64,000 nt of DNA, taken from positions 1-64,000 of the forward strand of contig JBDIWM010000005.1 in NCBI GenBank assembly GCA_039638595.1, written 5' to 3'. The notes under the pieces are model-generated. The model did not search any database, was not told the origin of the DNA, and saw only the letters and a program-made list of their open reading frames with translations. This DNA is from Atribacterota bacterium. GTDB taxonomy: Bacteria > Atribacterota > Atribacteria > Atribacterales > Caldatribacteriaceae. The translations under genes were made by a program, and so were the position numbers. How positions within the stretch are numbered: the first letter of the stretch is position 1; the number at the start of each line of letters is the position of its first letter. Below are positions 1-64,000 of the stretch, piece by piece.

Positions 1-2
1 CT

Positions 3-347
3 ATCATGGTCTCACGGAGTTTAGAAGCAGCGACGATTCTTGCTCAGCAGGGAATTGAAGCCGAAGTTCTGGATTTGCGCAGTCTGAGACCTTTGGATGA
101 AGAGCTCATTTTACAATCAGTTAGGAAAACCAATAGAGCCATCATAATCTATGAACCATCAAAGTTCGGTGCCTTTGGTGCCGAAATCGCAGCACTCATC
201 ATGGAAAAAGCCTTTGATTACCTTGATGCTCCTGTAATTCGACTGGGCGGAGAAGAAATGCCACCTCCGTACAATCCCAATCTGGAGAAAAAACTGGTGC
301 CTCAGGTGGAAGACATTATTCGGGGCGTTCAAGAAATGGTGACCTAA
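3..347 (+). CDS. 2-oxoacid dehydrogenase E1 component, beta subunit (C-terminal part)
   Basis: The reading frame is already open at the left edge, so the 5' part is missing. The 114 or so visible residues match the transketolase C-terminal domain of pyruvate/acetoin/branched-chain dehydrogenase E1 beta subunits. They include the strand AEVLDLRSLRPLD, the E-P-S-K-F-G-A-F-G-AEIAA segment and the final PPPYNPNLE motif. With the alpha subunit this enzyme decarboxylates a 2-oxoacid using thiamine diphosphate. Which oxoacid cannot be told from this fragment. The methionine at base 6 is internal to the domain and is not the start. A separate promoter follows before the next gene. Confidence 0.85.
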   Translation: MMVSRSLEAATILAQQGIEAEVLDLRSLRPLDEELILQSVRKTNRAIIIYEPSKFGAFGAEIAALIMEKAFDYLDAPVIRLGGEEMPPPYNPNLEKKLVPQVEDIIRGVQEMVT

Positions 348-367
348 AATATATCTCTATCCTATGC

Positions 368-396
368 TTTTCGTCTGTCCAGCCTTGTGGTACAGT
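368..396 (+). promoter_or_regulatory. Putative promoter of the SorC-type regulator
   Basis: TTTTCG at 368-373, a 17-base spacer and TACAGT at 391-396, with TGG directly before the -10 box (extended -10). A ribosome binding site (AAGGGAGGA, about 415-423) sits before the TTG start at 430. The -35 box is weak, so the call rests on spacing and the extended -10. Confidence 0.4.
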
Positions 397-429
397 AGCA
401 AAGAGGGTCTTTCCAAGGGAGGATAAGCC

Positions 430-1377
430 TTGAAAAGGTTCAATCAGCGAGAACTTTTGATAGAAGTTGCACGACTATATTATTATCAGCACCTTACCCA
501 AGAACAGGTGGGAGAAGCTCTGGGTATTTCTCGTCAGAAAGTATCACGCCTTCTTAACCGAGCCTATGAAGAGGGAATCGTCCAGATTAGAATTGCTGAA
601 TCCCTTTCTCCTCTCTCTCAAATGGAAGGAGAACTGTGTCAAAAGTTTGGGTTAAAAGAAATCAAAATTGCCCGCCTTTTTGCCCGAGAAGAATATCTTG
701 CTACAAGAAGAATCGCCCAGGAGGCAGCTTACTTTCTAGTCAACAAACTGGAGCCCTATACCACTCTGGGTGTAGCATACGGGAAAACCCTTTATGAAAT
801 GACCAATTTCCTCACCAGAAGATTGATTCCTGGTCTCCGGGTCATCCAGATTATGGGTGGATATGGAAAACTGAAGGGAGAAGTCATGTCCATTGAATTG
901 GCTCAGCGCATTGCCGATGCATTTGAGGGTGATGTGGTTTTTCTGCTTGCTCCGGCTTTTTGCCGAGATGAGAAAACCAAAAAAGCCATAGAAGGTGAAG
1001 AACGTATCCGGCGGGTGCTAGACCTTGCAAGGCGTGCGGACGTCGCTCTTGTTGGTATCGGTGGTTTAGAACCGACCTCTACCCTTATGGACACTGGAGA
1101 CATTCAGGAAGATGAAAAAGAGGAACTTCTGCACCATGGGGCTGTGGGGAACATTTGCGGAAATTTCTACAACCAGCTTGGTGAGCCAGTGGCTTCCAGA
1201 GCTGATGAACGGCGAATTGGCGTGACCATTGCTGATCTAAAGAAAATTTCCCAGGTGGTGGGTGTTGCAGGAGGAGAAAAGAAATTTTCTGCCATTTTGG
1301 GAGCCTTACGCGGGAAACTCATCACGACAATCATAACTGACGAATTAACTGCCGAAAAACTCCTCAAAGTAGAGTAA
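430..1377 (+). CDS. SorC/DeoR-family sugar-binding transcriptional regulator
   Basis: A 315-residue protein with an N-terminal helix-turn-helix (about residues 10-50, with LTQEQVGEALGISRQKVSRL) and a long C-terminal sugar-phosphate-binding domain typical of SorC/CggR-like regulators. The C-terminal domain carries the family-like LGVAYGKTLYEM, IQIMGG and ADVALVGIGG segments. Members bind DNA and release or activate it on sensing a phosphorylated sugar. The TTG start at 430 has a strong Shine-Dalgarno (AGGGAGGA). It follows the dehydrogenase gene, but a promoter-like element lies between them. The effector is unknown; candidate targets are this neighbourhood or the triose-phosphate gap operon elsewhere in the window. 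Confidence 0.85.
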   Translation: MKRFNQRELLIEVARLYYYQHLTQEQVGEALGISRQKVSRLLNRAYEEGIVQIRIAESLSPLSQMEGELCQKFGLKEIKIARLFAREEYLATRRIAQEAAYFLVNKLEPYTTLGVAYGKTLYEMTNFLTRRLIPGLRVIQIMGGYGKLKGEVMSIELAQRIADAFEGDVVFLLAPAFCRDEKTKKAIEGEERIRRVLDLARRADVALVGIGGLEPTSTLMDTGDIQEDEKEELLHHGAVGNICGNFYNQLGEPVASRADERRIGVTIADLKKISQVVGVAGGEKKFSAILGALRGKLITTIITDELTAEKLLKVE

Positions 1378-1661
1378 GGTTCGTGCAATGCGCTATCAAA
1401 GAAAACGTTGTCCAGCGCACAGGAAGAATCAATTGCATGAGTCTGTCCTCCCACAAAACTTTACAAACCCCCGAAAACACAAAATTTCCCAGATAGTTCC
1501 TGTTCAAAGGGTAACCAATAAATGCTTTATGATTCGTGATGGTCTTCTCAACCCCTTCTCCGGTTGGAACCACAAAGTAGGTCCAAGAGATAGAAATGGA
1601 ATATGCCATACGATTGGCAAAGAAAATGAAAAACAATACAATAGAATAAGGTGATGAAGAC
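1378..1661 (+). other. Intergenic region before the TPR protein
   Basis: 284 bases without a convincing gene. Open frames exist on both strands, but they lack a Shine-Dalgarno and any recognisable domain. The only signal I can support is a promoter near the right end (1614-1642). Confidence 0.5.
1614..1642 (+). promoter_or_regulatory. Promoter of the TPR membrane protein
   Basis: TTGGCA (1614-1619), a 17-base spacer and TACAAT (1637-1642): five of six consensus bases in each box. The expected start is near 1649, immediately followed by the ribosome binding site AAGGTGATG and the ATG at 1662, so the leader is very short. Confidence 0.65.
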
Positions 1662-2597
1662 ATGGAAAAGCAAAAATCGAAGGGTATACCGGAACTTGAT
1701 GAAGTTCGATCCTGGATCGAAGAGTACGTAAAAAGGGTTGCCAATCTCAAGGATCAGAAAGGGAAAGAGGTTGAGCTCCTCTGCTTACGAGACAGAATTG
1801 AAGAATGGCTCTCGTTTTATCGTTCTCAGGGAGCGTTCGTCGACCCTGAAGAGACCCGAGTAGGAAACTTTGATGCGCTCTTTGAAAAACAATGTTTCCT
1901 CTTCATCAGGATGCTCGGTAAAAGAACTTTAGAAGAAGAAAGAAAAAAACACAATCCCCCAAAAGAGCGATGGTGGTGGTGGATCGATGAAACAGTAAAA
2001 CAAAAAAGAAGAGCACAAGCTCGCAAGAGACTGATGTTCTCGGGAGTTACTGTGGCAATCATACTTTCCCTTTATTTCCTGGTTTTCCGTCTTCCTCCTG
2101 CAGAACAGAACTACTTAAATGCCATGAGTCGAGCTGAACAGGGGATCGACAAAGCACAATGGGAGGAAGCCATTCAGGCCTGTCAAGAAGCCATTACTCT
2201 TTTTCCCGAACGTTCCACTCCATACGTTATTATGGGGTGTATCTACGAAAAACTCGGTAAGGAAGAAAACGCAAAAGCGATCTTTGCACAGGTTGAATCC
2301 TTGTACTCCAGAAAATCCGATTTCCTCCTTGAGAAAGCCATGTGGTACTTCCGGCTGGCACTTCTTGACCGATCGAAAGCCACCATTGCAGAAATATTAG
2401 AAGAAGATCCGGAAAATCTCTCGGCATTGAATCTTCTCGGTTCTCTCTATGAAGCAGAAAACAAAGTTGTGGAAGCGATAAAAGTCTACGAAAAACTTCT
2501 AGCGCTAGCGGAGGAAAAGGAAGAACTGAACCTCATTCCCATGGTTAAGATGAAAATCGGGATGTTGCAATTGAAATTACCACTAACTCTTCCTTAA
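1662..2597 (+). CDS. Membrane-anchored tetratricopeptide-repeat protein
   Basis: 311 residues. The first ~125 are charged and helical with no known domain, then a short basic patch (KQKRRAQARKR). A single hydrophobic segment follows at about 128-148 (VTVAIILSLYFLVF). The remainder is a run of TPR-like helix pairs, for example EQGIDKAQWEEAIQACQEA and AENKVVEAIKVYEKLL. The topology suggests a cytoplasmic N-terminus and outside TPRs, which in other proteins scaffold protein assembly. Function unknown. It starts behind its own promoter and ends 15 bases inside the convergent DUF1667 gene. It resembles fused TPR/membrane proteins only in a general way. Confidence 0.75.
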   Translation: MEKQKSKGIPELDEVRSWIEEYVKRVANLKDQKGKEVELLCLRDRIEEWLSFYRSQGAFVDPEETRVGNFDALFEKQCFLFIRMLGKRTLEEERKKHNPPKERWWWWIDETVKQKRRAQARKRLMFSGVTVAIILSLYFLVFRLPPAEQNYLNAMSRAEQGIDKAQWEEAIQACQEAITLFPERSTPYVIMGCIYEKLGKEENAKAIFAQVESLYSRKSDFLLEKAMWYFRLALLDRSKATIAEILEEDPENLSALNLLGSLYEAENKVVEAIKVYEKLLALAEEKEELNLIPMVKMKIGMLQLKLPLTLP

Positions 2598-2966
2598 GAT
2601 TTTTCCATTAGAGACTACGGTTCTCGTTGCTAAAAGATGAACCCCTTTTTCTCCTAAAAGATTTTCCACAATCACCGTACCCCTTTTTATCGGTGCCTGG
2701 ACCTCAAGGGACTTGAGAAAAATCATCAGTTCTCTGATTTTCCCTTTGGGGAAAGGTGCAGAAGTTCGAACCGGAAGTCTTGGGATTACTCCACCACGGA
2801 TGGGTATGGTGGTCGTTACCAGCCGGCAAGGAGCAGTGATTTCCCTGTAGGCATATTCTTTCCCCCGTTTACACCCACCTCTAATGGTCAACGAATCGCC
2901 TTCTCTTATTCCTTCCAAATGGCAACTTTGTGGGCAAACCACACAAATCAGTTTAACCGATTCCAT
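2583..2966 (-). CDS. DUF1667 protein, partner of glycerol-3-phosphate oxidoreductases
   Basis: 127 residues from the ATG at 2966, which has AGGGGG about 11 bases upstream. A longer frame to 3002 begins with a GTG that is itself inside GGAGGAGGGTG, so it is less likely. The N-terminus has CVVCPQSCHL followed by GGCKRGKEYA, giving cysteines C-x2-C-x3-C and a fourth, suited to an iron-sulfur or zinc site. DUF1667 proteins are regularly the third gene after a GlpA-like flavoprotein and a second flavoprotein, as here. By inference it is an electron-transfer or maturation subunit of that complex. Its stop overlaps the convergent TPR gene. Confidence 0.85.
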   Translation of the reverse strand: MESVKLICVVCPQSCHLEGIREGDSLTIRGGCKRGKEYAYREITAPCRLVTTTIPIRGGVIPRLPVRTSAPFPKGKIRELMIFLKSLEVQAPIKRGTVIVENLLGEKGVHLLATRTVVSNGKILRKS

Positions 2967-4215
2967 GGACTCTTTTCCCCCTGATACTGACCTGAATTTC
3001 ACCCTCCTCCGACGGCCAGGAAATATCCCACATGTTCATTTTAACCATTTCACTGGGGTAACAAAGCGGAACTGACACTGCTTGAAATTCCCTACCTTCA
3101 AAAGAAAACGAAAGAACTGCGTCACGAAAAGCATGCTGGGATCGTATGAACAGAAACCCCTCCCGTCCTTCTCGAATCCGCTGAGGAATCACATGAGAAA
3201 CCCCTGAAGCCGGCACGAGCATATGACGTACCGGTTTTCTCTCCCAAGGGTTAATACGAATCGCTCTCCCCACCATCGTGGAAACCATAGTCACATAATC
3301 CACCAGGTCAAACACTGCAACCACATTGCCACAGGCAAAAAACCCCGCTTTATCACAGGAAAAATATTCGTCGACGAACGGACCACCGGTAAAAGGACAA
3401 AGAGGAATACCAGCCTTCTTGCTTAAATCATTTTCTGGAATGAGACCTACGGAAAGAAGCACCGTATCACACTCAACGTATTGCTCACTTCCTGAAACGA
3501 TTTGACCCCGGTCATCGACTCTACTAATGAGTACACCTTCTACCCGATCTCTCCCTAAAATTTTGGTAACCGTGTGGGAGAGAAGAAGCGGAATATCAAA
3601 GTCTAAGAGACACTGGACATAATTCCGCAACAGTCCACTGAGTGAATGCTTGATTTCCACCACGGCTTTTACGCACGCTCCTTCGAGCGCCAATCTCCGA
3701 GCCATGATAAGCCCAATATCCCCAGAACCCAGAATGACAATTTCCTTCCCCGGAAGATATCCTTCCACATTAACCAGATATTGTGCCAATCCAGCTGTAA
3801 AAACACCCGCTGGTCGGTGACCCGGGATACGGAGCATTCCTCTGGTACGTTCCCGACATCCCATACCCAGCACCACATTCTCCGCATAGAACTCCCAAAC
3901 CCCTGCAGGATTCACGGCTCTGACGATTCTATCTTCAGTTATCTCCAGAACCGTGGTATCGAGAAAAATTTCGACCTGAGTCTTTTCCAACTGTTCAACG
4001 AAGTGTTCAGCATATTCTGGTCCAGTCAACTCTTCTCCAAAATAGTGAAGCCCGAAGCCGGTATGGATACATTGATTGAGGATTCCTCCTAAGTATTTTC
4101 CCCGCTCCAAAAGAAACACAGGCCGTGCACCATTCTCAAAAGAAGACAGTGCGGCTGCCATGCCTGCTGGGCCGCCACCGATTACCACCACTTGAGCTTC
4201 AACACGTCTGGGCAT
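2953..4215 (-). CDS. NAD(P)/FAD-dependent oxidoreductase of the glycerol-3-phosphate module
   Basis: 420 residues from the ATG at 4215 (MPRRVEAQ), chosen because the FAD-binding GGGPAGMAAAL follows directly. A longer frame would add seven residues. A second Rossmann motif (ILGSGDIGLIMARRLA, about 165-180) binds the pyridine nucleotide, as in the class II pyridine-nucleotide disulfide oxidoreductase fold. A C-G-N-V-V-A-V-F-D segment near 315 is the usual second FAD contact. It overlaps the upstream GlpA-like gene by 17 bases and the DUF1667 gene by 14, so the three are translationally coupled. Likely role: passing electrons from glycerol-3-phosphate oxidation to NAD(P) or another carrier. This is inference from context. 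Confidence 0.85.
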   Translation of the reverse strand: MPRRVEAQVVVIGGGPAGMAAALSSFENGARPVFLLERGKYLGGILNQCIHTGFGLHYFGEELTGPEYAEHFVEQLEKTQVEIFLDTTVLEITEDRIVRAVNPAGVWEFYAENVVLGMGCRERTRGMLRIPGHRPAGVFTAGLAQYLVNVEGYLPGKEIVILGSGDIGLIMARRLALEGACVKAVVEIKHSLSGLLRNYVQCLLDFDIPLLLSHTVTKILGRDRVEGVLISRVDDRGQIVSGSEQYVECDTVLLSVGLIPENDLSKKAGIPLCPFTGGPFVDEYFSCDKAGFFACGNVVAVFDLVDYVTMVSTMVGRAIRINPWERKPVRHMLVPASGVSHVIPQRIREGREGFLFIRSQHAFRDAVLSFSFEGREFQAVSVPLCYPSEMVKMNMWDISWPSEEGEIQVSIRGKRVHGIG

Positions 4216-5653
4216 TGTCTTGTACCACGTCCTCAATCTTTCCTAAAAAATAGAAAGAACCCCTTCCTGATTTCAAAATTTCTTTTACCCCGCGATGAAG
4301 TTCCTGCATCATAATGATGGGAAGATACATTCCGCAAAATCCCCCCTGACACCGCCCGGCCATCACCCGTACCCTTCTTTTGAGGCCATCGAGGGTGGAA
4401 GCAGGAATAGGACCGAAAAAGGCGTGCTTTACTTCAGCTAGAGTGACTTCTTCACAACGACAGATAATTTTTCCCCAGTCAGGATTTTCCACAATCAGGC
4501 GTTCTCTTTCTTCGAAACTGCAATTTCTGAAAACTGGAAAAGCCGTTCGGGGAGAAACCCTTTTCTCCCACAACGTGATTCCAGAATCCTTCAATTTCTC
4601 CCCCACGTATTCGGCAATTCCTAAAGAAGCCGTAATACCAGGAGATTCAATACCACAAAGGTGTAAAAGACCTGGAAAAGAGGAAGAGAAGAAAATACGG
4701 AAATCTCTTTCTGGAAGTGTAGGTCGCAAACCTGAAAATGTGGTAATCGTTTGCTCAAGTGGCAAAGAGGGAACCAATCTGCGAGCACCCTCTTCAACCT
4801 CTTTAAGCCCCTGAAATGTGGTCGCAGTATCCTCTTCATCCACAGGCTCAAAATTGGGACCAACCAAGATATTTCCCTCAGGAGTCGGAGAAACCAGTAT
4901 CCCTTTACTCTCAACCGTAGGAACAGGATAGAGAACATGCCGGACCAACGAATCGCACTCTCTATCGAGCACGAAATACTGCCCCCGGAAGAGTCGATGA
5001 GAGGGTACAGCATCGTGACTTTTCTGGGCAAGTTTCGTTGCGGATAAACCAGTGCAATTGACTACTCTTCTCCCCAAATAACAATCGTTTCTTCCCAGAA
5101 CTTTAATGAATTTGTCCCCACCCTCAAACTCCATAACCTCTTCGTCAAAGACAAAGGACACCCCGTTGAGTGCAGCAAACTCAGCCAGAGCTAGAGTCAT
5201 AGCGAACGGAGAAACAACCCTTGTTTCCGGGTCGTAGTAACAGGCAAAGACGCGAGGACTCAATGATGGTTCGATCTCATTTGATTCCATAGGTCCTATG
5301 ATTTCGGCACCCGGAATAGCACCTCTTTCCTTGAGAATCCTCAGAAAAGCCGCCTCTTCTCTGGTGAACGCCACAGTCAAGGCACCAGTCTTGAGGAAAT
5401 GAAGACTGAGCTCTGCTTCTACCTGAGGAAAAAGCGCCAGAGACCGAAGATGGAGTTCTCCCTTCAAGGTGTAAGGGGTCCAGTAACTTTGAGAGTGGAT
5501 GATTCCAGTGTTTGCCTTACTCACTCCGCAACAAACATCACTTTCTCTTTCTAAAAGTAAAACTTCCAAATCGAAATGCGACAAATACCAGGCCACGGCA
5601 CATCCCACAATACCTCCACCAATGATGATCACATCAAACACCTTTTCCATCAA
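4199..5653 (-). CDS. GlpA-like FAD-dependent dehydrogenase with C-terminal [2Fe-2S]-type domain
   Basis: 484 residues. The N-terminus has the FAD dinucleotide fold GGGIVGCAVAWYLS and the DAO-family architecture found in glycerol-3-phosphate dehydrogenases and 2-hydroxyglutarate oxidases. The C-terminal ~90 residues form a BFD-like module with IICRCEEVT and GRCQGGFC, four cysteines that can hold a [2Fe-2S] cluster. In the family this oxidises glycerol-3-phosphate to dihydroxyacetone phosphate. The position directly after glpP (10 bases) strongly supports that substrate. L-2-hydroxyglutarate oxidase is the main alternative. Confidence 0.85.
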   Translation of the reverse strand: MMEKVFDVIIIGGGIVGCAVAWYLSHFDLEVLLLERESDVCCGVSKANTGIIHSQSYWTPYTLKGELHLRSLALFPQVEAELSLHFLKTGALTVAFTREEAAFLRILKERGAIPGAEIIGPMESNEIEPSLSPRVFACYYDPETRVVSPFAMTLALAEFAALNGVSFVFDEEVMEFEGGDKFIKVLGRNDCYLGRRVVNCTGLSATKLAQKSHDAVPSHRLFRGQYFVLDRECDSLVRHVLYPVPTVESKGILVSPTPEGNILVGPNFEPVDEEDTATTFQGLKEVEEGARRLVPSLPLEQTITTFSGLRPTLPERDFRIFFSSSFPGLLHLCGIESPGITASLGIAEYVGEKLKDSGITLWEKRVSPRTAFPVFRNCSFEERERLIVENPDWGKIICRCEEVTLAEVKHAFFGPIPASTLDGLKRRVRVMAGRCQGGFCGMYLPIIMMQELHRGVKEILKSGRGSFYFLGKIEDVVQDNAQTC

Positions 5654-5663
5654 AGGGAACTCC

Positions 5664-6251
5664 TCACCACTGTATATGGTTCATTCGCCAAAGATTTTTC
5701 GCACTCGTTGAAATTCCCACTGCGCCATTCTGTAAAATTTCCCTGGCTTCGTTCATTTCTCGTATAAACCCTCCACAAATAATGGGAGGAAAAGTATCCT
5801 TAGGAACGAAAGACTTAATTTTGGGAAATATCACCCCAGGCAACAATTCCACCGCATCAGGAGCCACATCCTTGACAATCTTGAAACCAGTTTTCAGTGA
5901 CTCGCTGTCGATACAAAACAATCGGAAAATGGAAATAAATCCAGCTTTTTTTGCTAGCGTCAAGGTCCGAGTTCGTGTGGAAATAATGCCTTTTACCAGA
6001 GGAAACGTTTCCCGAATAAAAATTAAGCCACTCTCGTCCGAAGCAATACCCCCAAAAAGGTCAATATGCAAAAGGAAATAAGGTACTTCGGCAAACTGTA
6101 ACAGGACATCTCTTATTTCCAGAACGTTACTTTCCAGAAGAAAAAAAACCTGACAGAGAGCACGATCAGCCTCACCCACGGTAGGAAGTGAAGAGGTCCG
6201 AAGAGCTCCAATGATGGGATATTGACGCAAGGTCTTCAAAAATCCTTCCAT
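5664..6251 (-). CDS. glpP: Glycerol-3-phosphate-responsive antiterminator GlpP
   Basis: 195 residues from the ATG at 6251, which has GGAGGG at 6257-6262. The open frame continues upstream to 6527, but that stretch contains the operon's own promoter and terminator and a separate small gene, so it is not coding for GlpP. The protein matches the GlpP beta/alpha-barrel family from YPIIGALRTSS to the C-terminal ICGGFI segment and NGAVGIST. In Bacillus, GlpP bound to glycerol-3-phosphate lets polymerase read through a leader terminator of glycerol genes. Here it heads the glycerol-3-phosphate oxidation genes, so autoregulation is likely. Confidence 0.88.
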   Translation of the reverse strand: MEGFLKTLRQYPIIGALRTSSLPTVGEADRALCQVFFLLESNVLEIRDVLLQFAEVPYFLLHIDLFGGIASDESGLIFIRETFPLVKGIISTRTRTLTLAKKAGFISIFRLFCIDSESLKTGFKIVKDVAPDAVELLPGVIFPKIKSFVPKDTFPPIICGGFIREMNEAREILQNGAVGISTSAKNLWRMNHIQW

Positions 6252-6262
6252 ACATTCCCTCC

Positions 6263-6301
6263 AAAAATAAAAGCCTTCCAGAATATATTCTGGAAGGCTT
6301 T
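6263..6301 (-). terminator. Leader terminator / GlpP antitermination target
   Basis: A perfect 32-base palindrome (6270-6301; arms AAAGCCTTCCAGAATA and its complement) followed on the minus strand by TTTTATTTTT (6263-6272, beginning in the last bases of the palindrome). It then runs directly into the glpP ribosome binding site at 6257-6262. It lies about 17 bases after the predicted transcription start. By analogy with glycerol leaders in Bacillus it would stop transcription unless GlpP acts. Confidence 0.75.
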
Positions 6302-6324
6302 CTCCTCTTCTCCAAGCCATACTC

Positions 6325-6353
6325 AGTATACCATATTCTGAATTCCTTGTCAT
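6325..6353 (-). promoter_or_regulatory. Promoter of the glpP operon
   Basis: Minus-strand ATGACA (6348-6353), a 17-base spacer and TATACT (6325-6330), each five of six consensus, with TGG just before the -10 box. The transcript should begin near 6318, just upstream of the terminator hairpin. The -35 box overlaps the stop codon of the upstream small gene. Confidence 0.75.
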
Positions 6354-6520
6354 CTCCCTCTTCGCTGAAACGTATTGCTCAAAAAAATACCGAGTATCGC
6401 CAAAAGGAGAATCCAGATAAAGTTGCTCACCCAAAAGGATTGAGGATTGCTTCTTAAAAGAAAGAGATAAATAAAAGGTGCGAAAACAACCAACACCGCC
6501 ATGGCGGTGATCATACGCAT
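6350..6520 (-). CDS. Small two-helix membrane protein (56 residues)
   Basis: ATG at 6520, TGA at 6350-6352. Two hydrophobic stretches (about residues 4-22, with VLVVFAPFIYLFLL, and 33-48, with FIWILLLAILGIFL) are separated by a short polar turn (RSNPQSFWVSN). It ends in the basic tail QRRGR, a classic positive-inside hairpin. AGGTGA lies four bases before the ATG and overlaps the stop region of the preceding PHP gene, so the two are probably cotranscribed. I do not recognise the family. The codons run in a different frame from the long overlapping frame that extends glpP. Confidence 0.6.
   Translation of the reverse strand: MRMITAMAVLVVFAPFIYLFLLRSNPQSFWVSNFIWILLLAILGIFLSNTFQRRGR
6494..6509. 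repeat. 16-bp perfect palindrome at the start of the small membrane gene
   Basis: CACCGCCATGGCGGTG, a perfect inverted repeat covering codons 4-9 of the 56-residue protein. It could fold the mRNA near the start codon or simply reflect Ala/Val codons. No regulator can be assigned. Confidence 0.4.
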
Positions 6521-6527
6521 ACTTCAC

Positions 6528-7334
6528 CTACAGGGGGTAGAGGGTCCTTTTTTGCTTTGTAAAAGAAACCAGGTTTCGGAAACCAGCATCTCGAGCCAAC
6601 GACAAAGCAGTATGAAAACTCCTTCCTACCTCATGGGGCCGGTGCGCATCAGAACCGAGGCAAAGTTGCAAGCCAATTTCATTAGCTCTTTTTAGAATCG
6701 CAAAAGAAGGATACATTTCACCAACAGGTTTATAAAAACCAGCGGTGTTTATTTCGAGTACCATGTCATGTTCTTGGCAGGATTGTAAAACTTCCTCAAC
6801 TTCCGTAATGGCCTCCGTTGCCAGAAAACCAAACTTTTTGGGAAGATCAAAATGAGCTACCACATCGAAAATACCAGTTTCAACACCCATTTTTAGGGTT
6901 CGATAATACCTCCGATACACTTCGTTGATATTTTCTTCCTGATAACGTCCAATATATTTGGGATGATCAAAAGGCCAGCCATCCAGGTAATGAACAGAAA
7001 GGAGTAAGTAGTCCCAGGAATAGAAATGAACCACAGCATCCAGTTCCTTTTCTTTGTCTGGAACAAAATCTACTTCTAACCCGATACGAATGGTGATTGC
7101 TCCCCAGTATTTTGCCTTGAGCTCTTCCACCTCTTGAATGTACAGCGACAATTCTTCTTCCGGAATCGCTGACTCCCTTTTCCTCTCCTCCTTCGGCAGA
7201 AAATATTGAGGAGAGTGACCCGAAAAACCAATTTCCGTAATTCCCTTCTGAAGGGCTTCCTTTATGTATTCTTCGTAATCTCCCTCCGCATCACCACAGC
7301 GAGGAGTATGCACATGGTAATCACAGAGAAACAT
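6528..7334 (-). CDS. PHP-domain phosphatase, histidinol-phosphatase-like
   Basis: 268 residues from the ATG at 7334, preceded by GGAGGTG. The longer frame to 7505 covers the promoter region and is rejected. It has the PHP metal motifs: DYHVHTPRCGD near the start, GFSGHSPQ, GLEVDFVPD, SVHYLDGW, VVAHFDLP and a final GSDAHRP. The family hydrolyses phosphoesters such as histidinol phosphate using a trinuclear metal site. It fits HisK-type histidinol-phosphatases in length. No other his gene is adjacent, although a hisZ-like gene starts at the far end of the window, so substrate assignment is tentative. Confidence 0.8.
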   Translation of the reverse strand: MFLCDYHVHTPRCGDAEGDYEEYIKEALQKGITEIGFSGHSPQYFLPKEERKRESAIPEEELSLYIQEVEELKAKYWGAITIRIGLEVDFVPDKEKELDAVVHFYSWDYLLLSVHYLDGWPFDHPKYIGRYQEENINEVYRRYYRTLKMGVETGIFDVVAHFDLPKKFGFLATEAITEVEEVLQSCQEHDMVLEINTAGFYKPVGEMYPSFAILKRANEIGLQLCLGSDAHRPHEVGRSFHTALSLARDAGFRNLVSFTKQKRTLYPL

Positions 7335-7370
7335 ATCCACACCTCCATTTCGAGATATCAGCCGCATCTT

Positions 7371-7399
7371 AGAGTAGCAGAGAAAAAAAGGAGCCGCAA
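7371..7399 (-). promoter_or_regulatory. Putative promoter of the PHP phosphatase gene
   Basis: Minus-strand TTGCGG (7394-7399), a 17-base spacer, TACTCT (7371-7376), then the ribosome binding site GGAGGTG. Each box is four of six. It is back-to-back with the plus-strand promoter at 7444-7472. Confidence 0.4.
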
Positions 7400-7443
7400 G
7401 AAGAATTATCGAAAGACCATAATTCCGAAAGTACTGAGAAAAC

Positions 7444-7472
7444 TTTACAAAGGATGACCGAAAGCATAGAAT
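7444..7472 (+). promoter_or_regulatory. Promoter of the DUF1638 gene
   Basis: TTTACA (7444-7449), a 17-base spacer and TAGAAT (7467-7472), each five of six consensus. The start of transcription should fall about 25 bases before the ATG at 7504. Confidence 0.65.
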
Positions 7473-7503
7473 AACCACAAAAACCTTAAGAAAGGAATGA
7501 ACC

Positions 7504-8277
7504 ATGCACAGTGTGGTGAAAAAAAGATTTAAGGTCCTGGCCTGCCAAGTGTTTCGTCGCGAGCTTTCCTTTTTGAGTTCCCAAATAGAAAACTTTTGCG
7601 AAGTCGAGTTTATTTCCTTTGGACTTCACAATACCCCGCAAAAACTTAGAGAATTCCTTCAAAAGAAAATAAACCAGGTTCAAAAGCAAACTTTTTTTTA
7701 TCCCGAAATTGGCACTGAATATGGATACGACTATGAGGGCATTATCCTGGTATACGGATTGTGCAGCAACGGCACGGACGGCATTTATTCCCCATCATAT
7801 CCCCTGGTTATCCCTCGCGCCCATGATTGCATTACGCTCCTTCTGGGCTCCAAGGAAAAGTACGAACAGTACATCCAAATCCACCGGGGTGTTTACTGGT
7901 ACTCCTCGGGCTGGATTGAACACTCCATCCAGCCAGGACCAGAACGCTGGAAACTCATTTATCAAGCCTATGCCAATAAATATGGACCAGAAAATGCCGA
8001 ATATCTCATGCAGTTAGAGAATAACTGGCAGCGGGAATATTCCTGGGCAGTATACATCAAATGGGGCTTCCCTGTCGACCAAAAATATCAGGATTTCACC
8101 AGAGAGTGCGCCCAGGCTTTAGGATGGAATTACGAGAGTATCGACGGAGATTCACGTCTTCTGTGGGATCTTCTTTCGGGAAACTGGGATACGGAACGAT
8201 TCGTCGTTCTCAAACCTGGAGAAACATTACAAGCCAGCGGTAATGAAAGTATTTTTTGCCAGGGTTGTGTTCGGTAA
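7504..8277 (+). CDS. DUF1638 protein
   Basis: 257 residues, full length for DUF1638. Recognisable features are FKVLACQVFRREL at the N-terminus, the central GIILVYGLCSNGT and the PRAHDCITLLLGSKEKY segment, with conserved Cys and His that could bind a metal. A single C-terminal CQGC pair follows. The family is found mainly in methanogens and anaerobic bacteria with corrinoid methyl transfer, and its biochemical role is not established. Here it stands alone behind its own promoter, with no methyltransferase or corrinoid protein nearby. It ends one base before the convergent zinc-ribbon gene. Confidence 0.8.
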   Translation: MHSVVKKRFKVLACQVFRRELSFLSSQIENFCEVEFISFGLHNTPQKLREFLQKKINQVQKQTFFYPEIGTEYGYDYEGIILVYGLCSNGTDGIYSPSYPLVIPRAHDCITLLLGSKEKYEQYIQIHRGVYWYSSGWIEHSIQPGPERWKLIYQAYANKYGPENAEYLMQLENNWQREYSWAVYIKWGFPVDQKYQDFTRECAQALGWNYESIDGDSRLLWDLLSGNWDTERFVVLKPGETLQASGNESIFCQGCVR

Positions 8278-8278
8278 T

Positions 8279-8593
8279 TTAATCATCCTGAAGCGATTCC
8301 AGTTCTTTTAAAATTCGGTAGGGCTTGGTTACAATCCGAAATGGAATACTGCTGAAAAAGGAGAAGAGGTCTTTTTCATATTCTTCAGTAAGGCGTCGAG
8401 GTTTGGTGAGTACTCTCTTGAGTAAATCTTCTCCATAGAGCGTAAGAAGCTTTTTTTGGTCAAAACTCACCTCAAGACCGCACTCCTCACATCGTATGAT
8501 ACGGATTACTTCCCCCTGATACACCACGCTATGGAGTGTATCCTTTTGACAGCGTAAACAGGTCAAAGAGGTCTTCATTTTTTCTTTTTCCAA
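8279..8593 (-). CDS. Small zinc-ribbon-like protein
   Basis: 104 residues if the TTG at 8593 is used, chosen because AGGGGTGAT lies at the right distance. The first ATG, at 8578, gives 99. Two CxxC pairs (CLRCQ and CEECG, about 25 residues apart) form a probable zinc ribbon, followed by a charged helical tail. It resembles the short 'bh protein' type found in anaerobic Firmicutes, whose function is unknown. It follows the homoserine dehydrogenase gene closely and is probably the last gene of that operon. Confidence 0.6.
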   Translation of the reverse strand: MEKEKMKTSLTCLRCQKDTLHSVVYQGEVIRIIRCEECGLEVSFDQKKLLTLYGEDLLKRVLTKPRRLTEEYEKDLFSFFSSIPFRIVTKPYRILKELESLQDD

Positions 8594-8615
8594 ACCATCA
8601 CCCCTTTCCTCAGGT

Positions 8616-9911
8616 TTAACTCCCCTGCTCCACGCGAATTGCATAGACATCCTGTACAACTTCCAGCTTTTTAATCTTCTCCAGAGAATTACGGAGTTTT
8701 TCCTCAACCACATCATGAGTCAGGAAATAGATATTGGTCAACCTTCCTGGAGTACTTACCGGTTGCTTCACGGCCTGCAAACTGACCCCAGCTTCACCAA
8801 ACTGCGTCGCAATTTTACCCAGAACACCGGGAACATCCAGAGCCAAAACTCGGACGCAGTATCGAGTAACAAGCTCATTGATGGACCGAACTTCTAGCTC
8901 ACAGGTACAGGTACATCCAACTCTGCCTTTGCACCGGAACTGGATATTCCGAATAGCCTCAATGATATCTCCCACCAAAGCACTCCCTGTTGCTTCCCCT
9001 CCAGCCCCGGGTCCACGAAACGTCAGTGCCCGAGTCTTTGACTTGATGTAGATGGCATTTTCCACACCATTCACGGTAGCCAGGGGGTGCTCAAGTGGTA
9101 AAAGTACCGGATGAACTCGAAGCTCAAGCTGTCCATCTATTTTCTTGGAAATGGCAAGGAGCTTGACTGCAAAACCGAGCTCATTAGCAAAATCGATATC
9201 CTCCGGAATCAACCGAGTAATGCCTTCCCGAAACACCTTTTCCACATCCACCTTAGTGTGAAAGCAAAGGGAGGCCAGAATGGCAATTTTATACGCGGCA
9301 TCGAAAGCTTCCACATCCATGGTTGGCACAGGCTCGGCGTACCCTCTTTTTTGAGCTTCATAAAGAGCATTTTGGTACGAAGATTTATAAAGAGACATTT
9401 CCGAAAGGATAAAATTCGTGGTTCCGTTAACAATACCAATTACTTCCTCAATTTCATCTCCAACCAACTGTTCCTTGAGCGCGTGAATAATGGGAATACC
9501 CCCACCCACAGCTCCCTCAAAAAAAAGGTCTGTTTCCATCTCCCCGGCGATTTCCAGAAGCTCTCTACCCTTTTTAGCAATAAGCTCTTTGTTCGGTGTC
9601 ACCACACTTTTCCCATGCTGTAAAGCCTGAGCAACAATTTCAAACGCCGGTGAAACACCACCAATGGCTTCAACAACGATCTCAATTTCCGGATCCGTAA
9701 TCACTTCCAAGGGATCGTTTCCCTTCATCTCCGGTGGAAGAACCATATTCCGCTCTCGAATCCAGTCTTTATCAACCACTCGCTTTACCTGAATGGTTAC
9801 CCCTAACTCTTGCTCAATTTCTGGTTTGCGCTCCCACAGAACTTTTAGGGTCCCCGCTCCCACCGTACCGAAACCAATGACGCCAATGTGGACCGTTTTT
9901 TTCTCGTTCAT
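8616..9911 (-). CDS. hom: Homoserine dehydrogenase
   Basis: 431 residues from the ATG at 9911, with GAGGT upstream. The nucleotide-binding motif GVIGFGTVGAGT is at the N-terminus, the catalytic domain includes FFEGAVGGGIPII and GIVNGTTNFIL, and the C-terminal ~80 residues are an ACT domain (VLALDVPGVLGKIATQF). It reduces aspartate semialdehyde to homoserine with NAD(P)H, for threonine and methionine synthesis. The ACT domain implies feedback control, usually by threonine. It directly follows the ABC transporter ATPase gene (11 bases), so a transporter for an aspartate-family amino acid is plausible. Confidence 0.93.
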   Translation of the reverse strand: MNEKKTVHIGVIGFGTVGAGTLKVLWERKPEIEQELGVTIQVKRVVDKDWIRERNMVLPPEMKGNDPLEVITDPEIEIVVEAIGGVSPAFEIVAQALQHGKSVVTPNKELIAKKGRELLEIAGEMETDLFFEGAVGGGIPIIHALKEQLVGDEIEEVIGIVNGTTNFILSEMSLYKSSYQNALYEAQKRGYAEPVPTMDVEAFDAAYKIAILASLCFHTKVDVEKVFREGITRLIPEDIDFANELGFAVKLLAISKKIDGQLELRVHPVLLPLEHPLATVNGVENAIYIKSKTRALTFRGPGAGGEATGSALVGDIIEAIRNIQFRCKGRVGCTCTCELEVRSINELVTRYCVRVLALDVPGVLGKIATQFGEAGVSLQAVKQPVSTPGRLTNIYFLTHDVVEEKLRNSLEKIKKLEVVQDVYAIRVEQGS

Positions 9912-9922
9912 TATGCTTGACC

Positions 9923-10663
9923 TCAAATATTGATAACTTTACCCAAAAAAGCCCTCGTTCTGGGACTTTTTGGACGGTAAAAAATCTCCTCGGGGGTACC
10001 TTCTTCCACGATTTTCCCCTCATCAAGGTAAATCACCCGGTGAGAAACCTCTTTTGCAAACCCCATCTCGTGCGTCACAACGATCATGGTCATACCCTCC
10101 TTAGCCAGTTCTTTCATGACATCCAGTACATCGTTGACCGTTTCGGGGTCTAAGGCAGAAGTGGGTTCGTCAAACATCATCACCTTAGGATTCATCGCCA
10201 AAGACCGGGCAATAGCAACTCTTTGCTTCTGTCCACCGGACAATTGAGAGGGATACGCATACGCTTTGTCTTCGAGTCCCACCTTACTCAGGAAATTCAA
10301 TGCAATGGCTTCAGCTTCTTTTCGAGGTACTCTTTTCACCTTTTGAGGAGCCAGTACAATATTTTCCATGACCGTCATATGAGGAAAAAGATTAAAATTC
10401 TGAAAAATCATGCCAATTGATTGCCGTAATTTATGAAGGTTGGTATTTTTACCGTTGACGGTTACCCCATCAACGATAATTTCTCCACCCTGAATCGATT
10501 CCAACCCATTCAGGCATCGCAAAAAGGTGCTTTTTCCCGAACCTGAAGCTCCTATGATCGCCACCACTTCACCAAAACGAACCTTGAGATTAATGTCCTT
10601 GAGCACGTGATGTTTTCCAAAATATTTATTGAGATCCCTTACATCAATAATCCACTCACTCAC
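9923..10663 (-). CDS. Polar amino-acid ABC transporter, ATP-binding protein
   Basis: 246 residues with Walker [10 protein letters not shown], the Q-loop region [11 protein letters not shown], signature LSGGQKQR and Walker [15 protein letters not shown], the usual length for GlnQ/ArtP/HisP-type ATPases. It hydrolyses ATP to drive uptake through the adjacent permease. It starts with GTG inside the end of the permease gene (8-base overlap). The substrate is not fixed by the sequence. Confidence 0.9.
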
Positions 10664-11312
10664 TATAACGTAACCTTCCTTCTGAATACTTGACTACCCG
10701 GGAGATCGCATACGTCATGACAAAATAAAATAAAGCCACACCACTCCAGATCTCAAAGGACTTAAAAGTTCTGGTAATGATAATCTGACCAGTTCTGGTG
10801 AGCTCAGCAATCGCGATGGTCGAAACGAGGGATGAATCCTTAAGCAGGGCAATAAACTCGTTCCCCAGGGGGGGAAGAATGCGTACAAAAGCCTGAGGGA
10901 GTATCACATGGTACATTGCCTGCCACCAGGTCATCCCTAGGGACAGCGCTGCTTCCATCTGTCCCTGGGCAATCGACTCAATTCCACCTCGTACAATCTC
11001 ACCCACATAGGCACCACTGTTGATACCCATAGCAATAATGCCGGCCACAAAGGGGTCAAGATTTAACCCAAGAGCCGGTAAACCAAAATAAACCAGGAAA
11101 ATCTGCACCAGAAGCGGTGTTCCCCTTACCAGCTCAATATATACCGAAGAAATGGCTCTCAAAAACGCATTGGGCCACACTCTCGCCAAACCAGCCAAGA
11201 CACCAATAACGAGTCCTATTACGATGGAAAGCACAGTAACCCGAAGCGTAACCGTTGCCCCCCAAAATAAGGAAGGAAGCGCTCTATAGAGAGCTAATGC
11301 GTCAAAATTCAA
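10656..11312 (-). CDS. Polar amino-acid ABC transporter, permease
   Basis: 218 residues starting at a TTG with AGGAGAGG upstream. It has five predicted membrane helices and the EAA-loop region [21 protein letters not shown] typical of His/Glu/Gln/Arg permeases. Probably a homodimer, since only one permease gene is present. It lies 14 bases after the binding-protein gene. Confidence 0.88.
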
Positions 11313-11326
11313 ATGGAACCTCTCCT

Positions 11327-12097
11327 TTACCTTTTAACTTCTCCAAACCATTTCCTGTAGATTTCGTCGTACTCACCGGACTCTCTAATTTTCTGTAATG
11401 CCTGATTAATAGCTGCTAAAAGTTCGGTATCATCTTTGCGCAACGTTACCCCATATTTTTCTTCTCCTTCTCGAAAAGTGGCTACAATTTCCATATCCGG
11501 GAGAATCTTCATCCGGTAGGAAACTTCGGATAGGTCGTTAACCACAGCGTCCGCCCTTCCATTCATAACTTCCATGTAAGCCTTGTCAATGGTATCAAAC
11601 CGCTTTACTTCTACTCCTTCGATTTCACTCACTGCCAGGTCTCCTGTGGTTCCAATTTGGACTGCCACCACTTTCCCCACCAGGTCTTCCGGCCCTTTAA
11701 TGGATTCTTTACCCTTCTTGACGGCGATAGCCTGGGAAGTTACGTAATAGGGATCGCTCATGGCTTTCGATTTCAATCGTTCCTCAGTAATGGAAGTCGA
11801 AGACATGATAATATCAAACTTTTTAGCATCGAGTGCAGGGAAAATTCCATCCCAGGCGGTGTCGATGAATTCCGCCTCCACCCCCAGCTCTCGAGCAATA
11901 GCCCTTCCCAGATCAATGTCAAACCCCACAATGTCCCCCTTTTCATCATGAAATTCCATGGGAGGATAGGTTGCATCGGTACCGATGATCAATTTTCCCC
12001 GGACCTTAATATCATCAAGCGTGGAAGCGAAAACAGACCCACTTCCAAAAACACATGCAAGGGAAAAGACTAGAATGAAGATAAGCCACTTTTTCAT
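11327..12097 (-). CDS. Polar amino-acid ABC transporter, substrate-binding protein
   Basis: 256 residues with an N-terminal signal peptide (KKWLIFILVFSLACVFG, cleavage likely near AS-TLDDIK). A family 3 periplasmic binding domain follows, beginning GKLIIGTDATYPPMEF and including the hinge segment IGTTGDLAV. It captures an amino acid outside the membrane for the permease downstream. It is the first gene of the operon, directly behind a consensus promoter. Family 3 proteins with an EFIDTAWDGIFPAL segment bind Gln, Arg, His or cystine; I cannot choose. Confidence 0.88.
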   Translation of the reverse strand: MKKWLIFILVFSLACVFGSGSVFASTLDDIKVRGKLIIGTDATYPPMEFHDEKGDIVGFDIDLGRAIARELGVEAEFIDTAWDGIFPALDAKKFDIIMSSTSITEERLKSKAMSDPYYVTSQAIAVKKGKESIKGPEDLVGKVVAVQIGTTGDLAVSEIEGVEVKRFDTIDKAYMEVMNGRADAVVNDLSEVSYRMKILPDMEIVATFREGEEKYGVTLRKDDTELLAAINQALQKIRESGEYDEIYRKWFGEVKR

Positions 12098-12122
12098 GTC
12101 ACAAATCCCCCTTTTTTTGGGA

Positions 12123-12151
12123 ATAATATATTGTTTTTACCCGAGTGTCAA
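12123..12151 (-). promoter_or_regulatory. Promoter of the amino-acid transporter / hom operon
   Basis: Minus-strand TTGACA (12146-12151), a 17-base spacer, TATTAT (12123-12128), then AAAGGGGGAT as ribosome binding site before the ATG at 12097. The -35 box is perfect. Confidence 0.8.
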
Positions 12152-12224
12152 CGAAGATTTCCAAAAAGAATCGTGTCCACCTACTCAAAACACCTTCTCT
12201 CCTTCAAGAGATGTCCATATATCA

Positions 12225-12252
12225 TTCACTCTTGCTGCCCCTCTGTGATAAT
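12225..12252 (+). promoter_or_regulatory. Putative promoter of the phosphoglucose isomerase gene
   Basis: TTCACT (12225-12230), a 16-base spacer and GATAAT (12247-12252) with TGT before it. The GTG start at 12291 has AGGAGG upstream. It is back-to-back with the amino-acid transporter promoter. Confidence 0.4.
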
Positions 12253-12290
12253 ATTTTTATACCTCAACATATAAAACAGGAGGAACAACG

Positions 12291-13979
12291 GTGAAAAGCA
12301 ATATCAATGTTTTTTTGGGAACTGCGGAAGAGAGTATCAAAACAGCACTTGAAAATCTTGCCAAGGGAAAAATCATCGAACGCATCTGGCAAAAAGATCA
12401 CACTGTGTGGAAAAAAGACCCTCAGGAAATCCACAATCGTCTTGACTGGCTTACAATTGTGGAGGAAATCGAACCCCAAATAGGAACATTACAGGAATTT
12501 GCTCTTGAACTCCATCAGGAAGGATTTCAACAGGCTTTTTTGCTGGGCATGGGAGGGTCAAGTCTCGCTCCGGAACTCTTTGCCCGGGTATTGCCACGGA
12601 GGAGTAATGCCCTCGAACTTTTGGTGCTTGATACCACCGATGCCGAAACGATTTCCCGCTACACCCAGATTGCTAACCAGAAAAAAACCCTGTACATCGT
12701 TTCCACAAAGTCGGGAAACACTTTAGAAACGCTCATGCTTTTCCGCCACTTTTTTGCTCTGGTGCAAAGGAAAGGTGGGGAAAGCGCCGGGCAATACTTC
12801 GTGGCTATCACCGATCCTGGAAGTCCCTTGGTTGACCTGGCACAACAGCACCGTTTCCGCAAAGTTTTTCTCAACAACCCGAATATCGGTGGACGCTACT
12901 CGGCCTTTTCTCTTTTTGGTCTTGTTCCAGCAAGTCTAACTGGAGTTAATCTCCATCGCCTTCTCAATTCAGCGAAAGAAGGAATGCAACAATGTTTGCC
13001 AAATCTCTCTTTAGAAGAAAACTACGGAGCCCTTCTGGGAAGCATGATGGGTGTGCTGGCTGAAAAAGGCCAGAACAAACCTACGTTTTTCTTTTCCCCA
13101 CAGCAGTGGAAAAGTTTTGGAGATTGGCTTGAGCAACTCATTGCCGAAAGTACTGGAAAAGAGGGAAAAGGTATCCTCCCAGTTATTGAACACGCTCCTT
13201 GCCCGATACACCAGTATGGGGAAGACCGATGGTTTGTAATGATTGGCGATACTCAGAATCCTTTTATGGAACAACTTTCACAAGAAATGCGTAAGGCAAA
13301 TTGTCCTTTTTTCCATGCCGAATTACCTGATCCGCACACCCTGGGAGAACAGATGTTTCTGTGGGAATTTGCCACAGCCGTTGCCGGTTACTTTTTAGGA
13401 ATCAACCCCTTTGATCAGCCCAACGTGGAAGAAACAAAAATACTCACCAAGAAGAGAATTCATAACACCCAGACACTACCTGATAGGGGTGCGCTTCTCC
13501 TCAACGAAGCGATTACGGTCATTCCTGATCATTCCGCCTCGTCACCTCAGGAAGCTTTTTTTAACCTTTTCCTGCAGCTTCCTCAAAATGGCTATATTGC
13601 CCTTCAAGCCTTCCTCCCCTACCGAAAACAGATTGAAGATGAACTCTGGAAAATTGCTTCTACCCTCAGAGACCGTATACGCCGTGCAGTGACCGTAGGG
13701 TTCGGCCCCCGTTTCCTCCACTCAACCGGGCAACTCCATAAAGGTGATGACGGAAAAGGAATTTTCATTCAGTTCCTGAGCGAAAACCCTTCACCACTTC
13801 CCATTCCAGGGGAACCTTTCGATTTCGACTTTTTGAAAAAAGCCCAGGCTTTTGGAGACCGCGAGGCCCTCCAGAACCGTGGCCGTCAAGTCATAACCTG
13901 CATTGTGAAAGAGCCAATTCCTGAATCACTGGCTACAATTCGAGCCATTTTCGAACATCTCCCCCTCACTGAGTGCTAA
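12291..13979 (+). CDS. pgi: Glucose-6-phosphate isomerase
   Basis: 562 residues. It has the SIS-fold signatures LGMGGSSLAPELF and STKSGNTLETL and the GGRYSAFSLFGLVPA segment, then a C-terminal region (FGPRFLHSTGQLHKGD) seen in the isomerase half of transaldolase-isomerase fusions. Here the transaldolase half is absent. It interconverts glucose-6-phosphate and fructose-6-phosphate in glycolysis. GTG start with a strong AGGAGG. It ends 14 bases inside the convergent hydrolase gene with no visible terminator. Confidence 0.9.
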   Translation: MKSNINVFLGTAEESIKTALENLAKGKIIERIWQKDHTVWKKDPQEIHNRLDWLTIVEEIEPQIGTLQEFALELHQEGFQQAFLLGMGGSSLAPELFARVLPRRSNALELLVLDTTDAETISRYTQIANQKKTLYIVSTKSGNTLETLMLFRHFFALVQRKGGESAGQYFVAITDPGSPLVDLAQQHRFRKVFLNNPNIGGRYSAFSLFGLVPASLTGVNLHRLLNSAKEGMQQCLPNLSLEENYGALLGSMMGVLAEKGQNKPTFFFSPQQWKSFGDWLEQLIAESTGKEGKGILPVIEHAPCPIHQYGEDRWFVMIGDTQNPFMEQLSQEMRKANCPFFHAELPDPHTLGEQMFLWEFATAVAGYFLGINPFDQPNVEETKILTKKRIHNTQTLPDRGALLLNEAITVIPDHSASSPQEAFFNLFLQLPQNGYIALQAFLPYRKQIEDELWKIASTLRDRIRRAVTVGFGPRFLHSTGQLHKGDDGKGIFIQFLSENPSPLPIPGEPFDFDFLKKAQAFGDREALQNRGRQVITCIVKEPIPESLATIRAIFEHLPLTEC

Positions 13980-14919
13980 AGAATTGAACCATTAAAGAGT
14001 AGACCTCCTCGGGATGCGTTTCCATGGGGCAATGCGAGGCACCTTTAATAATATAAAGGGGGGTTTCAGGAAAGAACTTTTGAAATCTCTTTGCTTGCTT
14101 GCTGGGAATGACGCGGTCTTTTTCGCCCCATATGAGTAAAAAAGGAGGATGAGGTTTCCCGCGAAATGGGGAAAGTCTTAAAAAAGATGCTTGATTCGTT
14201 AAGCTCAGAAGGCTTCGAGCAGTGCCTTTACGCTGTAGTGGACGGAAGTACCCTTCTACCTCCTCAGCAGTTGGTTTTCGGCCATACGCCGAAGAAAGAC
14301 TACGTCGAATGTTCGAACGAGAGAGAAAAACATTGCGAATGAAGGTAATCCAGCATTGCTTTGTCAGGGGAAAGGAAGTAAAGATTTTTAGAAGGTGGAA
14401 TGAACGAGCTCCCAGGGCGGCATCAATGAGCACCGCACTATAAAATCTTTCCGGTGTTTCCATAGCCATTAGAAAAGCCGTACTGCCTCCCATGGAATGA
14501 CCAACAAGATGCCACTTTTCATTTGCAACCGACTTGGGAATGACTTCACGATCCAGAGCGTGCAGAAAGTCTAAAAGCAAACGCGCCCGATTTTCGGACT
14601 CATGAACCTTCCCTACCACCCTTTCACTGTAGCCAAAACCAGGAAGGTCAATGGCCACTACCACATACCCTGCCTGCGTCAGAAAAGAAGGAGCAAATCG
14701 CCAGGAAAATGTTGAGCCGCCCAGGCCATGGATAAGGAGCACTTTCCCCCTCGGTAAGGGTGGAAACCATATCTGATAATGTAAAGAACCGCTGTCACTC
14801 CTCCAAAATCGACCATTTTCAAAAGGTGACACTTGCTCCTGAGCCCGCCCTTCCTGGATCACCATCAGAGAAAAAACCAAAAGACAGAAAAAAGTAAACC
14901 ATCGCTCAATCCGCATCAC
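13966..14919 (-). CDS. Secreted or membrane-anchored alpha/beta hydrolase
   Basis: 317 residues with an N-terminal signal-like segment (WFTFFCLLVFSLMVIQ). The alpha/beta-hydrolase core has the oxyanion motif LIHGLGGS, nucleophile elbow GHSMGGS, acid in WGEKDRVIP and the catalytic His in GASHCPMETHPEE. Likely an esterase or lipase-like enzyme acting outside the cytoplasm; the substrate is unknown. The start overlaps the stop of mutY by four bases, so the two are coupled, though no functional link is evident. Confidence 0.82.
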   Translation of the reverse strand: MMRIERWFTFFCLLVFSLMVIQEGRAQEQVSPFENGRFWRSDSGSLHYQIWFPPLPRGKVLLIHGLGGSTFSWRFAPSFLTQAGYVVVAIDLPGFGYSERVVGKVHESENRARLLLDFLHALDREVIPKSVANEKWHLVGHSMGGSTAFLMAMETPERFYSAVLIDAALGARSFHLLKIFTSFPLTKQCWITFIRNVFLSRSNIRRSLSSAYGRKPTAEEVEGYFRPLQRKGTARSLLSLTNQASFLRLSPFRGKPHPPFLLIWGEKDRVIPSKQAKRFQKFFPETPLYIIKGASHCPMETHPEEVYSLMVQFFSTQ

Positions 14920-15959
14920 GTATTCATCCCCCGCTTTCCCATAATAAATTTTTGAAAAAGCCTGAACGCCTTGCGATGGAATGATGAAAAAGGGTATTGC
15001 TCAAGGTGGTCGATGTGTTTCCAAACATAACCCCCCAAAGAAAGAGGCCACCCGTTCACATCGATGAAAAATATCCGGGCCTTCACCTGGCGATTACAGT
15101 ACCCATGGTCAATCTCTCCTACCCATTCTGGAACAGAACCAGAACTTAAACCATGCTTGAAAATCAATTCATCCAAGGAGGCGTTCTCCTGCCAGGGAAA
15201 CTCCCATAAACCACCAAAAAACCCTTTTTCAGGACGTTTTCGAACAAGTACCTGACCATCTCGATGGTAGAAAACAATCACGGCTTCCACAGTTTCACGA
15301 GTGCGTGCTCGACGAACCGGTCTTATACATTGAGTGTTCCGCTGAAAAGCGAAACACTCTTCCTTCACCGGACAGAGCACACAGCGAGGCTTACGGGGAA
15401 CACAGACCATAGCCCCCAAATCCATAATTGCCTGATTCACAAGACGCGCCTCTCCTTTTTGAACCAGAGAAGCCCCAAAATCGAAAATCGCCGTTTGAGC
15501 TTTTTTGGTTTCTACAGGAAGAGAAAGGTCTAAGATACGGGCAAAAACCCGTATTGCATTCCCATCGATTGCTGGATATGGTTGATTGTAAGCAATACTT
15601 AAAATCGCGCAGGCGGTATAGCGTCCAACTCCTGGAAGTTTGCAGAGCGCATTGTACTCTTCAGGAAATTTTCCCTCGAATTTTTTCACCAACTCTTTAG
15701 CCGTCTCGTGCATGTACCGAGGTCGAGTATAGTATCCCAAGCCTTCCCAGACCCTTAATAGTTCTTCCAGAGGAACCTTGGAAAGAGTGAAAACATCTGG
15801 AAAATACTGCATCCAGAGAAGGTAACGGGGGATGACCCGTTCAACCTGAGTCTGGCAGAGCATAGTCTCAGCAACCCACACGCTGTAGGGGGAGTAATCT
15901 TCCCTCCAGGGAAGTGCCCGTCCTTCTTTATGAAACCACTGAAGAAGTTTGGTATACAC
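14916..15959 (-). CDS. mutY: A/G-specific adenine glycosylase
   Basis: 347 residues. It has the HhH-GPD domain with the catalytic segment AETMLCQTQVERVIPRY and LPGVGRYTACAIL (helix-hairpin-helix), the conserved Asp in AIDGNAIRVFARIL, and a [4Fe-4S] loop CVPRKPRCVLCPVKEEC. A C-terminal NUDIX-like domain (VLVRKRPEKGFFGGLWEFPW) recognises 8-oxoguanine. It removes adenine mispaired with 8-oxoG. Full length for MutY. Confidence 0.93.
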   Translation of the reverse strand: MYTKLLQWFHKEGRALPWREDYSPYSVWVAETMLCQTQVERVIPRYLLWMQYFPDVFTLSKVPLEELLRVWEGLGYYTRPRYMHETAKELVKKFEGKFPEEYNALCKLPGVGRYTACAILSIAYNQPYPAIDGNAIRVFARILDLSLPVETKKAQTAIFDFGASLVQKGEARLVNQAIMDLGAMVCVPRKPRCVLCPVKEECFAFQRNTQCIRPVRRARTRETVEAVIVFYHRDGQVLVRKRPEKGFFGGLWEFPWQENASLDELIFKHGLSSGSVPEWVGEIDHGYCNRQVKARIFFIDVNGWPLSLGGYVWKHIDHLEQYPFSSFHRKAFRLFQKFIMGKRGMNT

Positions 15960-16022
15960 TTTTTACTCTCGTTCAGATATGATTAAATAATCAATAATAA
16001 AAACAGTGAAAAAGGAGCAAAT

Positions 16023-16292
16023 ATGCCCATGTCCAGCCGAACAATCCGTAATGAAGAAGTTCAAAAAATCATCGTCACCATACCTGAAAATCATCACCAC
16101 ATACGTACCGCAATTCTCCTCAACGATGGGACGGAACTCGTTTTCCAGGAAGCAACCATCGCCAATCTCCTTCGAGCCTATACTACGGTGAAGACGCATC
16201 CCTCCATTACAAAAGTAGTTCTGGTGGGACAAAGGGTACTGATGCGAAAAGAGGGGTATGCCGAATGGCAGCTCTTGGAAGAAACCCAGTAG
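16023..16292 (+). CDS. Small conserved-looking protein of unknown function
   Basis: 89 residues from an ATG at 16023 with AAGGAG nine bases before it; an AT-rich stretch upstream (15980-16010) could hold a promoter. The sequence is soluble and mixed alpha/beta: VQKIIVTIPENHHHIRTAIL, then LLNDGTELVFQEATIANL and a C-terminal strand TKVVLVGQRVLM. It is divergent from mutY and preferred over the opposing frame on the minus strand because of its ribosome binding site and protein-like composition. I do not recognise the family. Confidence 0.6.
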   Translation: MPMSSRTIRNEEVQKIIVTIPENHHHIRTAILLNDGTELVFQEATIANLLRAYTTVKTHPSITKVVLVGQRVLMRKEGYAEWQLLEETQ

Positions 16293-16333
16293 AAGGAAGA
16301 AAGTCTATTTCCGAAGAAATCATGGTTTTTGAT

Positions 16334-17326
16334 TCAATCTCCATACTCCCAAAGAGGTAAAACCCTCTCCATTTTGCCACTTGCCGCTGATCGGAGTGCT
16401 GCTTCGATTATGGCCTGTACGAAAACACCCTCTCGAAGTCCTACCGGAGGAGGTTGACCCTGGTCAAGGGCGTCAAAAAAACCCCGGAGTTCCTCAACTA
16501 CAGCATCGGCGAGATGGACTTCGAGGATTTTTTCTTCTCCATCCCGACACACAAACAGCTTCAATCCTCTGATACCCGCGATATACCCTCCCTCTCCAAC
16601 CAGCTGAAAACAAATATTGCGCCTCTGTTTTCCCGGGAACTCTGGATATCCACCCAGCCACCCCCCGTGGATGGTTGCCACCACCCCACTGGAGTAATGG
16701 AGGACAAGATATGCCCGGTCCTCCATGGTTCCTTTCTGAAAATTCTGTGTCTTGCAGAATACCTCTAAGGGACTCCCCGCGACAAGCCAGTTACCTAGGT
16801 CTATCACATGAGAGAGAATTTCATGGACAACACCACTTTCTAAGTACCACGGCTGAGGAGGGGTCGTCTGAAAATAGTCGAAAGCCAAAAACTGTAGAGG
16901 ACCGATTATTCCCCTCGCAACCATCTCTTTTGCCATTCGAAAACCCGATTCAAACCGCATTTTATAGCCAATTCCCAATCGGATCCGCTCTTTTTTGCAG
17001 ATTTCCTGTATTTTTTCTGTTTCTTCGAGTGTTCTGACCAGAGGTTTTTCGCAGAAAATATTCCTTACGCCTTCCTCAATAAGCTCAAGCAAAATTTGAG
17101 CGTGACTTACCGTGGGAGTGGCCACAAGAACCACATCCACCCCGGTTTGCACCAGTTCATGAATACTCCGGCAGTAGGTAGCCCCTATCCGTTGTGCGAT
17201 GGCTCGTCCTTTCTCTTGCTGACGGCTCATCACTGCCATTACATCGATACCCAGCTTAGAGAGTGCCTGCTGGTGCAAAAGCCCCATACTCCCGATACCG
17301 ATGATCCCCACTCGAAAACGAGTCAT
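16334..17326 (-). CDS. Gfo/Idh/MocA-family oxidoreductase
   Basis: 330 residues with the N-terminal Rossmann motif GIIGIGSMGLLHQQAL, the family E-K-P motif (IFCEKPLVRTLEE), the RLGIGYKMRFESGF segment and a C-terminal beta-sheet domain. The family uses NAD(P) to oxidise or reduce sugars, inositols and related compounds. It lies six bases after the DUF1844 gene and so is probably the end of the miaB operon. The substrate is not predictable. Confidence 0.85.
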   Translation of the reverse strand: MTRFRVGIIGIGSMGLLHQQALSKLGIDVMAVMSRQQEKGRAIAQRIGATYCRSIHELVQTGVDVVLVATPTVSHAQILLELIEEGVRNIFCEKPLVRTLEETEKIQEICKKERIRLGIGYKMRFESGFRMAKEMVARGIIGPLQFLAFDYFQTTPPQPWYLESGVVHEILSHVIDLGNWLVAGSPLEVFCKTQNFQKGTMEDRAYLVLHYSSGVVATIHGGWLGGYPEFPGKQRRNICFQLVGEGGYIAGIRGLKLFVCRDGEEKILEVHLADAVVEELRGFFDALDQGQPPPVGLREGVFVQAIIEAALRSAASGKMERVLPLWEYGD

Positions 17327-17332
17327 CTTTTA

Positions 17333-17629
17333 TTAACCCCGAGCCAGTTCTTTCATCTTCTCCACGAAATTCAGTTGCAGGTTGGAAAGATGTAGCTCCA
17401 GCTCTCGCAGTTCATCTTTCACCAGATCCTTTTTAATGCTTTCGAGCACCACCGAATAGAGGTCAATCGCCTTACGAGCTTCTTCCAAATCAACCTGTAT
17501 TTTTCCATTCTCAGGATGGACCATCAACCCCAGGTACTGCCAAGCTTTTGCCGAAAGAAGGTTCAAAAAATAGAAACCTAAATCCCGTATTTTTCCCGGT
17601 TCCTGTTTTTGATTTTCCTTTTCATTCAC
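17333..17629 (-). CDS. DUF1844 protein
   Basis: 98 residues from the GTG at 17629, chosen because AGGGGGTGG lies upstream and the GTG overlaps the TGA of miaA by four bases. It contains the DUF1844 pattern: FLNLLSAKAWQYLGLMVHPE, then the IQVDLEEARKAIDLYSVVLE helix and a C-terminal coiled region. The function of this widespread family is unknown. Confidence 0.75.
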   Translation of the reverse strand: MNEKENQKQEPGKIRDLGFYFLNLLSAKAWQYLGLMVHPENGKIQVDLEEARKAIDLYSVVLESIKKDLVKDELRELELHLSNLQLNFVEKMKELARG

Positions 17630-18549
17630 TCTACCACCCCCTCTTTTTTCAAAAATTGATAAATGTTCCTTGCCATTTGTTCCCAAGACATATTGTCTCC
17701 AGAAAACCACACCACTGGCCACTTTTTGAACCAATTCATCTGTCTTTTGGCTAAAAGGAAGGTCCCTTTTTTAATTCGTTCCTTAGCCTCTTCGAGCGAA
17801 ATTACACCGTGAATGAGTTGAACCACGGGAAAATAGGTAAAATTATCGAGTGCCGGTATGGGGAAAGTATATCCCATATCAAAGAGTTTTTTCACTTCTT
17901 CAACAATTCCTTTTCGAAACATCGTTTCCACCCGTTCAGCAATCCTTCTCCTTAAGGTCTCCTTTTCCCAAGCGATACCAAAGAGAAGTGGGACAAAAAT
18001 GGGAGAAGAGTTCTTCTTTTTCTCAGAAGGGAGATGACCGGTTTGGTAGATGATTTCCCAGGCGCGAATGAGTCGCTGACGATCACTTTTTCCCACCTTC
18101 CGGGCCCGAACCGGATCAACATCGTTCAACAAAGCAAAAATTTGTTCACTACGCAGCCGGGAAAGCCAAGCACGTACCCTCCAGTCTGGAGACGCTCCTT
18201 CACGGAAAGGCGTCTGCCAAAGGGTACGAAGATAAAAAGCAGTACCCCCAGTAACAATAGGGAAAACTTTCCTCCCTATCATCTCATGAAAAAGCCAGAT
18301 AACCTCTCTTTTAAAGTCAAAAGCGCTCCACCGTTCTCTGGGATCAAGGAAATCAACCAAATGGTGGTGAACGGCCCTACGGGACTCCAGAGAAGGCTTA
18401 TCGGTACCGACATCGAGGTACTTATAGACCGCCAAAGAATCAGCATAAATCAATTCAACGTTTTTGAGTTTCTCAGCTAAAACCAGAGATAAGCTCGTCT
18501 TCCCACTTCCGGTTGGACCAACAAGGCAAACCAGCTTACCTCCCATCAT
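17626..18549 (-). CDS. miaA: tRNA dimethylallyltransferase
   Basis: 307 residues. It has the P-loop LVGPTGSGKTSLSLVLAE, the DSLAVYKYLDVGTDKPS motif, HHLVDFLDP, PIVTGGTAFYLRTLW and GKSDRQRLIRAWEI. It transfers an isopentenyl group to A37 of tRNAs reading UNN codons. It is directly coupled to miaB, whose enzyme methylthiolates the product; the miaB stop overlaps this start. Confidence 0.93.
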   Translation of the reverse strand: MMGGKLVCLVGPTGSGKTSLSLVLAEKLKNVELIYADSLAVYKYLDVGTDKPSLESRRAVHHHLVDFLDPRERWSAFDFKREVIWLFHEMIGRKVFPIVTGGTAFYLRTLWQTPFREGASPDWRVRAWLSRLRSEQIFALLNDVDPVRARKVGKSDRQRLIRAWEIIYQTGHLPSEKKKNSSPIFVPLLFGIAWEKETLRRRIAERVETMFRKGIVEEVKKLFDMGYTFPIPALDNFTYFPVVQLIHGVISLEEAKERIKKGTFLLAKRQMNWFKKWPVVWFSGDNMSWEQMARNIYQFLKKEGVVE

Positions 18550-19886
18550 AGAGCTGGAGTGGTAACCTCCCCCTCTACCTTTGTTCCTTGTAACGACTGG
18601 AGTCGCACCACCATCTGCCTACCTGGTCGCACTCCTCCGTTCTTTTTCAAGTGTACTCGCAGGTTGCTTCGAGTATGAGCCACATAGTACACATCCTCTT
18701 CTTTTTCCACCAGCACTTCGACAGTGGTACCAAGTCTTTTCTCAATTTTACGAAGATAGATTTCACGCAAAAGAGCATTTAGCGTTCTTAGCCGCTCCTC
18801 TTTGGTCCTTTGGGGAACGTCGTCCCAAAGGCGGGCAGAAGCGGTGAGAGGCCGCGGCGAATAGATATAGGTATAAGCAATGTCAAACTGAATCGCCTCC
18901 ACTACCTTTAACGTTTCCCGAAAGTCCTTTTCGGTCTCTCCCGGAAAACCAACGATGATATCGGTACCAATACCAACGTCAGGGAAACTATTTCGAATCA
19001 AATCGGCCATTTTAAGGTAATCACGCTGGGTGTAGCCTCTATTCATCAAAGATAGAATCCGATCCGAACCGGCCTGAAGAGGCAAATGAAAATAAGGGCA
19101 AAAGATAGCACTTCCCTGGACTCTTTCGATAATGCTTTTCCGCATATCCTTAGGGTGTGAAGTGATAAATCGAACCCAGATTTCCTCTTTCCCAAAAAGT
19201 CGTTCAATATCATCCAGCAGATGCTCGAAGGTATGTGGCACCCTTAAGTCTTTCCCGTAACTATTCACGTTTTGGCCCAGAAGAATGACCTCTGGGAAAC
19301 CTTCTTGAAGAATATTCCCCAATTCTTCCAATACCAGATTTCCAGGCTTACTTCTTTGCCTCCCCGTTACATAGGGTACGACACAGTAACTACAAAAGTT
19401 ATCACATCCATAGGTAATGGGAAGATAAGCAAACGTCCGAGATTCCCGGATATATCCACTCTCCAAAAACGGAGCAGGTTCTTCGCTATCAAAAAAGCAA
19501 ATCTGTCCCTCCTTATCAAGGTTTTCTCGAAGCAAGGAAGGAATCACATCCCATCTCTGAGTTCCAGCCAAAAGCTTTGCCAGAGGTATTTTCTGCATAA
19601 GCTTTTCCCGAAGGAGTTCACTCATGCATCCACAGACTACCACTACCGGTGCTTTCCCTTTTCGAGAGACAATGTTTGTAACCATCTGATTCATGGCATT
19701 TACCGCTCGTTCTACGGCGTGTTCCCGAACAGCGCAAGTGTTAAAAATAAGGATGTCTGCTTCCTCGGGACGGGAAGCAGCAACAAAACCACTCTGGGAA
19801 AAGAGATAAGAGAGATGCTCAGAACGACTCTTATTCATCTGACAACCAAAAGTAATAACCCGAAAAGAAACATTTCTATCCATCAT
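18546..19886 (-). CDS. miaB: tRNA-2-methylthio-N6-dimethylallyladenosine synthase
   Basis: 446 residues. The N-terminal UPF0004 domain starts FRVITFGCQMNKSRSE and includes FNTCAVREHA and VCGCMSE, whose cysteines ligate the auxiliary cluster. The radical-SAM motif is YGCDNFCSYCVVPY, and a TRAM domain is at the C-terminus. It adds a methylthio group to i6A37 made by MiaA. The radical-SAM enzyme RimO is also present in this window and differs in its motif (GCNNHCSFC). Confidence 0.93.
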   Translation of the reverse strand: MMDRNVSFRVITFGCQMNKSRSEHLSYLFSQSGFVAASRPEEADILIFNTCAVREHAVERAVNAMNQMVTNIVSRKGKAPVVVVCGCMSELLREKLMQKIPLAKLLAGTQRWDVIPSLLRENLDKEGQICFFDSEEPAPFLESGYIRESRTFAYLPITYGCDNFCSYCVVPYVTGRQRSKPGNLVLEELGNILQEGFPEVILLGQNVNSYGKDLRVPHTFEHLLDDIERLFGKEEIWVRFITSHPKDMRKSIIERVQGSAIFCPYFHLPLQAGSDRILSLMNRGYTQRDYLKMADLIRNSFPDVGIGTDIIVGFPGETEKDFRETLKVVEAIQFDIAYTYIYSPRPLTASARLWDDVPQRTKEERLRTLNALLREIYLRKIEKRLGTTVEVLVEKEEDVYYVAHTRSNLRVHLKKNGGVRPGRQMVVRLQSLQGTKVEGEVTTPAL

Positions 19887-19935
19887 ATTTCAAAAACGAC
19901 GCACTTTTACCTTTATTCCAGTTCACTCAAAAAGC

Positions 19936-19963
19936 AAAAAAGCCTGCTTTCAAAGCAGGCTTT
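19936..19963 (-). terminator. Rho-independent terminator after spoVS
   Basis: Inverted repeat of 11 base pairs (AAAGCCTGCTT / AAGCAGGCTTT, 19939-19963) followed on the minus strand by TTTTTTGCTTTTT. It lies 17 bases after the spoVS stop and closes the 20-gene run that begins with nusA. Confidence 0.85.
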
Positions 19964-19980
19964 CTCAATAGGCCAAAACT

Positions 19981-20247
19981 CTAATCGTTACGAGGCTTAA
20001 CAATCAATTTTATGGCAGTTCTCTCTTCCCCATCAATGGTGATGTCAGTAAAGGCAGGAATACATACGAGGTCAATGCCACTTGGCGCCACATATCCTCT
20101 GGCAATGGCTATTGCTTTGATCGCCTGATTCACTGCTCCTGCCCCTACTGCCTGTATTTCTGCTACACCCTTTTCCCTAATTGCTCCTGCCAGAGCACCA
20201 GCGACAGCGTTCGGATTCGATTTCGAAGATACTTTTAAAATATCCAT
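19981..20247 (-). CDS. spoVS: Stage V sporulation protein S
   Basis: 88 residues, matching SpoVS along its length (ILKVSSKSNPNAVAGALAG, VGAGAVNQAIKAIAIARGY, ERTAIKLIVKPR). It is a small alba-fold-like protein that affects sporulation in Bacillus but is also common in bacteria that do not sporulate. It follows ymdB by 19 bases with AAGGAGG upstream. The ymdB-spoVS order is conserved with Firmicutes. No other sporulation gene is seen here, so a role outside sporulation is likely. Confidence 0.93.
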   Translation of the reverse strand: MDILKVSSKSNPNAVAGALAGAIREKGVAEIQAVGAGAVNQAIKAIAIARGYVAPSGIDLVCIPAFTDITIDGEERTAIKLIVKPRND

Positions 20248-20266
20248 GCTTTATTCCTCCTTGTAC

Positions 20267-21055
20267 TCAAATCTCATCTTCGAATGGAATAGAAATACGG
20301 AATATATCCCGAGCTTTCCCTGTATCATCGTCAACATCCACCACAACGCCATTGAGTCTCAGATTGTGTTTCGCCACCTTATACCGGAAAGGCATTTGAG
20401 TGAGGAACCTGCCTATGATCTCACCTGTTTCTATCCCAATCACCGAGTCCTGCGCCCCGGTCATTCCAATATCGGTAATATAAGCGGTTCCCTGAGGAAG
20501 AACTCTTTCGTCAGCCGTAACTACATGAGTATGAGTACCAAAAACGCAAGAAACTTTCCCATCCAGAAACCATCCCATAGCCACCTTCTCTGAAGAAGCC
20601 TCGGCATGAAAATCAACGAGAATGATCGTGGTAAATTGCTTCAGGTGTTCAACTTCCTTGCACGCTCTCTGAAAAGGACAATCTAAGGGTGACATAAAAA
20701 CTCTGCCGCTGAGGTTAATCACTGCCCATTTTTGGCCCTTTGATTCAAAAATTGCCGACCCTCTTCCTGGAACCCCCTCAGGGTAGTTAAGCGGTCGCAA
20801 CAGGCGAGGTTGTTCACCAATATACCCCAGAATTTCTTTTTTATCCCAGACGTGGTTTCCAGTAGTCACCACATCGACACCCAAAGCAAGGATCTCGTTA
20901 CAGACCTCCGGAGTAATCCCCAGACCTCCGGCTGCATTCTCTCCGTTGACCACAATAGCATCCACGTTAAACATCTGTTTTACCTTCGATAGTTGCGCAC
21001 GTAGAACCCTTCTTCCAGGTTTACCAACCACGTCACCGACGAGCAAAAATTTCAA
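20267..21055 (-). CDS. ymdB: YmdB-type metallophosphoesterase
   Basis: 262 residues matching the YmdB family. It begins FLLVGDVVGKPGRRVL, with VVNGENAAGG, TTGNHVWDKKE, LVDFHAEASSEKVA and FGTHTHVVTADE providing the dinuclear metal ligands. The family has 2',3'-cyclic nucleotide phosphodiesterase activity and influences biofilm and motility choices in Bacillus. It sits between rny and spoVS, the usual order. Confidence 0.92.
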   Translation of the reverse strand: MKFLLVGDVVGKPGRRVLRAQLSKVKQMFNVDAIVVNGENAAGGLGITPEVCNEILALGVDVVTTGNHVWDKKEILGYIGEQPRLLRPLNYPEGVPGRGSAIFESKGQKWAVINLSGRVFMSPLDCPFQRACKEVEHLKQFTTIILVDFHAEASSEKVAMGWFLDGKVSCVFGTHTHVVTADERVLPQGTAYITDIGMTGAQDSVIGIETGEIIGRFLTQMPFRYKVAKHNLRLNGVVVDVDDDTGKARDIFRISIPFEDEI

Positions 21056-21073
21056 GCAACTCTCCTCCTACCC

Positions 21074-22603
21074 TTATTTCGCATATCCCACAGCTCTGGT
21101 TTCTCGGACTACTGTAACTTTAATTTGGCCAGGATATTCCAACTCATCCTCGATTCTCTTGGAAATCTCTCGGGCCAGCTTCGCGGCGCCGGCGTCATCA
21201 ATTTTGTCAGGCTTAACAATAATTCGAACTTCTCTTCCAGCCTGAATGGCGTAGGATTTCTCTACTCCATCGAAAGAGTCAGCAATTTTTTCCAACCTTT
21301 CCAACCTCTTGATGTATGCCTCAAGACTTTCTCTCCTGGCTCCCGGTCGAGAAGCGGAGATGGCATCAGCAGCTTGGACCAGGACGGCTTCAATGGTCGC
21401 TGGTTCTACATCACCATGATGCGCCTCAATGGCATGGACAATTTCCCATTTTTCGCCGTACTTGCCAACCAGCTTCGCTCCAATTTCCGCATGAGGTCCT
21501 TCAACCTCGTGATCCAAAGCTTTACCAATATCGTGCAGTAACCCCGCTCTTTTGGCAACAGTCGCATTTAGCCCCAACTCCCAGGCCATTAATCCAGCAA
21601 AATGGGCTACCTCCTTCGAATGTTGCAATACGTTTTGTCCATAACTGGTACGGAAGTACAGCTTTCCCAGTAAATGTACCAGTTCAGAGTTAATCCCCTT
21701 AATTCCAGTATCAAAGAGGGCTTGCTCTCCCTCTTGAAGGATTTTCTCTTCCACCTGGGCTTTGGCTTTCTCAATCAATTCCTCAATCCGAGCCGGATGA
21801 ATACGACCATCAACAATAAGCTTCTCCAGAGCAATGCGTGCAATTTCTCGCCGGATCGGGTCAAAACATGAGATGATGACCGCCTCAGGAGTATCATCAA
21901 TGATCAAATCTACTCCAGTAATCATTTCGAAGGTTCTAATGTTCCGTCCTTCTCTTCCGATGATTCTTCCTTTCATTTCGTCATTTGGCAAACCAATCAC
22001 CGAAACAGTATTTTCTACTGTAAAATCCGCAGCATAACGCTGAATACTCTGCACCACAATCTCCCGTGCCACTTTTTCCGATTCTTTTTTGGCTCGTTCT
22101 TCGGCTTCTTTAATCTTCAAGCCCACTTCGTACTCCAGAGTTTTCTCAATCCTTTGCAAGAGCTCTTCCCGAGCTTCTTCCAGAGAAAGACCAGCAATCC
22201 TTGACAGCTCCTGTATTTCTCGAGCTTTCATGGTTTCAACTTCCTTACGGACTCTTTCTACTTCCTCCTGAGTACGACGTAGAGCGTTTTCGGAACGTTC
22301 CAGCTGATCCAATCTCCGTTCCAGCATTTCTTCTCTGCGCAATAAGCGAGACTCAAGATTTTGCAACTCTTTTCGTTTATGCTGAATTTCTTCTTCAAGG
22401 TTTTGTTTCTCTCTCAGAATCTCTTCTTTTGCTACCAGGAGCGCTTCTTTTTTTAGATTCTCTGCCTGTCGACATGCTTCTTCAACAATCTCCCGCGCCT
22501 TATCTTGCGCATCCTCTTTTTTTTGCCGATTCTGTAGCGTGATCCATACTACACCTACCCCAAACCCTACCGCAACTCCTAACAGGATATATATAAACTC
22601 CAT
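21074..22603 (-). CDS. rny: Ribonuclease Y
   Basis: 509 residues from the ATG at 22603. A frame four codons longer begins with a GTG lying inside the ribosome binding site AAGGGGTG and is less likely. It has one N-terminal membrane helix ([17 protein letters not shown]), then a long coiled coil (about 25-190), a KH domain ([21 protein letters not shown]) and an HD domain ([12 protein letters not shown]). It is the main endoribonuclease starting mRNA decay in bacteria lacking RNase E. It has its own promoter at the end of recX. Confidence 0.93.
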
Positions 22604-22662
22604 GTCTGGATTCACCCCTTATTCACTTTTCAATGTTCACTCTTACTACAAAGCTAAAGAAT

Positions 22663-22691
22663 ATTCTAATCGTACCCCCAACCCAAGTCAA
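22663..22691 (-). promoter_or_regulatory. Promoter of rny
   Basis: Minus-strand TTGACT (22686-22691), a 17-base spacer, TAGAAT (22663-22668). The -35 box overlaps the recX stop codon. It allows rny-ymdB-spoVS to be expressed apart from recA. Confidence 0.7.
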
Positions 22692-23131
22692 GAATACGAA
22701 GAGCCTTCTAACCGGCTCCAAGCCCTTTCAATGGCCTCCCAGGTAAAGCCTTTTCGCAATAACTTTCTCTTGATTTTCACCTCGTCCTCTCCACGCTCTT
22801 TACCCGCCTGGAGTAATCGCAGAGCATCCTCGATTTCCGCCTCAAGAGGATAAAAATCTTCCCGCAGGGAGTGCAAATACGGCCACCCCACACCCTTCCG
22901 TTGCAACTCATCAGCGATGGCTAAATATCCTTTGGGCCGGCTCCTTCGACCTTCCAGATACACCTTCACGTATTCTGCGTCGTTGAGATAACCCTTCTCT
23001 TGAAGAAATGCAATCGCCTCTTCTATCTCCCTCTCCTCAAAACCATCCTGACGTAACTTTGTGGAAAGTTCCTGCACCGTATACATCTTTCTATTGAGAT
23101 ATCGCCAGCATTTTTGGAGTATTTTGTCCAT
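22688..23131 (-). CDS. recX: RecA regulatory protein RecX
   Basis: 147 residues from the ATG at 23131, one base after the recA stop. It has three-helix repeats typical of RecX, including MYTVQELSTKLRQDGFEEREIEEAIAFL-type pairs (about 17-47) and KIKRKLLRKGF near the end. It binds along RecA filaments and modulates their activity. Divergent in detail, but length and the position immediately after recA support the call. Confidence 0.85.
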   Translation of the reverse strand: MDKILQKCWRYLNRKMYTVQELSTKLRQDGFEEREIEEAIAFLQEKGYLNDAEYVKVYLEGRRSRPKGYLAIADELQRKGVGWPYLHSLREDFYPLEAEIEDALRLLQAGKERGEDEVKIKRKLLRKGFTWEAIERAWSRLEGSSYS

Positions 23132-23132
23132 C

Positions 23133-24167
23133 TCAACCCAGAGCAACCTTGGGGTCAATATTCAGCTTTTCCAGAGCCGCAAATACCATTTTTTCACTCA
23201 CTTCAGGGTTTTCTTTCAAAAATTGCCGCACCGCATCCCTTCCCTGACCTAAGCGGTACTCTCCGAAGGAAAACCAGCTTCCCGACTTCTTCAATATCCC
23301 AGCCATTTCTCCAAGAGTCAGGATTTCTCCCTCCCTCGATACACCTTCACCATAAATTACTTCCAGTTCCGCCTCCTTAAAGGGTGAAGCCAATTTATTC
23401 TTTACCACTCGTACCTTGGTTTTCGCTCCGATGATTTCATCACTGCTTCCTATCTTGATAAAATCCTTTTTTCTTACGTCCAGCCGCACTGTAGCGTAAA
23501 ACTTAAGCGCCCTGCCTCCGGGAGTGGTCTCTGAAGGCCCGTACATGTTACCAATTTTCTCTCGTAACTGGTTCACAAAGATCACCACAGTTTTGGTCTT
23601 ACTGATATACCCGGTCAATCTTCTCAAAGCCTGAGACATCAAGCGGGCCTGCAAACCAACCGATGGCTCACCAATGTTTCCATCAAGTTCAGCGCTCGGA
23701 ACCAGTGCAGCAACCGAATCGAGTACCACCACATCAATACTACCACTGCGCACCAGGGCATCAATGATGTCCAGAGCTTCCTCAGCGGTACCAGGCTGGG
23801 AGATAAGGAGTTTGTCGATCTGGACTCCAATTTTGCCAGCATAGGTTGGATCAAGGGCATGTTCAGCGTCAATAAAGACGGCAACTCCTCCTTTTTTCTG
23901 CGCTTCCGCGATGACGTGCAGAGCAATGGTTGTCTTCCCCGATGCTTCAGGACCGAAGATTTCCACAATCCGACCCCGGGGAAGCCCTCCCACCCCTAAG
24001 GCAATATTCAGGAGAATGGATCCAGTCTTGATTACTTCCACATCCGTCACCAACACGTTCTGGGAAAGAAACATGATTGCTCCTCGGCCGTACTTCCTCT
24101 CTATAAGGCCAATTGCCTGTTGTAAAGTGGCCTCTCGCTCCGTTCGAACGTTTTTTTCTTCACCCAT
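23133..24167 (-). CDS. recA: Recombinase RecA
   Basis: 344 residues from the ATG at 24167, which has AAGGGGTGA at the right distance; a GTG nine bases upstream overlaps that site. It has Walker [23 protein letters not shown], Walker [12 protein letters not shown], loop regions [12 protein letters not shown] and [12 protein letters not shown], and [21 protein letters not shown]. It forms filaments on single-stranded DNA for homologous recombination and SOS. The acidic C-terminal tail of many RecA proteins is short here. Confidence 0.96.
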
Positions 24168-24172
24168 CCCAT

Positions 24173-24739
24173 TCACCCCTTTAAATCAAAAGCAAAAAGT
24201 TCCCGATAAATTGGCCCCTGCGGAGTGAGCGTGCTTTGGAACAAGACGATCCTTTGAATCGCAGCAACCAGAGGGTTTTCGATTTTCCAATCTGAGGGAG
24301 AAAAACATACTGGATGGTGCAATCTCGCCAGGGTAACATGTGGTATTAGCTCTTTTTTGTCTTCAGTTGCCATCTTTGCTGCCTTCAAGTTCTGGAGGAG
24401 CACTGCACCAATTCGTTTCGTTCTCTCTTCTCCATCCTCATCAAAGCCCACCCAGAGCACTCGAACTCTATTCCAGGAAGGAAAAACTCCTATTCTTCTC
24501 AAATCAGAATAAAAAGAAGAAAAATGAGCACCCAAATCTTCCAAAATACTTTTTATATCCTTTGTGCACCTTACTGGAAGAGCCGGGAAAAAAGCAAGGG
24601 TAACATGAAGCTGGTCCTTCCGCACCCATTTGGCCTGGGGATAACACTCTTTCCATCTCATTATCATCTCTTCCAGAAAATCCTTGGTCGCCGCATCCAA
24701 ATCAAGAGCGATAAAACTCCTTATACGTTCTTCTTCCAC
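24173..24739 (-). CDS. thpR: RNA 2',3'-cyclic phosphodiesterase (2H family)
   Basis: 188 residues with the two H-x-T-x motifs of 2H phosphoesterases, LHVTLAF (about residue 45) and PHVTLARL (about residue 130), and the N-terminal RSFIALDLD. It opens 2',3'-cyclic phosphates on RNA ends. It lies between cinA and recA, which are adjacent in many Firmicutes. Confidence 0.87.
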
Positions 24740-24742
24740 TTA

Positions 24743-25987
24743 TCATCCTCTCCTCCGCAAAAATAAAAAAAGCATGCTGAGTGCGAACTGTGAAGCAAAT
24801 CTTTTGTTCATCAATCGGTCTCCACCAAATTGGTATTTCTTGACTTCTACGCCCTTTCGATCGGCCAATGCCATATACGTCAACCCCACCGGCTTTGCCT
24901 CTGTTGCCCCCGTTGGCCCAGCAATGCCGGTTATTCCTATACCAATATCAGCGGACGCCTTTTCCTTTACCCTCTGAGCCATCAAACAGGCTACCTCTTC
25001 ACTGACTGCACCCTTCGTCTCGAGCACCTCTTCTGGCACCCCAAGTTCTTCCATCTTAGCTCTATTACTATAGACAATATACCCCCTTTCGAAGTACTCC
25101 GAACTTCCAGGAATATTTGTGATTCGGTCACCGAGCAATCCTCCCGTGCAGGATTCCGCTATGGCTATCTTGAATTTTTTCTCCCGCAGCATTTTCCCGA
25201 TCGCTTCTTCCAGAGTATCACCATAGGAGGAAAAAAGAAAGTCCCCATAAGTGCTCGCTAATTCCGCAGCGATTTTGTCTAATTCCTCTCGTCTTTCGCT
25301 TCCAGCTTCACGAACGTAAAGATAGAACCAGACCTCCCCATAATTGGGGAGAAAAGCGAAATGGATTCCCTCAGGGAGAGAAGCCAAAAAGGGTTTCATC
25401 AAAGTAGCCAGCTGTGACTCCCCAATTCCACAGAACTTCAATATCTTCGTACGATAAAAAGAGAAACCAGTGGCATGGATTTCCTTGGCAATCGTACCCC
25501 AGAGAAACTCAGCCTCTCTGGGGACTCCAGGAACTACGAAAATCGTCTTCCCCAGCGTTTTTATCTTAAATCCCGGAGCGGTTCCCAGCTGGTTGGAAAG
25601 CACTGTAGCGCCTCTTGGTACCAAAGCCTGTTTTTTATTGTTTTCAGGTGGTTCAGTTTTTCTCAAATTCCAGTAAAACTGACAAATTTTTTTCCATACG
25701 GACTCATCGAAGACCAGCTCTAACCCCAATAGTTCAGCAATAACCTCTTTTGTAAAATCGTCTTCCGTTGGTCCCAATCCCCCCGACACAATGATCACTT
25801 CAATCTCGGGGTCATGAAGAAAAAAACTGAGACCATTGGTAATATCGTTCTTCTCATCTGGAACAAACATCACAAACTTTGGAAATACTCCGTTCTCTGC
25901 CAACTTCTGGGAAAAGAAGTACGCATTAGTATCACGAATCAGCCCGGTCACCAGTTCTGTCCCCACACAGAGAATACCAGCTTTCAA
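24743..25987 (-). CDS. cinA: CinA: competence/damage-inducible protein, NMN amidohydrolase
   Basis: 414 residues, both domains present. The N-terminal molybdopterin-binding-like domain carries GTELVTGLIRDTNAYF and VSGGLGPTEDD. The C-terminal PncC-type amidase carries IAESCTGGLLGDRIT and IGITGIAGPTGAT. The enzyme deamidates nicotinamide mononucleotide in NAD salvage and is usually linked to recA. Start and stop overlap those of rimO (ATGA). Confidence 0.92.
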   Translation of the reverse strand: MKAGILCVGTELVTGLIRDTNAYFFSQKLAENGVFPKFVMFVPDEKNDITNGLSFFLHDPEIEVIIVSGGLGPTEDDFTKEVIAELLGLELVFDESVWKKICQFYWNLRKTEPPENNKKQALVPRGATVLSNQLGTAPGFKIKTLGKTIFVVPGVPREAEFLWGTIAKEIHATGFSFYRTKILKFCGIGESQLATLMKPFLASLPEGIHFAFLPNYGEVWFYLYVREAGSERREELDKIAAELASTYGDFLFSSYGDTLEEAIGKMLREKKFKIAIAESCTGGLLGDRITNIPGSSEYFERGYIVYSNRAKMEELGVPEEVLETKGAVSEEVACLMAQRVKEKASADIGIGITGIAGPTGATEAKPVGLTYMALADRKGVEVKKYQFGGDRLMNKRFASQFALSMLFLFLRRRG

Positions 25988-27327
25988 ACTATCTCCCCCT
26001 CTAGCTCATATGCAGAACCTTTTTTAACCCTTACCTGCAATATCGTTCCTGGAACAAACCGCTTTTTCCCGGTTACCCACACCTTGATTCGACAATCAAC
26101 CTGAGGCGCATCCCCATACGTTCGACCCCAAAGGTAGCGTTTTCCTCCACTTTGAGGACCTTCCTCCAGAATCACCTCCACCGTTTGACCTACAAGACCC
26201 CGATGAATCTCTTCCATAACCCCTTCCTGAAGATGCATGAGTATTTGATAGCGTTCTCTTTTGACCGTTTCTTCCACCATCTGGTTCAGAGTGAAAGCAG
26301 GAGTCCCTGGTTCCGACGAATAGCAAAATACCCCCATTCTTTCAAAGCGAACGTGGTACACAAAATTCAGGAGTTCTTCGAAAATTTCTTCATCTTCACC
26401 AGGAAAACCAACCATAAGGGTGGTCCTCAGGAAAACCCCAGGAATGAACGTCCTGATTCGAAGAAGTTGTTCCTCAAGCTGGGCTCGCGAAAAGGGACGA
26501 TTCATACCTTGTAAAATACGAGCATTAATGTGCTGCAGGGGAACATCAAGATATTTCACAACCTGCCTTGTGGAAGCCACCACCTCCAGAAGCTGGTCAT
26601 CAATCCCGTAAGGTGATACATACAAGAGTCGTAGCCACACCGAAGACGGCAGGTTTTCTCCCAACTTTTTCAGGAGAAAAGGTAAGCTCCTCCGATGATA
26701 CAAGTCTAAGCCGTAGGAAGATAAATCCTGTGCCACAAGAATGATTTCCCGAACACCCATCTCCACTAAGTTCAAAGCTTCCTGGATAATATCCTCCCAA
26801 GGTCGGCTCCGCAACGGACCACGTATAAGCGGAATGACGCAAAAACTACAGTGGTTATTGCAACCCTCGGCAATTTTAATATAGGCATAATGAGAGGGAG
26901 TGGCAAGCAATCTCTCGGTCCCGTGGTCGTAGAGAAAAGGAGGTCCATCGATAAAAAGCCGAGATGCAGCACTGTGTTCACCGTTTTTTAGAATTTCTAC
27001 AATGTGTGGAAAATCGTTCACTCCAATCCAGTAATCGACTTCGGGATACAGAGAGAGCGCCTTTTCTTTGATTCTTTCCACATAACAGCCCATGACTACC
27101 AGAACCTTACGAGGGTCTTTCTTTTTGAGCGATACAAATTTTCTGATCCATTCCTCTGTTTCACGGCGAGCATCATCGATAAAAGCACAGGTGTTTAAAA
27201 CAAGAACCTGCGCTTCTTCCAAAGAGGAAAAAAAATTATACCCTGCAGAAACCAGCTTACCTAAAGCGATTTCTGAATCAACCAGGTTTTTATCGCAACC
27301 CAAACTTACAAAGGCAATACGTTTCAC
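25984..27327 (-). CDS. rimO: Ribosomal protein S12 methylthiotransferase RimO
   Basis: 447 residues. It begins RIAFVSLGCDKNLVDSE, the RimO-specific variant of the N-terminal cluster domain. The radical-SAM motif is GCNNHCSFCVIPL, followed by the LYVSPYGID and LDVPLQHIN segments and a C-terminal TRAM domain. It methylthiolates the conserved Asp of ribosomal protein S12. Overlaps rodZ by four bases. Confidence 0.92.
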   Translation of the reverse strand: MKRIAFVSLGCDKNLVDSEIALGKLVSAGYNFFSSLEEAQVLVLNTCAFIDDARRETEEWIRKFVSLKKKDPRKVLVVMGCYVERIKEKALSLYPEVDYWIGVNDFPHIVEILKNGEHSAASRLFIDGPPFLYDHGTERLLATPSHYAYIKIAEGCNNHCSFCVIPLIRGPLRSRPWEDIIQEALNLVEMGVREIILVAQDLSSYGLDLYHRRSLPFLLKKLGENLPSSVWLRLLYVSPYGIDDQLLEVVASTRQVVKYLDVPLQHINARILQGMNRPFSRAQLEEQLLRIRTFIPGVFLRTTLMVGFPGEDEEIFEELLNFVYHVRFERMGVFCYSSEPGTPAFTLNQMVEETVKRERYQILMHLQEGVMEEIHRGLVGQTVEVILEEGPQSGGKRYLWGRTYGDAPQVDCRIKVWVTGKKRFVPGTILQVRVKKGSAYELEGEIV

Positions 27328-28058
27328 GGTCCAAAGGTTTGTTCGAAATCGCCACCCTCTGAAGCGAGATAACCCAGGTCGTTCCCGTTATGGTTTACCT
27401 TAATCCTATCACCGTCTTTTCCTGAAATCTCAATTGGCTCATTACTTTTAAAAATGTAACGCTTCCCGGGAACCAGTATCCCTGAAAACACGATCCGGTC
27501 CCCAGAACGAACTTCGCTCCAAGACAATCGCTCCGGCTCAAGCACCACCACAACTGAGAATTCAGGAATAGGCTGAGGAGTAGGAAGCACCACTTCCGGA
27601 GATACCGCTTCTTCGGCAGCAGGCACAGTACGATCTTCCTGGTTGAGCTTTGAGAAAATGGGCAAACGGTAAGAAATCAGAATGAAAACGAATGCCACCA
27701 GTAGTATGGTAAAGGTTACCATGAGGAAACGCAGGATATTCTTGTTTTTCTTTCGTCTCCCAGATATTTTCTCTGGCACAAGCGATACTTTTTCCTCTAT
27801 CCCCCCATACGCTTGCTTGAACAAAGCAAGCACTTCTTGGGAATCAACCCCTAAGAAACGGCTATAGATTTTCAGATATCCAGAAGCATATGTCCTTCCT
27901 GGAAGCCTATGCCATTCGCCATTTTCCAATGCTTCTAAATAAAGTGGAGAAATCAAGGTAGCTTCGCTCGCTTTTGCTAGATCCACCTTCCGTTCTTCCC
28001 GTTTCTTTCTTAGAAACTCCCCCAGTTGAACAGCAACTTCAATATTAAAATTGACCAT
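27324..28058 (-). CDS. rodZ: RodZ-like HTH membrane protein
   Basis: 244 residues. An N-terminal Cro/Xre-type helix-turn-helix (LGEFLRKKREERKVDLAKAS, about 11-75), a basic juxtamembrane patch (GRRKKNKN), one transmembrane helix (FLMVTFTILLVAFVFILISY, about 131-150) and a C-terminal DUF4115-like beta domain with SGILVPGKRYIFKS. RodZ links the MreB cytoskeleton to cell-wall elongation. The position after ftsK matches Firmicutes (ymfM). Confidence 0.85.
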   Translation of the reverse strand: MVNFNIEVAVQLGEFLRKKREERKVDLAKASEATLISPLYLEALENGEWHRLPGRTYASGYLKIYSRFLGVDSQEVLALFKQAYGGIEEKVSLVPEKISGRRKKNKNILRFLMVTFTILLVAFVFILISYRLPIFSKLNQEDRTVPAAEEAVSPEVVLPTPQPIPEFSVVVVLEPERLSWSEVRSGDRIVFSGILVPGKRYIFKSNEPIEISGKDGDRIKVNHNGNDLGYLASEGGDFEQTFGP

Positions 28059-30124
28059 TACTGTTCCCCTCTCCTCATGATAACTTTTCTCGGCTTACTC
28101 CCCTCATATGGGCCAACGATTCCCTCTCTTTCCATTCTTTCAATAAGCCGGGCAGCACGGTTAAACCCAATACGCAACCTCCTTTGCAGAAGCGAAGTGG
28201 AGGCCCGGCCACTCTCCATAACGATTTTTACCGCCTCTCCGTACACGTCGTCCTCGTCTTCAGAAATTTCTACTTCTTCGTCCCGAAATACGAACTCCAT
28301 GGAATAATGGATGCTCCCTTTCTGCCTCGACCAGTGTTCCACCACTTTTTTCGTTTCCTCAGTGCTAATAAAAGCCCCCTGCCCTCGAATGGGTTTACCG
28401 ACCCCGATGGGGGCAAACAACAAATCACCGTTCCCCAGGAGCTTCTCGGCTCCCGGCATATCCAGGATGGTCCGAGAATCAACCTGAGAATAGACTGCAA
28501 AAGCCAACCGGGAAGGAAAATTAGCCTTAATGAGGCCGGTAATCACATCCACCGAAGGTCTCTGGGTAGCAACGACAAGGTGAATGCCTACAGCCCTGGC
28601 CATTTGAGCCAGTCGGCAGATATATCCCTCCACATCCGAAGCAGCCGTCATCATCAAATCGGCAAGTTCATCAATAACGACCACCACATACGGTAACTGC
28701 TCTTTCTTTTCCACCAAACGGTTGTATTCGTCAACGTTCCGACAGGAAAGTTCCGAAAGGAGTTCATATCTCGAATCCATCTCCCGGCACAACCATTTTA
28801 AGAATTTGATGACCAGACGGACCTCAGAAATGACCGGGCCACAAAGATGAGGAAGTCCAGCATAGAGAGAAAGCTCAACCTTTTTGGGATCGATAAGGGC
28901 AATACGCAGAACATTTGGGTCAGATCGAAACAGTAGGCTCGCCAGAATTGTGTTAATACAGACACTCTTCCCTGAACCCGTTGCCCCAGCGATGAGCAAA
29001 TGTGGGGCTTCACGCAGGTCCCAGATCAGTGGCTTTCCAGCAACATCTTTCCCCAGCGCAATCTTAAGAGGAGATGGGTCCTGGTAAAACCCTTCCTCTT
29101 CCACCAATTCCCGCAGAGAAACAATTTCTTTACGCCGGTTTGGAATCTCAATACCGACTGCAGAACGACCAGGAATAGGAGCTTCGATCCTCACCGCCGC
29201 CACCGCAAAGGCTAAAGCAATGTCGTTAGACAAATTGACTATTTTGTTCACCTTAACTCCCGGGGCAGGCTGGAATTCGTACCTGGTCACGGTGGGACCA
29301 ACCTGAAAATTAGTCACTCTTCCAGCCACATTAAACTCTGCCAGGGTTTTTTCCAGTTTGGCTATTTCTTCGGCAATCTCTTTTCGGGTTTTTTCCTCTC
29401 CTTTAGCAGAATGAGAGGAAAGAATTCTTGAGGAAGGCAAAATCCATTCCTCCACTTCCTGGGGAGGAACAGATTTTTTTATTCTCTTGGGGCTCGATGT
29501 CTTGGAAACCAGAGAAGTAACTTCAAAGACTTCCTCAATTGAAGAAGCAGGAAAAACAGGAGAAGAAACAGGAGATTTCCAAGCCTCAGAAGAAGTGGAG
29601 TCGGAAGGAATCTTTTCAGGCTTTATAGAACCAGGCTTCTTACCCAAGGATTTTGCAAAGTGCACAAGTTGTCGAATCAGCTTTCCTTCACCAAGAAGGT
29701 ACGTACCCAGAAATGCAAAGAGGAACAGGAAAAGAAGGGTCCCACTCTCCCCCAGATAACGATTCAGTAGGGAATACAGAGCACTTCCAACCCTACCACC
29801 AAGATTGTAGTCTACAAGAATAACCTGGCTTTTCACTGCCCTTCTTTCCACCAATGTCAGAAAGATAAACAACCAGAGCAAGAGACCAATGATTCGACCG
29901 ATAAATCTATATCGTCTCACCAGGTTCAAGATGGCAATTTCGTAGGCAAGGTACGCCAAAAAAAATGGTAGCGCATAAGCCCCTATCCCCAGGGTAAAAA
30001 GAAAACTCACTTTGATCTTTTCCCCGATTACACCAACGCTAGTGGAGAAAAAAGACAACAAAATATAAAGGGCAAAAACACCCAGAAAGGAGACAATTAC
30101 AATTTTCCTTCCCTGCTCTGGCAT
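28058..30124 (-). CDS. ftsK: DNA translocase FtsK/SpoIIIE
   Basis: 688 residues. Four N-terminal membrane helices (about 8-150), a Ser/Pro-rich linker (about 165-225), then the motor domain with Walker A GATGSGKSVCINTILASLL, Walker B VVIDELADLMM and the GAEKLLGNGDLLF segment. A C-terminal winged-helix gamma domain (LLQRRLRIGFNRAARLIERME) reads polarity sequences. It pumps chromosomal DNA during division. The ATG at 30124 has only a distant ribosome binding site, part of which can pair in the preceding hairpin. Confidence 0.94.
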   Translation of the reverse strand: MPEQGRKIVIVSFLGVFALYILLSFFSTSVGVIGEKIKVSFLFTLGIGAYALPFFLAYLAYEIAILNLVRRYRFIGRIIGLLLWLFIFLTLVERRAVKSQVILVDYNLGGRVGSALYSLLNRYLGESGTLLFLFLFAFLGTYLLGEGKLIRQLVHFAKSLGKKPGSIKPEKIPSDSTSSEAWKSPVSSPVFPASSIEEVFEVTSLVSKTSSPKRIKKSVPPQEVEEWILPSSRILSSHSAKGEEKTRKEIAEEIAKLEKTLAEFNVAGRVTNFQVGPTVTRYEFQPAPGVKVNKIVNLSNDIALAFAVAAVRIEAPIPGRSAVGIEIPNRRKEIVSLRELVEEEGFYQDPSPLKIALGKDVAGKPLIWDLREAPHLLIAGATGSGKSVCINTILASLLFRSDPNVLRIALIDPKKVELSLYAGLPHLCGPVISEVRLVIKFLKWLCREMDSRYELLSELSCRNVDEYNRLVEKKEQLPYVVVVIDELADLMMTAASDVEGYICRLAQMARAVGIHLVVATQRPSVDVITGLIKANFPSRLAFAVYSQVDSRTILDMPGAEKLLGNGDLLFAPIGVGKPIRGQGAFISTEETKKVVEHWSRQKGSIHYSMEFVFRDEEVEISEDEDDVYGEAVKIVMESGRASTSLLQRRLRIGFNRAARLIERMEREGIVGPYEGSKPRKVIMRRGEQ

Positions 30125-30142
30125 CGTTTGTCAATCGCTCTC

Positions 30143-30178
30143 CTTACCCCTGCCGTCATCACTTTCGACGGGGGTAAG
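30143..30178 (-). other. Hairpin spanning the pnp stop codon and ftsK leader
   Basis: CTTACCCC and GGGGTAAG arms (8 bp) with an inner CGTC/GACG stem. On the minus strand the 3' arm contains GGGGTAAG, the start of the only purine-rich site before ftsK. No U-tract follows, so it is not a terminator. It may influence ftsK translation or protect the pnp mRNA end. Confidence 0.4.
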
Positions 30179-32285
30179 TTTTCGTCTCTTTGATAGGGGA
30201 TACAGTTGATGCTGCTTCTTTGTGGCTAAGGGTAATTCTCCCCAGAGAATCAATTCCTGTGACCTTGACCAGCAAATCATCTCCTACTTTGGCCACATCC
30301 TCCACCCGGCGCACCCGTTCACTAGACAATTGTGAAATGTGGCACAATCCTTCCCGACCAGGAAATATTTCCACAAATGCTCCAAAATCGGCAACACGAG
30401 TCACCTTACCAAGGTAGATTTTACCCACCTCGACGTCCTGGGTTACATTCCGAATCATTTCAATGGCCCTGGCTTTCCCCTCTTCGTTCCGCGAAAACAC
30501 CATCACCTTTCCATCATCTTTAATATCAATCGTGACACCCGTTTCCTCGACAATTCGTTTGATAATTTTTCCCCCAGGACCAATCAAGGCTCCAATCCGA
30601 TCCGGGTTGACTTCTACGATACCAATTCTTGGGGCATATGGTGAAATATACTCTCGAGGACGACTGAGCACTGCATCCATAATGTCAAGAATACGCCATC
30701 TTCCCTCTTTTGCTTCCAGGAGTGCTTGCCCCAAAAGTTCATGGCTCAAGCCCCTGTTTTTTACATCAAGCTGAATTGCCGTAATACCACTGCGGCTTCC
30801 GGCCACTTTAAAGTCCATTTCTCCATAATGGTCCTCAGAGCCAAGGATATCTCTCAGCAACATCCATCGGTCCTGAGAACGAATAAGACCAATTGATAAT
30901 CCAGCACAAGCCGCCTTGATGGGAACACCGGCATCCATGAGGGAAAGACTGCCTCCGCATACCGTGGCCATGGAAGAAGATCCATTTGATTCCAGAATTT
31001 CAGAAACCACTCTGATGGTGTATGGAAACTCCTCCTCCGGGGGAATAAAGCATTCAAGCGCCCTTTCTGCCAGAGCCCCATGACCAATCTCCCGTCGTCC
31101 AGGCCCTCTGAGGGGTCGCACTTCTCCAGTGCTATAAGGAGGAAAATTATAATGGAGCATGAACCGCTTTGCTTCTTCCTCTTGCAAACCGTCTACTTTT
31201 TGCTCCTCACTTTTTGCCCCCAAAGTGGTAATAACCAGAGCCTGGGTCTGACCCCTGGTGAAAAGGGAAGAACCATGGGTACGTGGCAGGAAACCCACTT
31301 CACAACTTATCGGCCTTATGTCCTGTGGAGTTCTTCCGTCCTGGCGGTATCCAGTGGTAAAAATGAGCCTCCGAACTTCTTCTTTCATTAATCTTTCCCA
31401 GGCTACGGTGAAGAAATTTGGCGTCCCGAATCGAGTTTCTCCTTCTTCGACGAACTTTCGGAAAAGGACCCGCATTTCCCCCTCCCGTACTTTTTTATCA
31501 GGAATGGTGATTCTTTTACGCACCTCATCCTGATAATTTTCGAGCAACCAGTCCCATAAACTTTCCCAAAATTCAGGTATCTTCAATTCTAATTTCGGCT
31601 TCCCAATCTGACGGATGATCTCCTCTTGCTGGTCAATACTTCTTTGGATTTCCTGATACCCGATCCGTAAAGCCTCTTTTACCCTTTCTTCATCGACTTC
31701 CCTGGCACCTGCTTCAATCATGGTGATTCCTTCCCTGGTTCCGGCAATCACCATATCCATCCCGCTTGAGGTCAATTTATCCAGAGTCGGATTAATCAGA
31801 ATTTCATTGCCAATTAACCCCACTCGACAGGCTCCTACTGGCCCCTCAAAGGGGATTTCCGAAATACCCAGAGCCAAGGAAGCACCAATAATCGAAATAA
31901 CATCAGGGGGATGGATCTCATCCACAGAAAGAACGGTTACCACAACCTGAATTTCGTTGCGGCAGAATTCAGAAAACAAGGGCCTGATGGAACGGTCAAT
32001 AAGCCGAGCACTCAGAATCGCTGCTACCCGGGGCTTTCCTTCTCTTTTGATAAATCCCCCTGGAATCTTTCCCGCAGCATAAAAACGTTCTTCAAACTCC
32101 ACCGAAAGAGGCGTAAAATCGACATCCTCCTTACTTTCTTCGTTCGTCGTAGCGGTAACCAGAACTACTGTATCGCCATACCGAACGGTAACCGCTCCTC
32201 CTGCCTGTTGTGCCAGTTTCCCTGTCTCGATAATCAGCGACTCATTTCCAAAACCAATTTCCCATTTCTTTTCTATTGTAAACAA
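30159..32285 (-). CDS. pnp: Polyribonucleotide nucleotidyltransferase (PNPase)
   Basis: 708 residues. Two RNase PH-like domains (first with TVVLVTATTNEE and FYAAGKIPGGFIKREG, second with SLFTRGQTQALVITTLG), a linking helical domain, a KH domain (IGALIGPGGKIIKRIVEETG, about 565) and a C-terminal S1 domain (GKIYLGKVTRVADFGAFVEI). It degrades RNA from the 3' end by phosphorolysis. It follows rpsO, the universal order. Confidence 0.96.
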   Translation of the reverse strand: MFTIEKKWEIGFGNESLIIETGKLAQQAGGAVTVRYGDTVVLVTATTNEESKEDVDFTPLSVEFEERFYAAGKIPGGFIKREGKPRVAAILSARLIDRSIRPLFSEFCRNEIQVVVTVLSVDEIHPPDVISIIGASLALGISEIPFEGPVGACRVGLIGNEILINPTLDKLTSSGMDMVIAGTREGITMIEAGAREVDEERVKEALRIGYQEIQRSIDQQEEIIRQIGKPKLELKIPEFWESLWDWLLENYQDEVRKRITIPDKKVREGEMRVLFRKFVEEGETRFGTPNFFTVAWERLMKEEVRRLIFTTGYRQDGRTPQDIRPISCEVGFLPRTHGSSLFTRGQTQALVITTLGAKSEEQKVDGLQEEEAKRFMLHYNFPPYSTGEVRPLRGPGRREIGHGALAERALECFIPPEEEFPYTIRVVSEILESNGSSSMATVCGGSLSLMDAGVPIKAACAGLSIGLIRSQDRWMLLRDILGSEDHYGEMDFKVAGSRSGITAIQLDVKNRGLSHELLGQALLEAKEGRWRILDIMDAVLSRPREYISPYAPRIGIVEVNPDRIGALIGPGGKIIKRIVEETGVTIDIKDDGKVMVFSRNEEGKARAIEMIRNVTQDVEVGKIYLGKVTRVADFGAFVEIFPGREGLCHISQLSSERVRRVEDVAKVGDDLLVKVTGIDSLGRITLSHKEAASTVSPIKETKTYPRRK

Positions 32286-32292
32286 CCTCCTC

Positions 32293-32562
32293 TTACTTCC
32301 TCAAACCTAATTTTTCCAAGATTGCGTAGTATCGATCCAGGTGGTATTTTTTCAAATAATTCAAAAGCCTCCTTCTTTGGCCAACCATCATAAAGAGACC
32401 TCTCCGAGAATGAAAATCCTTTGGATGCTGCTTTAAATGGTCCGTTAATTCTTTGATTCTCACCGTCAAAAGTGCGATTTGCACCTCAGGAGAACCAGTA
32501 TCTTCACCGTGAATTTTAAACTGTTCTATAATTTCCTTTTTCCTTTCTTTTGTGAGCGTCAA
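32293..32562 (-). CDS. rpsO: 30S ribosomal protein S15
   Basis: 89 residues, matching S15 throughout ([41 protein letters not shown]). It binds the central domain of 16S rRNA. Located between ribF and pnp as in most bacteria. Confidence 0.96.
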
Positions 32563-32568
32563 CTTTTT

Positions 32569-33549
32569 CTACACCTCCACTATAGCATTCAAAGGGTAGT
32601 TTATCACACTGCTTCGCCCCTGTAAATATCGGTAAAACGCTTCCAAATCGAGGTCCATCTGGTTCTTCAGCTTCTGGATAGAAGAAAAGGCTCTCTCCCC
32701 GCGGATAAAAGCAACTAACTGGACAACCATCCTTTTTCCATAAAGACCAGGAGACTGAAAGGAAGGAATAAAAGTTTCAACGACTCTACGGTGGTAATCC
32801 TTCAAGGTAGGCCGATATCCCACATGGGTGAGAGCAGGCATCCAATCCTTTAGACCTTTCCAGAACACATACGAAACGTACACTCCATGAGGAGGAAGAA
32901 TTTTAACCGCTGGGGGATAGAGATTCGCCGTTGGAAAACCCAGCTTGCTCCCCAGCTTTCTCCCTTTTCGTACCGTTCCAATAATGGTGAAATTGTAACC
33001 CAAAAGGCGATTCACCTCGTTCAGTTCACCTCGAGTGAGCAATGTTCGAATGCCAGAACTCGATATGCATACTCCGTTATCCTCAAGAGAGGGAATACAT
33101 ACCACTTCCACTCCCTTTGCCCCGAAGTATCGTCGAATTAACGGTACGTCCCCAGCCGCCTGATACCCAAAACGGAAATTTTCTCCCACAAAAACCTTTT
33201 CTGGAGAAAGCCGAGAGTAAATGCCATGTAAAAACTCTTGAGGGGAAGTAAAGCGCATGGCTGCATCAAACCGAAGAAAACGCACCAGCATTCCCGGAAA
33301 AAACTGCTGAATAAGACGACACTTCTCTCCATATGTCGTAAGGTACTGTAACACATACCTTCCTCGCCCAGCCAGGAAATTCTGAGGATGAGGGTAAAAT
33401 GTAATAACTTCCACATTATCTTCACCATGGACTTTGAAACGGTACGCTGTTTTCAGTACTTCCTGGTGTCCTCGATGCAGACCATCAAAAAAACCCAAAG
33501 CCACAACCCGCTTTCCCAAGAGGCTTTTCCATCCCCGAATTACGTGCAT
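32569..33549 (-). CDS. ribF: Bifunctional riboflavin kinase / FAD synthetase
   Basis: 326 residues. The N-terminal adenylyltransferase domain includes ALGFFDGLHRGHQEVL and VGENFRFGYQAAGD; the C-terminal kinase domain includes GRKLGSKLGFPTANLYP, HGVYVSYV and the HVGYRPT segment. It makes FMN and FAD from riboflavin. Follows truB closely, the common order. Confidence 0.93.
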   Translation of the reverse strand: MHVIRGWKSLLGKRVVALGFFDGLHRGHQEVLKTAYRFKVHGEDNVEVITFYPHPQNFLAGRGRYVLQYLTTYGEKCRLIQQFFPGMLVRFLRFDAAMRFTSPQEFLHGIYSRLSPEKVFVGENFRFGYQAAGDVPLIRRYFGAKGVEVVCIPSLEDNGVCISSSGIRTLLTRGELNEVNRLLGYNFTIIGTVRKGRKLGSKLGFPTANLYPPAVKILPPHGVYVSYVFWKGLKDWMPALTHVGYRPTLKDYHRRVVETFIPSFQSPGLYGKRMVVQLVAFIRGERAFSSIQKLKNQMDLDLEAFYRYLQGRSSVINYPLNAIVEV

Positions 33550-33554
33550 TGCTT

Positions 33555-34448
33555 TTACTCCGGAAGAACGATTTTGGGCTGCAATTGCCAGGGTCCCGTT
33601 TTTTTGCCCAACCCTAAAAATTGACCATCTCGGTACACTTTGAACCAGTTCCCTTCTTCCACAGGGACACCTCTCACCATATTCCCATTCCTGAAGTGTC
33701 TTGCTGTCTCTTCGTTTACCGTAATCGAAGGTATCCAGTACAACCCTTCATCAATGGAAAATGACTTTTCCCAAAGAACACTCCTGGTCATACAACCATC
33801 AAAAACATCAATACTCCCCTCAAAATTGAATTTCCCTACGCTTTCCCGTCGCAACGCAAAGAGGTATGCTCCCAATCCTAATCTCTTTCCCAATTCGAAA
33901 GATAGGCTCCGCACATAGGTTCCACTGGAACACTCTACCAGAATCTCTGCCTCTCCAAACCGCCCTTCCTGACACCTCACCAGGGTTAGGGAATAGATTT
34001 GAACCGTTTTTCTCAACTCTGGAACAGTAAGACCCTTTCGGGCATATTTGTGGAGTGATTTCCCTTTATACTTGGAAGCAGAAAATGCCGGGACCCTCTG
34101 TACAATCGTTCCTTGATATTCCTCGAGAACCTGAACCAGTTGTTCCATCTGCAACTCACCCTGACTCCATTCCGTAATCCGGCCATGAACATCATAGGTA
34201 TCGGTACTTATGCCAAAGCGAATCCACGCCCGGTACACTTTAGAAAGACTCTGAAAAAGAGAGGAAAAACGAGTAGCTTTCCCCCAGCAAACTACGAGGA
34301 CTCCTCTTGCAAACGGATCCAAAGTTCCCGCGTGTCCGGCTTTACTCCCAAGAACGGCACCAACTCTTTCCACAACCTGTCTGGAGGTAAAACCTACCGG
34401 TTTATAGACGTTCAGAATTCCTCCCGAAATCTCCGCTCCAAATCCCAT
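33555..34448 (-). CDS. truB: tRNA pseudouridine-55 synthase
   Basis: 297 residues if the ATG at 34448 is used, placing the usual short leader before GILNVYKPVGFTS. The frame can extend to a TTG at 34493 inside nrnA. None of the candidates has a good ribosome binding site, so translation is probably coupled to nrnA. The catalytic Asp lies in KAGHAGTLDPFARGVLVV. A C-terminal PUA-like region is present. Confidence 0.92.
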   Translation of the reverse strand: MGFGAEISGGILNVYKPVGFTSRQVVERVGAVLGSKAGHAGTLDPFARGVLVVCWGKATRFSSLFQSLSKVYRAWIRFGISTDTYDVHGRITEWSQGELQMEQLVQVLEEYQGTIVQRVPAFSASKYKGKSLHKYARKGLTVPELRKTVQIYSLTLVRCQEGRFGEAEILVECSSGTYVRSLSFELGKRLGLGAYLFALRRESVGKFNFEGSIDVFDGCMTRSVLWEKSFSIDEGLYWIPSITVNEETARHFRNGNMVRGVPVEEGNWFKVYRDGQFLGLGKKTGPWQLQPKIVLPE

Positions 34449-34449
34449 T

Positions 34450-35454
34450 TCATCGTATGGCGGTTTTCGACCCATAGGGGACACTTTGCACAAATTTCAG
34501 CACTTTCTGGATGACCGTTTCCAGTTCTCCGGTAATCTTAAAACCAGCCGCTTTTAAATGTCCCCCTCCTCCGAAATGGTGGGCAATTGAAAGGACCTCA
34601 CGTTCTCCCTGCGCCCTTAGACTAACTTTGAAAACCTTCTCCTCAGTTTCTCTGAAAAGAATGGAAATCTCCACCCCGGGAATGTACAGACCATAATCCA
34701 CAATTCCTTCCGTATCTTCTACCCCGGCATGGAACTCGGCGAAATCCCGCCTTACAAGATACGTGTAGGAAATACCAGAATCACCATCATAAACCAGGCG
34801 TTCCAGAGCACGCCCCAAAAGTTTCAAGGCCTCGGAACGCCGAAAACGGAAGTTGTAACGCATGACTTCGGAAACCGAAGCTCCATGCACAATAAGGTCT
34901 TCGAGAATAGTAAGCATTCTAGAATCAATTTCCACAAAGCTAAAACCACCGGTATCAGAAATAAGTCCGTTCAGAATACTTGAAGCAACGAATTTATTGA
35001 GTGAAATGTTCATCTCCTTGAACAACGCATATACCAACATGGTTGAGGATGCTTCCGGGGCTACCCAGTTCACGTTGCCGAAGAAAGAATTATCAGGATG
35101 ATGGTCAACGTTAATAACGAAGGAAAATTTTTTGACCATCTCGCTCATCTCCCCTAAGCGGGATAGATTGGAACAGTCCACGACAATTAACGCTTCAAAG
35201 ACATGCTCTTTTCCAAGGTACGCTTGACAGAAATCATTATAGGAAAGGATTTTCTCTGTCTCAGGGAGAAACCTGCAAAAGTAAGGCACACTCCCATTAT
35301 TCACCATGATAACATGTTTACCCAAAGAGGAAAGCAACGCATAGAAAGACAGGAGTGCTCCAATTCCATCACCATCGACATTCTGGTGTGAGACCACCAC
35401 AAAATGGTGGTGCGATTGAATGGCTTCGATAACCTCGATAATGGATTTATTCAT
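34450..35454 (-). CDS. nrnA: NrnA-type oligoribonuclease / pAp phosphatase (DHH family)
   Basis: 334 residues with the DHH-family motifs VSHQNVDGDGIGALL, VVDCSNLSRLGE, NVDHHPDN and a C-terminal DHHA1 domain ending in HHFGGGGHLKAAGF. It degrades two- to five-nucleotide RNA fragments and the by-product pAp. It overlaps rbfA by eight bases. The order rbfA-nrnA-truB is a frequent arrangement. Confidence 0.92.
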   Translation of the reverse strand: MNKSIIEVIEAIQSHHHFVVVSHQNVDGDGIGALLSFYALLSSLGKHVIMVNNGSVPYFCRFLPETEKILSYNDFCQAYLGKEHVFEALIVVDCSNLSRLGEMSEMVKKFSFVINVDHHPDNSFFGNVNWVAPEASSTMLVYALFKEMNISLNKFVASSILNGLISDTGGFSFVEIDSRMLTILEDLIVHGASVSEVMRYNFRFRRSEALKLLGRALERLVYDGDSGISYTYLVRRDFAEFHAGVEDTEGIVDYGLYIPGVEISILFRETEEKVFKVSLRAQGEREVLSIAHHFGGGGHLKAAGFKITGELETVIQKVLKFVQSVPYGSKTAIR

Positions 35455-35800
35455 TTCTTTCTTCTTGTTCCATCCGATTAAGAAGTGCTACAACCTGAAA
35501 AGCTTTTTCAAAAATATTGTCAGCTACAAAAAGGATTTCGGGCATAAACCTTATCCGGATTCGCTGGGCCAGCTCTGCTTTCACAAAACCAGTAGCTTTC
35601 TGGAGAATTTTTATTTTTTCTTCTCTTTCCTCTCCCTCTTCGAAACTGACAAAAATTTTTGCCTGTCGGATATCTGGTGAGACCTCAACCCTCGTGATGG
35701 TGAATCGCTTGATACGAGGATCCTCAACCCGCGAAAGGAGTATTTGAGAAACTTCCCTTTTTATCAACTCAGCAACCCTTTTGGGTCTTTGTTCTTTCAC
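35447..35800 (-). CDS. rbfA: Ribosome-binding factor A
   Basis: 117 residues with the RbfA KH-like fold: RPKRVAELIKREVSQILL at the N-terminus, IKRFTITRVEVSPDIRQAKIFV and IRIRFMPEILFVADN near the end. It assists maturation of the 16S rRNA 5' end. Confidence 0.93.
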   Translation of the reverse strand: MKEQRPKRVAELIKREVSQILLSRVEDPRIKRFTITRVEVSPDIRQAKIFVSFEEGEEREEKIKILQKATGFVKAELAQRIRIRFMPEILFVADNIFEKAFQVVALLNRMEQEERNE

Positions 35801-35817
35801 GCTCTTTCACCACACTT

Positions 35818-36099
35818 TCACAAGATATCTACAGTGAGGTTACTCACCTCAACACGATCATCATCTTCAATAAACCGTACAATCTGGTCAATTATGGACC
35901 GTACGCTTCTCTCATCGAGTCCGATGCAAGAAATTCCCAAACCTCCTCTTTTCCACTGCGTATCAACCGGAATTTCCACAATGGATATATTGAAACGGTT
36001 CCGGAGCTTCTGCTTCATAGAATTCATGACTCTTCTTTTATCTTTAAGGGAAAGGCTACCATTGATAAAAAGTTCAACCTGACAAACTCCGACTCTCAT
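35818..36099 (-). CDS. ylxP: DUF503 protein YlxP
   Basis: 93 residues, matching YlxP/DUF503 (MRVGVCQVELFINGSLSLKD, then KRRVMNSMKQKLRNRFNISI). It is small, ferredoxin-like, and found between infB and rbfA in Firmicutes and other phyla. Probably linked to ribosome assembly. The start overlaps the infB stop by four bases. Confidence 0.9.
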   Translation of the reverse strand: MRVGVCQVELFINGSLSLKDKRRVMNSMKQKLRNRFNISIVEIPVDTQWKRGGLGISCIGLDERSVRSIIDQIVRFIEDDDRVEVSNLTVDIL

Positions 36100-38024
36100 C
36101 GTTCCTCTCGGATGACGTAAACCTCTAAGATATCACCCTCACGAAAGTCATCGAATCCTTCTAAACTAACTCCACACTCGTATCCCTGAGTCACCTCTCG
36201 CACATCCTCTTTAAAATGCTTTAGGGAGGCTATTCGGATTCCTTCTCCAAGCATCTCCCGTCCTCGCCATACTCTCACCAGCGCTCCTCTTTCGATCTTA
36301 CCCTGGGTTACATAACACCCCGCGATTACACCGGCTCGAGCTACTTTAAAAAGGGCCCGTACTTCGAGTTTACCCAGGGTTTCCTCAATTTTCCTGGGCT
36401 CTAACATACCCTTAATAGCCTTATCCATATCGTCAATCAGGTCATAAATAACCCGGTACAGTCGAACATCAACACCTTCCCTTTTGGCAATTTTTGCAAT
36501 CTCGTTGGGCAACTTTACATTAAACCCTACTACAACTCCCGAAGACGCCGAAGCCAACATCACATCAGCTTCACTGATATTTCCCACTCCCCTGAAGAGA
36601 AAATTAATTTTGACGTTCTCATTCTCCAGCTGGGAAATCGCTTTCTCAATCGCTTCCAGGGAACCTTGGAAATCAGCCTTTAAAAGGAGATTAAGCTCCC
36701 TGACTTTCCCAGCTTCGGGTGAAAGGAGTTCTTCCAGAGAAAGAGCACGCTTAGATCCCCCTTTAAGGGCAACTTCTTTCTCCCGTTCTTTTCTTCGCTC
36801 GGCGATGAGGTATGCAATCCGCTCCTCTCCCACCACCATAAACTTTGTTCCAGCTGGTGGAAGCTCAGAAAATCCGACCACCTCAACAGGCATAGCAGGG
36901 TATGCTTCCCTCAACGATCGACCAAGGTCGTCAGATAAAGTTCGCACTTTGCCCCAGCTCGTCCCGGCCACAAAATAATCTCCTACCCTCAATATTCCCT
37001 CCTGGACGATCACCGTTGCCACAGGACCCTTCCCCCGATCCAGGCGCGACTCAATGACAAGACCAGTAGCGTAACCACTATGTCTGGCCTTGAGCTCTAG
37101 AAGATCAGCCTGTAAGATAATCATCTCCAGAAGTTCGTTAACGCCCTTCCGCTGCAACGCCGAAACATTAACGAAAATGGTTTCTCCCCCCCACTCCTCA
37201 GGAATCAACCCGTAATCCGAAAGCTGCTGTTTTACTCGCTCAGGATTCGCTGCAGGCTTATCCACTTTATTCACAGCAACAATGATGGGTACGTCAGCCG
37301 CTCTGGCATGTTGAATCGCCTCTATAGTCTGAGGCATCACCCCATCATCTGCGGCAACCACAAGCACCGCTATATCCGTAACCTGAGCCCCACGAGCTCG
37401 CATTGCGGTAAAGGCTTCATGCCCTGGAGTATCGATGAAGGTGATTTTCCTTCCATTCACTTCCACCTGATACGCGCCGATACGCTGCGTGATTCCTCCG
37501 AACTCTGACTCAGCAACCTGGGAATGCCGGATTGCATCAAGCAAGGTGGTTTTTCCGTGATCGACATGTCCAAGAATCGTCACCACTGGAGGTCTTAAAA
37601 ATTGTTCTCCTCCCAAAGCTTCAACGGTCTCTTTTTTTAGGCCTTCTTTCCACTCCACTTCCCATCCCTTTTCTCGAGCCAATTTCTCCACCACAAGAGG
37701 TGGCAAAGGTCTCCGAAAATCAGGGACGATATTCAAATCAGCCAGGCGCAAGATAATATCTTCAGGCCCTTCATCGAGGAGCTTGGCAATCTCCTTGAGA
37801 GTGGGAAGGTTTTCAAAAAGAAGCGTTTTTTCTCTTTTTTTCCGTATTTCTTCTTCTTTCTGCCGGCGGTAGATGATCTCCTCTTTGAGAAGATCAACCA
37901 GATCCTCATCGATACTGCTCATGTGATTCTTGGCTTCGACGCCCAACTCTCGAAGCATCTCTATAACCTCGTGAGCATGTATCCCGAGTACTTCGGCAAT
38001 CTTATATATCCTTACCTTGGTCAT
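36096..38024 (-). CDS. infB: Translation initiation factor IF-2
   Basis: 642 residues, short for IF-2. The N-terminal region keeps two small IF2N helical domains (VRIYKIAEVLGIHAHEVIEML and the LPTLKEIAKLLDEGPEDII region) with almost no linker. The G domain has GHVDHGKTTLLDAI, DTPGHEAFTAMRARG and NKVDKP; domains II to IV follow. It places initiator tRNA on the ribosome. The reduced N-terminus is typical of compact bacterial forms. Confidence 0.96.
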   Translation of the reverse strand: MTKVRIYKIAEVLGIHAHEVIEMLRELGVEAKNHMSSIDEDLVDLLKEEIIYRRQKEEEIRKKREKTLLFENLPTLKEIAKLLDEGPEDIILRLADLNIVPDFRRPLPPLVVEKLAREKGWEVEWKEGLKKETVEALGGEQFLRPPVVTILGHVDHGKTTLLDAIRHSQVAESEFGGITQRIGAYQVEVNGRKITFIDTPGHEAFTAMRARGAQVTDIAVLVVAADDGVMPQTIEAIQHARAADVPIIVAVNKVDKPAANPERVKQQLSDYGLIPEEWGGETIFVNVSALQRKGVNELLEMIILQADLLELKARHSGYATGLVIESRLDRGKGPVATVIVQEGILRVGDYFVAGTSWGKVRTLSDDLGRSLREAYPAMPVEVVGFSELPPAGTKFMVVGEERIAYLIAERRKEREKEVALKGGSKRALSLEELLSPEAGKVRELNLLLKADFQGSLEAIEKAISQLENENVKINFLFRGVGNISEADVMLASASSGVVVGFNVKLPNEIAKIAKREGVDVRLYRVIYDLIDDMDKAIKGMLEPRKIEETLGKLEVRALFKVARAGVIAGCYVTQGKIERGALVRVWRGREMLGEGIRIASLKHFKEDVREVTQGYECGVSLEGFDDFREGDILEVYVIREER

Positions 38025-38314
38025 TACGAGCCTCCTTCCCGCGGGTTTTTCAAATACCCGAGCAACATATCCTTTAGGGCGAGAAACTCCTCCTCCTCAA
38101 GCTCAAATCGAAAAGCCGAAGAAAGGTCCTTGCGGGAAAAAGCTGTCACACACTCCACCTGAGGACACACATAAGCCCCTCTCCCCGACTTTTTGCCGGT
38201 CGGATCCACCTCTACGTTTCCCTGAAGGGTTCTCACAATCCGAATCAACCCTTTTTTCTCCTTTCTCTGACGACACCCTATACACATACGAATGGGAATC
38301 TTTTTAGACTTCAT
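38024..38314 (-). CDS. ylxR: YlxR (RNase P modulator RnpM family)
   Basis: 96 residues with the YlxR signature RMCIGCRQRKEKKGLIRIV and GRGAYVCPQVEC. A nucleic-acid-binding fold encoded between nusA and infB; the Bacillus homologue was shown to bind RNase P RNA. The usual next gene ylxQ (an L7Ae-like protein) is absent. Confidence 0.92.
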   Translation of the reverse strand: MKSKKIPIRMCIGCRQRKEKKGLIRIVRTLQGNVEVDPTGKKSGRGAYVCPQVECVTAFSRKDLSSAFRFELEEEEFLALKDMLLGYLKNPREGGS

Positions 38315-39354
38315 CTCTCCTCCTCACGATTGACGCCCTTGATGTCGATACGCCACCCGCTGATTCGCGCAGTAAGACGGGCATTCTGACCATCTTTACC
38401 AATAGCCAGAGAAAGTTGATCTAAGGGCACGAGCACCTGTGCCGTCTTGGTTTCTTCGTCAAGCTTCACGCTGATCACCTCTGCCGGTTTCAATGCTTCA
38501 GTGATCAAAACCTCTGGATCATTACTCCACCTTATTATATCTATTTTTTCTCCCCTCAGCTCATCAATGATACTCTTAACCCTGGAACCACGATTCCCTA
38601 TACACGACCCCACCGGGTCAATCCGCTCGTTTCTACTTTCCACCGCCACTTTACTTCGTACCCCAGGTTCCCGAGCAATCATCACCACATCCACCCAACC
38701 CTCGTGCACCTCCGGAACTTCCAGCTCAAAAAGTCTCTTCACCAAGCCTGGGTGCGTACGGGAAAGGGTGATCCTTGGACCTTTGGTGGTCTTTTTAACT
38801 TCCACGATAAAAAACTTCATCCGGTCGCCAGTCTTATACTCCTCATGAGCAACCTGTTCTGAGGGTGGAAGCACTCCTTCAGTCTTACCAAGTTCAACCA
38901 TTACGGTCCGCCCTTCCCTCCGGTTGACGATACCAGTGATGATCTCTCCGGCCCTTTCCACAAATTCCTCATAAATTCTATCCCGTTCTGCCTCCCGAAT
39001 TCGCTGAAGGATAACCTGTTTGGCGGTTTGCGCCGCAATACGACCGAAATCCTTGGGAGTGACCTCAATGTCAACGCACTGACCAACCTCTGCACTGAAT
39101 CCCAATCGCTGGGCCTCCTCCTTTAAAATCTCCACCGTAGAGTCCTTTAACTTCTCAACCACGACCTTTCTCGCCAGAACCTTAATAGCCCCACTTTCGG
39201 CATCCAGAACTACTGATATCCCTTTATGAGAACTTTTAAAATTCTTGCGGTAGGCAGAGAGCAAAGCTGCCTCAATAGCTCTTTGCAAAGCATCTTTTGG
39301 AATTCCCTTTGCTCTTTCTATCTGCTCAATCGCAGCAAAGATTTCTTTGCTCAT
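38311..39354 (-). CDS. nusA: Transcription factor NusA
   Basis: 347 residues from the ATG at 39354, with AGGGGG nearby; the frame extends upstream through the leader hairpin and that part is rejected. It has an N-terminal RNAP-binding domain (about 1-125), S1 domain (GEIITGIVNRREGRTVMVELG), KH1 and KH2 (VGSCIGNRGSRVKSIIDELRGEKIDII is the start of KH1 at about 240). No C-terminal acidic repeats, as usual outside proteobacteria. It modulates pausing and termination. The rimP gene that normally precedes it is missing. Confidence 0.95.
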   Translation of the reverse strand: MSKEIFAAIEQIERAKGIPKDALQRAIEAALLSAYRKNFKSSHKGISVVLDAESGAIKVLARKVVVEKLKDSTVEILKEEAQRLGFSAEVGQCVDIEVTPKDFGRIAAQTAKQVILQRIREAERDRIYEEFVERAGEIITGIVNRREGRTVMVELGKTEGVLPPSEQVAHEEYKTGDRMKFFIVEVKKTTKGPRITLSRTHPGLVKRLFELEVPEVHEGWVDVVMIAREPGVRSKVAVESRNERIDPVGSCIGNRGSRVKSIIDELRGEKIDIIRWSNDPEVLITEALKPAEVISVKLDEETKTAQVLVPLDQLSLAIGKDGQNARLTARISGWRIDIKGVNREEER

Positions 39355-39368
39355 AAATACCCCCTGGT

Positions 39369-39414
39369 AAAAACCCATAAACAACAAAGAGTGGGCAAAA
39401 CCCACTCTTTGTTG
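39369..39414 (-). terminator. Hairpin with U-rich tail between tyrS and nusA
   Basis: A perfect 14-bp stem (39382-39395 pairs with 39401-39414; arms CAACAAAGAGTGGG) with a 5-base loop, followed on the minus strand by an interrupted U-tract (TTTATGGGTTTTT). It can terminate tyrS transcripts. It also lies downstream of the promoter at 39438-39466, so it is inside the nusA leader. Confidence 0.6.
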
Positions 39415-39437
39415 GCAAGAAAACTCGACACCTCATT

Positions 39438-39466
39438 ATTTTAACCCAAATATCAAAGGATTGCAA
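39438..39466 (-). promoter_or_regulatory. Promoter of the nusA-infB operon
   Basis: Minus-strand TTGCAA (39461-39466), a 17-base spacer, TAAAAT (39438-39443). Transcription should begin near 39431 and cross the hairpin at 39382-39414 before the nusA start at 39354. Confidence 0.7.
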
Positions 39467-39480
39467 ATACAAACGGATCG

Positions 39481-40716
39481 TTACGATACAACCCTGACCT
39501 TAAAGAACGCCTTTTTCCCCACTTTTAGGAAACTTCCATCCTGCACCGTTACATCCATATTGGTATCCTCAACTCGTTCTCCATTTAGATACACACTACC
39601 CTGTTCAATTAATCTCCTTGCTTCACTATTTGATTTCGGTACCCCAGTTTTTTGCAAAAGCTTCATGACCCATATTTTCCCCTCTTTCAGCTCCAAAGTC
39701 GAGAGAAGAATTTCCTGGGCATTTTCGGGGATGCTTTTTTGAGAAAAAGCTCGCTCAAAATCTGCCAGGGCTTCCTGAGCCTTCGCCCAACCATGATAGG
39801 CGCTGACAATTTCCAGAGCGAGTTGCTCCTTCCACTTTTTAGGATGCAATATCCCTTTTTCGTACTCCTCTTTCATCCTGGTAATTTCCTCCAGAGGAAT
39901 ATTGGTGAGAAGAACAAAATATTTTTCAATCAAAAAGTCCGGGATAGACATGATCTTTCCAAACATGGAAAAAGCTGATTCCTGGATACCGATGTAATTT
40001 CCCAAGCTTTTACTCATCTTTTCGACTCCATCGATACCCTCCAAAAGTGGCATGGTGAGCACCACCTGTGGCTCCTGACCAAACTCTCTCTGAAGATCCC
40101 GTCCCACCAGGAGATTAAAGAGCTGATCATTTCCCCCTAACTCCACATCCGCTTCGAGCGCTACTGAGTCATATCCCTGCATGACCGGGTAAAGGAACTC
40201 ATGCAAACCCACGGGTTTTCCTGCTTTCAAGCGTTTCGCAAAATCTTCCCTTTCCAACATCCGAGCCACCGTGAGCCGAGCAGTAATGAAAACCAGATCA
40301 CTTAAGGTAAGTTTCCCTAACCACTTGCTATTAAATTCCACTCTGGTTTTCTGAGGATCCAGAATTTTAAAGACCTGTTCAGTGTAGGTTTCAGCATTTT
40401 TTTTGACTTCTTCCTCAGTAAGCTGAGGACGAGTTTCTTTCTTTCCCGTGGGGTCACCGATCCTCCCGGTGAAATCTCCGATGAGAAAAACCACTTCATG
40501 CCCCAGGTCCTGAAACTGACGCAACTTTCTTAGCGTTACCGTATGACCTAAATGGATATCAGGAGCACTGGGGTCGAAACCTTCTTTAACCACCAGTCTT
40601 TTTCCTCGGCGATAAAAACGCTCGAGCTTTTTCCGTAAATCTTCGATACCAATAAGTTCTTCAGCACCTCGCTGGATTATGGCTATATCTCTTTCTACTT
40701 CATTTTCGTAAACCAA
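39481..40716 (-). CDS. tyrS: Tyrosyl-tRNA synthetase
   Basis: 411 residues. Class I synthetase with [20 protein letters not shown] (HIGH region), [13 protein letters not shown] and the KMSKSLGN signature; a C-terminal S4 RNA-binding domain (about 345-411). It is the TyrZ-like/thermophile type, judging by the HLGHTV variant of HIGH. It overlaps queT by 17 bases. Confidence 0.95.
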
Positions 40717-41215
40717 GCTTCTTCACTCCTTTCTGAAAATTCCCTCTCCGCAAAAACAGTATAAGGAGCCAACCTAATCCGTAACAGGCAATAATTTCCC
40801 CTACAATAACATAAAATACCGCGTAAAAGTAAGGAACCCGAAAGAGCACCGATAGATAAATCGGTACCCCAAACCCATTGATCAGAACTGGCGGGAGAGG
40901 AGCCCAGAACGGACGAGGAACACGAGAAGTAAGATACCCAGCAAAGAGGGTGAAAAGTGGACCCAGAAGAAAGTCAACCACGCCCACACCACCAAAAATA
41001 TTAGCCAGGAAACATCCTACGGTAAGTCCCCACATAGTTTCGGGAAAGAAAAAGGGAAGAACGGTCAACGCCTCTGAAACCCTCACCTGGATGGGTCCAT
41101 AAGCAATAGAGGAAAAAGGGGGGAGAACGGTAAAAAGGAAATAACATCCTCCTACCAGTGCCGTTCGAGTGAGCTCTTGAGTTTTATTCGTTCGAGTTTT
41201 ATGATAATATTCCAT
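40700..41215 (-). CDS. queT: QueT-family transporter (queuosine precursor uptake)
   Basis: 171 residues from the ATG at 41215. Five to six membrane helices and the family segment [21 protein letters not shown]. QueT is an S component for ECF transporters that takes up queuosine precursors such as preQ1, a base later placed in tRNA-Tyr and others. Its partner tyrS follows directly. No purine-rich site lies before the ATG, and the -10 box is only nine bases away, so the mRNA may be leaderless. No preQ1 riboswitch fits in the available space. Confidence 0.85.
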
Positions 41216-41224
41216 ATCGAAATC

Positions 41225-41252
41225 ATTATAAAGAATATTGAAAAGATGAAAA
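41225..41252 (-). promoter_or_regulatory. Promoter of queT-tyrS
   Basis: Minus-strand TTTTCA (41247-41252), a 16-base spacer and a perfect TATAAT (41225-41230). Nine bases separate the -10 box from the A of the queT ATG. Confidence 0.55.
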
Positions 41253-43174
41253 GAACCAATCGGCAGAAAACCAAAAATACTGAAAAAAAATTTTATCCCC
41301 ATGCATTCATGGCAGGCATCCTGTCAGGCATCCTTTTCTTTACTCTCCTGTTCATCTTCTTCCTCCAAGACCTCAAAGAAACTTCCAGTAAACTGGAAGA
41401 CCTCACTCCTTCTTTAACCACTCGAATCTACGATACGAAAGGGAAACTGATCGGAGAGTTATTTACCGAAAAGCGAGATTATGTCGAGCTCAACGAAATC
41501 CCCGAAATCATTAAGAAAGCCTTTTTAGCTAGCGAGGACCAGCGCTTTTATTCCCATCCAGGCATTGACCTCCAGGGTATCGTGCGGGCTCTCTGGCAGG
41601 ATCTAGTGAACCTCAACATCGTGGAAGGAGGAAGCACCATCACCCAACAACTTTCCCGGAGCCGATTTTTAACCCAGAAACAGGTACTCGATCGAAAAAT
41701 TAAAGAAGTATTTCTCGCTCTGATGATCGAAAAAAAGTACACCAAGGACCAGATTTTTGAAGCCTATCTGAACCAGATCTACCTCGGACACGGCGTATAC
41801 GGCATCAAAGCCGCAGCGAAAACCTACTTCGGTAAGGAACTCCAGGATTTAAACCTGGCCGAAGTGGCCATGCTTGCAGGCATAGCGCGCTCACCGGGTA
41901 ATTTTTCTCCTTACGTGAATTTCAAAACCGCACAGAAGCAACAGAGAAGAGTGCTGCAACGAATGCGATCCCTTAGATTTATCACCGAAGAAGATTTCCA
42001 AACTGCCCTCTCTGCTCCTATTGTACTCTCAGGCCTGGAACCCAACCGTTCTCTCGCACCTCATTTCGTTGACCATATCCTTAAAGAACTGGGAAAAACC
42101 TTTGACGAAAGAACTATTTTTAGCGGTGGCTTGAAAGTGTATACCACGCTAGACATCGATTTGCAAAAAGTAGCCAATCAAGTCCTGCAGGAAAGTGAAT
42201 ATGAAGGCGCTATTCTTTGCATGGATCCCCAGAATGGATATATTAAAGCGATGGTTGGGGGAAGAAATTACCAGGAGAGTAAATTCAACCGCGCCACACA
42301 GGCTTACCGTCAACCAGGTTCTACTTTCAAGCCTTTCATTTATGCAGTCAGTATGGATAGTGGATTCACTCCAAGTAGCGTTTTAGTGGATGAACCACTT
42401 ACTTTCCCCAATGGCTGGAAACCCCAAAATTACGAAAAGAAGTTTCGGGGAGCTATAACCCTTCGAGAAGCCTTAGAAGGTTCGATAAACATTATAGGGA
42501 TCAAACTCCTTCAAGAAACTGGAATCGACAAGGTCATTAGTTACGCTCGAAAAATGGGAATAAAGAGTCAACTACGAAGAGACCTTTCTCTTGCTTTGGG
42601 TACTTCCGAAGTAACCCTGATAGAACTTGTCACCGCGTATTGTGCTTTTGCCAATAAAGGCATGGTACCAGAACCGATCGCCATCCTCAGAGTGGAAAAC
42701 GCCAAGGGGCAGATCCTCTACGAAAATAAGCCCGTCCTCCACCAAGCCCTATCAGAAGATACTGCCTACATTATGGCCAGACTCCTTGAAGGAGTGATCA
42801 AACGAGGTACCGGTCGAAGGGCCAATATCGAAAGACCAGCCGGAGGAAAAACGGGAACCACAGAAGATTTCATCGATGCCTGGTTCGTGGGGTTTACTCC
42901 GGATCTGACGTGCGGGATTTACCTTGGAAATGATGATCGTACTCCTTTAGGACCCCAGAAGACCGGAGGTATTATCGCTGCTCCTATGTTTGCCAAGGTG
43001 ATGAAAGAGGCCCACCGGGATCTTCCGATACATGATTTCGTTAAACCCAACGGTATCGTCGAACTCGAGGTCTGTCTCAAAAGCGGTTTACTCCCTGGGA
43101 AAGCCTGCAAAACCGTTAAGCTTCCCTTCAAGCAGGGCAGAACCCCTCAAGAAACGTGTACTCTTTGTCAGTAG
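41246..43174 (+). CDS. Class A penicillin-binding protein (PBP1A family)
   Basis: 642 residues from the ATG at 41246. A short basic N-terminus, a signal-anchor helix (about 24-42, with LSGILFFTLLFIFFL), a glycosyltransferase domain (ASEDQRFYSHPGID, GGSTITQQLSR, LNQIYLGHGVYGI) and a transpeptidase domain with catalytic STFK (RQPGSTFKPFIYA), SIN and KTGTTEDF. It polymerises and cross-links peptidoglycan outside the membrane. No clear ribosome binding site precedes the ATG, which lies inside the divergent queT promoter region. It ends with two cysteine pairs near GKACK and ETCTLCQ. Confidence 0.93.
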   Translation: MKRTNRQKTKNTEKKFYPHAFMAGILSGILFFTLLFIFFLQDLKETSSKLEDLTPSLTTRIYDTKGKLIGELFTEKRDYVELNEIPEIIKKAFLASEDQRFYSHPGIDLQGIVRALWQDLVNLNIVEGGSTITQQLSRSRFLTQKQVLDRKIKEVFLALMIEKKYTKDQIFEAYLNQIYLGHGVYGIKAAAKTYFGKELQDLNLAEVAMLAGIARSPGNFSPYVNFKTAQKQQRRVLQRMRSLRFITEEDFQTALSAPIVLSGLEPNRSLAPHFVDHILKELGKTFDERTIFSGGLKVYTTLDIDLQKVANQVLQESEYEGAILCMDPQNGYIKAMVGGRNYQESKFNRATQAYRQPGSTFKPFIYAVSMDSGFTPSSVLVDEPLTFPNGWKPQNYEKKFRGAITLREALEGSINIIGIKLLQETGIDKVISYARKMGIKSQLRRDLSLALGTSEVTLIELVTAYCAFANKGMVPEPIAILRVENAKGQILYENKPVLHQALSEDTAYIMARLLEGVIKRGTGRRANIERPAGGKTGTTEDFIDAWFVGFTPDLTCGIYLGNDDRTPLGPQKTGGIIAAPMFAKVMKEAHRDLPIHDFVKPNGIVELEVCLKSGLLPGKACKTVKLPFKQGRTPQETCTLCQ

Positions 43175-43182
43175 GAATACTT

Positions 43183-45534
43183 TCACGATTTCATGGTGAC
43201 CACTGTGACCCCCAGTCCCCCTTCTTCGGGATAACCCAGGCGAAAACTCTCGACACACGGGTGCTTCTTCAAAAAATCGTGGGTCAGTTCCCGCAAAACC
43301 CCTTCTCCTTTACCGTGAATCACATACACAGTAGTAAAACCAGCCAGGATCACCTGGTCAAAGTACTGATCAAGCTTTCGCAAGGCTTCGTCTCGGGTGA
43401 GGGCTCGTATCTCAATTTCATTCCTGATTGAAGGGGTCGTAAAGCGAGGAAAATTGGGGGATCGAGAAACAGCATCCTCAACTTCTCCTTTATGCAGTGA
43501 TTCCCAAGGGACTTTTATTTTTCTTCCCGCCACATTAACCCAGGCACTCTTTCTTCGCTCATCCAGCGAAATAACGGTTCCGGTTTGATTCAGGAAATCA
43601 ACGAGCACCGCATCTCCTTTTTGAAAACGCACCATCACATTTGAAGGTATCTCTGCCACGGCTTCTTCTATCGCCCGAACTTTTTCTTTTTCTTCTTCTA
43701 TTCGCTTCTTCCACCGTTCATATTCTTCCTGGTCCAGTTGCTTTTCTCTTTTCAACCTTCCTACAATTTGAGATACTTCATCTTTCGTTTTGTTTAAATA
43801 CCCTTCGAGTTCCTTCTTAAACTCTTTGAGGAGCGCCCTTTCTCTTTTCTGAAGGTCTTCCATTTTTTCCTTTATTTTTCGTTCCCTTTGCTCCAGCTCC
43901 TTCGCTTTGAAAACGTTTTCTTCCATCATTTTAGCGAGAACACTTTTGTCCCGGGTCAAAGCAACAATTAAGTCATTTAATCGAACTTCCTCAGCACTCA
44001 AAAGTTGCATCGCGCCATCGATGATTTCTTTCGGAAGACCCACCCGCTCGGCAATTTTAATACCGTAACTCGCCCCTATTTCTCCCAATACCAGTCGGTA
44101 GGTTGGTTCAAAGGTATCGGGATTGATAGCCAGAGAAGCGACAGACATACCTTCTTCTTGAGAAGCTCGATACTTCAAGACCGGCAAATGGGTGGTGACC
44201 ACACCCATCGCTCCCTTTTTTTGCAAGTACTTCAAGGTGGCGATGGCCAGAGCCGTACCTTCGTTCGGATCAGTGCCTGCACCCAGTTCATCAATGAGAA
44301 AAAGAACGCTGGAACAGTTTCCCTGAAGTGCTTTGGCAAGATTCCGGGTCCGGGACGTAAACGTGCTGAGCTCATTCTCGATATCCTGGTGGTCACCAAT
44401 ATCCACAAATAAATCGTCATAAAAGGGAATGATAGAACCAGTCTGGAGGGGAGCCGGAATACCACAGAAAGTGAGCGAAACAATTAGAGCCAGACTTTTC
44501 AGAAGGACTGTTTTCCCACCAGCATTGGGACCACTGACCACGAGAATCTTTTTGGTGGGAGAAAGGTTCAAATCAAATGGAACCGCCTTTTCCCCTAAGA
44601 GAGGATGCCTCCCTCCCTGAATGATGAGCTCCTCTCCTCCCACCTGGGGAACAATCCCCTCCCAGGTTTCCCCCAGTTTCACCTTTGCTCGCAAAAGGTC
44701 AAGATGAATGAAACTTGAAAAAGTACGATCCATGTCGGGAATAAAAGGTCTAAGTTCCGAAGTAATCCGATAGAGAATTTTGGCAATCTCTTCTTGCTCA
44801 AGATGCCTCAACAACTCCAATTCATTATTAAGGCGAGAAACCACTTTCGGTTCGATGAAAACCGTAGAACCACTGGAAGAGTAGTCAACCACGATGCCGT
44901 CCACAGCATGCCGGTGTTGAATCTTCACTGGAACCACGTAACGATCTTTCCGGACGGTGTACATCTTTTCCTGAAGCAACGCACCCACTTTAGAACTCTG
45001 CAGAAATGCACTCAACGTTTCTTCAATACGCTCGTCAATAGTTTTTATCTTACGACGCAACTGATAGAGCGTATCACTGGCGGTATCCAGAATATATCCC
45101 TCAGGGGAAATGATTTTTTCTACTTTCCTACGAAGAGAACTAAAATCGTTGATCTTTTCCAGATAATCGTTCCACAGAGAAACGTATTTTTCAGCAATTT
45201 TCCTTTCCCTAAAAAAACACACAGCCTCTCCACAGAGCACAAAAAATCTCCACAACTGGACAAGGTTTTCTGCGTTGAGCGTAGAGCCAGGAATCCTTAG
45301 AATTCTCAGAATGGAACGGAGATCTGGTAATCCTCGTAAATCGAGGTCTCCATCGAATTTGGTCATTTCTTGAAATTCTGCAGCATGACGCAAAAGGCGA
45401 GTAATTTCCGAAGGAATAAACGAAGGGTACACTGAAAGTTCCTCTTTGGTCGCCAAGCAGGAAAAAAGAGAAGACAAACGTTCTTGAACTTTATCAAACT
45501 CAAAACTCTTCAAGGTTTCCCAAGCCAACATCAT
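43183..45534 (-). CDS. mutS2: MutS2 protein
   Basis: 783 residues from the ATG at 45534. MutS core and clamp domains, Walker A VSGPNAGGKTVLLKSLAL, Walker B FLIDELGAGTDPNEGTAL, a long coiled coil (about 515-620) and a C-terminal Smr domain (about 705-783) with VIHGKGEGVLRE. It is linked to ribosome rescue and to suppressing recombination. The usual LDLRG at the Smr start is replaced by EIEIRAL here. It overlaps cvpA. Confidence 0.93.
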   Translation of the reverse strand: MMLAWETLKSFEFDKVQERLSSLFSCLATKEELSVYPSFIPSEITRLLRHAAEFQEMTKFDGDLDLRGLPDLRSILRILRIPGSTLNAENLVQLWRFFVLCGEAVCFFRERKIAEKYVSLWNDYLEKINDFSSLRRKVEKIISPEGYILDTASDTLYQLRRKIKTIDERIEETLSAFLQSSKVGALLQEKMYTVRKDRYVVPVKIQHRHAVDGIVVDYSSSGSTVFIEPKVVSRLNNELELLRHLEQEEIAKILYRITSELRPFIPDMDRTFSSFIHLDLLRAKVKLGETWEGIVPQVGGEELIIQGGRHPLLGEKAVPFDLNLSPTKKILVVSGPNAGGKTVLLKSLALIVSLTFCGIPAPLQTGSIIPFYDDLFVDIGDHQDIENELSTFTSRTRNLAKALQGNCSSVLFLIDELGAGTDPNEGTALAIATLKYLQKKGAMGVVTTHLPVLKYRASQEEGMSVASLAINPDTFEPTYRLVLGEIGASYGIKIAERVGLPKEIIDGAMQLLSAEEVRLNDLIVALTRDKSVLAKMMEENVFKAKELEQRERKIKEKMEDLQKRERALLKEFKKELEGYLNKTKDEVSQIVGRLKREKQLDQEEYERWKKRIEEEKEKVRAIEEAVAEIPSNVMVRFQKGDAVLVDFLNQTGTVISLDERRKSAWVNVAGRKIKVPWESLHKGEVEDAVSRSPNFPRFTTPSIRNEIEIRALTRDEALRKLDQYFDQVILAGFTTVYVIHGKGEGVLRELTHDFLKKHPCVESFRLGYPEEGGLGVTVVTMKS

Positions 45535-46069
45535 CTCTGACCATACCCTTTTCCAGAATGGCACGCAGAAAACCGGCCTGAGGGAACCTGATGGTCCAGT
45601 CATGCAAATAGGCAATCACTGGAAGAGTCAGGTCCTGATAAAAACGGGATTGGTACACATAACCATTGAGAAACTGAAGATAAGAAAAATTAAGGAGAAG
45701 AAGAGTAATGACTAAAATCCAGAACATTCCCTTCACAATTCCCATCAAGAAGCCCAGCACGGCATCAACCCATACAATATCAAGTTTCTCGAAAACCCTA
45801 CGGAATAAAATTCCCACCCAGGAAAAAAGCACCATGACGGGAATAAAAATGATTAAAAAACCAACCAGATGCAGAATCCAGGAGGTATTCCAACCCAAAA
45901 ACCGCCCAATAAAATCGCCCACCAAAAGATAATAGCTCAATCCCAAGATAAAGCCGACCAAAAGTCCAGCAAAGCTTAAAAATTCTTTGCTGAATCCACG
46001 GATAGCACTGCGCACCACATTCACGAGAACCAGAAACACACAAAAAACGGTGTACCAATCCGCGGTCAA
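45500..46069 (-). CDS. cvpA: CvpA-family membrane protein
   Basis: 189 residues with four membrane helices and the family N-terminus (RGFSKEFLSFAGLLVGFILG). It starts with TTG overlapping the pheT stop. The family was named for colicin V production but its function is unclear. It commonly precedes mutS2, as here. Confidence 0.88.
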   Translation of the reverse strand: MTADWYTVFCVFLVLVNVVRSAIRGFSKEFLSFAGLLVGFILGLSYYLLVGDFIGRFLGWNTSWILHLVGFLIIFIPVMVLFSWVGILFRRVFEKLDIVWVDAVLGFLMGIVKGMFWILVITLLLLNFSYLQFLNGYVYQSRFYQDLTLPVIAYLHDWTIRFPQAGFLRAILEKGMVRDDVGLGNLEEF

Positions 46070-48438
46070 GAGCGCACAAATTCCTCCCGGAGATGAACAC
46101 CCCTCATTTTCTTGATCTCCTCTTTGATTTTTTGAATCCAGACTTCCACTGCCTCATCATTCAGCGTCTTTTCCCAGGAACGAAAGACACAGCGGAAGGA
46201 CAATCCCTTTTTATCCTGAGGAAGAGGTTTCCCTTCAAAAATATCAAAGATTTCCACACCCTCTATCGCCATCGCTTCCTTTGCCATCACTTCACGAACT
46301 TTTTCTTCAATCGCATTCCAGGAAAGATCTTTGTCCACTACAACCGAAATATCCCTGACAATGGCAGGAAAGAGGATCGCCCCTCTTACAGCTGAAATCG
46401 CACCCTCAACCAGGCCGAAAACCTCCTCTAACCTGAGTTCCAGATAATACAACATTCCCCGGACATCGAATTCCCAGAGCATTCTTTCAGACAGTTTCCC
46501 ACCCCACCCCAGGAGATTCCCCTGGGAAGACTTAAGAACAAAAGCCTCGTTTTCTTCAAAGCCAGGTACGATGTCATTCCAGGGAAGAAATCGAACTATT
46601 CCCAAGTCCACTCCCATTACCTCAAGGATCTCTTCCGTAAGGCCTTTGAGGACAAAAAAGTCGACCTGAGCACCTTTCCACCAAAGAAGAGGCAAAAGAT
46701 TTCCGCAGAGCGCTACTCCTAACCTGAGTTCCTCTCCCCAGGGATTTTCTGCTTTTCCCGAAGGGTAAAAAACTTTTCCCACTTCGAAAAGACCGAAGTG
46801 ATTGCGCCCTCTCCCAAAATTTAAGCGAAGAACTTCCAGAAGAGAAAGTAAAATCTGTGAACGGAGAAAAGACTGGTCCTGAGAAAGAGGATTTTTAACC
46901 GCCACAAGCTGTTCAATCACGATTCCCAAAGTCTGCACCGTCTTGGGGTCTACCAAAGAGAGGGTCACAGCCTCCTTTAAACCTCGAGAAACCAGAAAGG
47001 TTCTCAATTTCTGTTCGAGCGCATAATTTCTTTCTGGATCTCCAGGGTCAAAAGGAAAACTTGGAGAAGAAAGTTGAATCTGCTCATATCCATTGATTCT
47101 CCCGATTTCCTCGGCAATGTCAACCATAGTGGCCACATCGGCCCGGAAACTGGGAACCCTCACCGTAAATTCCTCGTCGGTACGTTCTATCACCACAAAA
47201 CCCAACCGCTCCAGAATCCGAATCATTCTCTCAGTCTCTACCTGACAGCTTAAAATCTGGTTGATTTTTTCCGGAAAAACCTGGACCGTTTTTTCAAAAC
47301 AGGGTGGTTCTCCAGCTATGGCCCATTCTCTGGCAATCTGGACGTCTCGTTCTTTCGAAAGAAGCGAAAGAACCCTTTTTGAAGCATACTGCACCCCTCG
47401 AGGATCAACCCCGCGTTCAAAACGGGCTGAAGCCTCCGTTCGTAGGCCGAGTGCCCTGGAAGTCCTTCGAACGGAAATCCGATTAAAAAGCGCTGATTCC
47501 AAGAACACCTCGTTTGTCGCAGGAGAAACCTCGGTACTTCGTCCCCCCATGATTCCCGCAATGCCTATCGGAGAACGACCATCAGCAATAACCAGCATCC
47601 CATCAGAAAGCAATCTCTGGATACCATCGATGGTAACAATTTTTTCTCCCGCTTTTGCCCGGCGGACCACTACCAAGTTATCGGTAATACAAGAAGCATC
47701 AAAAGCGTGAAGAGGCTGACCGGTTTCCATCATAACGAGATTGGTAATGTCAACCACATTGTTGATAGGCCGAAGCCCCAAAAGGTAAAGGTCTCTTACA
47801 ATATCCCAGGAAGAAGGTTTTACCGTAACGTTCGCAATAAACTTTCCAGTATAATAGGGACAAAGGTCAAAATCCTCGTCCCGCAAGGTCAACGGAGAGG
47901 AAATTTCGGTCTCTCGATATTCTATCTCTGGTACCTCCCAGTCGAGATCGAGTTTTGCCGAGAGATCCCGAGCGATTCCCGCTATCGAGAGGCAATCACC
48001 GCGATTGGGTGTAATTTCGAGGTCCATTATCACCTCGTGCTCAAAGAGAAAACGGGAAATATCTACTCCTTCCGGAAACGCATCAGGAAGTACAATGAGA
48101 AATTCAAGGATTTCTTTCTCTTCCCCCGCTACCAAAGAAAAAGAAGGAGTTCCTTCCCGGACAGAGACCAGAACCTTCTTTCCAATTTGAGGTACTCCCC
48201 AGTTTTTGACCTTCACAGGAACGATCTTTTCCTTCACCTTTATCAGGCATTCTGAATGGAGCATACCCTTTCTCGCTTCTTCCAGGGTCCCTACATAGAG
48301 GGGAAAGATGAAAACGTCCTCGGCACGAAGAATTTTTTCCACCACCAGTCCCTGTTCAATGAGGAGTGCGGCAAGTTCCTGGGGAGGGAGATCAAGCCCT
48401 TTGAGAAACCGTTTCAAAATGGAGTAGGCAATTCGCAT
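46066..48438 (-). CDS. pheT: Phenylalanyl-tRNA synthetase, beta subunit
   Basis: 790 residues. An N-terminal tRNA-binding OB domain (about 40-150), the B3/B4 editing domain (PIGIAGIMGG near 290), B5 domains, catalytic-like core and a C-terminal anticodon-binding FDX domain (AILFPAIVRDISVVVDKDLS). With PheS it forms an alpha2-beta2 enzyme charging tRNA-Phe. Confidence 0.95.
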   Translation of the reverse strand: MRIAYSILKRFLKGLDLPPQELAALLIEQGLVVEKILRAEDVFIFPLYVGTLEEARKGMLHSECLIKVKEKIVPVKVKNWGVPQIGKKVLVSVREGTPSFSLVAGEEKEILEFLIVLPDAFPEGVDISRFLFEHEVIMDLEITPNRGDCLSIAGIARDLSAKLDLDWEVPEIEYRETEISSPLTLRDEDFDLCPYYTGKFIANVTVKPSSWDIVRDLYLLGLRPINNVVDITNLVMMETGQPLHAFDASCITDNLVVVRRAKAGEKIVTIDGIQRLLSDGMLVIADGRSPIGIAGIMGGRSTEVSPATNEVFLESALFNRISVRRTSRALGLRTEASARFERGVDPRGVQYASKRVLSLLSKERDVQIAREWAIAGEPPCFEKTVQVFPEKINQILSCQVETERMIRILERLGFVVIERTDEEFTVRVPSFRADVATMVDIAEEIGRINGYEQIQLSSPSFPFDPGDPERNYALEQKLRTFLVSRGLKEAVTLSLVDPKTVQTLGIVIEQLVAVKNPLSQDQSFLRSQILLSLLEVLRLNFGRGRNHFGLFEVGKVFYPSGKAENPWGEELRLGVALCGNLLPLLWWKGAQVDFFVLKGLTEEILEVMGVDLGIVRFLPWNDIVPGFEENEAFVLKSSQGNLLGWGGKLSERMLWEFDVRGMLYYLELRLEEVFGLVEGAISAVRGAILFPAIVRDISVVVDKDLSWNAIEEKVREVMAKEAMAIEGVEIFDIFEGKPLPQDKKGLSFRCVFRSWEKTLNDEAVEVWIQKIKEEIKKMRGVHLREEFVRS

Positions 48439-48447
48439 GGTTGTCTC

Positions 48448-49467
48448 CTATCGCAACGCTTTAAATTGTTCCAAAAAATTGACATCGTTCTCCAGAAACC
48501 AACGGATGTCAGTTATACCAAAACTCAACATGGTGATTCTTTCCACTCCCATACCAAAAGCAAAACCCCTAACCCTTTCAGGGTCATAGCCCACTTTTTC
48601 AAAAACCTGGGGATGCACCAAACCTGCCCCCATGATTTCCAACCACCCGCTGTATCCACAGGACCGACATCCTTTCCCCTGACAGACTCCACATGAGACA
48701 TCCACCTCAGCGCTGGGCTCCGTAAAAGGGAAATAACTGGGCCGAAAACGAACTTTCCGCTGAAGACCAAAAAAGCGTCGCACGAATATTTCCACCGTAC
48801 CCTTGAGATCCCCCATGCTCACAGAAGGAGCCACCACCAGCCCTTCGATCTGATGAAACATGGGACTATGAGTAGCATCAAAAGCATCTCGACGATAACA
48901 CCTTCCCGGAACCACCACTTTAAAAGGAGGAATCAGTTTTTTCATGGCTCGTATCTGCCCAGGAGAGGTATGAGTGCGTAAAAGCCAACCGGGAGAGAGA
49001 TAAAAAGAATCCTGATCATCACGGGTAGGGTGATCTGGAGGAATGTTCAGTGCTTCAAAATTATAGAAATCACTCTCAACCTCCGGTCCACTTTCAATTC
49101 GAAAACCCAGACTTTGAAAAATCGATAAAATCTGATCTCGGACAATAAGAACAGGATGAAAAGAACCCACCCATTGCCTTTTTCCAGGTAATGTAATATC
49201 AATACATGATGACGATTTCCCTTTTGCAAAGGCCAGCCACTCGTATTTTTTCTTCCAATCTTCTTCCATCCGGTTTTTGATCTCGTTCAGCTTTTGTCCC
49301 CATACTCTTTTTTCTTCCGGCGAAAGACCTCGGAGTTGCGCCAAAAAATCCCCCATCATACTTTTCCGTCCTAGATATTGACCCTTGATCCGATTCAACG
49401 CATCAAGCGTTTCCGCTCTCGCCAAGTTTTCCTGAAAATCAGAAAAATACTTTTCCAGCATCTCCAT
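48448..49467 (-). CDS. pheS: Phenylalanyl-tRNA synthetase, alpha subunit
   Basis: 339 residues from the ATG at 49467. An N-terminal coiled coil (about 1-80), then the class II core with motif 2 (VVVPGRCYRRDAFDATHSPMFHQ) and motif 3 (GFAFGMGVERITML), and a CGVCQGKGCRSCGYSGW loop whose cysteines could bind zinc. The frame upstream to 49527 crosses the terminator hairpin. No strong ribosome binding site precedes the start; a terminator-like stem lies between rplT and this gene. Confidence 0.94.
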   Translation of the reverse strand: MEMLEKYFSDFQENLARAETLDALNRIKGQYLGRKSMMGDFLAQLRGLSPEEKRVWGQKLNEIKNRMEEDWKKKYEWLAFAKGKSSSCIDITLPGKRQWVGSFHPVLIVRDQILSIFQSLGFRIESGPEVESDFYNFEALNIPPDHPTRDDQDSFYLSPGWLLRTHTSPGQIRAMKKLIPPFKVVVPGRCYRRDAFDATHSPMFHQIEGLVVAPSVSMGDLKGTVEIFVRRFFGLQRKVRFRPSYFPFTEPSAEVDVSCGVCQGKGCRSCGYSGWLEIMGAGLVHPQVFEKVGYDPERVRGFAFGMGVERITMLSFGITDIRWFLENDVNFLEQFKALR

Positions 49468-49504
49468 TTTGTTGTCACTCAACGTGCAAACCACCTTTCC
49501 CAAC

Positions 49505-49532
49505 AAAAAAGCGATGCCCGGAGGCATCGCTT
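49505..49532 (-). terminator. Terminator or attenuator between rplT and pheS
   Basis: 10-bp stem with AAGCGATGCC arms and a 4-base loop (49509-49532), followed on the minus strand by TTTTTT. It lies 16 bases after the rplT stop and 42 before pheS. No promoter fits between, so pheS depends on read-through or an upstream promoter. Confidence 0.75.
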
Positions 49533-49548
49533 CCCAAAGCAGAAAATC

Positions 49549-49902
49549 CTAACGCTGTTCCGCAGCCACCTTCAGGAGCTCAGAAAGGGCTTCAGGATGC
49601 TCAACGGATAAATTTGCCAAAACTTTCCGGTTTAACTGAATACCTGCTTTCTTCAGAGCTCCCATGAACTGGCTATATGTCATTCCTTGACTCCGCACGA
49701 ACGCGTTAATCCTGACGATCCACAACCGGCGAAAATCTCTTTTCCGGTTTCTCCGATCCCGGTACGCATAGGCCAGGGATTTCATAACCTGTTCTTTGGC
49801 TCTCTTGTAAGAGCGAGAACGGGCACCACGATAACCCTTGGCCATTTTCATAATCTTTTTCCTTCTCTCTCTGGAAGCCACATTCATTTTTACTCTGGTC
49901 AT
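49549..49902 (-). CDS. rplT: 50S ribosomal protein L20
   Basis: 117 residues, full length (ERRKKIMKMAKGYRGARSRS, RDRRNRKRDFRRLWIVRIN). It assembles the 50S subunit and, in other bacteria, represses its own operon by binding the leader RNA. Confidence 0.96.
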   Translation of the reverse strand: MTRVKMNVASRERRKKIMKMAKGYRGARSRSYKRAKEQVMKSLAYAYRDRRNRKRDFRRLWIVRINAFVRSQGMTYSQFMGALKKAGIQLNRKVLANLSVEHPEALSELLKVAAEQR

Positions 49903-49919
49903 GGCTCATTCACCTTCCC

Positions 49920-50117
49920 CTACGCATAAGGAAGAAGAGTTGAGATTCTCTTCTCTTCTGCAGAATGCACAATGACTGTGTGACGCAATCTCCTTTTCCG
50001 ATCCCTTTTCTTCGAAGAAAGGAGATGGCTCTTTCCTGCCTGCGCTCTTTTTACTTTTCCTGAACCAGTAACTTTAAAGCGCTTCGCAGCTCCCCGATGG
50101 GTCTTCATTTTTGGCAT
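49920..50117 (-). CDS. rpmI: 50S ribosomal protein L35
   Basis: 65 residues, matching L35 (MKTHRGAAKRFKVTGSGKVK, KSHLLSSKKRDRKRRL). Lies between infC and rplT, the universal order. Confidence 0.95.
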   Translation of the reverse strand: MPKMKTHRGAAKRFKVTGSGKVKRAQAGKSHLLSSKKRDRKRRLRHTVIVHSAEEKRISTLLPYA

Positions 50118-50130
50118 CGGTAATTCCTCC

Positions 50131-50640
50131 TCATTTTTTGGGTGCTAGGGTAATTGTCAAGCTGGACCCCTCGCTCTTTATATCTTGCTCCACCTTACTG
50201 ATTTCTTTGAGATCTTCGATGATACGGCCCAAAAGGTCCCTTCCTCTCTCTTTGAACGCTTCTTCGCGTCCCCGGAACCTGACGATAATCTTGACCCGAT
50301 CACCGTCGTTCAAAAAACGGAGTGCATTCTTGATTTTAACCTGGTAATCGTGTTCATCGATCTTTGGTCGAATATTCAATTCTTTTAACTCCGAAATTTT
50401 TTGCTTTTTGCGGGAAAGTTTTGCCTTTTTCTCCTTCTCATAACGGAACTTCCCATAATCCATAATCTTGCAAACCGGAGGATTCGCATCTGGACCAACC
50501 TCAACTAAATCAAGACCCAGCTCCTCAGCCATCTGCAAGGCCTTTTTCAATGGAACAATTCCAATCTGGCTTCCCTCAGGAGAAATCAACCGCACCTCCC
50601 GCGCTCCGATCTCGTGGTTAACGCGGTATTTTACCTCGAT
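50131..50640 (-). CDS. infC: Translation initiation factor IF-3 with a non-canonical start codon
   Basis: 169 residues if initiation is at the ATC at 50640. The conserved N-terminal YRVNHEIGAREVRLISPEG is encoded, but between the in-frame TAA and that segment there is no ATG, GTG or TTG. ATC has GGGGG eight bases before it; ATA at 50646 is the alternative but too close. The rest is complete: ADANPPVCKIMDYGKFRYEK-like linker (GPDANPPVCKIMDYGKFRYE) and C-terminal domain VKIIVRFRGREE. Rare start codons in infC allow IF-3 to limit its own synthesis. Confidence 0.9.
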   Translation of the reverse strand: MEVKYRVNHEIGAREVRLISPEGSQIGIVPLKKALQMAEELGLDLVEVGPDANPPVCKIMDYGKFRYEKEKKAKLSRKKQKISELKELNIRPKIDEHDYQVKIKNALRFLNDGDRVKIIVRFRGREEAFKERGRDLLGRIIEDLKEISKVEQDIKSEGSSLTITLAPKK

Positions 50641-50677
50641 CTGTATCGCCCCCTTATCTTACCGTAGACGGTAGAAA

Positions 50678-50707
50678 AAAATACCACATTCTCTCGCTTT
50701 TCGTCAA
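50678..50707 (-). promoter_or_regulatory. Promoter of the infC-rpmI-rplT operon
   Basis: Minus-strand TTGACG (50702-50707), an 18-base spacer, TATTTT (50678-50683), overlapping the stop codon of the upstream ABC ATPase. The leader then contains a small TACCG/CGGTA stem (about 50660-50674) before the GGGGG site. Confidence 0.65.
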
Positions 50708-51717
50708 CACTTCACCCTGGCTGATTGTACTCTTTTTAATTGAAGACTTCCAGGAAAGTGACAGGCAACCCAGCACCCTGCCTCAACCTCTCGCAGGGGT
50801 GGTTCCACCACATGGCAAATGTCCTGAACGACCGGACAGCGAGGGTGAAAACGACATCCCGAAGGAGGCTTAATGGGGCTCGGAACATCTCCCTTCAGGA
50901 TGACCCGATCCACTTTATAATCCGGGTCAGGAACAGGGACCGCGGAAACCAGCGCCACCGTGTAAGGATGTAACGGTCGGGAAAAGAGGTCGTTTTTTCC
51001 AGCAATTTCCACCACCTTTCCCAGATACATGACCAGTACCCGGTCACAGATTTGCTTAACCACCGCCAGATCATGAGAGATGAAAAGATACGTCAGGTGA
51101 TACTCTTCTTTCAACTCACTCATCAGGTTAAGAATTTGCGAACGAATCGAAACATCCAGCGAAGAAACGGCCTCATCAGCAATAATAAGGCGAGGATGAA
51201 GAATAATAGCCCGAGCGATACCAATGCGTTGTCTCTGTCCTCCAGAAAACTCGTGAGGGTATCTTCGAAGGTAATTTCCCGAAAGGCCTACCCTTTCCAG
51301 AATGTCCCGCACCCTCAATGCCCTTTCCTGGGATGAACTGATCCCGTGTACCGCCATTCCTTCTTCGATGATGGCACCAATAGTCATCCGGGGGTTCAGT
51401 GAACTAAAAGGGTCCTGAAAGATCATCTGTATCTCTTTTCGGATAGGGCGGAGACGAGAAGATGGAAGACACGAGATCTCCTGCCCATTAAAGAAAATCT
51501 TTCCCTCAGTCGGCTCATAAAGGCGTATGATAGTCATACCTAGGGTACTTTTGCCACACCCAGATTCTCCTACAATCCCCAAGCTCTCACCACCTAAGAC
51601 TTCAAAACTTACCCCATCCACAGCTTTGACCCAGGCTATTATCTTCCTAAATACACCTGCACGGATAGGAAAATATTTTTTAAGGTTCTCAATCTTAAGA
51701 ATCACCGAGTCTGACAT
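50704..51717 (-). CDS. Peptide ABC transporter, ATP-binding protein (DppF/OppF type)
   Basis: 337 residues with Walker [15 protein letters not shown], signature [14 protein letters not shown], Walker [15 protein letters not shown] and the oligopeptide C-terminal extension carrying four cysteines ([15 protein letters not shown] and later AGC), which hold an iron-sulfur cluster in this family. It pairs with the DppD-type ATPase encoded just upstream, overlapping it by 16 bases. Confidence 0.92.
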
Positions 51718-52718
51718 TCCTTCAAAACCTCAGGCATCGCATTTCGAACCTTTTCCCAGTGGTGGCAATAGACGGCATGCGTGTTACTGAGTGATGCTTT
51801 TGGAGGTTCCTGGATACACGCTCCGGTTTCAAAGGTACATCGCCCCCGAAAACGACAACCTAGGGGAAACGAAGACGGTTCCGGAACCACTCCAGGAATG
51901 GTGTCAAGCTTTTTTTGTTCCACATCCAGACGGGGGATCGATTTCAAGAGACCCACCGTATAAGGATGAAGCGGATTCTTAAAAATTTCAAAACGATTTC
52001 CTTCTTCAACCACCTTTCCTGCATACATCACAACTACTCTTTCAGCCATGTCAGCCACAATACCAAGGTCATGGGTAATCAAAATCAACGCCATACCCAG
52101 CCTTTTCTGTAATTCTCGCATCAATTCCAGAATCTGAGCCTGAATTGTGACATCAAGCGAAGTGGTGGGTTCATCAGCAATCAAAAGCTGTGGGTGGCAG
52201 GAAAGAGCCATGGCAATCATGGCTCTCTGCTTCATACCCCCAGACAGTTCATGGGGGTATTCGTCCAGCCTCTTCTCCGGTTCTGGGATTCCCACCAGAC
52301 GAAGCATCTCCAAAGCCACCTCCCTCGCTTTTGCAGGAGAAAGTTTCTGGTGCAGCATAATGGCTTCCAGAATTTGGTCTCCTACGGTGTAAACAGGATT
52401 CAAAGCCGATGCGGGTTCCTGAAAAATCATGGCGATGTCTTTCCCCCGAATTTCCCTCATCTTTGGTTCAGGCAAAAGCAAGAGATTTTGACCTTTGAAA
52501 ATAATCTCTCCTCCGCTAATCTTTCCCTTGGGATCGACTAGTCGCAAAATAGCTAAAGAAGTCACACTTTTCCCACAGCCAGACTCACCGACCAGAGCAA
52601 GCGTCTCGCCTTTTCCCACACTGAAACTCACTCCATCAACCGCTTTTAATTCTCTTTTCTCGTCATCGTAGAAATAAACCCGTAAATCTCTGACCTCAAG
52701 CAATTTTTCCTGGAACAC
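51702..52718 (-). CDS. Peptide ABC transporter, ATP-binding protein (DppD/OppD type)
   Basis: 338 residues from the GTG at 52718, chosen for GGAGGAG ahead of it; the longer frame runs into the permease gene. Walker [15 protein letters not shown], signature [16 protein letters not shown], Walker [15 protein letters not shown] and the cysteine-containing extension ([15 protein letters not shown]). Confidence 0.92.
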
Positions 52719-52731
52719 CTTTTCTCCTCCA

Positions 52732-53613
52732 CTACATTCTAAGCCGGGGGTCAAAAACATCACGCAAGGCGTCTCCCACCAGGTTCCAGGCCAAAACAAA
52801 CAAAACCATCGCCAGCCCCGGGAAAACCGTCATATACCAGTAACGCAACGCCTCCCCTTGACTCCCCATCATCCAGTTACGAGCATAATTCAACAGTGCT
52901 CCCCAATCAGCATATCCCTGTGGCGCCCCGATACCCAGAAAGCTCAACGCTGCAGCGGTGATCACCAGAGACCCCATGCGCATGGATGCCTGGATGAGAA
53001 CCGGAAAAATGCTATTAGGAAGAACATGACGAAGAATAATCATGAAATCACTCACACCCAAGGCTTTTGCTGCCATGACAAACTGTTCTTCTTTTACCTG
53101 AAGGATGTTTCCTCGCACCAAACGTGCTGGGTACATCCAGCTAAACACAACGAGGGCAATGATTACCTTATCAAGGCCAGCTCCCAGGATCGTGGCCAGG
53201 ACAATAGCCGCAACCAGAAAAGGAATGGCCATAAAGATATCAGTAATACGCATTAATATTTCATCAACCATCTTCCCAAAGTACCCTGCTACCGAACCCA
53301 CTGCAAGGCCAATCAACGTCGAAATCACCGTCACCACAATTCCAATGCGAAAGGCAGTTCGGGTTCCCCACACCACCCCATAAAAAATGTCTCTTTTCCC
53401 TGCTACCCCAAAAGGATGCTCCGGGGAAGGAGGAAGAGGATTAGAACTCCAGGTAACTATGGGCATCATATAGGGATCTCGAGTCGATTTTGGCGGAGCA
53501 ATATACGGTGCTCCCATCGCCACAATAAAGAAAAAAATCAGCAACACAAAACCCAAACAGGCAGAAAAGTTGGAAAAAAACTTTTTGAGCAGGCGCTTTG
53601 TTTCTTTTTTCAC
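52732..53613 (-). CDS. Peptide ABC transporter, permease (DppC/OppC type)
   Basis: 293 residues, five to six membrane helices, the N-terminal OppC segment ([19 protein letters not shown]) and the EAA-type loop ([20 protein letters not shown]). It forms the pore with the adjacent DppB-type subunit. Confidence 0.92.
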
Positions 53614-54645
53614 CTACTCCAACCTCACCCTGGGATCGATGAAAGCGTAAGAGAGGTCAACACAGAGATTCCCCAAAATCAAAACGAGCCCAAAGAATAA
53701 CGTCCCTCCCATGATGGAAGCATAATCCAGTTGCTGCGCGGCCAGGGCCATAAAACTTCCAAGACCAGTCCGATTGAAAATCGTCTCCACAATCACGGTA
53801 CCAGCCAGAAGACCCACCACAGTTTGACCACTCACTGTGGCCACGGGAATCAAAGCATTCCTCCGCGCGTGTTTACGAATCACAACCCCTTCGCTCAAGC
53901 CCTTAGCTCTCGCGGTGCGAACATAATCTCTCTGAAGCACTTCCAACATCGAGGAACGAGTAATCCGGAGAATAAACGCAAGTTCCACATAGGTTAGTGT
54001 GAGAATTGGCCCCAGGAGATGGCGTAAGGCATCCCACAAAACATCCAACCGCCCATTCAAAAGTGCATCGAAGGTGAGCATCCCGGTAAGGTGTCGAAAA
54101 GCCGAAGATTTGACCACCGTCTCTGCCCATATACTCAGGTTACCAGGGGGAAACCACCCCAAGGTACCGTAAAAAACCATGAGAACCATCAATCCAAAGA
54201 CAAAATCAGGAAATGACCACCCCACCACGGCAAAAATCCGTAAAGCATGGTCAAGAACTTTATTATGGTGCAGTGCAGAGATTACACCTAAGGAAATTCC
54301 TAAAAAAATTATAGGGATCACAGAAAAAATGGTTAGCTCCAAAGTGTACGGAAAACGTTCCAGAATAACCTCAAAAACTGGCCCCTTACCGACGTAGGAC
54401 CAGCCCAGGTTCCCTTGAAAAACGTTTTTTAGCCATCTTAAATACTGGACAAAGATAGGGTCATCTAAGCCATACTGGCTGATTAACTTATCAACGTTTT
54501 CACCTTTCAGTCGCTCAGGATTGTTGATAAACGTTGCCAGACGCTGATAGGGACTCAAAAACCCGATCATGATAAAAACAAGGAGCGAGACACCAAACAA
54601 AGCCAGGGGCAAAAATAAAAGACGCCTCAGGATGTAAAAAATCAC
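53614..54645 (-). CDS. Peptide ABC transporter, permease (DppB/OppB type)
   Basis: 343 residues from the GTG at 54645 (VIFYILRRLLF). The longer frame starts with TTG inside the GGAGG. Six membrane helices and the loop RTARAKGLSEGVVIRKHARRN. The inserted domain SQYGLDDPIFVQYLRWLKNV is typical for DppB. It begins right after a stable hairpin behind the binding-protein gene. Confidence 0.92.
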   Translation of the reverse strand: MIFYILRRLLFLPLALFGVSLLVFIMIGFLSPYQRLATFINNPERLKGENVDKLISQYGLDDPIFVQYLRWLKNVFQGNLGWSYVGKGPVFEVILERFPYTLELTIFSVIPIIFLGISLGVISALHHNKVLDHALRIFAVVGWSFPDFVFGLMVLMVFYGTLGWFPPGNLSIWAETVVKSSAFRHLTGMLTFDALLNGRLDVLWDALRHLLGPILTLTYVELAFILRITRSSMLEVLQRDYVRTARAKGLSEGVVIRKHARRNALIPVATVSGQTVVGLLAGTVIVETIFNRTGLGSFMALAAQQLDYASIMGGTLFFGLVLILGNLCVDLSYAFIDPRVRLE

Positions 54646-54661
54646 AACGCCTTGAACCTCC

Positions 54662-54692
54662 AAAGCGGGAGGAAAAACCTTCCTCCCGCTTT
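54662..54692 (-). other. Intercistronic hairpin between binding-protein and permease genes
   Basis: 13-bp perfect stem with arms AAAGCGGGAGGAA, loop 5 bases. It abuts the dppB ribosome binding site without a U-tract. Such stems after binding-protein genes often stabilise the upstream message or limit read-through, giving more binding protein than permease. Confidence 0.55.
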
Positions 54693-54699
54693 CAATAGT

Positions 54700-56544
54700 T
54701 TATTCTTCCTTCCAGATGGTATCGTAATTAACCTCTCCCGGTCTCATGGGATTCAAAAACCATCCCTTTACCCAGGTACGCATAACAAAAATTTCCTCGG
54801 GCTGATAAAAGGGGATCCCCAGAGCATTTTCATAAGCGATCTTCTGAATTTCTTCATATTTTTTGGCTCTTTCTTCTGGATTGGTTTCCGCAATAGCTTC
54901 TTCAATGAGCTTGTTGAGGTTGGCCTGAGCAAAATCAATAAAGGCCTGTCCCTGAGAACCACCATACACACCCCCACTGTGATAATAGGTAAAGATGAAA
55001 TTGTGAGGGTCAGGGTAATCAGCTAACCATCCGATGACAAAAGCGGGAAGCTGCCCCTGCTTGTAAGCATCGAGGTAGGTGGGCCACTGCACACCCTGAA
55101 CCTCAATCTTAAACTTGGGGTTCAACGACTCGATGTTCTCTTTAAGCATCTCACAGGCAGTTTGTCGGGCTTCGTTACCGGTATTATAGAGTAAAGTCAG
55201 CTTAAATCCCTTTTCCCAGACCTGCCCTCCCCAGGCCTGCTGGAACTCCTCCTTAGCCTTTTCCAGGTCAAAGAAATACATGGGGAGACTTTCGTTGTAC
55301 CCCAGGAGCCCCTTCGGGATAACCGAGGGAATCCGCCGACCAAAACCTTTCAACACCTCCTGGATGAAGGTATCATAATCAAAAGCATAGCAAAATGCCT
55401 TTCTCATGTGAATGTCGCTGAAGAAATCAGGAGGAATCCCTTCACCGTCAAGTTGTCCACTACCCAGATATTTACTGTCTTTACTCACGGTCCAGTTAAA
55501 ATGCATGGTGGTAACCGTAAGCCGAGACCCTTTTTCGACCTTAACTCCAGGCATTTCCTTTATCTGGTCATAGTACTGAAGGGGTGCATAAATCTGGTCT
55601 GCATCACCAGCTTCAAGCATGGCTCGACGGGTACTCCATTCATCGATTCCCCAGATAATCACCTTGGCCAATTTTGATTTTTCACCCCAATACTCTTCAT
55701 TTCGCACCAGAGTTATTTTTTGTTGTGTCCTGTCCCACTCAACAAACCTGAACGGACCGGTTCCAATCGCCTGCTGGTACAGTGGGCTTTCTTCTTTCTT
55801 TAAATTGTGATACTTCCACCAGTCCTCCGCCTTCCCATCCCAGAGTCCCATAGAGATTGAAGTCTCTTTATCGAGGATAGCACTCCAGTTTGCGTTCTGG
55901 GCAAGAATACTCAGGAACGGCGCAAAGGGGCGCACAAGGCGAAAGACTACACTATCTCCCTCGACCTCGATGGCTGGATCCACATACTGGTTATAGAAAT
56001 CAACCAGTTTTTGCGCGTATTCTTCGCTTTTCAAACTTCCATCCTCGTTAAACATATCTTCCCAGTTCATCCCCAGTTTATCAGCCACAAAATCTTCCAA
56101 GGTTCCATAATTAAATAATGCTTCAATGAGCATCCACATCGGCCCCGCAGAGGGGTCAAAAAGGATTCCTCTTTCGAAACTGTACTCCACATCTTCGGGG
56201 GTGAGATCGTTACCATTATGGAACTTAATACCCTTCCGAATGGGGAACACGTAAGTTTTGCCATCATCCTTGATGAGATCATTTTCAGCCGAAGGTACTT
56301 CCATAGCAAGACGCGGCACAAATTCTGAAACGCTTTCCCCTTTATATGCAATGAGGTTCTCGTAGACAAAGTTAATGATTTCCCCACTGGCGGTGTCATA
56401 GGCAAAATGAGGATCAAGTGTATCGGGCTCGCTGATACTCAAATAGATATATGTATCTGGATTTTTCACTTCCGCAAAAGCAACCCCTCCAATAATAAAG
56501 CACAGAAAAACCACAATGAACCACAAAGCAAATCTTTTCATCAT
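54700..56544 (-). CDS. Peptide ABC transporter, substrate-binding protein
   Basis: 614 residues from the ATG at 56544 (GGGAGGTGG upstream). Signal peptide (FALWFIVVFLCFIIGGVAFA) and family 5 extracellular solute-binding domain: EPDTLDPHFAYDTASGEI at the start, FHNGNDLTPEDVEYSFER near residue 115. It captures peptides or other family 5 ligands (nickel, sugars) outside the cell. The peptide assignment rests on the paired DppD/F ATPases. No Cys lipobox, so it may be periplasmic or loosely held. Confidence 0.9.
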   Translation of the reverse strand: MMKRFALWFIVVFLCFIIGGVAFAEVKNPDTYIYLSISEPDTLDPHFAYDTASGEIINFVYENLIAYKGESVSEFVPRLAMEVPSAENDLIKDDGKTYVFPIRKGIKFHNGNDLTPEDVEYSFERGILFDPSAGPMWMLIEALFNYGTLEDFVADKLGMNWEDMFNEDGSLKSEEYAQKLVDFYNQYVDPAIEVEGDSVVFRLVRPFAPFLSILAQNANWSAILDKETSISMGLWDGKAEDWWKYHNLKKEESPLYQQAIGTGPFRFVEWDRTQQKITLVRNEEYWGEKSKLAKVIIWGIDEWSTRRAMLEAGDADQIYAPLQYYDQIKEMPGVKVEKGSRLTVTTMHFNWTVSKDSKYLGSGQLDGEGIPPDFFSDIHMRKAFCYAFDYDTFIQEVLKGFGRRIPSVIPKGLLGYNESLPMYFFDLEKAKEEFQQAWGGQVWEKGFKLTLLYNTGNEARQTACEMLKENIESLNPKFKIEVQGVQWPTYLDAYKQGQLPAFVIGWLADYPDPHNFIFTYYHSGGVYGGSQGQAFIDFAQANLNKLIEEAIAETNPEERAKKYEEIQKIAYENALGIPFYQPEEIFVMRTWVKGWFLNPMRPGEVNYDTIWKEE

Positions 56545-56559
56545 TTCCACCTCCCACCC

Positions 56560-57597
56560 CTATTTCATTCTTTTAAGCCTGGGGTTGGAAATTATTCCCG
56601 GAATCCTCCCTCTTTTGGCTACCTTCTGGCCTGCTACTTCTTTGATATCCATGGTCATGTCAATAGGAGGATGACCGCTAATATAGCTTCCCACCCCAAA
56701 AATATCCACCTTATCATGCATGAGGGCTATTCTTTCGGGATTGAGCCCTCCTGAAACCACAATTTTTACTCCTTCAAAACCGGCTTGTCTCAATCGTTCC
56801 CTCACTTCCTCAACCAGAGCAGGCGTCACGCCTCCACGTTCGTCAGGTGTATCCAACCGCACGCCGTCGAGGTCGTTTTTCAAAAACTGTGCTACCCGAA
56901 GAGCTTCCTCGGCTTCGTCCTTGAAGGTATCGACCAGTACGACACGGGAAAATTTCTTGGGAATTACCTCCACAAAGGCTTTACCCGTCACTACGGTGTC
57001 TCCGACAATCAGAATCACCGCATGGGGCATGGTCCCTCCGGGCTCTTTGCCGGCGAGTTTGGCCCCAAGGATGCAGGCTGCACCATCGGCACCTCCAACC
57101 ATGGCGGCTCTTTCCATCACCGGAGCCACCGCAGGATGAACGTGTCGCGCCCCAAAAGAAATCACCGTTTTGTTTTGAGCAGCTTGTTTACACTCCCACG
57201 CTGCAGTTGCCCATCCTGAACTGTGAGCAAGAATCCCCAGCAGGGGGGTTTCAAAAATCCCAAACTGGGAATACGGACCTTTAATCCTCATGACCACCTC
57301 CTTTGGCTCAAATTTTTCCCCTTCTTCTAAGCTCCACACCTCCACTGCGTTTTCGGAAAGTAGATGCAGTACCTCCTCCACTCCACAGAGAATACCAGCT
57401 TGCCGAGGAAATATTTCTGCCACCACCACCGTATCCTCTAATTTGAGATGACGCAAAACTTCCTGAGCGCTCACAAAATAGATATCGGTGGTATATCCCT
57501 TCAGGATCTCCTCGTGAGTAGCAGAAAAAAATTTCCGTTCTGAATCCACTCGAATCGCGTCAACTTCCTGCAACGAAGATATCCAGCTTCGGTTCAC
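56560..57597 (-). CDS. Nicotinate phosphoribosyltransferase
   Basis: 345 residues. It resembles the short archaeal/thermophile class: N-terminal DIYFVSAQEVLRHL, the GARHVHPAVAPVMERAA segment, GKEPGGTMPHA, LVDTFKDEAEEAL, LDGVRLDTPDERGG and the phosphate-binding VVSGGLNPERI. It joins nicotinate and PRPP in NAD salvage. GTG start. It lies between secG and the peptide transporter genes, with 15-18 bases on each side. NadC is a related fold, but the conserved GT-MPHA motif favours nicotinate phosphoribosyltransferase. Confidence 0.87.
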   Translation of the reverse strand: MNRSWISSLQEVDAIRVDSERKFFSATHEEILKGYTTDIYFVSAQEVLRHLKLEDTVVVAEIFPRQAGILCGVEEVLHLLSENAVEVWSLEEGEKFEPKEVVMRIKGPYSQFGIFETPLLGILAHSSGWATAAWECKQAAQNKTVISFGARHVHPAVAPVMERAAMVGGADGAACILGAKLAGKEPGGTMPHAVILIVGDTVVTGKAFVEVIPKKFSRVVLVDTFKDEAEEALRVAQFLKNDLDGVRLDTPDERGGVTPALVEEVRERLRQAGFEGVKIVVSGGLNPERIALMHDKVDIFGVGSYISGHPPIDMTMDIKEVAGQKVAKRGRIPGIISNPRLKRMK

Positions 57598-57615
57598 GGT
57601 TTCTACCCCACCCGG

Positions 57616-57846
57616 TTACATCCGAGCAACCAGAAAAGCAAAAAGCAGAGAACAGACCATTAACGCTGTTCCCAGGATGACCGTTAATTTACTCAAAAGC
57701 GGTAAATTCTTAAATTTACTACTTCGATTCGCTAAAGTCATCCCTCCAAATATCCCTCCCCCAACCCCAGACTTACGGGGTTGAAGGATTACTGCAAAAA
57801 TCAAGGCAACAGAAATCGTTATTTGCACAATCATCCATGCTTCCAT
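57616..57846 (-). CDS. secG: Preprotein translocase subunit SecG
   Basis: 76 residues with two membrane helices (IVQITISVALIFAVILQ and LTVILGTALMVCSLLFAFL) separated by the conserved GVGGGIFGG loop. It is a small non-essential part of the SecYEG channel. The tpiA-secG order recurs in several phyla. Confidence 0.9.
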   Translation of the reverse strand: MEAWMIVQITISVALIFAVILQPRKSGVGGGIFGGMTLANRSSKFKNLPLLSKLTVILGTALMVCSLLFAFLVARM

Positions 57847-57859
57847 AAAAAACGCTCCT

Positions 57860-58636
57860 TTACTTATTCTGCGAAGCTCGATATGTTTCCTCTACGATCT
57901 TCCAGAACTTATCCGGATCCAGACTTGCCCCTCCCACCAGGGTACCATCGATCTCAGACTTGACCACAAACTCAAACACATTTTCCGGGGTAACACTCCC
58001 ACCATAAAGAATTCGAATTTTCTGGGCCACATCTCGGTTAAACTTTTGGCCCAACTTTTCACGAATAAAACCAATAACCTCTTCCGCGTCAGAGGGAGTC
58101 GCTGCCCTTCCGGTACCGATTGCCCAAACCGGCTCATATGCAATCACCAGGTGCCATGCCTTATCAAGGGGTACGGCATCTACACCTTGGAGAAGCTGTT
58201 CTGCCACCACAGATTCGGTTTTGCCGTTCTCTCTTTCTTCCAGGGTCTCTCCCACACAGAGAATGGGAACAATACCCCAATTGAGAGCCGTTTGAACCTT
58301 CTGTCCGACTTCCTGGGAAGTTTCACGGAAAATATGTCTCCTCTCCGAGTGCCCCAAAATAACATAATCACAACGGAACTCCTTAATCATAGCCGGAGCA
58401 ATCTCCCCGGTGAAAGCCCCTTTGGTTTCCCAATGCATATTTTGGGCCCCTAACTTCACTGGAGAAGCAACCAACTTCTGAGAAAGCAAAGGTAAAGAGG
58501 TAAAGGGCGGACAAATAATGATTTCCACCTGGCGAAAATGCCCCACACGGTTAAGGAAGGCCTCGGCGTACGCCGAGGCCTCCTGAGAAGTCTTATTCAT
58601 TTTCCAGTTTCCAGCAGCAATAAGGGCACGAGTCAT
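57860..58636 (-). CDS. tpiA: Triosephosphate isomerase
   Basis: 258 residues from the ATG at 58636 (IAAGNWKMNKT). Catalytic Lys in AGNWKMNKT, His in ILGHSERRHIF, Glu in VIAYEPVWAIGTG and phosphate loop YGGSVTPEN. It interconverts dihydroxyacetone phosphate and glyceraldehyde-3-phosphate. It follows gap without the usual pgk between them. Confidence 0.95.
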   Translation of the reverse strand: MTRALIAAGNWKMNKTSQEASAYAEAFLNRVGHFRQVEIIICPPFTSLPLLSQKLVASPVKLGAQNMHWETKGAFTGEIAPAMIKEFRCDYVILGHSERRHIFRETSQEVGQKVQTALNWGIVPILCVGETLEERENGKTESVVAEQLLQGVDAVPLDKAWHLVIAYEPVWAIGTGRAATPSDAEEVIGFIREKLGQKFNRDVAQKIRILYGGSVTPENVFEFVVKSEIDGTLVGGASLDPDKFWKIVEETYRASQNK

Positions 58637-58652
58637 TCCCACAAACTCCTCT

Positions 58653-59660
<1,008 letters not shown>

Positions 59661-59684
59661 TTAACTATATTGATAAATCAAGAT

Positions 59685-59713
59685 ATTTTATCGCAAAGCA
59701 ATTCATAAAGCAA
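59685..59713 (-). promoter_or_regulatory. Promoter of the gap operon
   Basis: Minus-strand TTGCTT (59708-59713), a 17-base spacer, TAAAAT (59685-59690). It starts inside the tail of the preceding terminator. A TTGATNNATCAA inverted repeat lies just downstream near 59670 and could be an operator. Confidence 0.6.
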
Positions 59714-59714
59714 G

Positions 59715-59743
59715 AAAAGGGCACCTTTTTCAGCAAGGTGCCC
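59715..59743 (-). terminator. Rho-independent terminator after the sugar ABC ATPase gene
   Basis: 9-bp stem with GGGCACCTT arms and a 7-base loop (59719-59743), then TTTTCTTGCTTT on the minus strand. It lies 10 bases past the stop codon. Confidence 0.85.
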
Positions 59744-59753
59744 AAAGCAAGAC

Positions 59754-60860
59754 TTAAATGATCGCCCTTTCTGTATTCACATCAAATACATGCATTTTGG
59801 AGGTATCCACCACGGTTTTGAGGGTATCACCGACTTCGGTATGGGTTTGCATATCAAGTACAGCCACGATGGTATGAGGTCCAGAGGTAAGGTAAACAAT
59901 CTGTTCGGAACCAAGCGGCTCAACCACATCAACCACTGCATCAATGATGTTGCCATTGTCCCTCAGCATATCCTTCGAAACCGAAAGATCGTAGATATCC
60001 TGAGGACGAATGCCAAATGTGACATCCTTACCAACATACGGTTCCAGAGCAGACCGATATTCTGCAGGAACTCGAATTTTAAAGGAAACCCCGTCCAGAA
60101 TAAGTATATCCTCATCTTTTTTGAGCGTGACATCCAGGAAATTCATGGAGGGGGTTCCAATAAAACCAGCCACAAATTTGTTTACCGGCCGATTATACAG
60201 CTCTAGAGGGGTTCCAACTTGCTGCACGATACCGTCCTTCATGACCACAATGCGATCTCCCATGGTCATGGCTTCGATCTGGTCATGGGTCACATAAATC
60301 ATGGTGGTCTTCAACCGATCGTGCAATTTTGCTAGCTCTGCCCTCATCTGAACCCTCAATTTCGCATCCAGGTTAGAAAGAGGTTCGTCAAACAGGAATA
60401 CCTTAGGATGGCGCACAATTGCTCTTCCCACCGCCACCCTTTGCCTCTGACCGCCTGAAAGCTGTTTTGGCTTACGATTCAAGAGCTCCTGAATACCCAA
60501 AATCTCCGCCGCCTCTTTGACACGCCGATCAATTTCATCCTTTGGAAACTTTCGCAGTTTCAATCCAAAGGCCATGTTGTTATAGACATCCATATGTGGA
60601 TACAGCGCATAATTTTGGAACACCATGGCAATATCACGGTCTTTGGGAGGTACATCATTAACCAGGGTGTCACCAATATAAATTTCTCCTTCGTCAATCT
60701 CTTCCAGACCCGCAATCATCCTCAGGGTGGTCGTTTTTCCACACCCTGAAGGCCCAACCAGAACCACGAATTCCTGATCCGGGATGTCCAGCGTCACTTT
60801 GTTGACTGCCACAACTTCTCCAAAACGCTTTACAACACTTTTTAAATTCACACCAGCCAT
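59754..60860 (-). CDS. Sugar-type ABC transporter ATP-binding protein (MsmX/UgpC family)
   Basis: 368 residues. Walker [18 protein letters not shown], signature [14 protein letters not shown], Walker [17 protein letters not shown] and a C-terminal TOBE regulatory region. These ATPases power CUT1-type uptake of sugars or glycerol-3-phosphate. No permease or binding protein is nearby, and it has its own promoter and terminator, so it may serve several transporters, as MsmX does in Bacillus. Confidence 0.92.
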
Positions 60861-60913
60861 CTATGTTCCCCCTTTTTACCAATAATATAGTAATGCTTGA
60901 AAAATCTAAATTT

Positions 60914-60942
60914 ATTTTAAAACATTTCCCTACGTCTGTAAA
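60914..60942 (-). promoter_or_regulatory. Promoter of the sugar ABC ATPase gene
   Basis: Minus-strand TTTACA (60937-60942), a 17-base spacer, TAAAAT (60914-60919), each five of six consensus. The leader is about 47 bases. Confidence 0.7.
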
Positions 60943-61045
60943 CTGCCCCTCAAGTTCTCCTTCCTCCTGACTACCAGGGAAAGGTGCACTGCAGATGAAG
61001 GTTGTTTCCACCATAGTTTCTGGAAAAACCTTCACCCATTGTGTT

Positions 61046-61061
61046 GAAGAAGCGCTTCTTC
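61046..61061. repeat. 16-bp perfect palindrome, possible operator
   Basis: GAAGAAGCGCTTCTTC, about 100 bases upstream of the ABC ATPase -35 box. Size and symmetry suit a dimeric regulator site, but there is no second copy nearby. Confidence 0.35.
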
Positions 61062-61238
61062 TATTTTTCACAATCCACTCCTATGAATCTATTAGATACC
61101 ATTCCTCCAGCACCCAGAGACAATCAATCCAAGGACCCCATTCCCCAGTCCTGGAATAAAAATGATATGAGAGGGATTGATTTGAACTGTAAATAACTCA
61201 CAATGGTTTCCCTCGCACAGTGATCGTCTTACTTCAAA

Positions 61239-62426
61239 TCACACCACCTCTGCCACCAGACATTTGAGATACTGGGATTCTTCATACCCCAAAAGAACGG
61301 GATGGTCCAGAGCCTGTCCGCGCTCAGCAAGGATTCGGACCCGCCTTTTTACATCGAGCGAAGCCTCTTCAAGAACTCTCCGAAAGCGTTCTAAAGAAAG
61401 GTGGTGTGAACAGGAAGAAGTGACCAAAATTCCACCCGGAGAAAGGATTTTCATAGCCCGGAGATTAATTTCCTTGTAACCCCGGAGCGCTCCCGAAAGC
61501 GCAGATTGATTCTTTACGAAGGCTGGAGGATCAAGAATCACCACCTCAAAACGTTCCCCTTTTCTGTCCATTTCCCGCAAAAAATCAAAGGCATTAGCCA
61601 CCTCAAAATGGGTTTTCGTCCCTAGATCATTCAGGTGAGCATTCACTGTGGCATACCGGACCGCTTCTTCGGAAATATCCACCCCGATTACTTCCCGGGC
61701 TCCAAAAAGGGCAGCATGGAGACTGAAACCTCCAACGTAGGAAAAACAATCAAGCACCCTCTTACCTTTGACAAAATGTCGCAGAAATGCCCGGTTGTCA
61801 CGCTGATCGAGGAAATAGCCCGTTTTCTGCCCAGAGACAAGGTCCACCTTAAACAAAAGGCTATTTTCGCGCACGGTTACCGGATTCTCAAAGGCAGAAC
61901 CAATAAATACCCGGCGTAGAGGTAATCCTTCCCGTTCCCGCACCGAAACATCGCTCCGTTCGTAAATTCCCTTGGGTCTGAGAAAACCCCACAGGATGTC
62001 CGTGATAACCTCCCGATGGTTTTCCATGCCTGCGGTGAGCACTTGCACTACGAGGTATGGACCAAACTGGTCGATGACGAGTCCAGGCAGAAAATCAGCC
62101 TCAGCAAAAACCAGCCGGTAGCAATCGGTATCCGCTCGAAACACATACCGTTCACGGTACTTCAGGGCTCGTCCAATCCGCTGGTAAAAAAAAGAAGCAT
62201 CAATGGCTTCTTCAGGATCACGGGTCAAAATCCGCAAGGCGATTTTAGATCCCGGGTTATAGTGCCCTTTCCCCAGTACCTTTCCCCGATGATCGACGAT
62301 GGTTACCACCGCACCACGGGGCATTCCTTCCTCACCATCCACTTCTCCCTGGTAAGCCCAAGGATGCCCCCGTAAGATTCTTTCTCTAGCTCGGCGCGAA
62401 ACGACCACGTGTTCCATAGCTTTCAC
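61239..62426 (-). CDS. RlmI-like 23S rRNA (cytosine-C5) methyltransferase
   Basis: 395 residues. An N-terminal PUA domain (RRARERILRGHPWAYQGEV, about 10-80), a central EEHEE-like domain and a SAM-binding domain with RVLDCFSYVGGFSLHAAL, VIGVDISEEAV and the catalytic VILDPPAFVKN. It transfers a methyl group to a ribosomal RNA cytosine. GTG start at 62426 with AAGGAG upstream; the ATG at 62417 is the alternative. E. coli RlmI is the best-known relative. Confidence 0.88.
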   Translation of the reverse strand: MKAMEHVVVSRRARERILRGHPWAYQGEVDGEEGMPRGAVVTIVDHRGKVLGKGHYNPGSKIALRILTRDPEEAIDASFFYQRIGRALKYRERYVFRADTDCYRLVFAEADFLPGLVIDQFGPYLVVQVLTAGMENHREVITDILWGFLRPKGIYERSDVSVREREGLPLRRVFIGSAFENPVTVRENSLLFKVDLVSGQKTGYFLDQRDNRAFLRHFVKGKRVLDCFSYVGGFSLHAALFGAREVIGVDISEEAVRYATVNAHLNDLGTKTHFEVANAFDFLREMDRKGERFEVVILDPPAFVKNQSALSGALRGYKEINLRAMKILSPGGILVTSSCSHHLSLERFRRVLEEASLDVKRRVRILAERGQALDHPVLLGYEESQYLKCLVAEVV

Positions 62427-62448
62427 TCTTTATGATTCTCCTTTCCAA

Positions 62449-62457
62449 TGGTATTCT
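62449..62457 (+). promoter_or_regulatory. Extended -10 promoter of the acyltransferase-like gene
   Basis: TGGTATTCT with a weak -35 (TTTATG) 17 bases upstream, then AAAGGAGG before the ATG at 62482. The same TGGTATWCT shape recurs at 63223 and before glpP. Confidence 0.45.
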
Positions 62458-62481
62458 ATACGGTAAAAGGAGGAAAGGGAA

Positions 62482-63222
62482 ATGCGGTTCTGGGAAATTG
62501 ATTTCTTTCGTGGTTGCGCGGTCATCACTATGGTCATTTACCATCTCCTTTATGACCTCTATGCATTCGGGTCCTTACAAATTGAGCTATTCCGGGGATT
62601 CTGGAAAGGTTTCCAGATTGCCACTGCCAGCACTTTCCTTTTTGTGGCTGGAGTTTCGCTTTTTTTAAGCTACAGTCGTCTGCTCGTGAAAGGGGCCTTA
62701 CCCTCTTTTTCCAAATATTTGAAGCGGGGACTTACTATTCTGGGTTGGGGAATGGTGATTACCCTATTTACCTACGTTACCCTAGGCGAGTGGTACGTGC
62801 GATTTGGAATCCTCCACTGCATCGGGGTTTCAGTCATTATTGGGTATGGTTTTCTCCTCGCACCGGATAACACCTCGGTAGTCCTGGGAAGCGCACTCTG
62901 TTTTCTCGGTGGAGCACTCCTCTCTTCCCGAACTTTCTCTTTCTCTTTTCTTCTCCCTTTGGGATTTGCACCTCAGGGCTTCAAGACCATCGACTACTTT
63001 CCCCTTTTCCCCTGGTTGGGCATGATACTTTTAGGAATTGCTTTTGGAAAACACTTTTACCGGGGATACCGGCGGCAGTTCTCACTCCCCAACTGGGAGA
63101 CAACCGTAGCGGTTCGGGCGCTCTCTTTTCTGGGAAAGCATTCCCTCACCGTTTATCTCCTGCATCAGCCAGTTCTCATTATCCTCCTTTTCCTTCTGGG
63201 CTTCATTAAACTCCCTCTCTAA
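62482..63222 (+). CDS. DUF1624 membrane protein (acyltransferase-3-like)
   Basis: 246 residues, mostly membrane. FWEIDFFRGCAVITMVIYHLLYD at the N-terminus gives the R-G-x7-H/D signature of DUF1624 (heparan-glucosaminide N-acetyltransferase-like) proteins. About seven or eight helices follow, with GILHCIGVSVIIGYG and the C-terminal LGKHSLTVYLLHQPVLI. Likely moves an acyl group across or onto a membrane substrate; unknown target. Confidence 0.85.
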   Translation: MRFWEIDFFRGCAVITMVIYHLLYDLYAFGSLQIELFRGFWKGFQIATASTFLFVAGVSLFLSYSRLLVKGALPSFSKYLKRGLTILGWGMVITLFTYVTLGEWYVRFGILHCIGVSVIIGYGFLLAPDNTSVVLGSALCFLGGALLSSRTFSFSFLLPLGFAPQGFKTIDYFPLFPWLGMILLGIAFGKHFYRGYRRQFSLPNWETTVAVRALSFLGKHSLTVYLLHQPVLIILLFLLGFIKLPL

Positions 63223-63231
63223 TGGTATACT
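63223..63231 (+). promoter_or_regulatory. Extended -10 promoter of the lipoprotein gene
   Basis: TGGTATACT with no good -35 box. It overlaps the stop codon region of the preceding gene and lies about 30 bases before the lipoprotein start. Confidence 0.45.
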
Positions 63232-63262
63232 ATAGCCACAACCTATAAGGAGGGTTCCAGTG

Positions 63263-63610
63263 ATGAAAAAATTGGCCTCGATAATTTTGGTGACGTTTTT
63301 GATGGGAATGCTCTGCATAGCAGGGTGCAACACTTTGGAAAACACACCTGTGAGTGTTTTAAGGGCCAGGGACTGGGCTATCGAAGAAGCCCGGAATACG
63401 GGAATCGACGTCCCACAAAACGTCACCTGGAACGTACAGAATACCACACCTCCGATGCTCCTTGGGTATACTACTTACACCTTTACTTTCGGACGATTTC
63501 GCATCGAGGTTGGGTATCCAGTGGTTCTATCCCCAATGTATACGGTGGTTATCTTCGAGAATGGAACTCCGATATGGGAAGGAACCGTCGAAGAACAAAA
63601 TCTGCCATAG
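63263..63610 (+). CDS. Small lipoprotein of unknown function
   Basis: 115 residues from the ATG at 63263 (GGAGGG upstream). A lipoprotein signal peptide ends in LCIAGC, so Cys at about 22 is lipidated. The mature part is small, with TWNVQNTTPP and a predicted beta-rich C-terminus (YTTYTFTFGRFRIEV). Exported and anchored to the membrane surface. Not recognised. Confidence 0.75.
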   Translation: MKKLASIILVTFLMGMLCIAGCNTLENTPVSVLRARDWAIEEARNTGIDVPQNVTWNVQNTTPPMLLGYTTYTFTFGRFRIEVGYPVVLSPMYTVVIFENGTPIWEGTVEEQNLP

Positions 63611-63636
63611 CTTGAAAAAGAAAGGAAGGGTGAACA

Positions 63637-64000
63637 TTGGAATCAATTCTGGGAATGCGAGATATCTATCCCCGGGAAGCTCGATTGAGAAGGAAAATTC
63701 AGGAAACGTTGTGCCAGCTCTTTAAAAGCTGGGGCTATGAAGAGGTGGAACCACCCACCGTTGAGTCCTACGAAATTTTTGCTCAAACAACCGGAGAAGA
63801 AATTCGGGAACGGATGTACCAGTTTGTGAATCGGGAAGGGAAATTAGTGTGTCTGCGACCAGAATTCACGACCTCTGTGGCTCGAATGTTTGCCAAAGAG
63901 GAAGAAACAAACCTCCCCCGGCGAGTTTACTACGCCGGGAAAATTTTTCGTTACCCCGCTTCACCTTTTTGTTTCGAAAGCGAGTTAACTCAGATTGGGG
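63637..64000 (+). CDS. hisZ: ATP phosphoribosyltransferase regulatory subunit HisZ (5' part)
   Basis: Begins with TTG at 63637 after AAGGGTGA and runs off the right edge; about 121 residues are visible. It has the class II synthetase-like fold of HisZ/HisS: GMRDIYPREARLRRKI, GYEEVEPPTVESYEIF, VCLRPEFTTSVARMF and VYYAGKIFRY. The LRPEFTTSVAR form fits HisZ, which activates the short HisG in histidine synthesis. Full-length HisS is the alternative, and the end of the gene is needed to decide. Confidence 0.75.
   Translation, partial: MESILGMRDIYPREARLRRKIQETLCQLFKSWGYEEVEPPTVESYEIFAQTTGEEIRERMYQFVNREGKLVCLRPEFTTSVARMFAKEEETNLPRRVYYAGKIFRYPASPFCFESELTQIG

Follow-up and report, generated by a model that had tools for sequence, protein, structure and literature searches.

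The 64,000-nucleotide stretch of an Atribacterota genome analysed here (the window) very probably carries a GlpP-dependent transcription-antitermination leader of ~67 nt. It heads a minus-strand operon of glpP, a glycerol-3-phosphate (G3P) oxidase/dehydrogenase gene, an FAD oxidoreductase gene and a DUF1667 gene. A first-pass annotation had read the site, from the single sequence, as a GlpP-type leader autoregulating a G3P oxidation operon, and comparison supports that reading: the leader is conserved, recurs in trans before G3P genes, shows compensatory changes and has a box in common with Bacillota glpF and glpD leaders. For GlpP binding to the box, its dependence on G3P, read-through and the exact start site we infer the following scheme. 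Without G3P, the nascent RNA would form a perfect hairpin and RNA polymerase would stop at the U-tract. With G3P bound, GlpP would grip the GGAGA-N3-GGAGA boxes, which precede and form the hairpin foot, as they leave RNA polymerase, so that the foot could no longer pair with the U-tract, giving read-through into glpP and the oxidation genes. As G3P-bound GlpP on the box would prevent terminator closure, glpP would induce its own operon, placing the latter under positive autoregulation.

The assignment of the gene behind the hairpin as glpP was borne out by profile and structure matches. Its product aligns with positions 14–173 of the 173 in PF04309 (E 4.8e-42; 143.8 bits against a cut-off of 27), placing it in that family, and it matches the solved homologues PDB 3KTS (E 4e-24) and 1VKF (E 5e-20). 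A homologue of 82% identity was found in a Candidatus Atribacteria contig. For the product of the following gene the best NCBIfam matches are NF033460 and TIGR03377, both under cut-off.

Features of the glpP leader and operon, with positions in the window
Feature	Positions	Strand	Remark
-35 ATGACA	6353-6348	minus	read directly
Extended -10 TG	6333-6332	minus	spacer -35 to -10 of 17 nt
-10 TATACT	6330-6325	minus	sigma-70 type promoter, 6353-6325
Leader stretch GGCTTGGAGAAGAGGAGAAAGCCTTCCAGAATATATTCTGGAAGGCTTTTATTTTT	6318-6263	minus	begins six bases past the -10
GGC	6316..6318	minus	predicted transcript 5' end at G6318
Box 1 GGAGA	6309..6313	minus	candidate GlpP-binding half-site; unpaired in folded leaders
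Box 2 GGAGA	6301..6305	minus	8 nt after box 1; forms terminator base with U-tract
Intrinsic terminator hairpin	6269..6302	minus	contains perfect palindrome 6301-6270
U-tract TATTTTT	6263..6269	minus	read directly
Shine-Dalgarno GGAGGG of glpP	6257..6262	minus	read directly
glpP, G3P-responsive antiterminator, 195 aa	5664..6251	minus	PF04309; 3KTS/1VKF
GlpA-like/type-2 G3P oxidase-like FAD oxidoreductase with BFD-like [2Fe-2S] domain	4199..5653	minus	PF01266, PF04324
FAD-dependent pyridine-nucleotide-type oxidoreductase	2953..4236	minus	PF07992; overlaps the 4199..5653 gene
DUF1667 protein	2583..3002	minus	PF07892 (E 1e-25); last gene of the run

The physical layout first described, a near-consensus promoter, a perfect 32-bp palindrome with a U-tract and then directly the ribosome binding site and ATG of glpP, was recovered in every part. 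The strong promoter matches 10 of 12 consensus positions in addition to its extended -10. The palindrome is made up of AAAGCCTTCCAGAATA and TATTCTGGAAGGCTTT, 16-nt arms that are 100% complementary with a spacer of 0, and the T-tract, GGAGGG and the ATG (6251) lie directly 3' of it. It is the sole inverted repeat reported between 5000 and 7600 (arms of >=12 nt, within 60 nt), and the best terminator-like site between positions 1 and 14000 of the window, with 15 pairs compared to 7 for the runner-up. A perfect 32-nt palindrome has a chance probability of ~4^-16 per position, and the fold of the leader RNA has a z-score of -4.4, equalled by none of 200 shuffles. In this arrangement the glycerol/G3P gene is preceded by an intrinsic terminator, itself preceded by the promoter, as expected of a GlpP-controlled leader. 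At gathering score no Rfam family was found in the window, which gave sub-threshold hairpin matches only. Between the PHP gene and the promoter lies a reading frame of 56 codons (6350-6519, minus) that encodes a hydrophobic protein; the stop of the frame (~6351) overlaps the -35 hexamer, and a similar sequence is found upstream of the leader in the relatives L003 and L013-L015.

We built a covariance model (R1) from 11 glpP leaders and ran it over 50 genomes of the phylum; the leader studied here is matched from 6318 to 6263 with 74.4 bits. The model returned 18 strong matches (E <1e-8; range 4.5e-14 to 3e-9), 13 before glpP and 5 in trans. These are separated by a gap from the next unrelated matches, ordinary terminators at 2e-4, with only the opposite strands of known sites in between. 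The 13 glpP copies belong to 12 genomes, one of which (G006) has two. Orthologous glpP genes of the same family and order carry the leader, and it is kept across families; f7 and the lineage f3 g8, which is of that order, lack it at glpP. Five of the weak matches (E >1e-4; f5, f7 and others) were inspected and rejected as leaders, as none precedes a recognisable glp gene and all resemble ordinary terminators. At one locus (L024/L030, G007:C1:7723-8179), glpP is divided between two frames that overlap, through either a frameshift or an assembly error.

Three of the trans leaders (G015, G017, G020) precede an operon of the G3P-oxidase/FAD/DUF1667 type, whose gene order, judged from translated ORF starts, resembles that of the glpP operon; glpP of these genomes is located elsewhere and has no leader. 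A fourth (G019) precedes a glycerol-kinase operon (best family TIGR01311, 462 bits, below the strict cut-off), and no glpP was detected in that genome (87% complete) although the leader is present. The fifth (G004) precedes an ABC-transporter operon. Such trans leaders match what a trans-acting GlpP would require, and the plain terminator of a neighbouring gene would not give them.

The promoter, GGC, GGAGA and the lower stem are kept among the glpP leaders. The sequence of the palindrome itself is not the conserved signal: upper stem and loop vary freely, and it is the 17-nt purine-box stretch before them that is conserved instead. The leader had also been described as having almost no RNA before the hairpin, and this is right as to its length; the 17 nt preceding the palindrome are, however, the most conserved part of the element, and on comparative grounds the probable GlpP site. 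All 17 Atribacterota leaders carry GG(C/T)nnGGAGA (GGC in 16, GGT in one), with box 1 GGAGA invariant. Box 2 GGAGA, 8 nt on, occurs in most leaders and is degenerate (AAGAA/CAGAA) in three. The -10 lies exactly 6 nt before GGC in 11 of 12 glpP leaders and 7 nt in the remaining one; given this fixed spacing, the transcript probably starts at GGC, with G6318 as the predicted first nucleotide. GlpP binding at the very 5' end of the RNA would suit both antitermination and mRNA stabilisation. An ATG at 6320, at the predicted transcript start, leaves the leader open in frame with glpP (6320-6251, minus); a leaderless, longer GlpP or a leader peptide from this codon is conceivable, but the frame is not conserved in relatives.

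Across the 17 aligned leaders, 100% of the stem cells are paired and compensatory changes on both sides occur in 8 of 13 pairs, a level reached by none of 500 shuffles and measured on an alignment that, being fitted to the covariance model, leans towards structure. Slid partners are paired in at most 70% of cells. This pattern indicates, from comparison of the leaders, that the terminator is maintained by selection as an RNA structure. Computed folds leave box 1 unpaired nearly always, while box 2 and the U-tract make up the terminator foot.

LicT, SacY and GlcT (BglG family, RAT hairpin) provide inducible antitermination of catabolic operons, often with autoregulation, by stabilising a conserved antiterminator hairpin that overlaps the terminator. 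GlpP could act likewise, stabilising a mutually exclusive hairpin rather than directly blocking the foot: GGCUU (6318-6314) can pair with AAGCC (6300-6296) around a 13-nt purine loop, which is the minimum-energy fold of nascent RNA of 23–39 nt (~-5.6 kcal/mol), and GGC or GGT stands opposite GCC in 16 of 17 leaders. The energy of this pairing is nonetheless no better than that of shuffled sequence (z -0.08), and 11 leaders counted contain zero compensatory changes, with the fourth and fifth pairs broken in ~40% of them. Furthermore, the stem of the G004 ABC-transporter leader has turned into GGCUUCC, so that the pairing can no longer form there although GGC and the boxes are retained. We therefore rejected a hairpin of the BglG/LicT type, which lacks covariation and is lost in G004, and regard it as unlikely; the similarity to LicT, SacY and GlcT lies in the inducible antitermination of a catabolic operon.

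With the 56-codon frame stopping at ~6351, shortly before the hairpin, the latter might be an ordinary terminator of that frame or of the PHP gene, next to an unrelated promoter and free of GlpP control. That is very improbable and was rejected: the hairpin goes with glp operons while the upstream genes differ at G015/G017/G020, G019 and G004, a promoter sits at fixed spacing between upstream gene and hairpin, and the upper stem drifts whereas the purine box ahead of it does not vary. We give scarcely any credence to attenuation by a leader peptide (MAWRRGES..., from ATG 6320-6318 in frame with glpP) whose translation would set the terminator. A start codon (ATG, GTG or TTG) does overlap GGC in most glpP leaders, giving M/V-A-W/R-R-K-G-E, but 3 of 12 have ACG, AAG or GAG instead, the frame relative to glpP is 0, 1 or 2 with indels inside the box, and the predicted transcript start leaves no ribosome-binding site; the model was rejected as neither frame nor start codon is conserved. 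Least probable of all is that the palindrome serves, as DNA, to bind a repressor or activator of the operon. In the single sequence, a perfect palindrome close behind a promoter does look like an operator, but this reading was rejected given loops of widely varying length, many of them non-palindromic, compensatory substitution in the upper stem, and a U-tract and box on one strand only.

Blocking of the foot by GlpP at the purine boxes also draws on glp leaders of other lineages, where a tandem NGAGA-N3-NGAGA box adjoins glp-gene terminators, both in Bacillota and in other genomes outside the phylum, with NGAGA or NGAGG at the box 1 position. Together with the trans leaders within the phylum, this gives a cis element common to other GlpP-regulon leaders. 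The Bacillota loci were taken from plasmid-collection records, some of them, judging by their size, evidently chromosomal. Examples are the glpP-glpK (GGAGACAAGGAGA) and glpD (GGAGATCGGGAGA) leaders of Paenibacillus (L038), the glpF (AGAGATTAAGAGA) and glpD (AGAGACCACGAGA) leaders of Cytobacillus, the glpD leader of Listeria (L083; TGAGATTCGGAGA) and the glpF leader of Acetoanaerobium (GGAGATGGGAGA). Outside the phylum, the box also occurs before glpF in G306 (AGAGATGAAGAGA) and before a G3P oxidase gene divergent from glpP in G369 (AGAGGATAAGAGA). G372 has two GlpP paralogues; close to one of them a tandem-box leader precedes glpD, and a glycerophosphodiesterase (GDPD) gene adjoining the other is likewise preceded by such a leader (loci L101 6057 and L102 4357).

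Among loci read outside Atribacterota, which were chosen around glp genes and scored with a box defined after the first examples had been seen, the box is found at 11 of 97 strong terminators. Nine of these stand ahead of glycerol/G3P genes, one is ahead of an MFS transporter gene beside glpP, and one lies just after glpP. A comparison with the reversed box does not serve as a control, since GAGAGA runs match it in both directions. The complete genome G306 contains 18 tandem boxes; a strong hairpin comes after two of them, of which the glpF box abuts a proper terminator. The other (950433) was taken as a chance occurrence and set aside because it precedes an aminotransferase-like gene, has a poor T-tract and leaves 15 nt between the second box and the hairpin. 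In Enterococcus raffinosus (L040), tandem-box terminators stand on either side of glpP, at 5614 on the minus strand and 6561 on the plus strand. An MFS transporter gene follows one of them; the other is just 3' of glpP, upstream of an IS110 element.

NGAGA-N3-NGAGA at the terminator foot may be a general GlpP element across several phyla, a proposition we hold to be evenly poised. GlpP would then prevent closure by holding a pair of purine boxes, in single-stranded RNA or in the lower stem, without a separate antiterminator hairpin, with positive feedback on glpP in both Atribacterota and Paenibacillus. We found no description of the box as a GlpP element in the open literature, a search that the key 1990s papers lie outside.

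TRAP, an RNA-binding antiterminator/attenuator protein, reads NAG repeats. HutP likewise reads NAG repeats (PMC7430163, where LicT is also treated). Both resemble the proposed GlpP mode in that a metabolite-bound protein reads short purine repeats beside a terminator, but they have other folds and use more repeats, so that the analogy is mechanistic only. In B. subtilis, the GlpP targets glpD, glpFK and glpTQ have a promoter, a GlpP binding site and a terminator in the 5' UTR, and G3P-bound GlpP disrupts the terminator to allow read-through (PMC9604022); for these leaders PMC9604022 and PMC3997798 cite Glatz 1996/1998 and Holmberg 1991/1992. B. subtilis GlpP also stabilises glpD mRNA (PMC7430163). 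The Atribacterota leader has the same parts, with a candidate GlpP site, but differs in that its predicted RNA begins directly at the box and that glpP itself is the first gene behind it, whereas the published B. subtilis targets are transport and catabolic genes. The Paenibacillus (L038 glpP-glpK and glpD) and Listeria (L083 glpD) leaders resemble it in having the box at the terminator foot, in Paenibacillus also before glpP, while their stem sequences are unrelated. Bacilli glp leaders (L039, L038, L083, L085) share AAGTTAAT shortly before the tandem box, which is missing in Atribacterota and may mark the region where the transcript starts or provide one more contact.

GlpP is a long-established textbook antiterminator, yet according to a 2013 statement for Thermotogales (PMC3750489) comparative genomics had not been applied to its regulon. 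What the present analysis adds is a leader in Atribacterota that appears to be autoregulated, and a candidate element for GlpP recognition that several lineages have in common. In this uncultured phylum, the compact, covarying element suggests a circuit under its own control. The element makes GlpP targets predictable from sequence, and the GlpP RNA code can be tested with templates of ~60 nt.

Within the genome that contains the window, the covariance model finds the leader once. The search of relatives for the leader, proposed at the outset, located it before glpP and the G019 glycerol-kinase operon as given above; this genome's own glpK sits elsewhere, and no leader was found before it. The sole predicted target here is therefore glpP's own operon. 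The same genome (G000, 2.1 Mb) contains nineteen FGGY-kinase-like matches spread over many contigs, a large sugar-kinase repertoire, and one of these matches has two in-frame TAG codons (C2:42630-43796).
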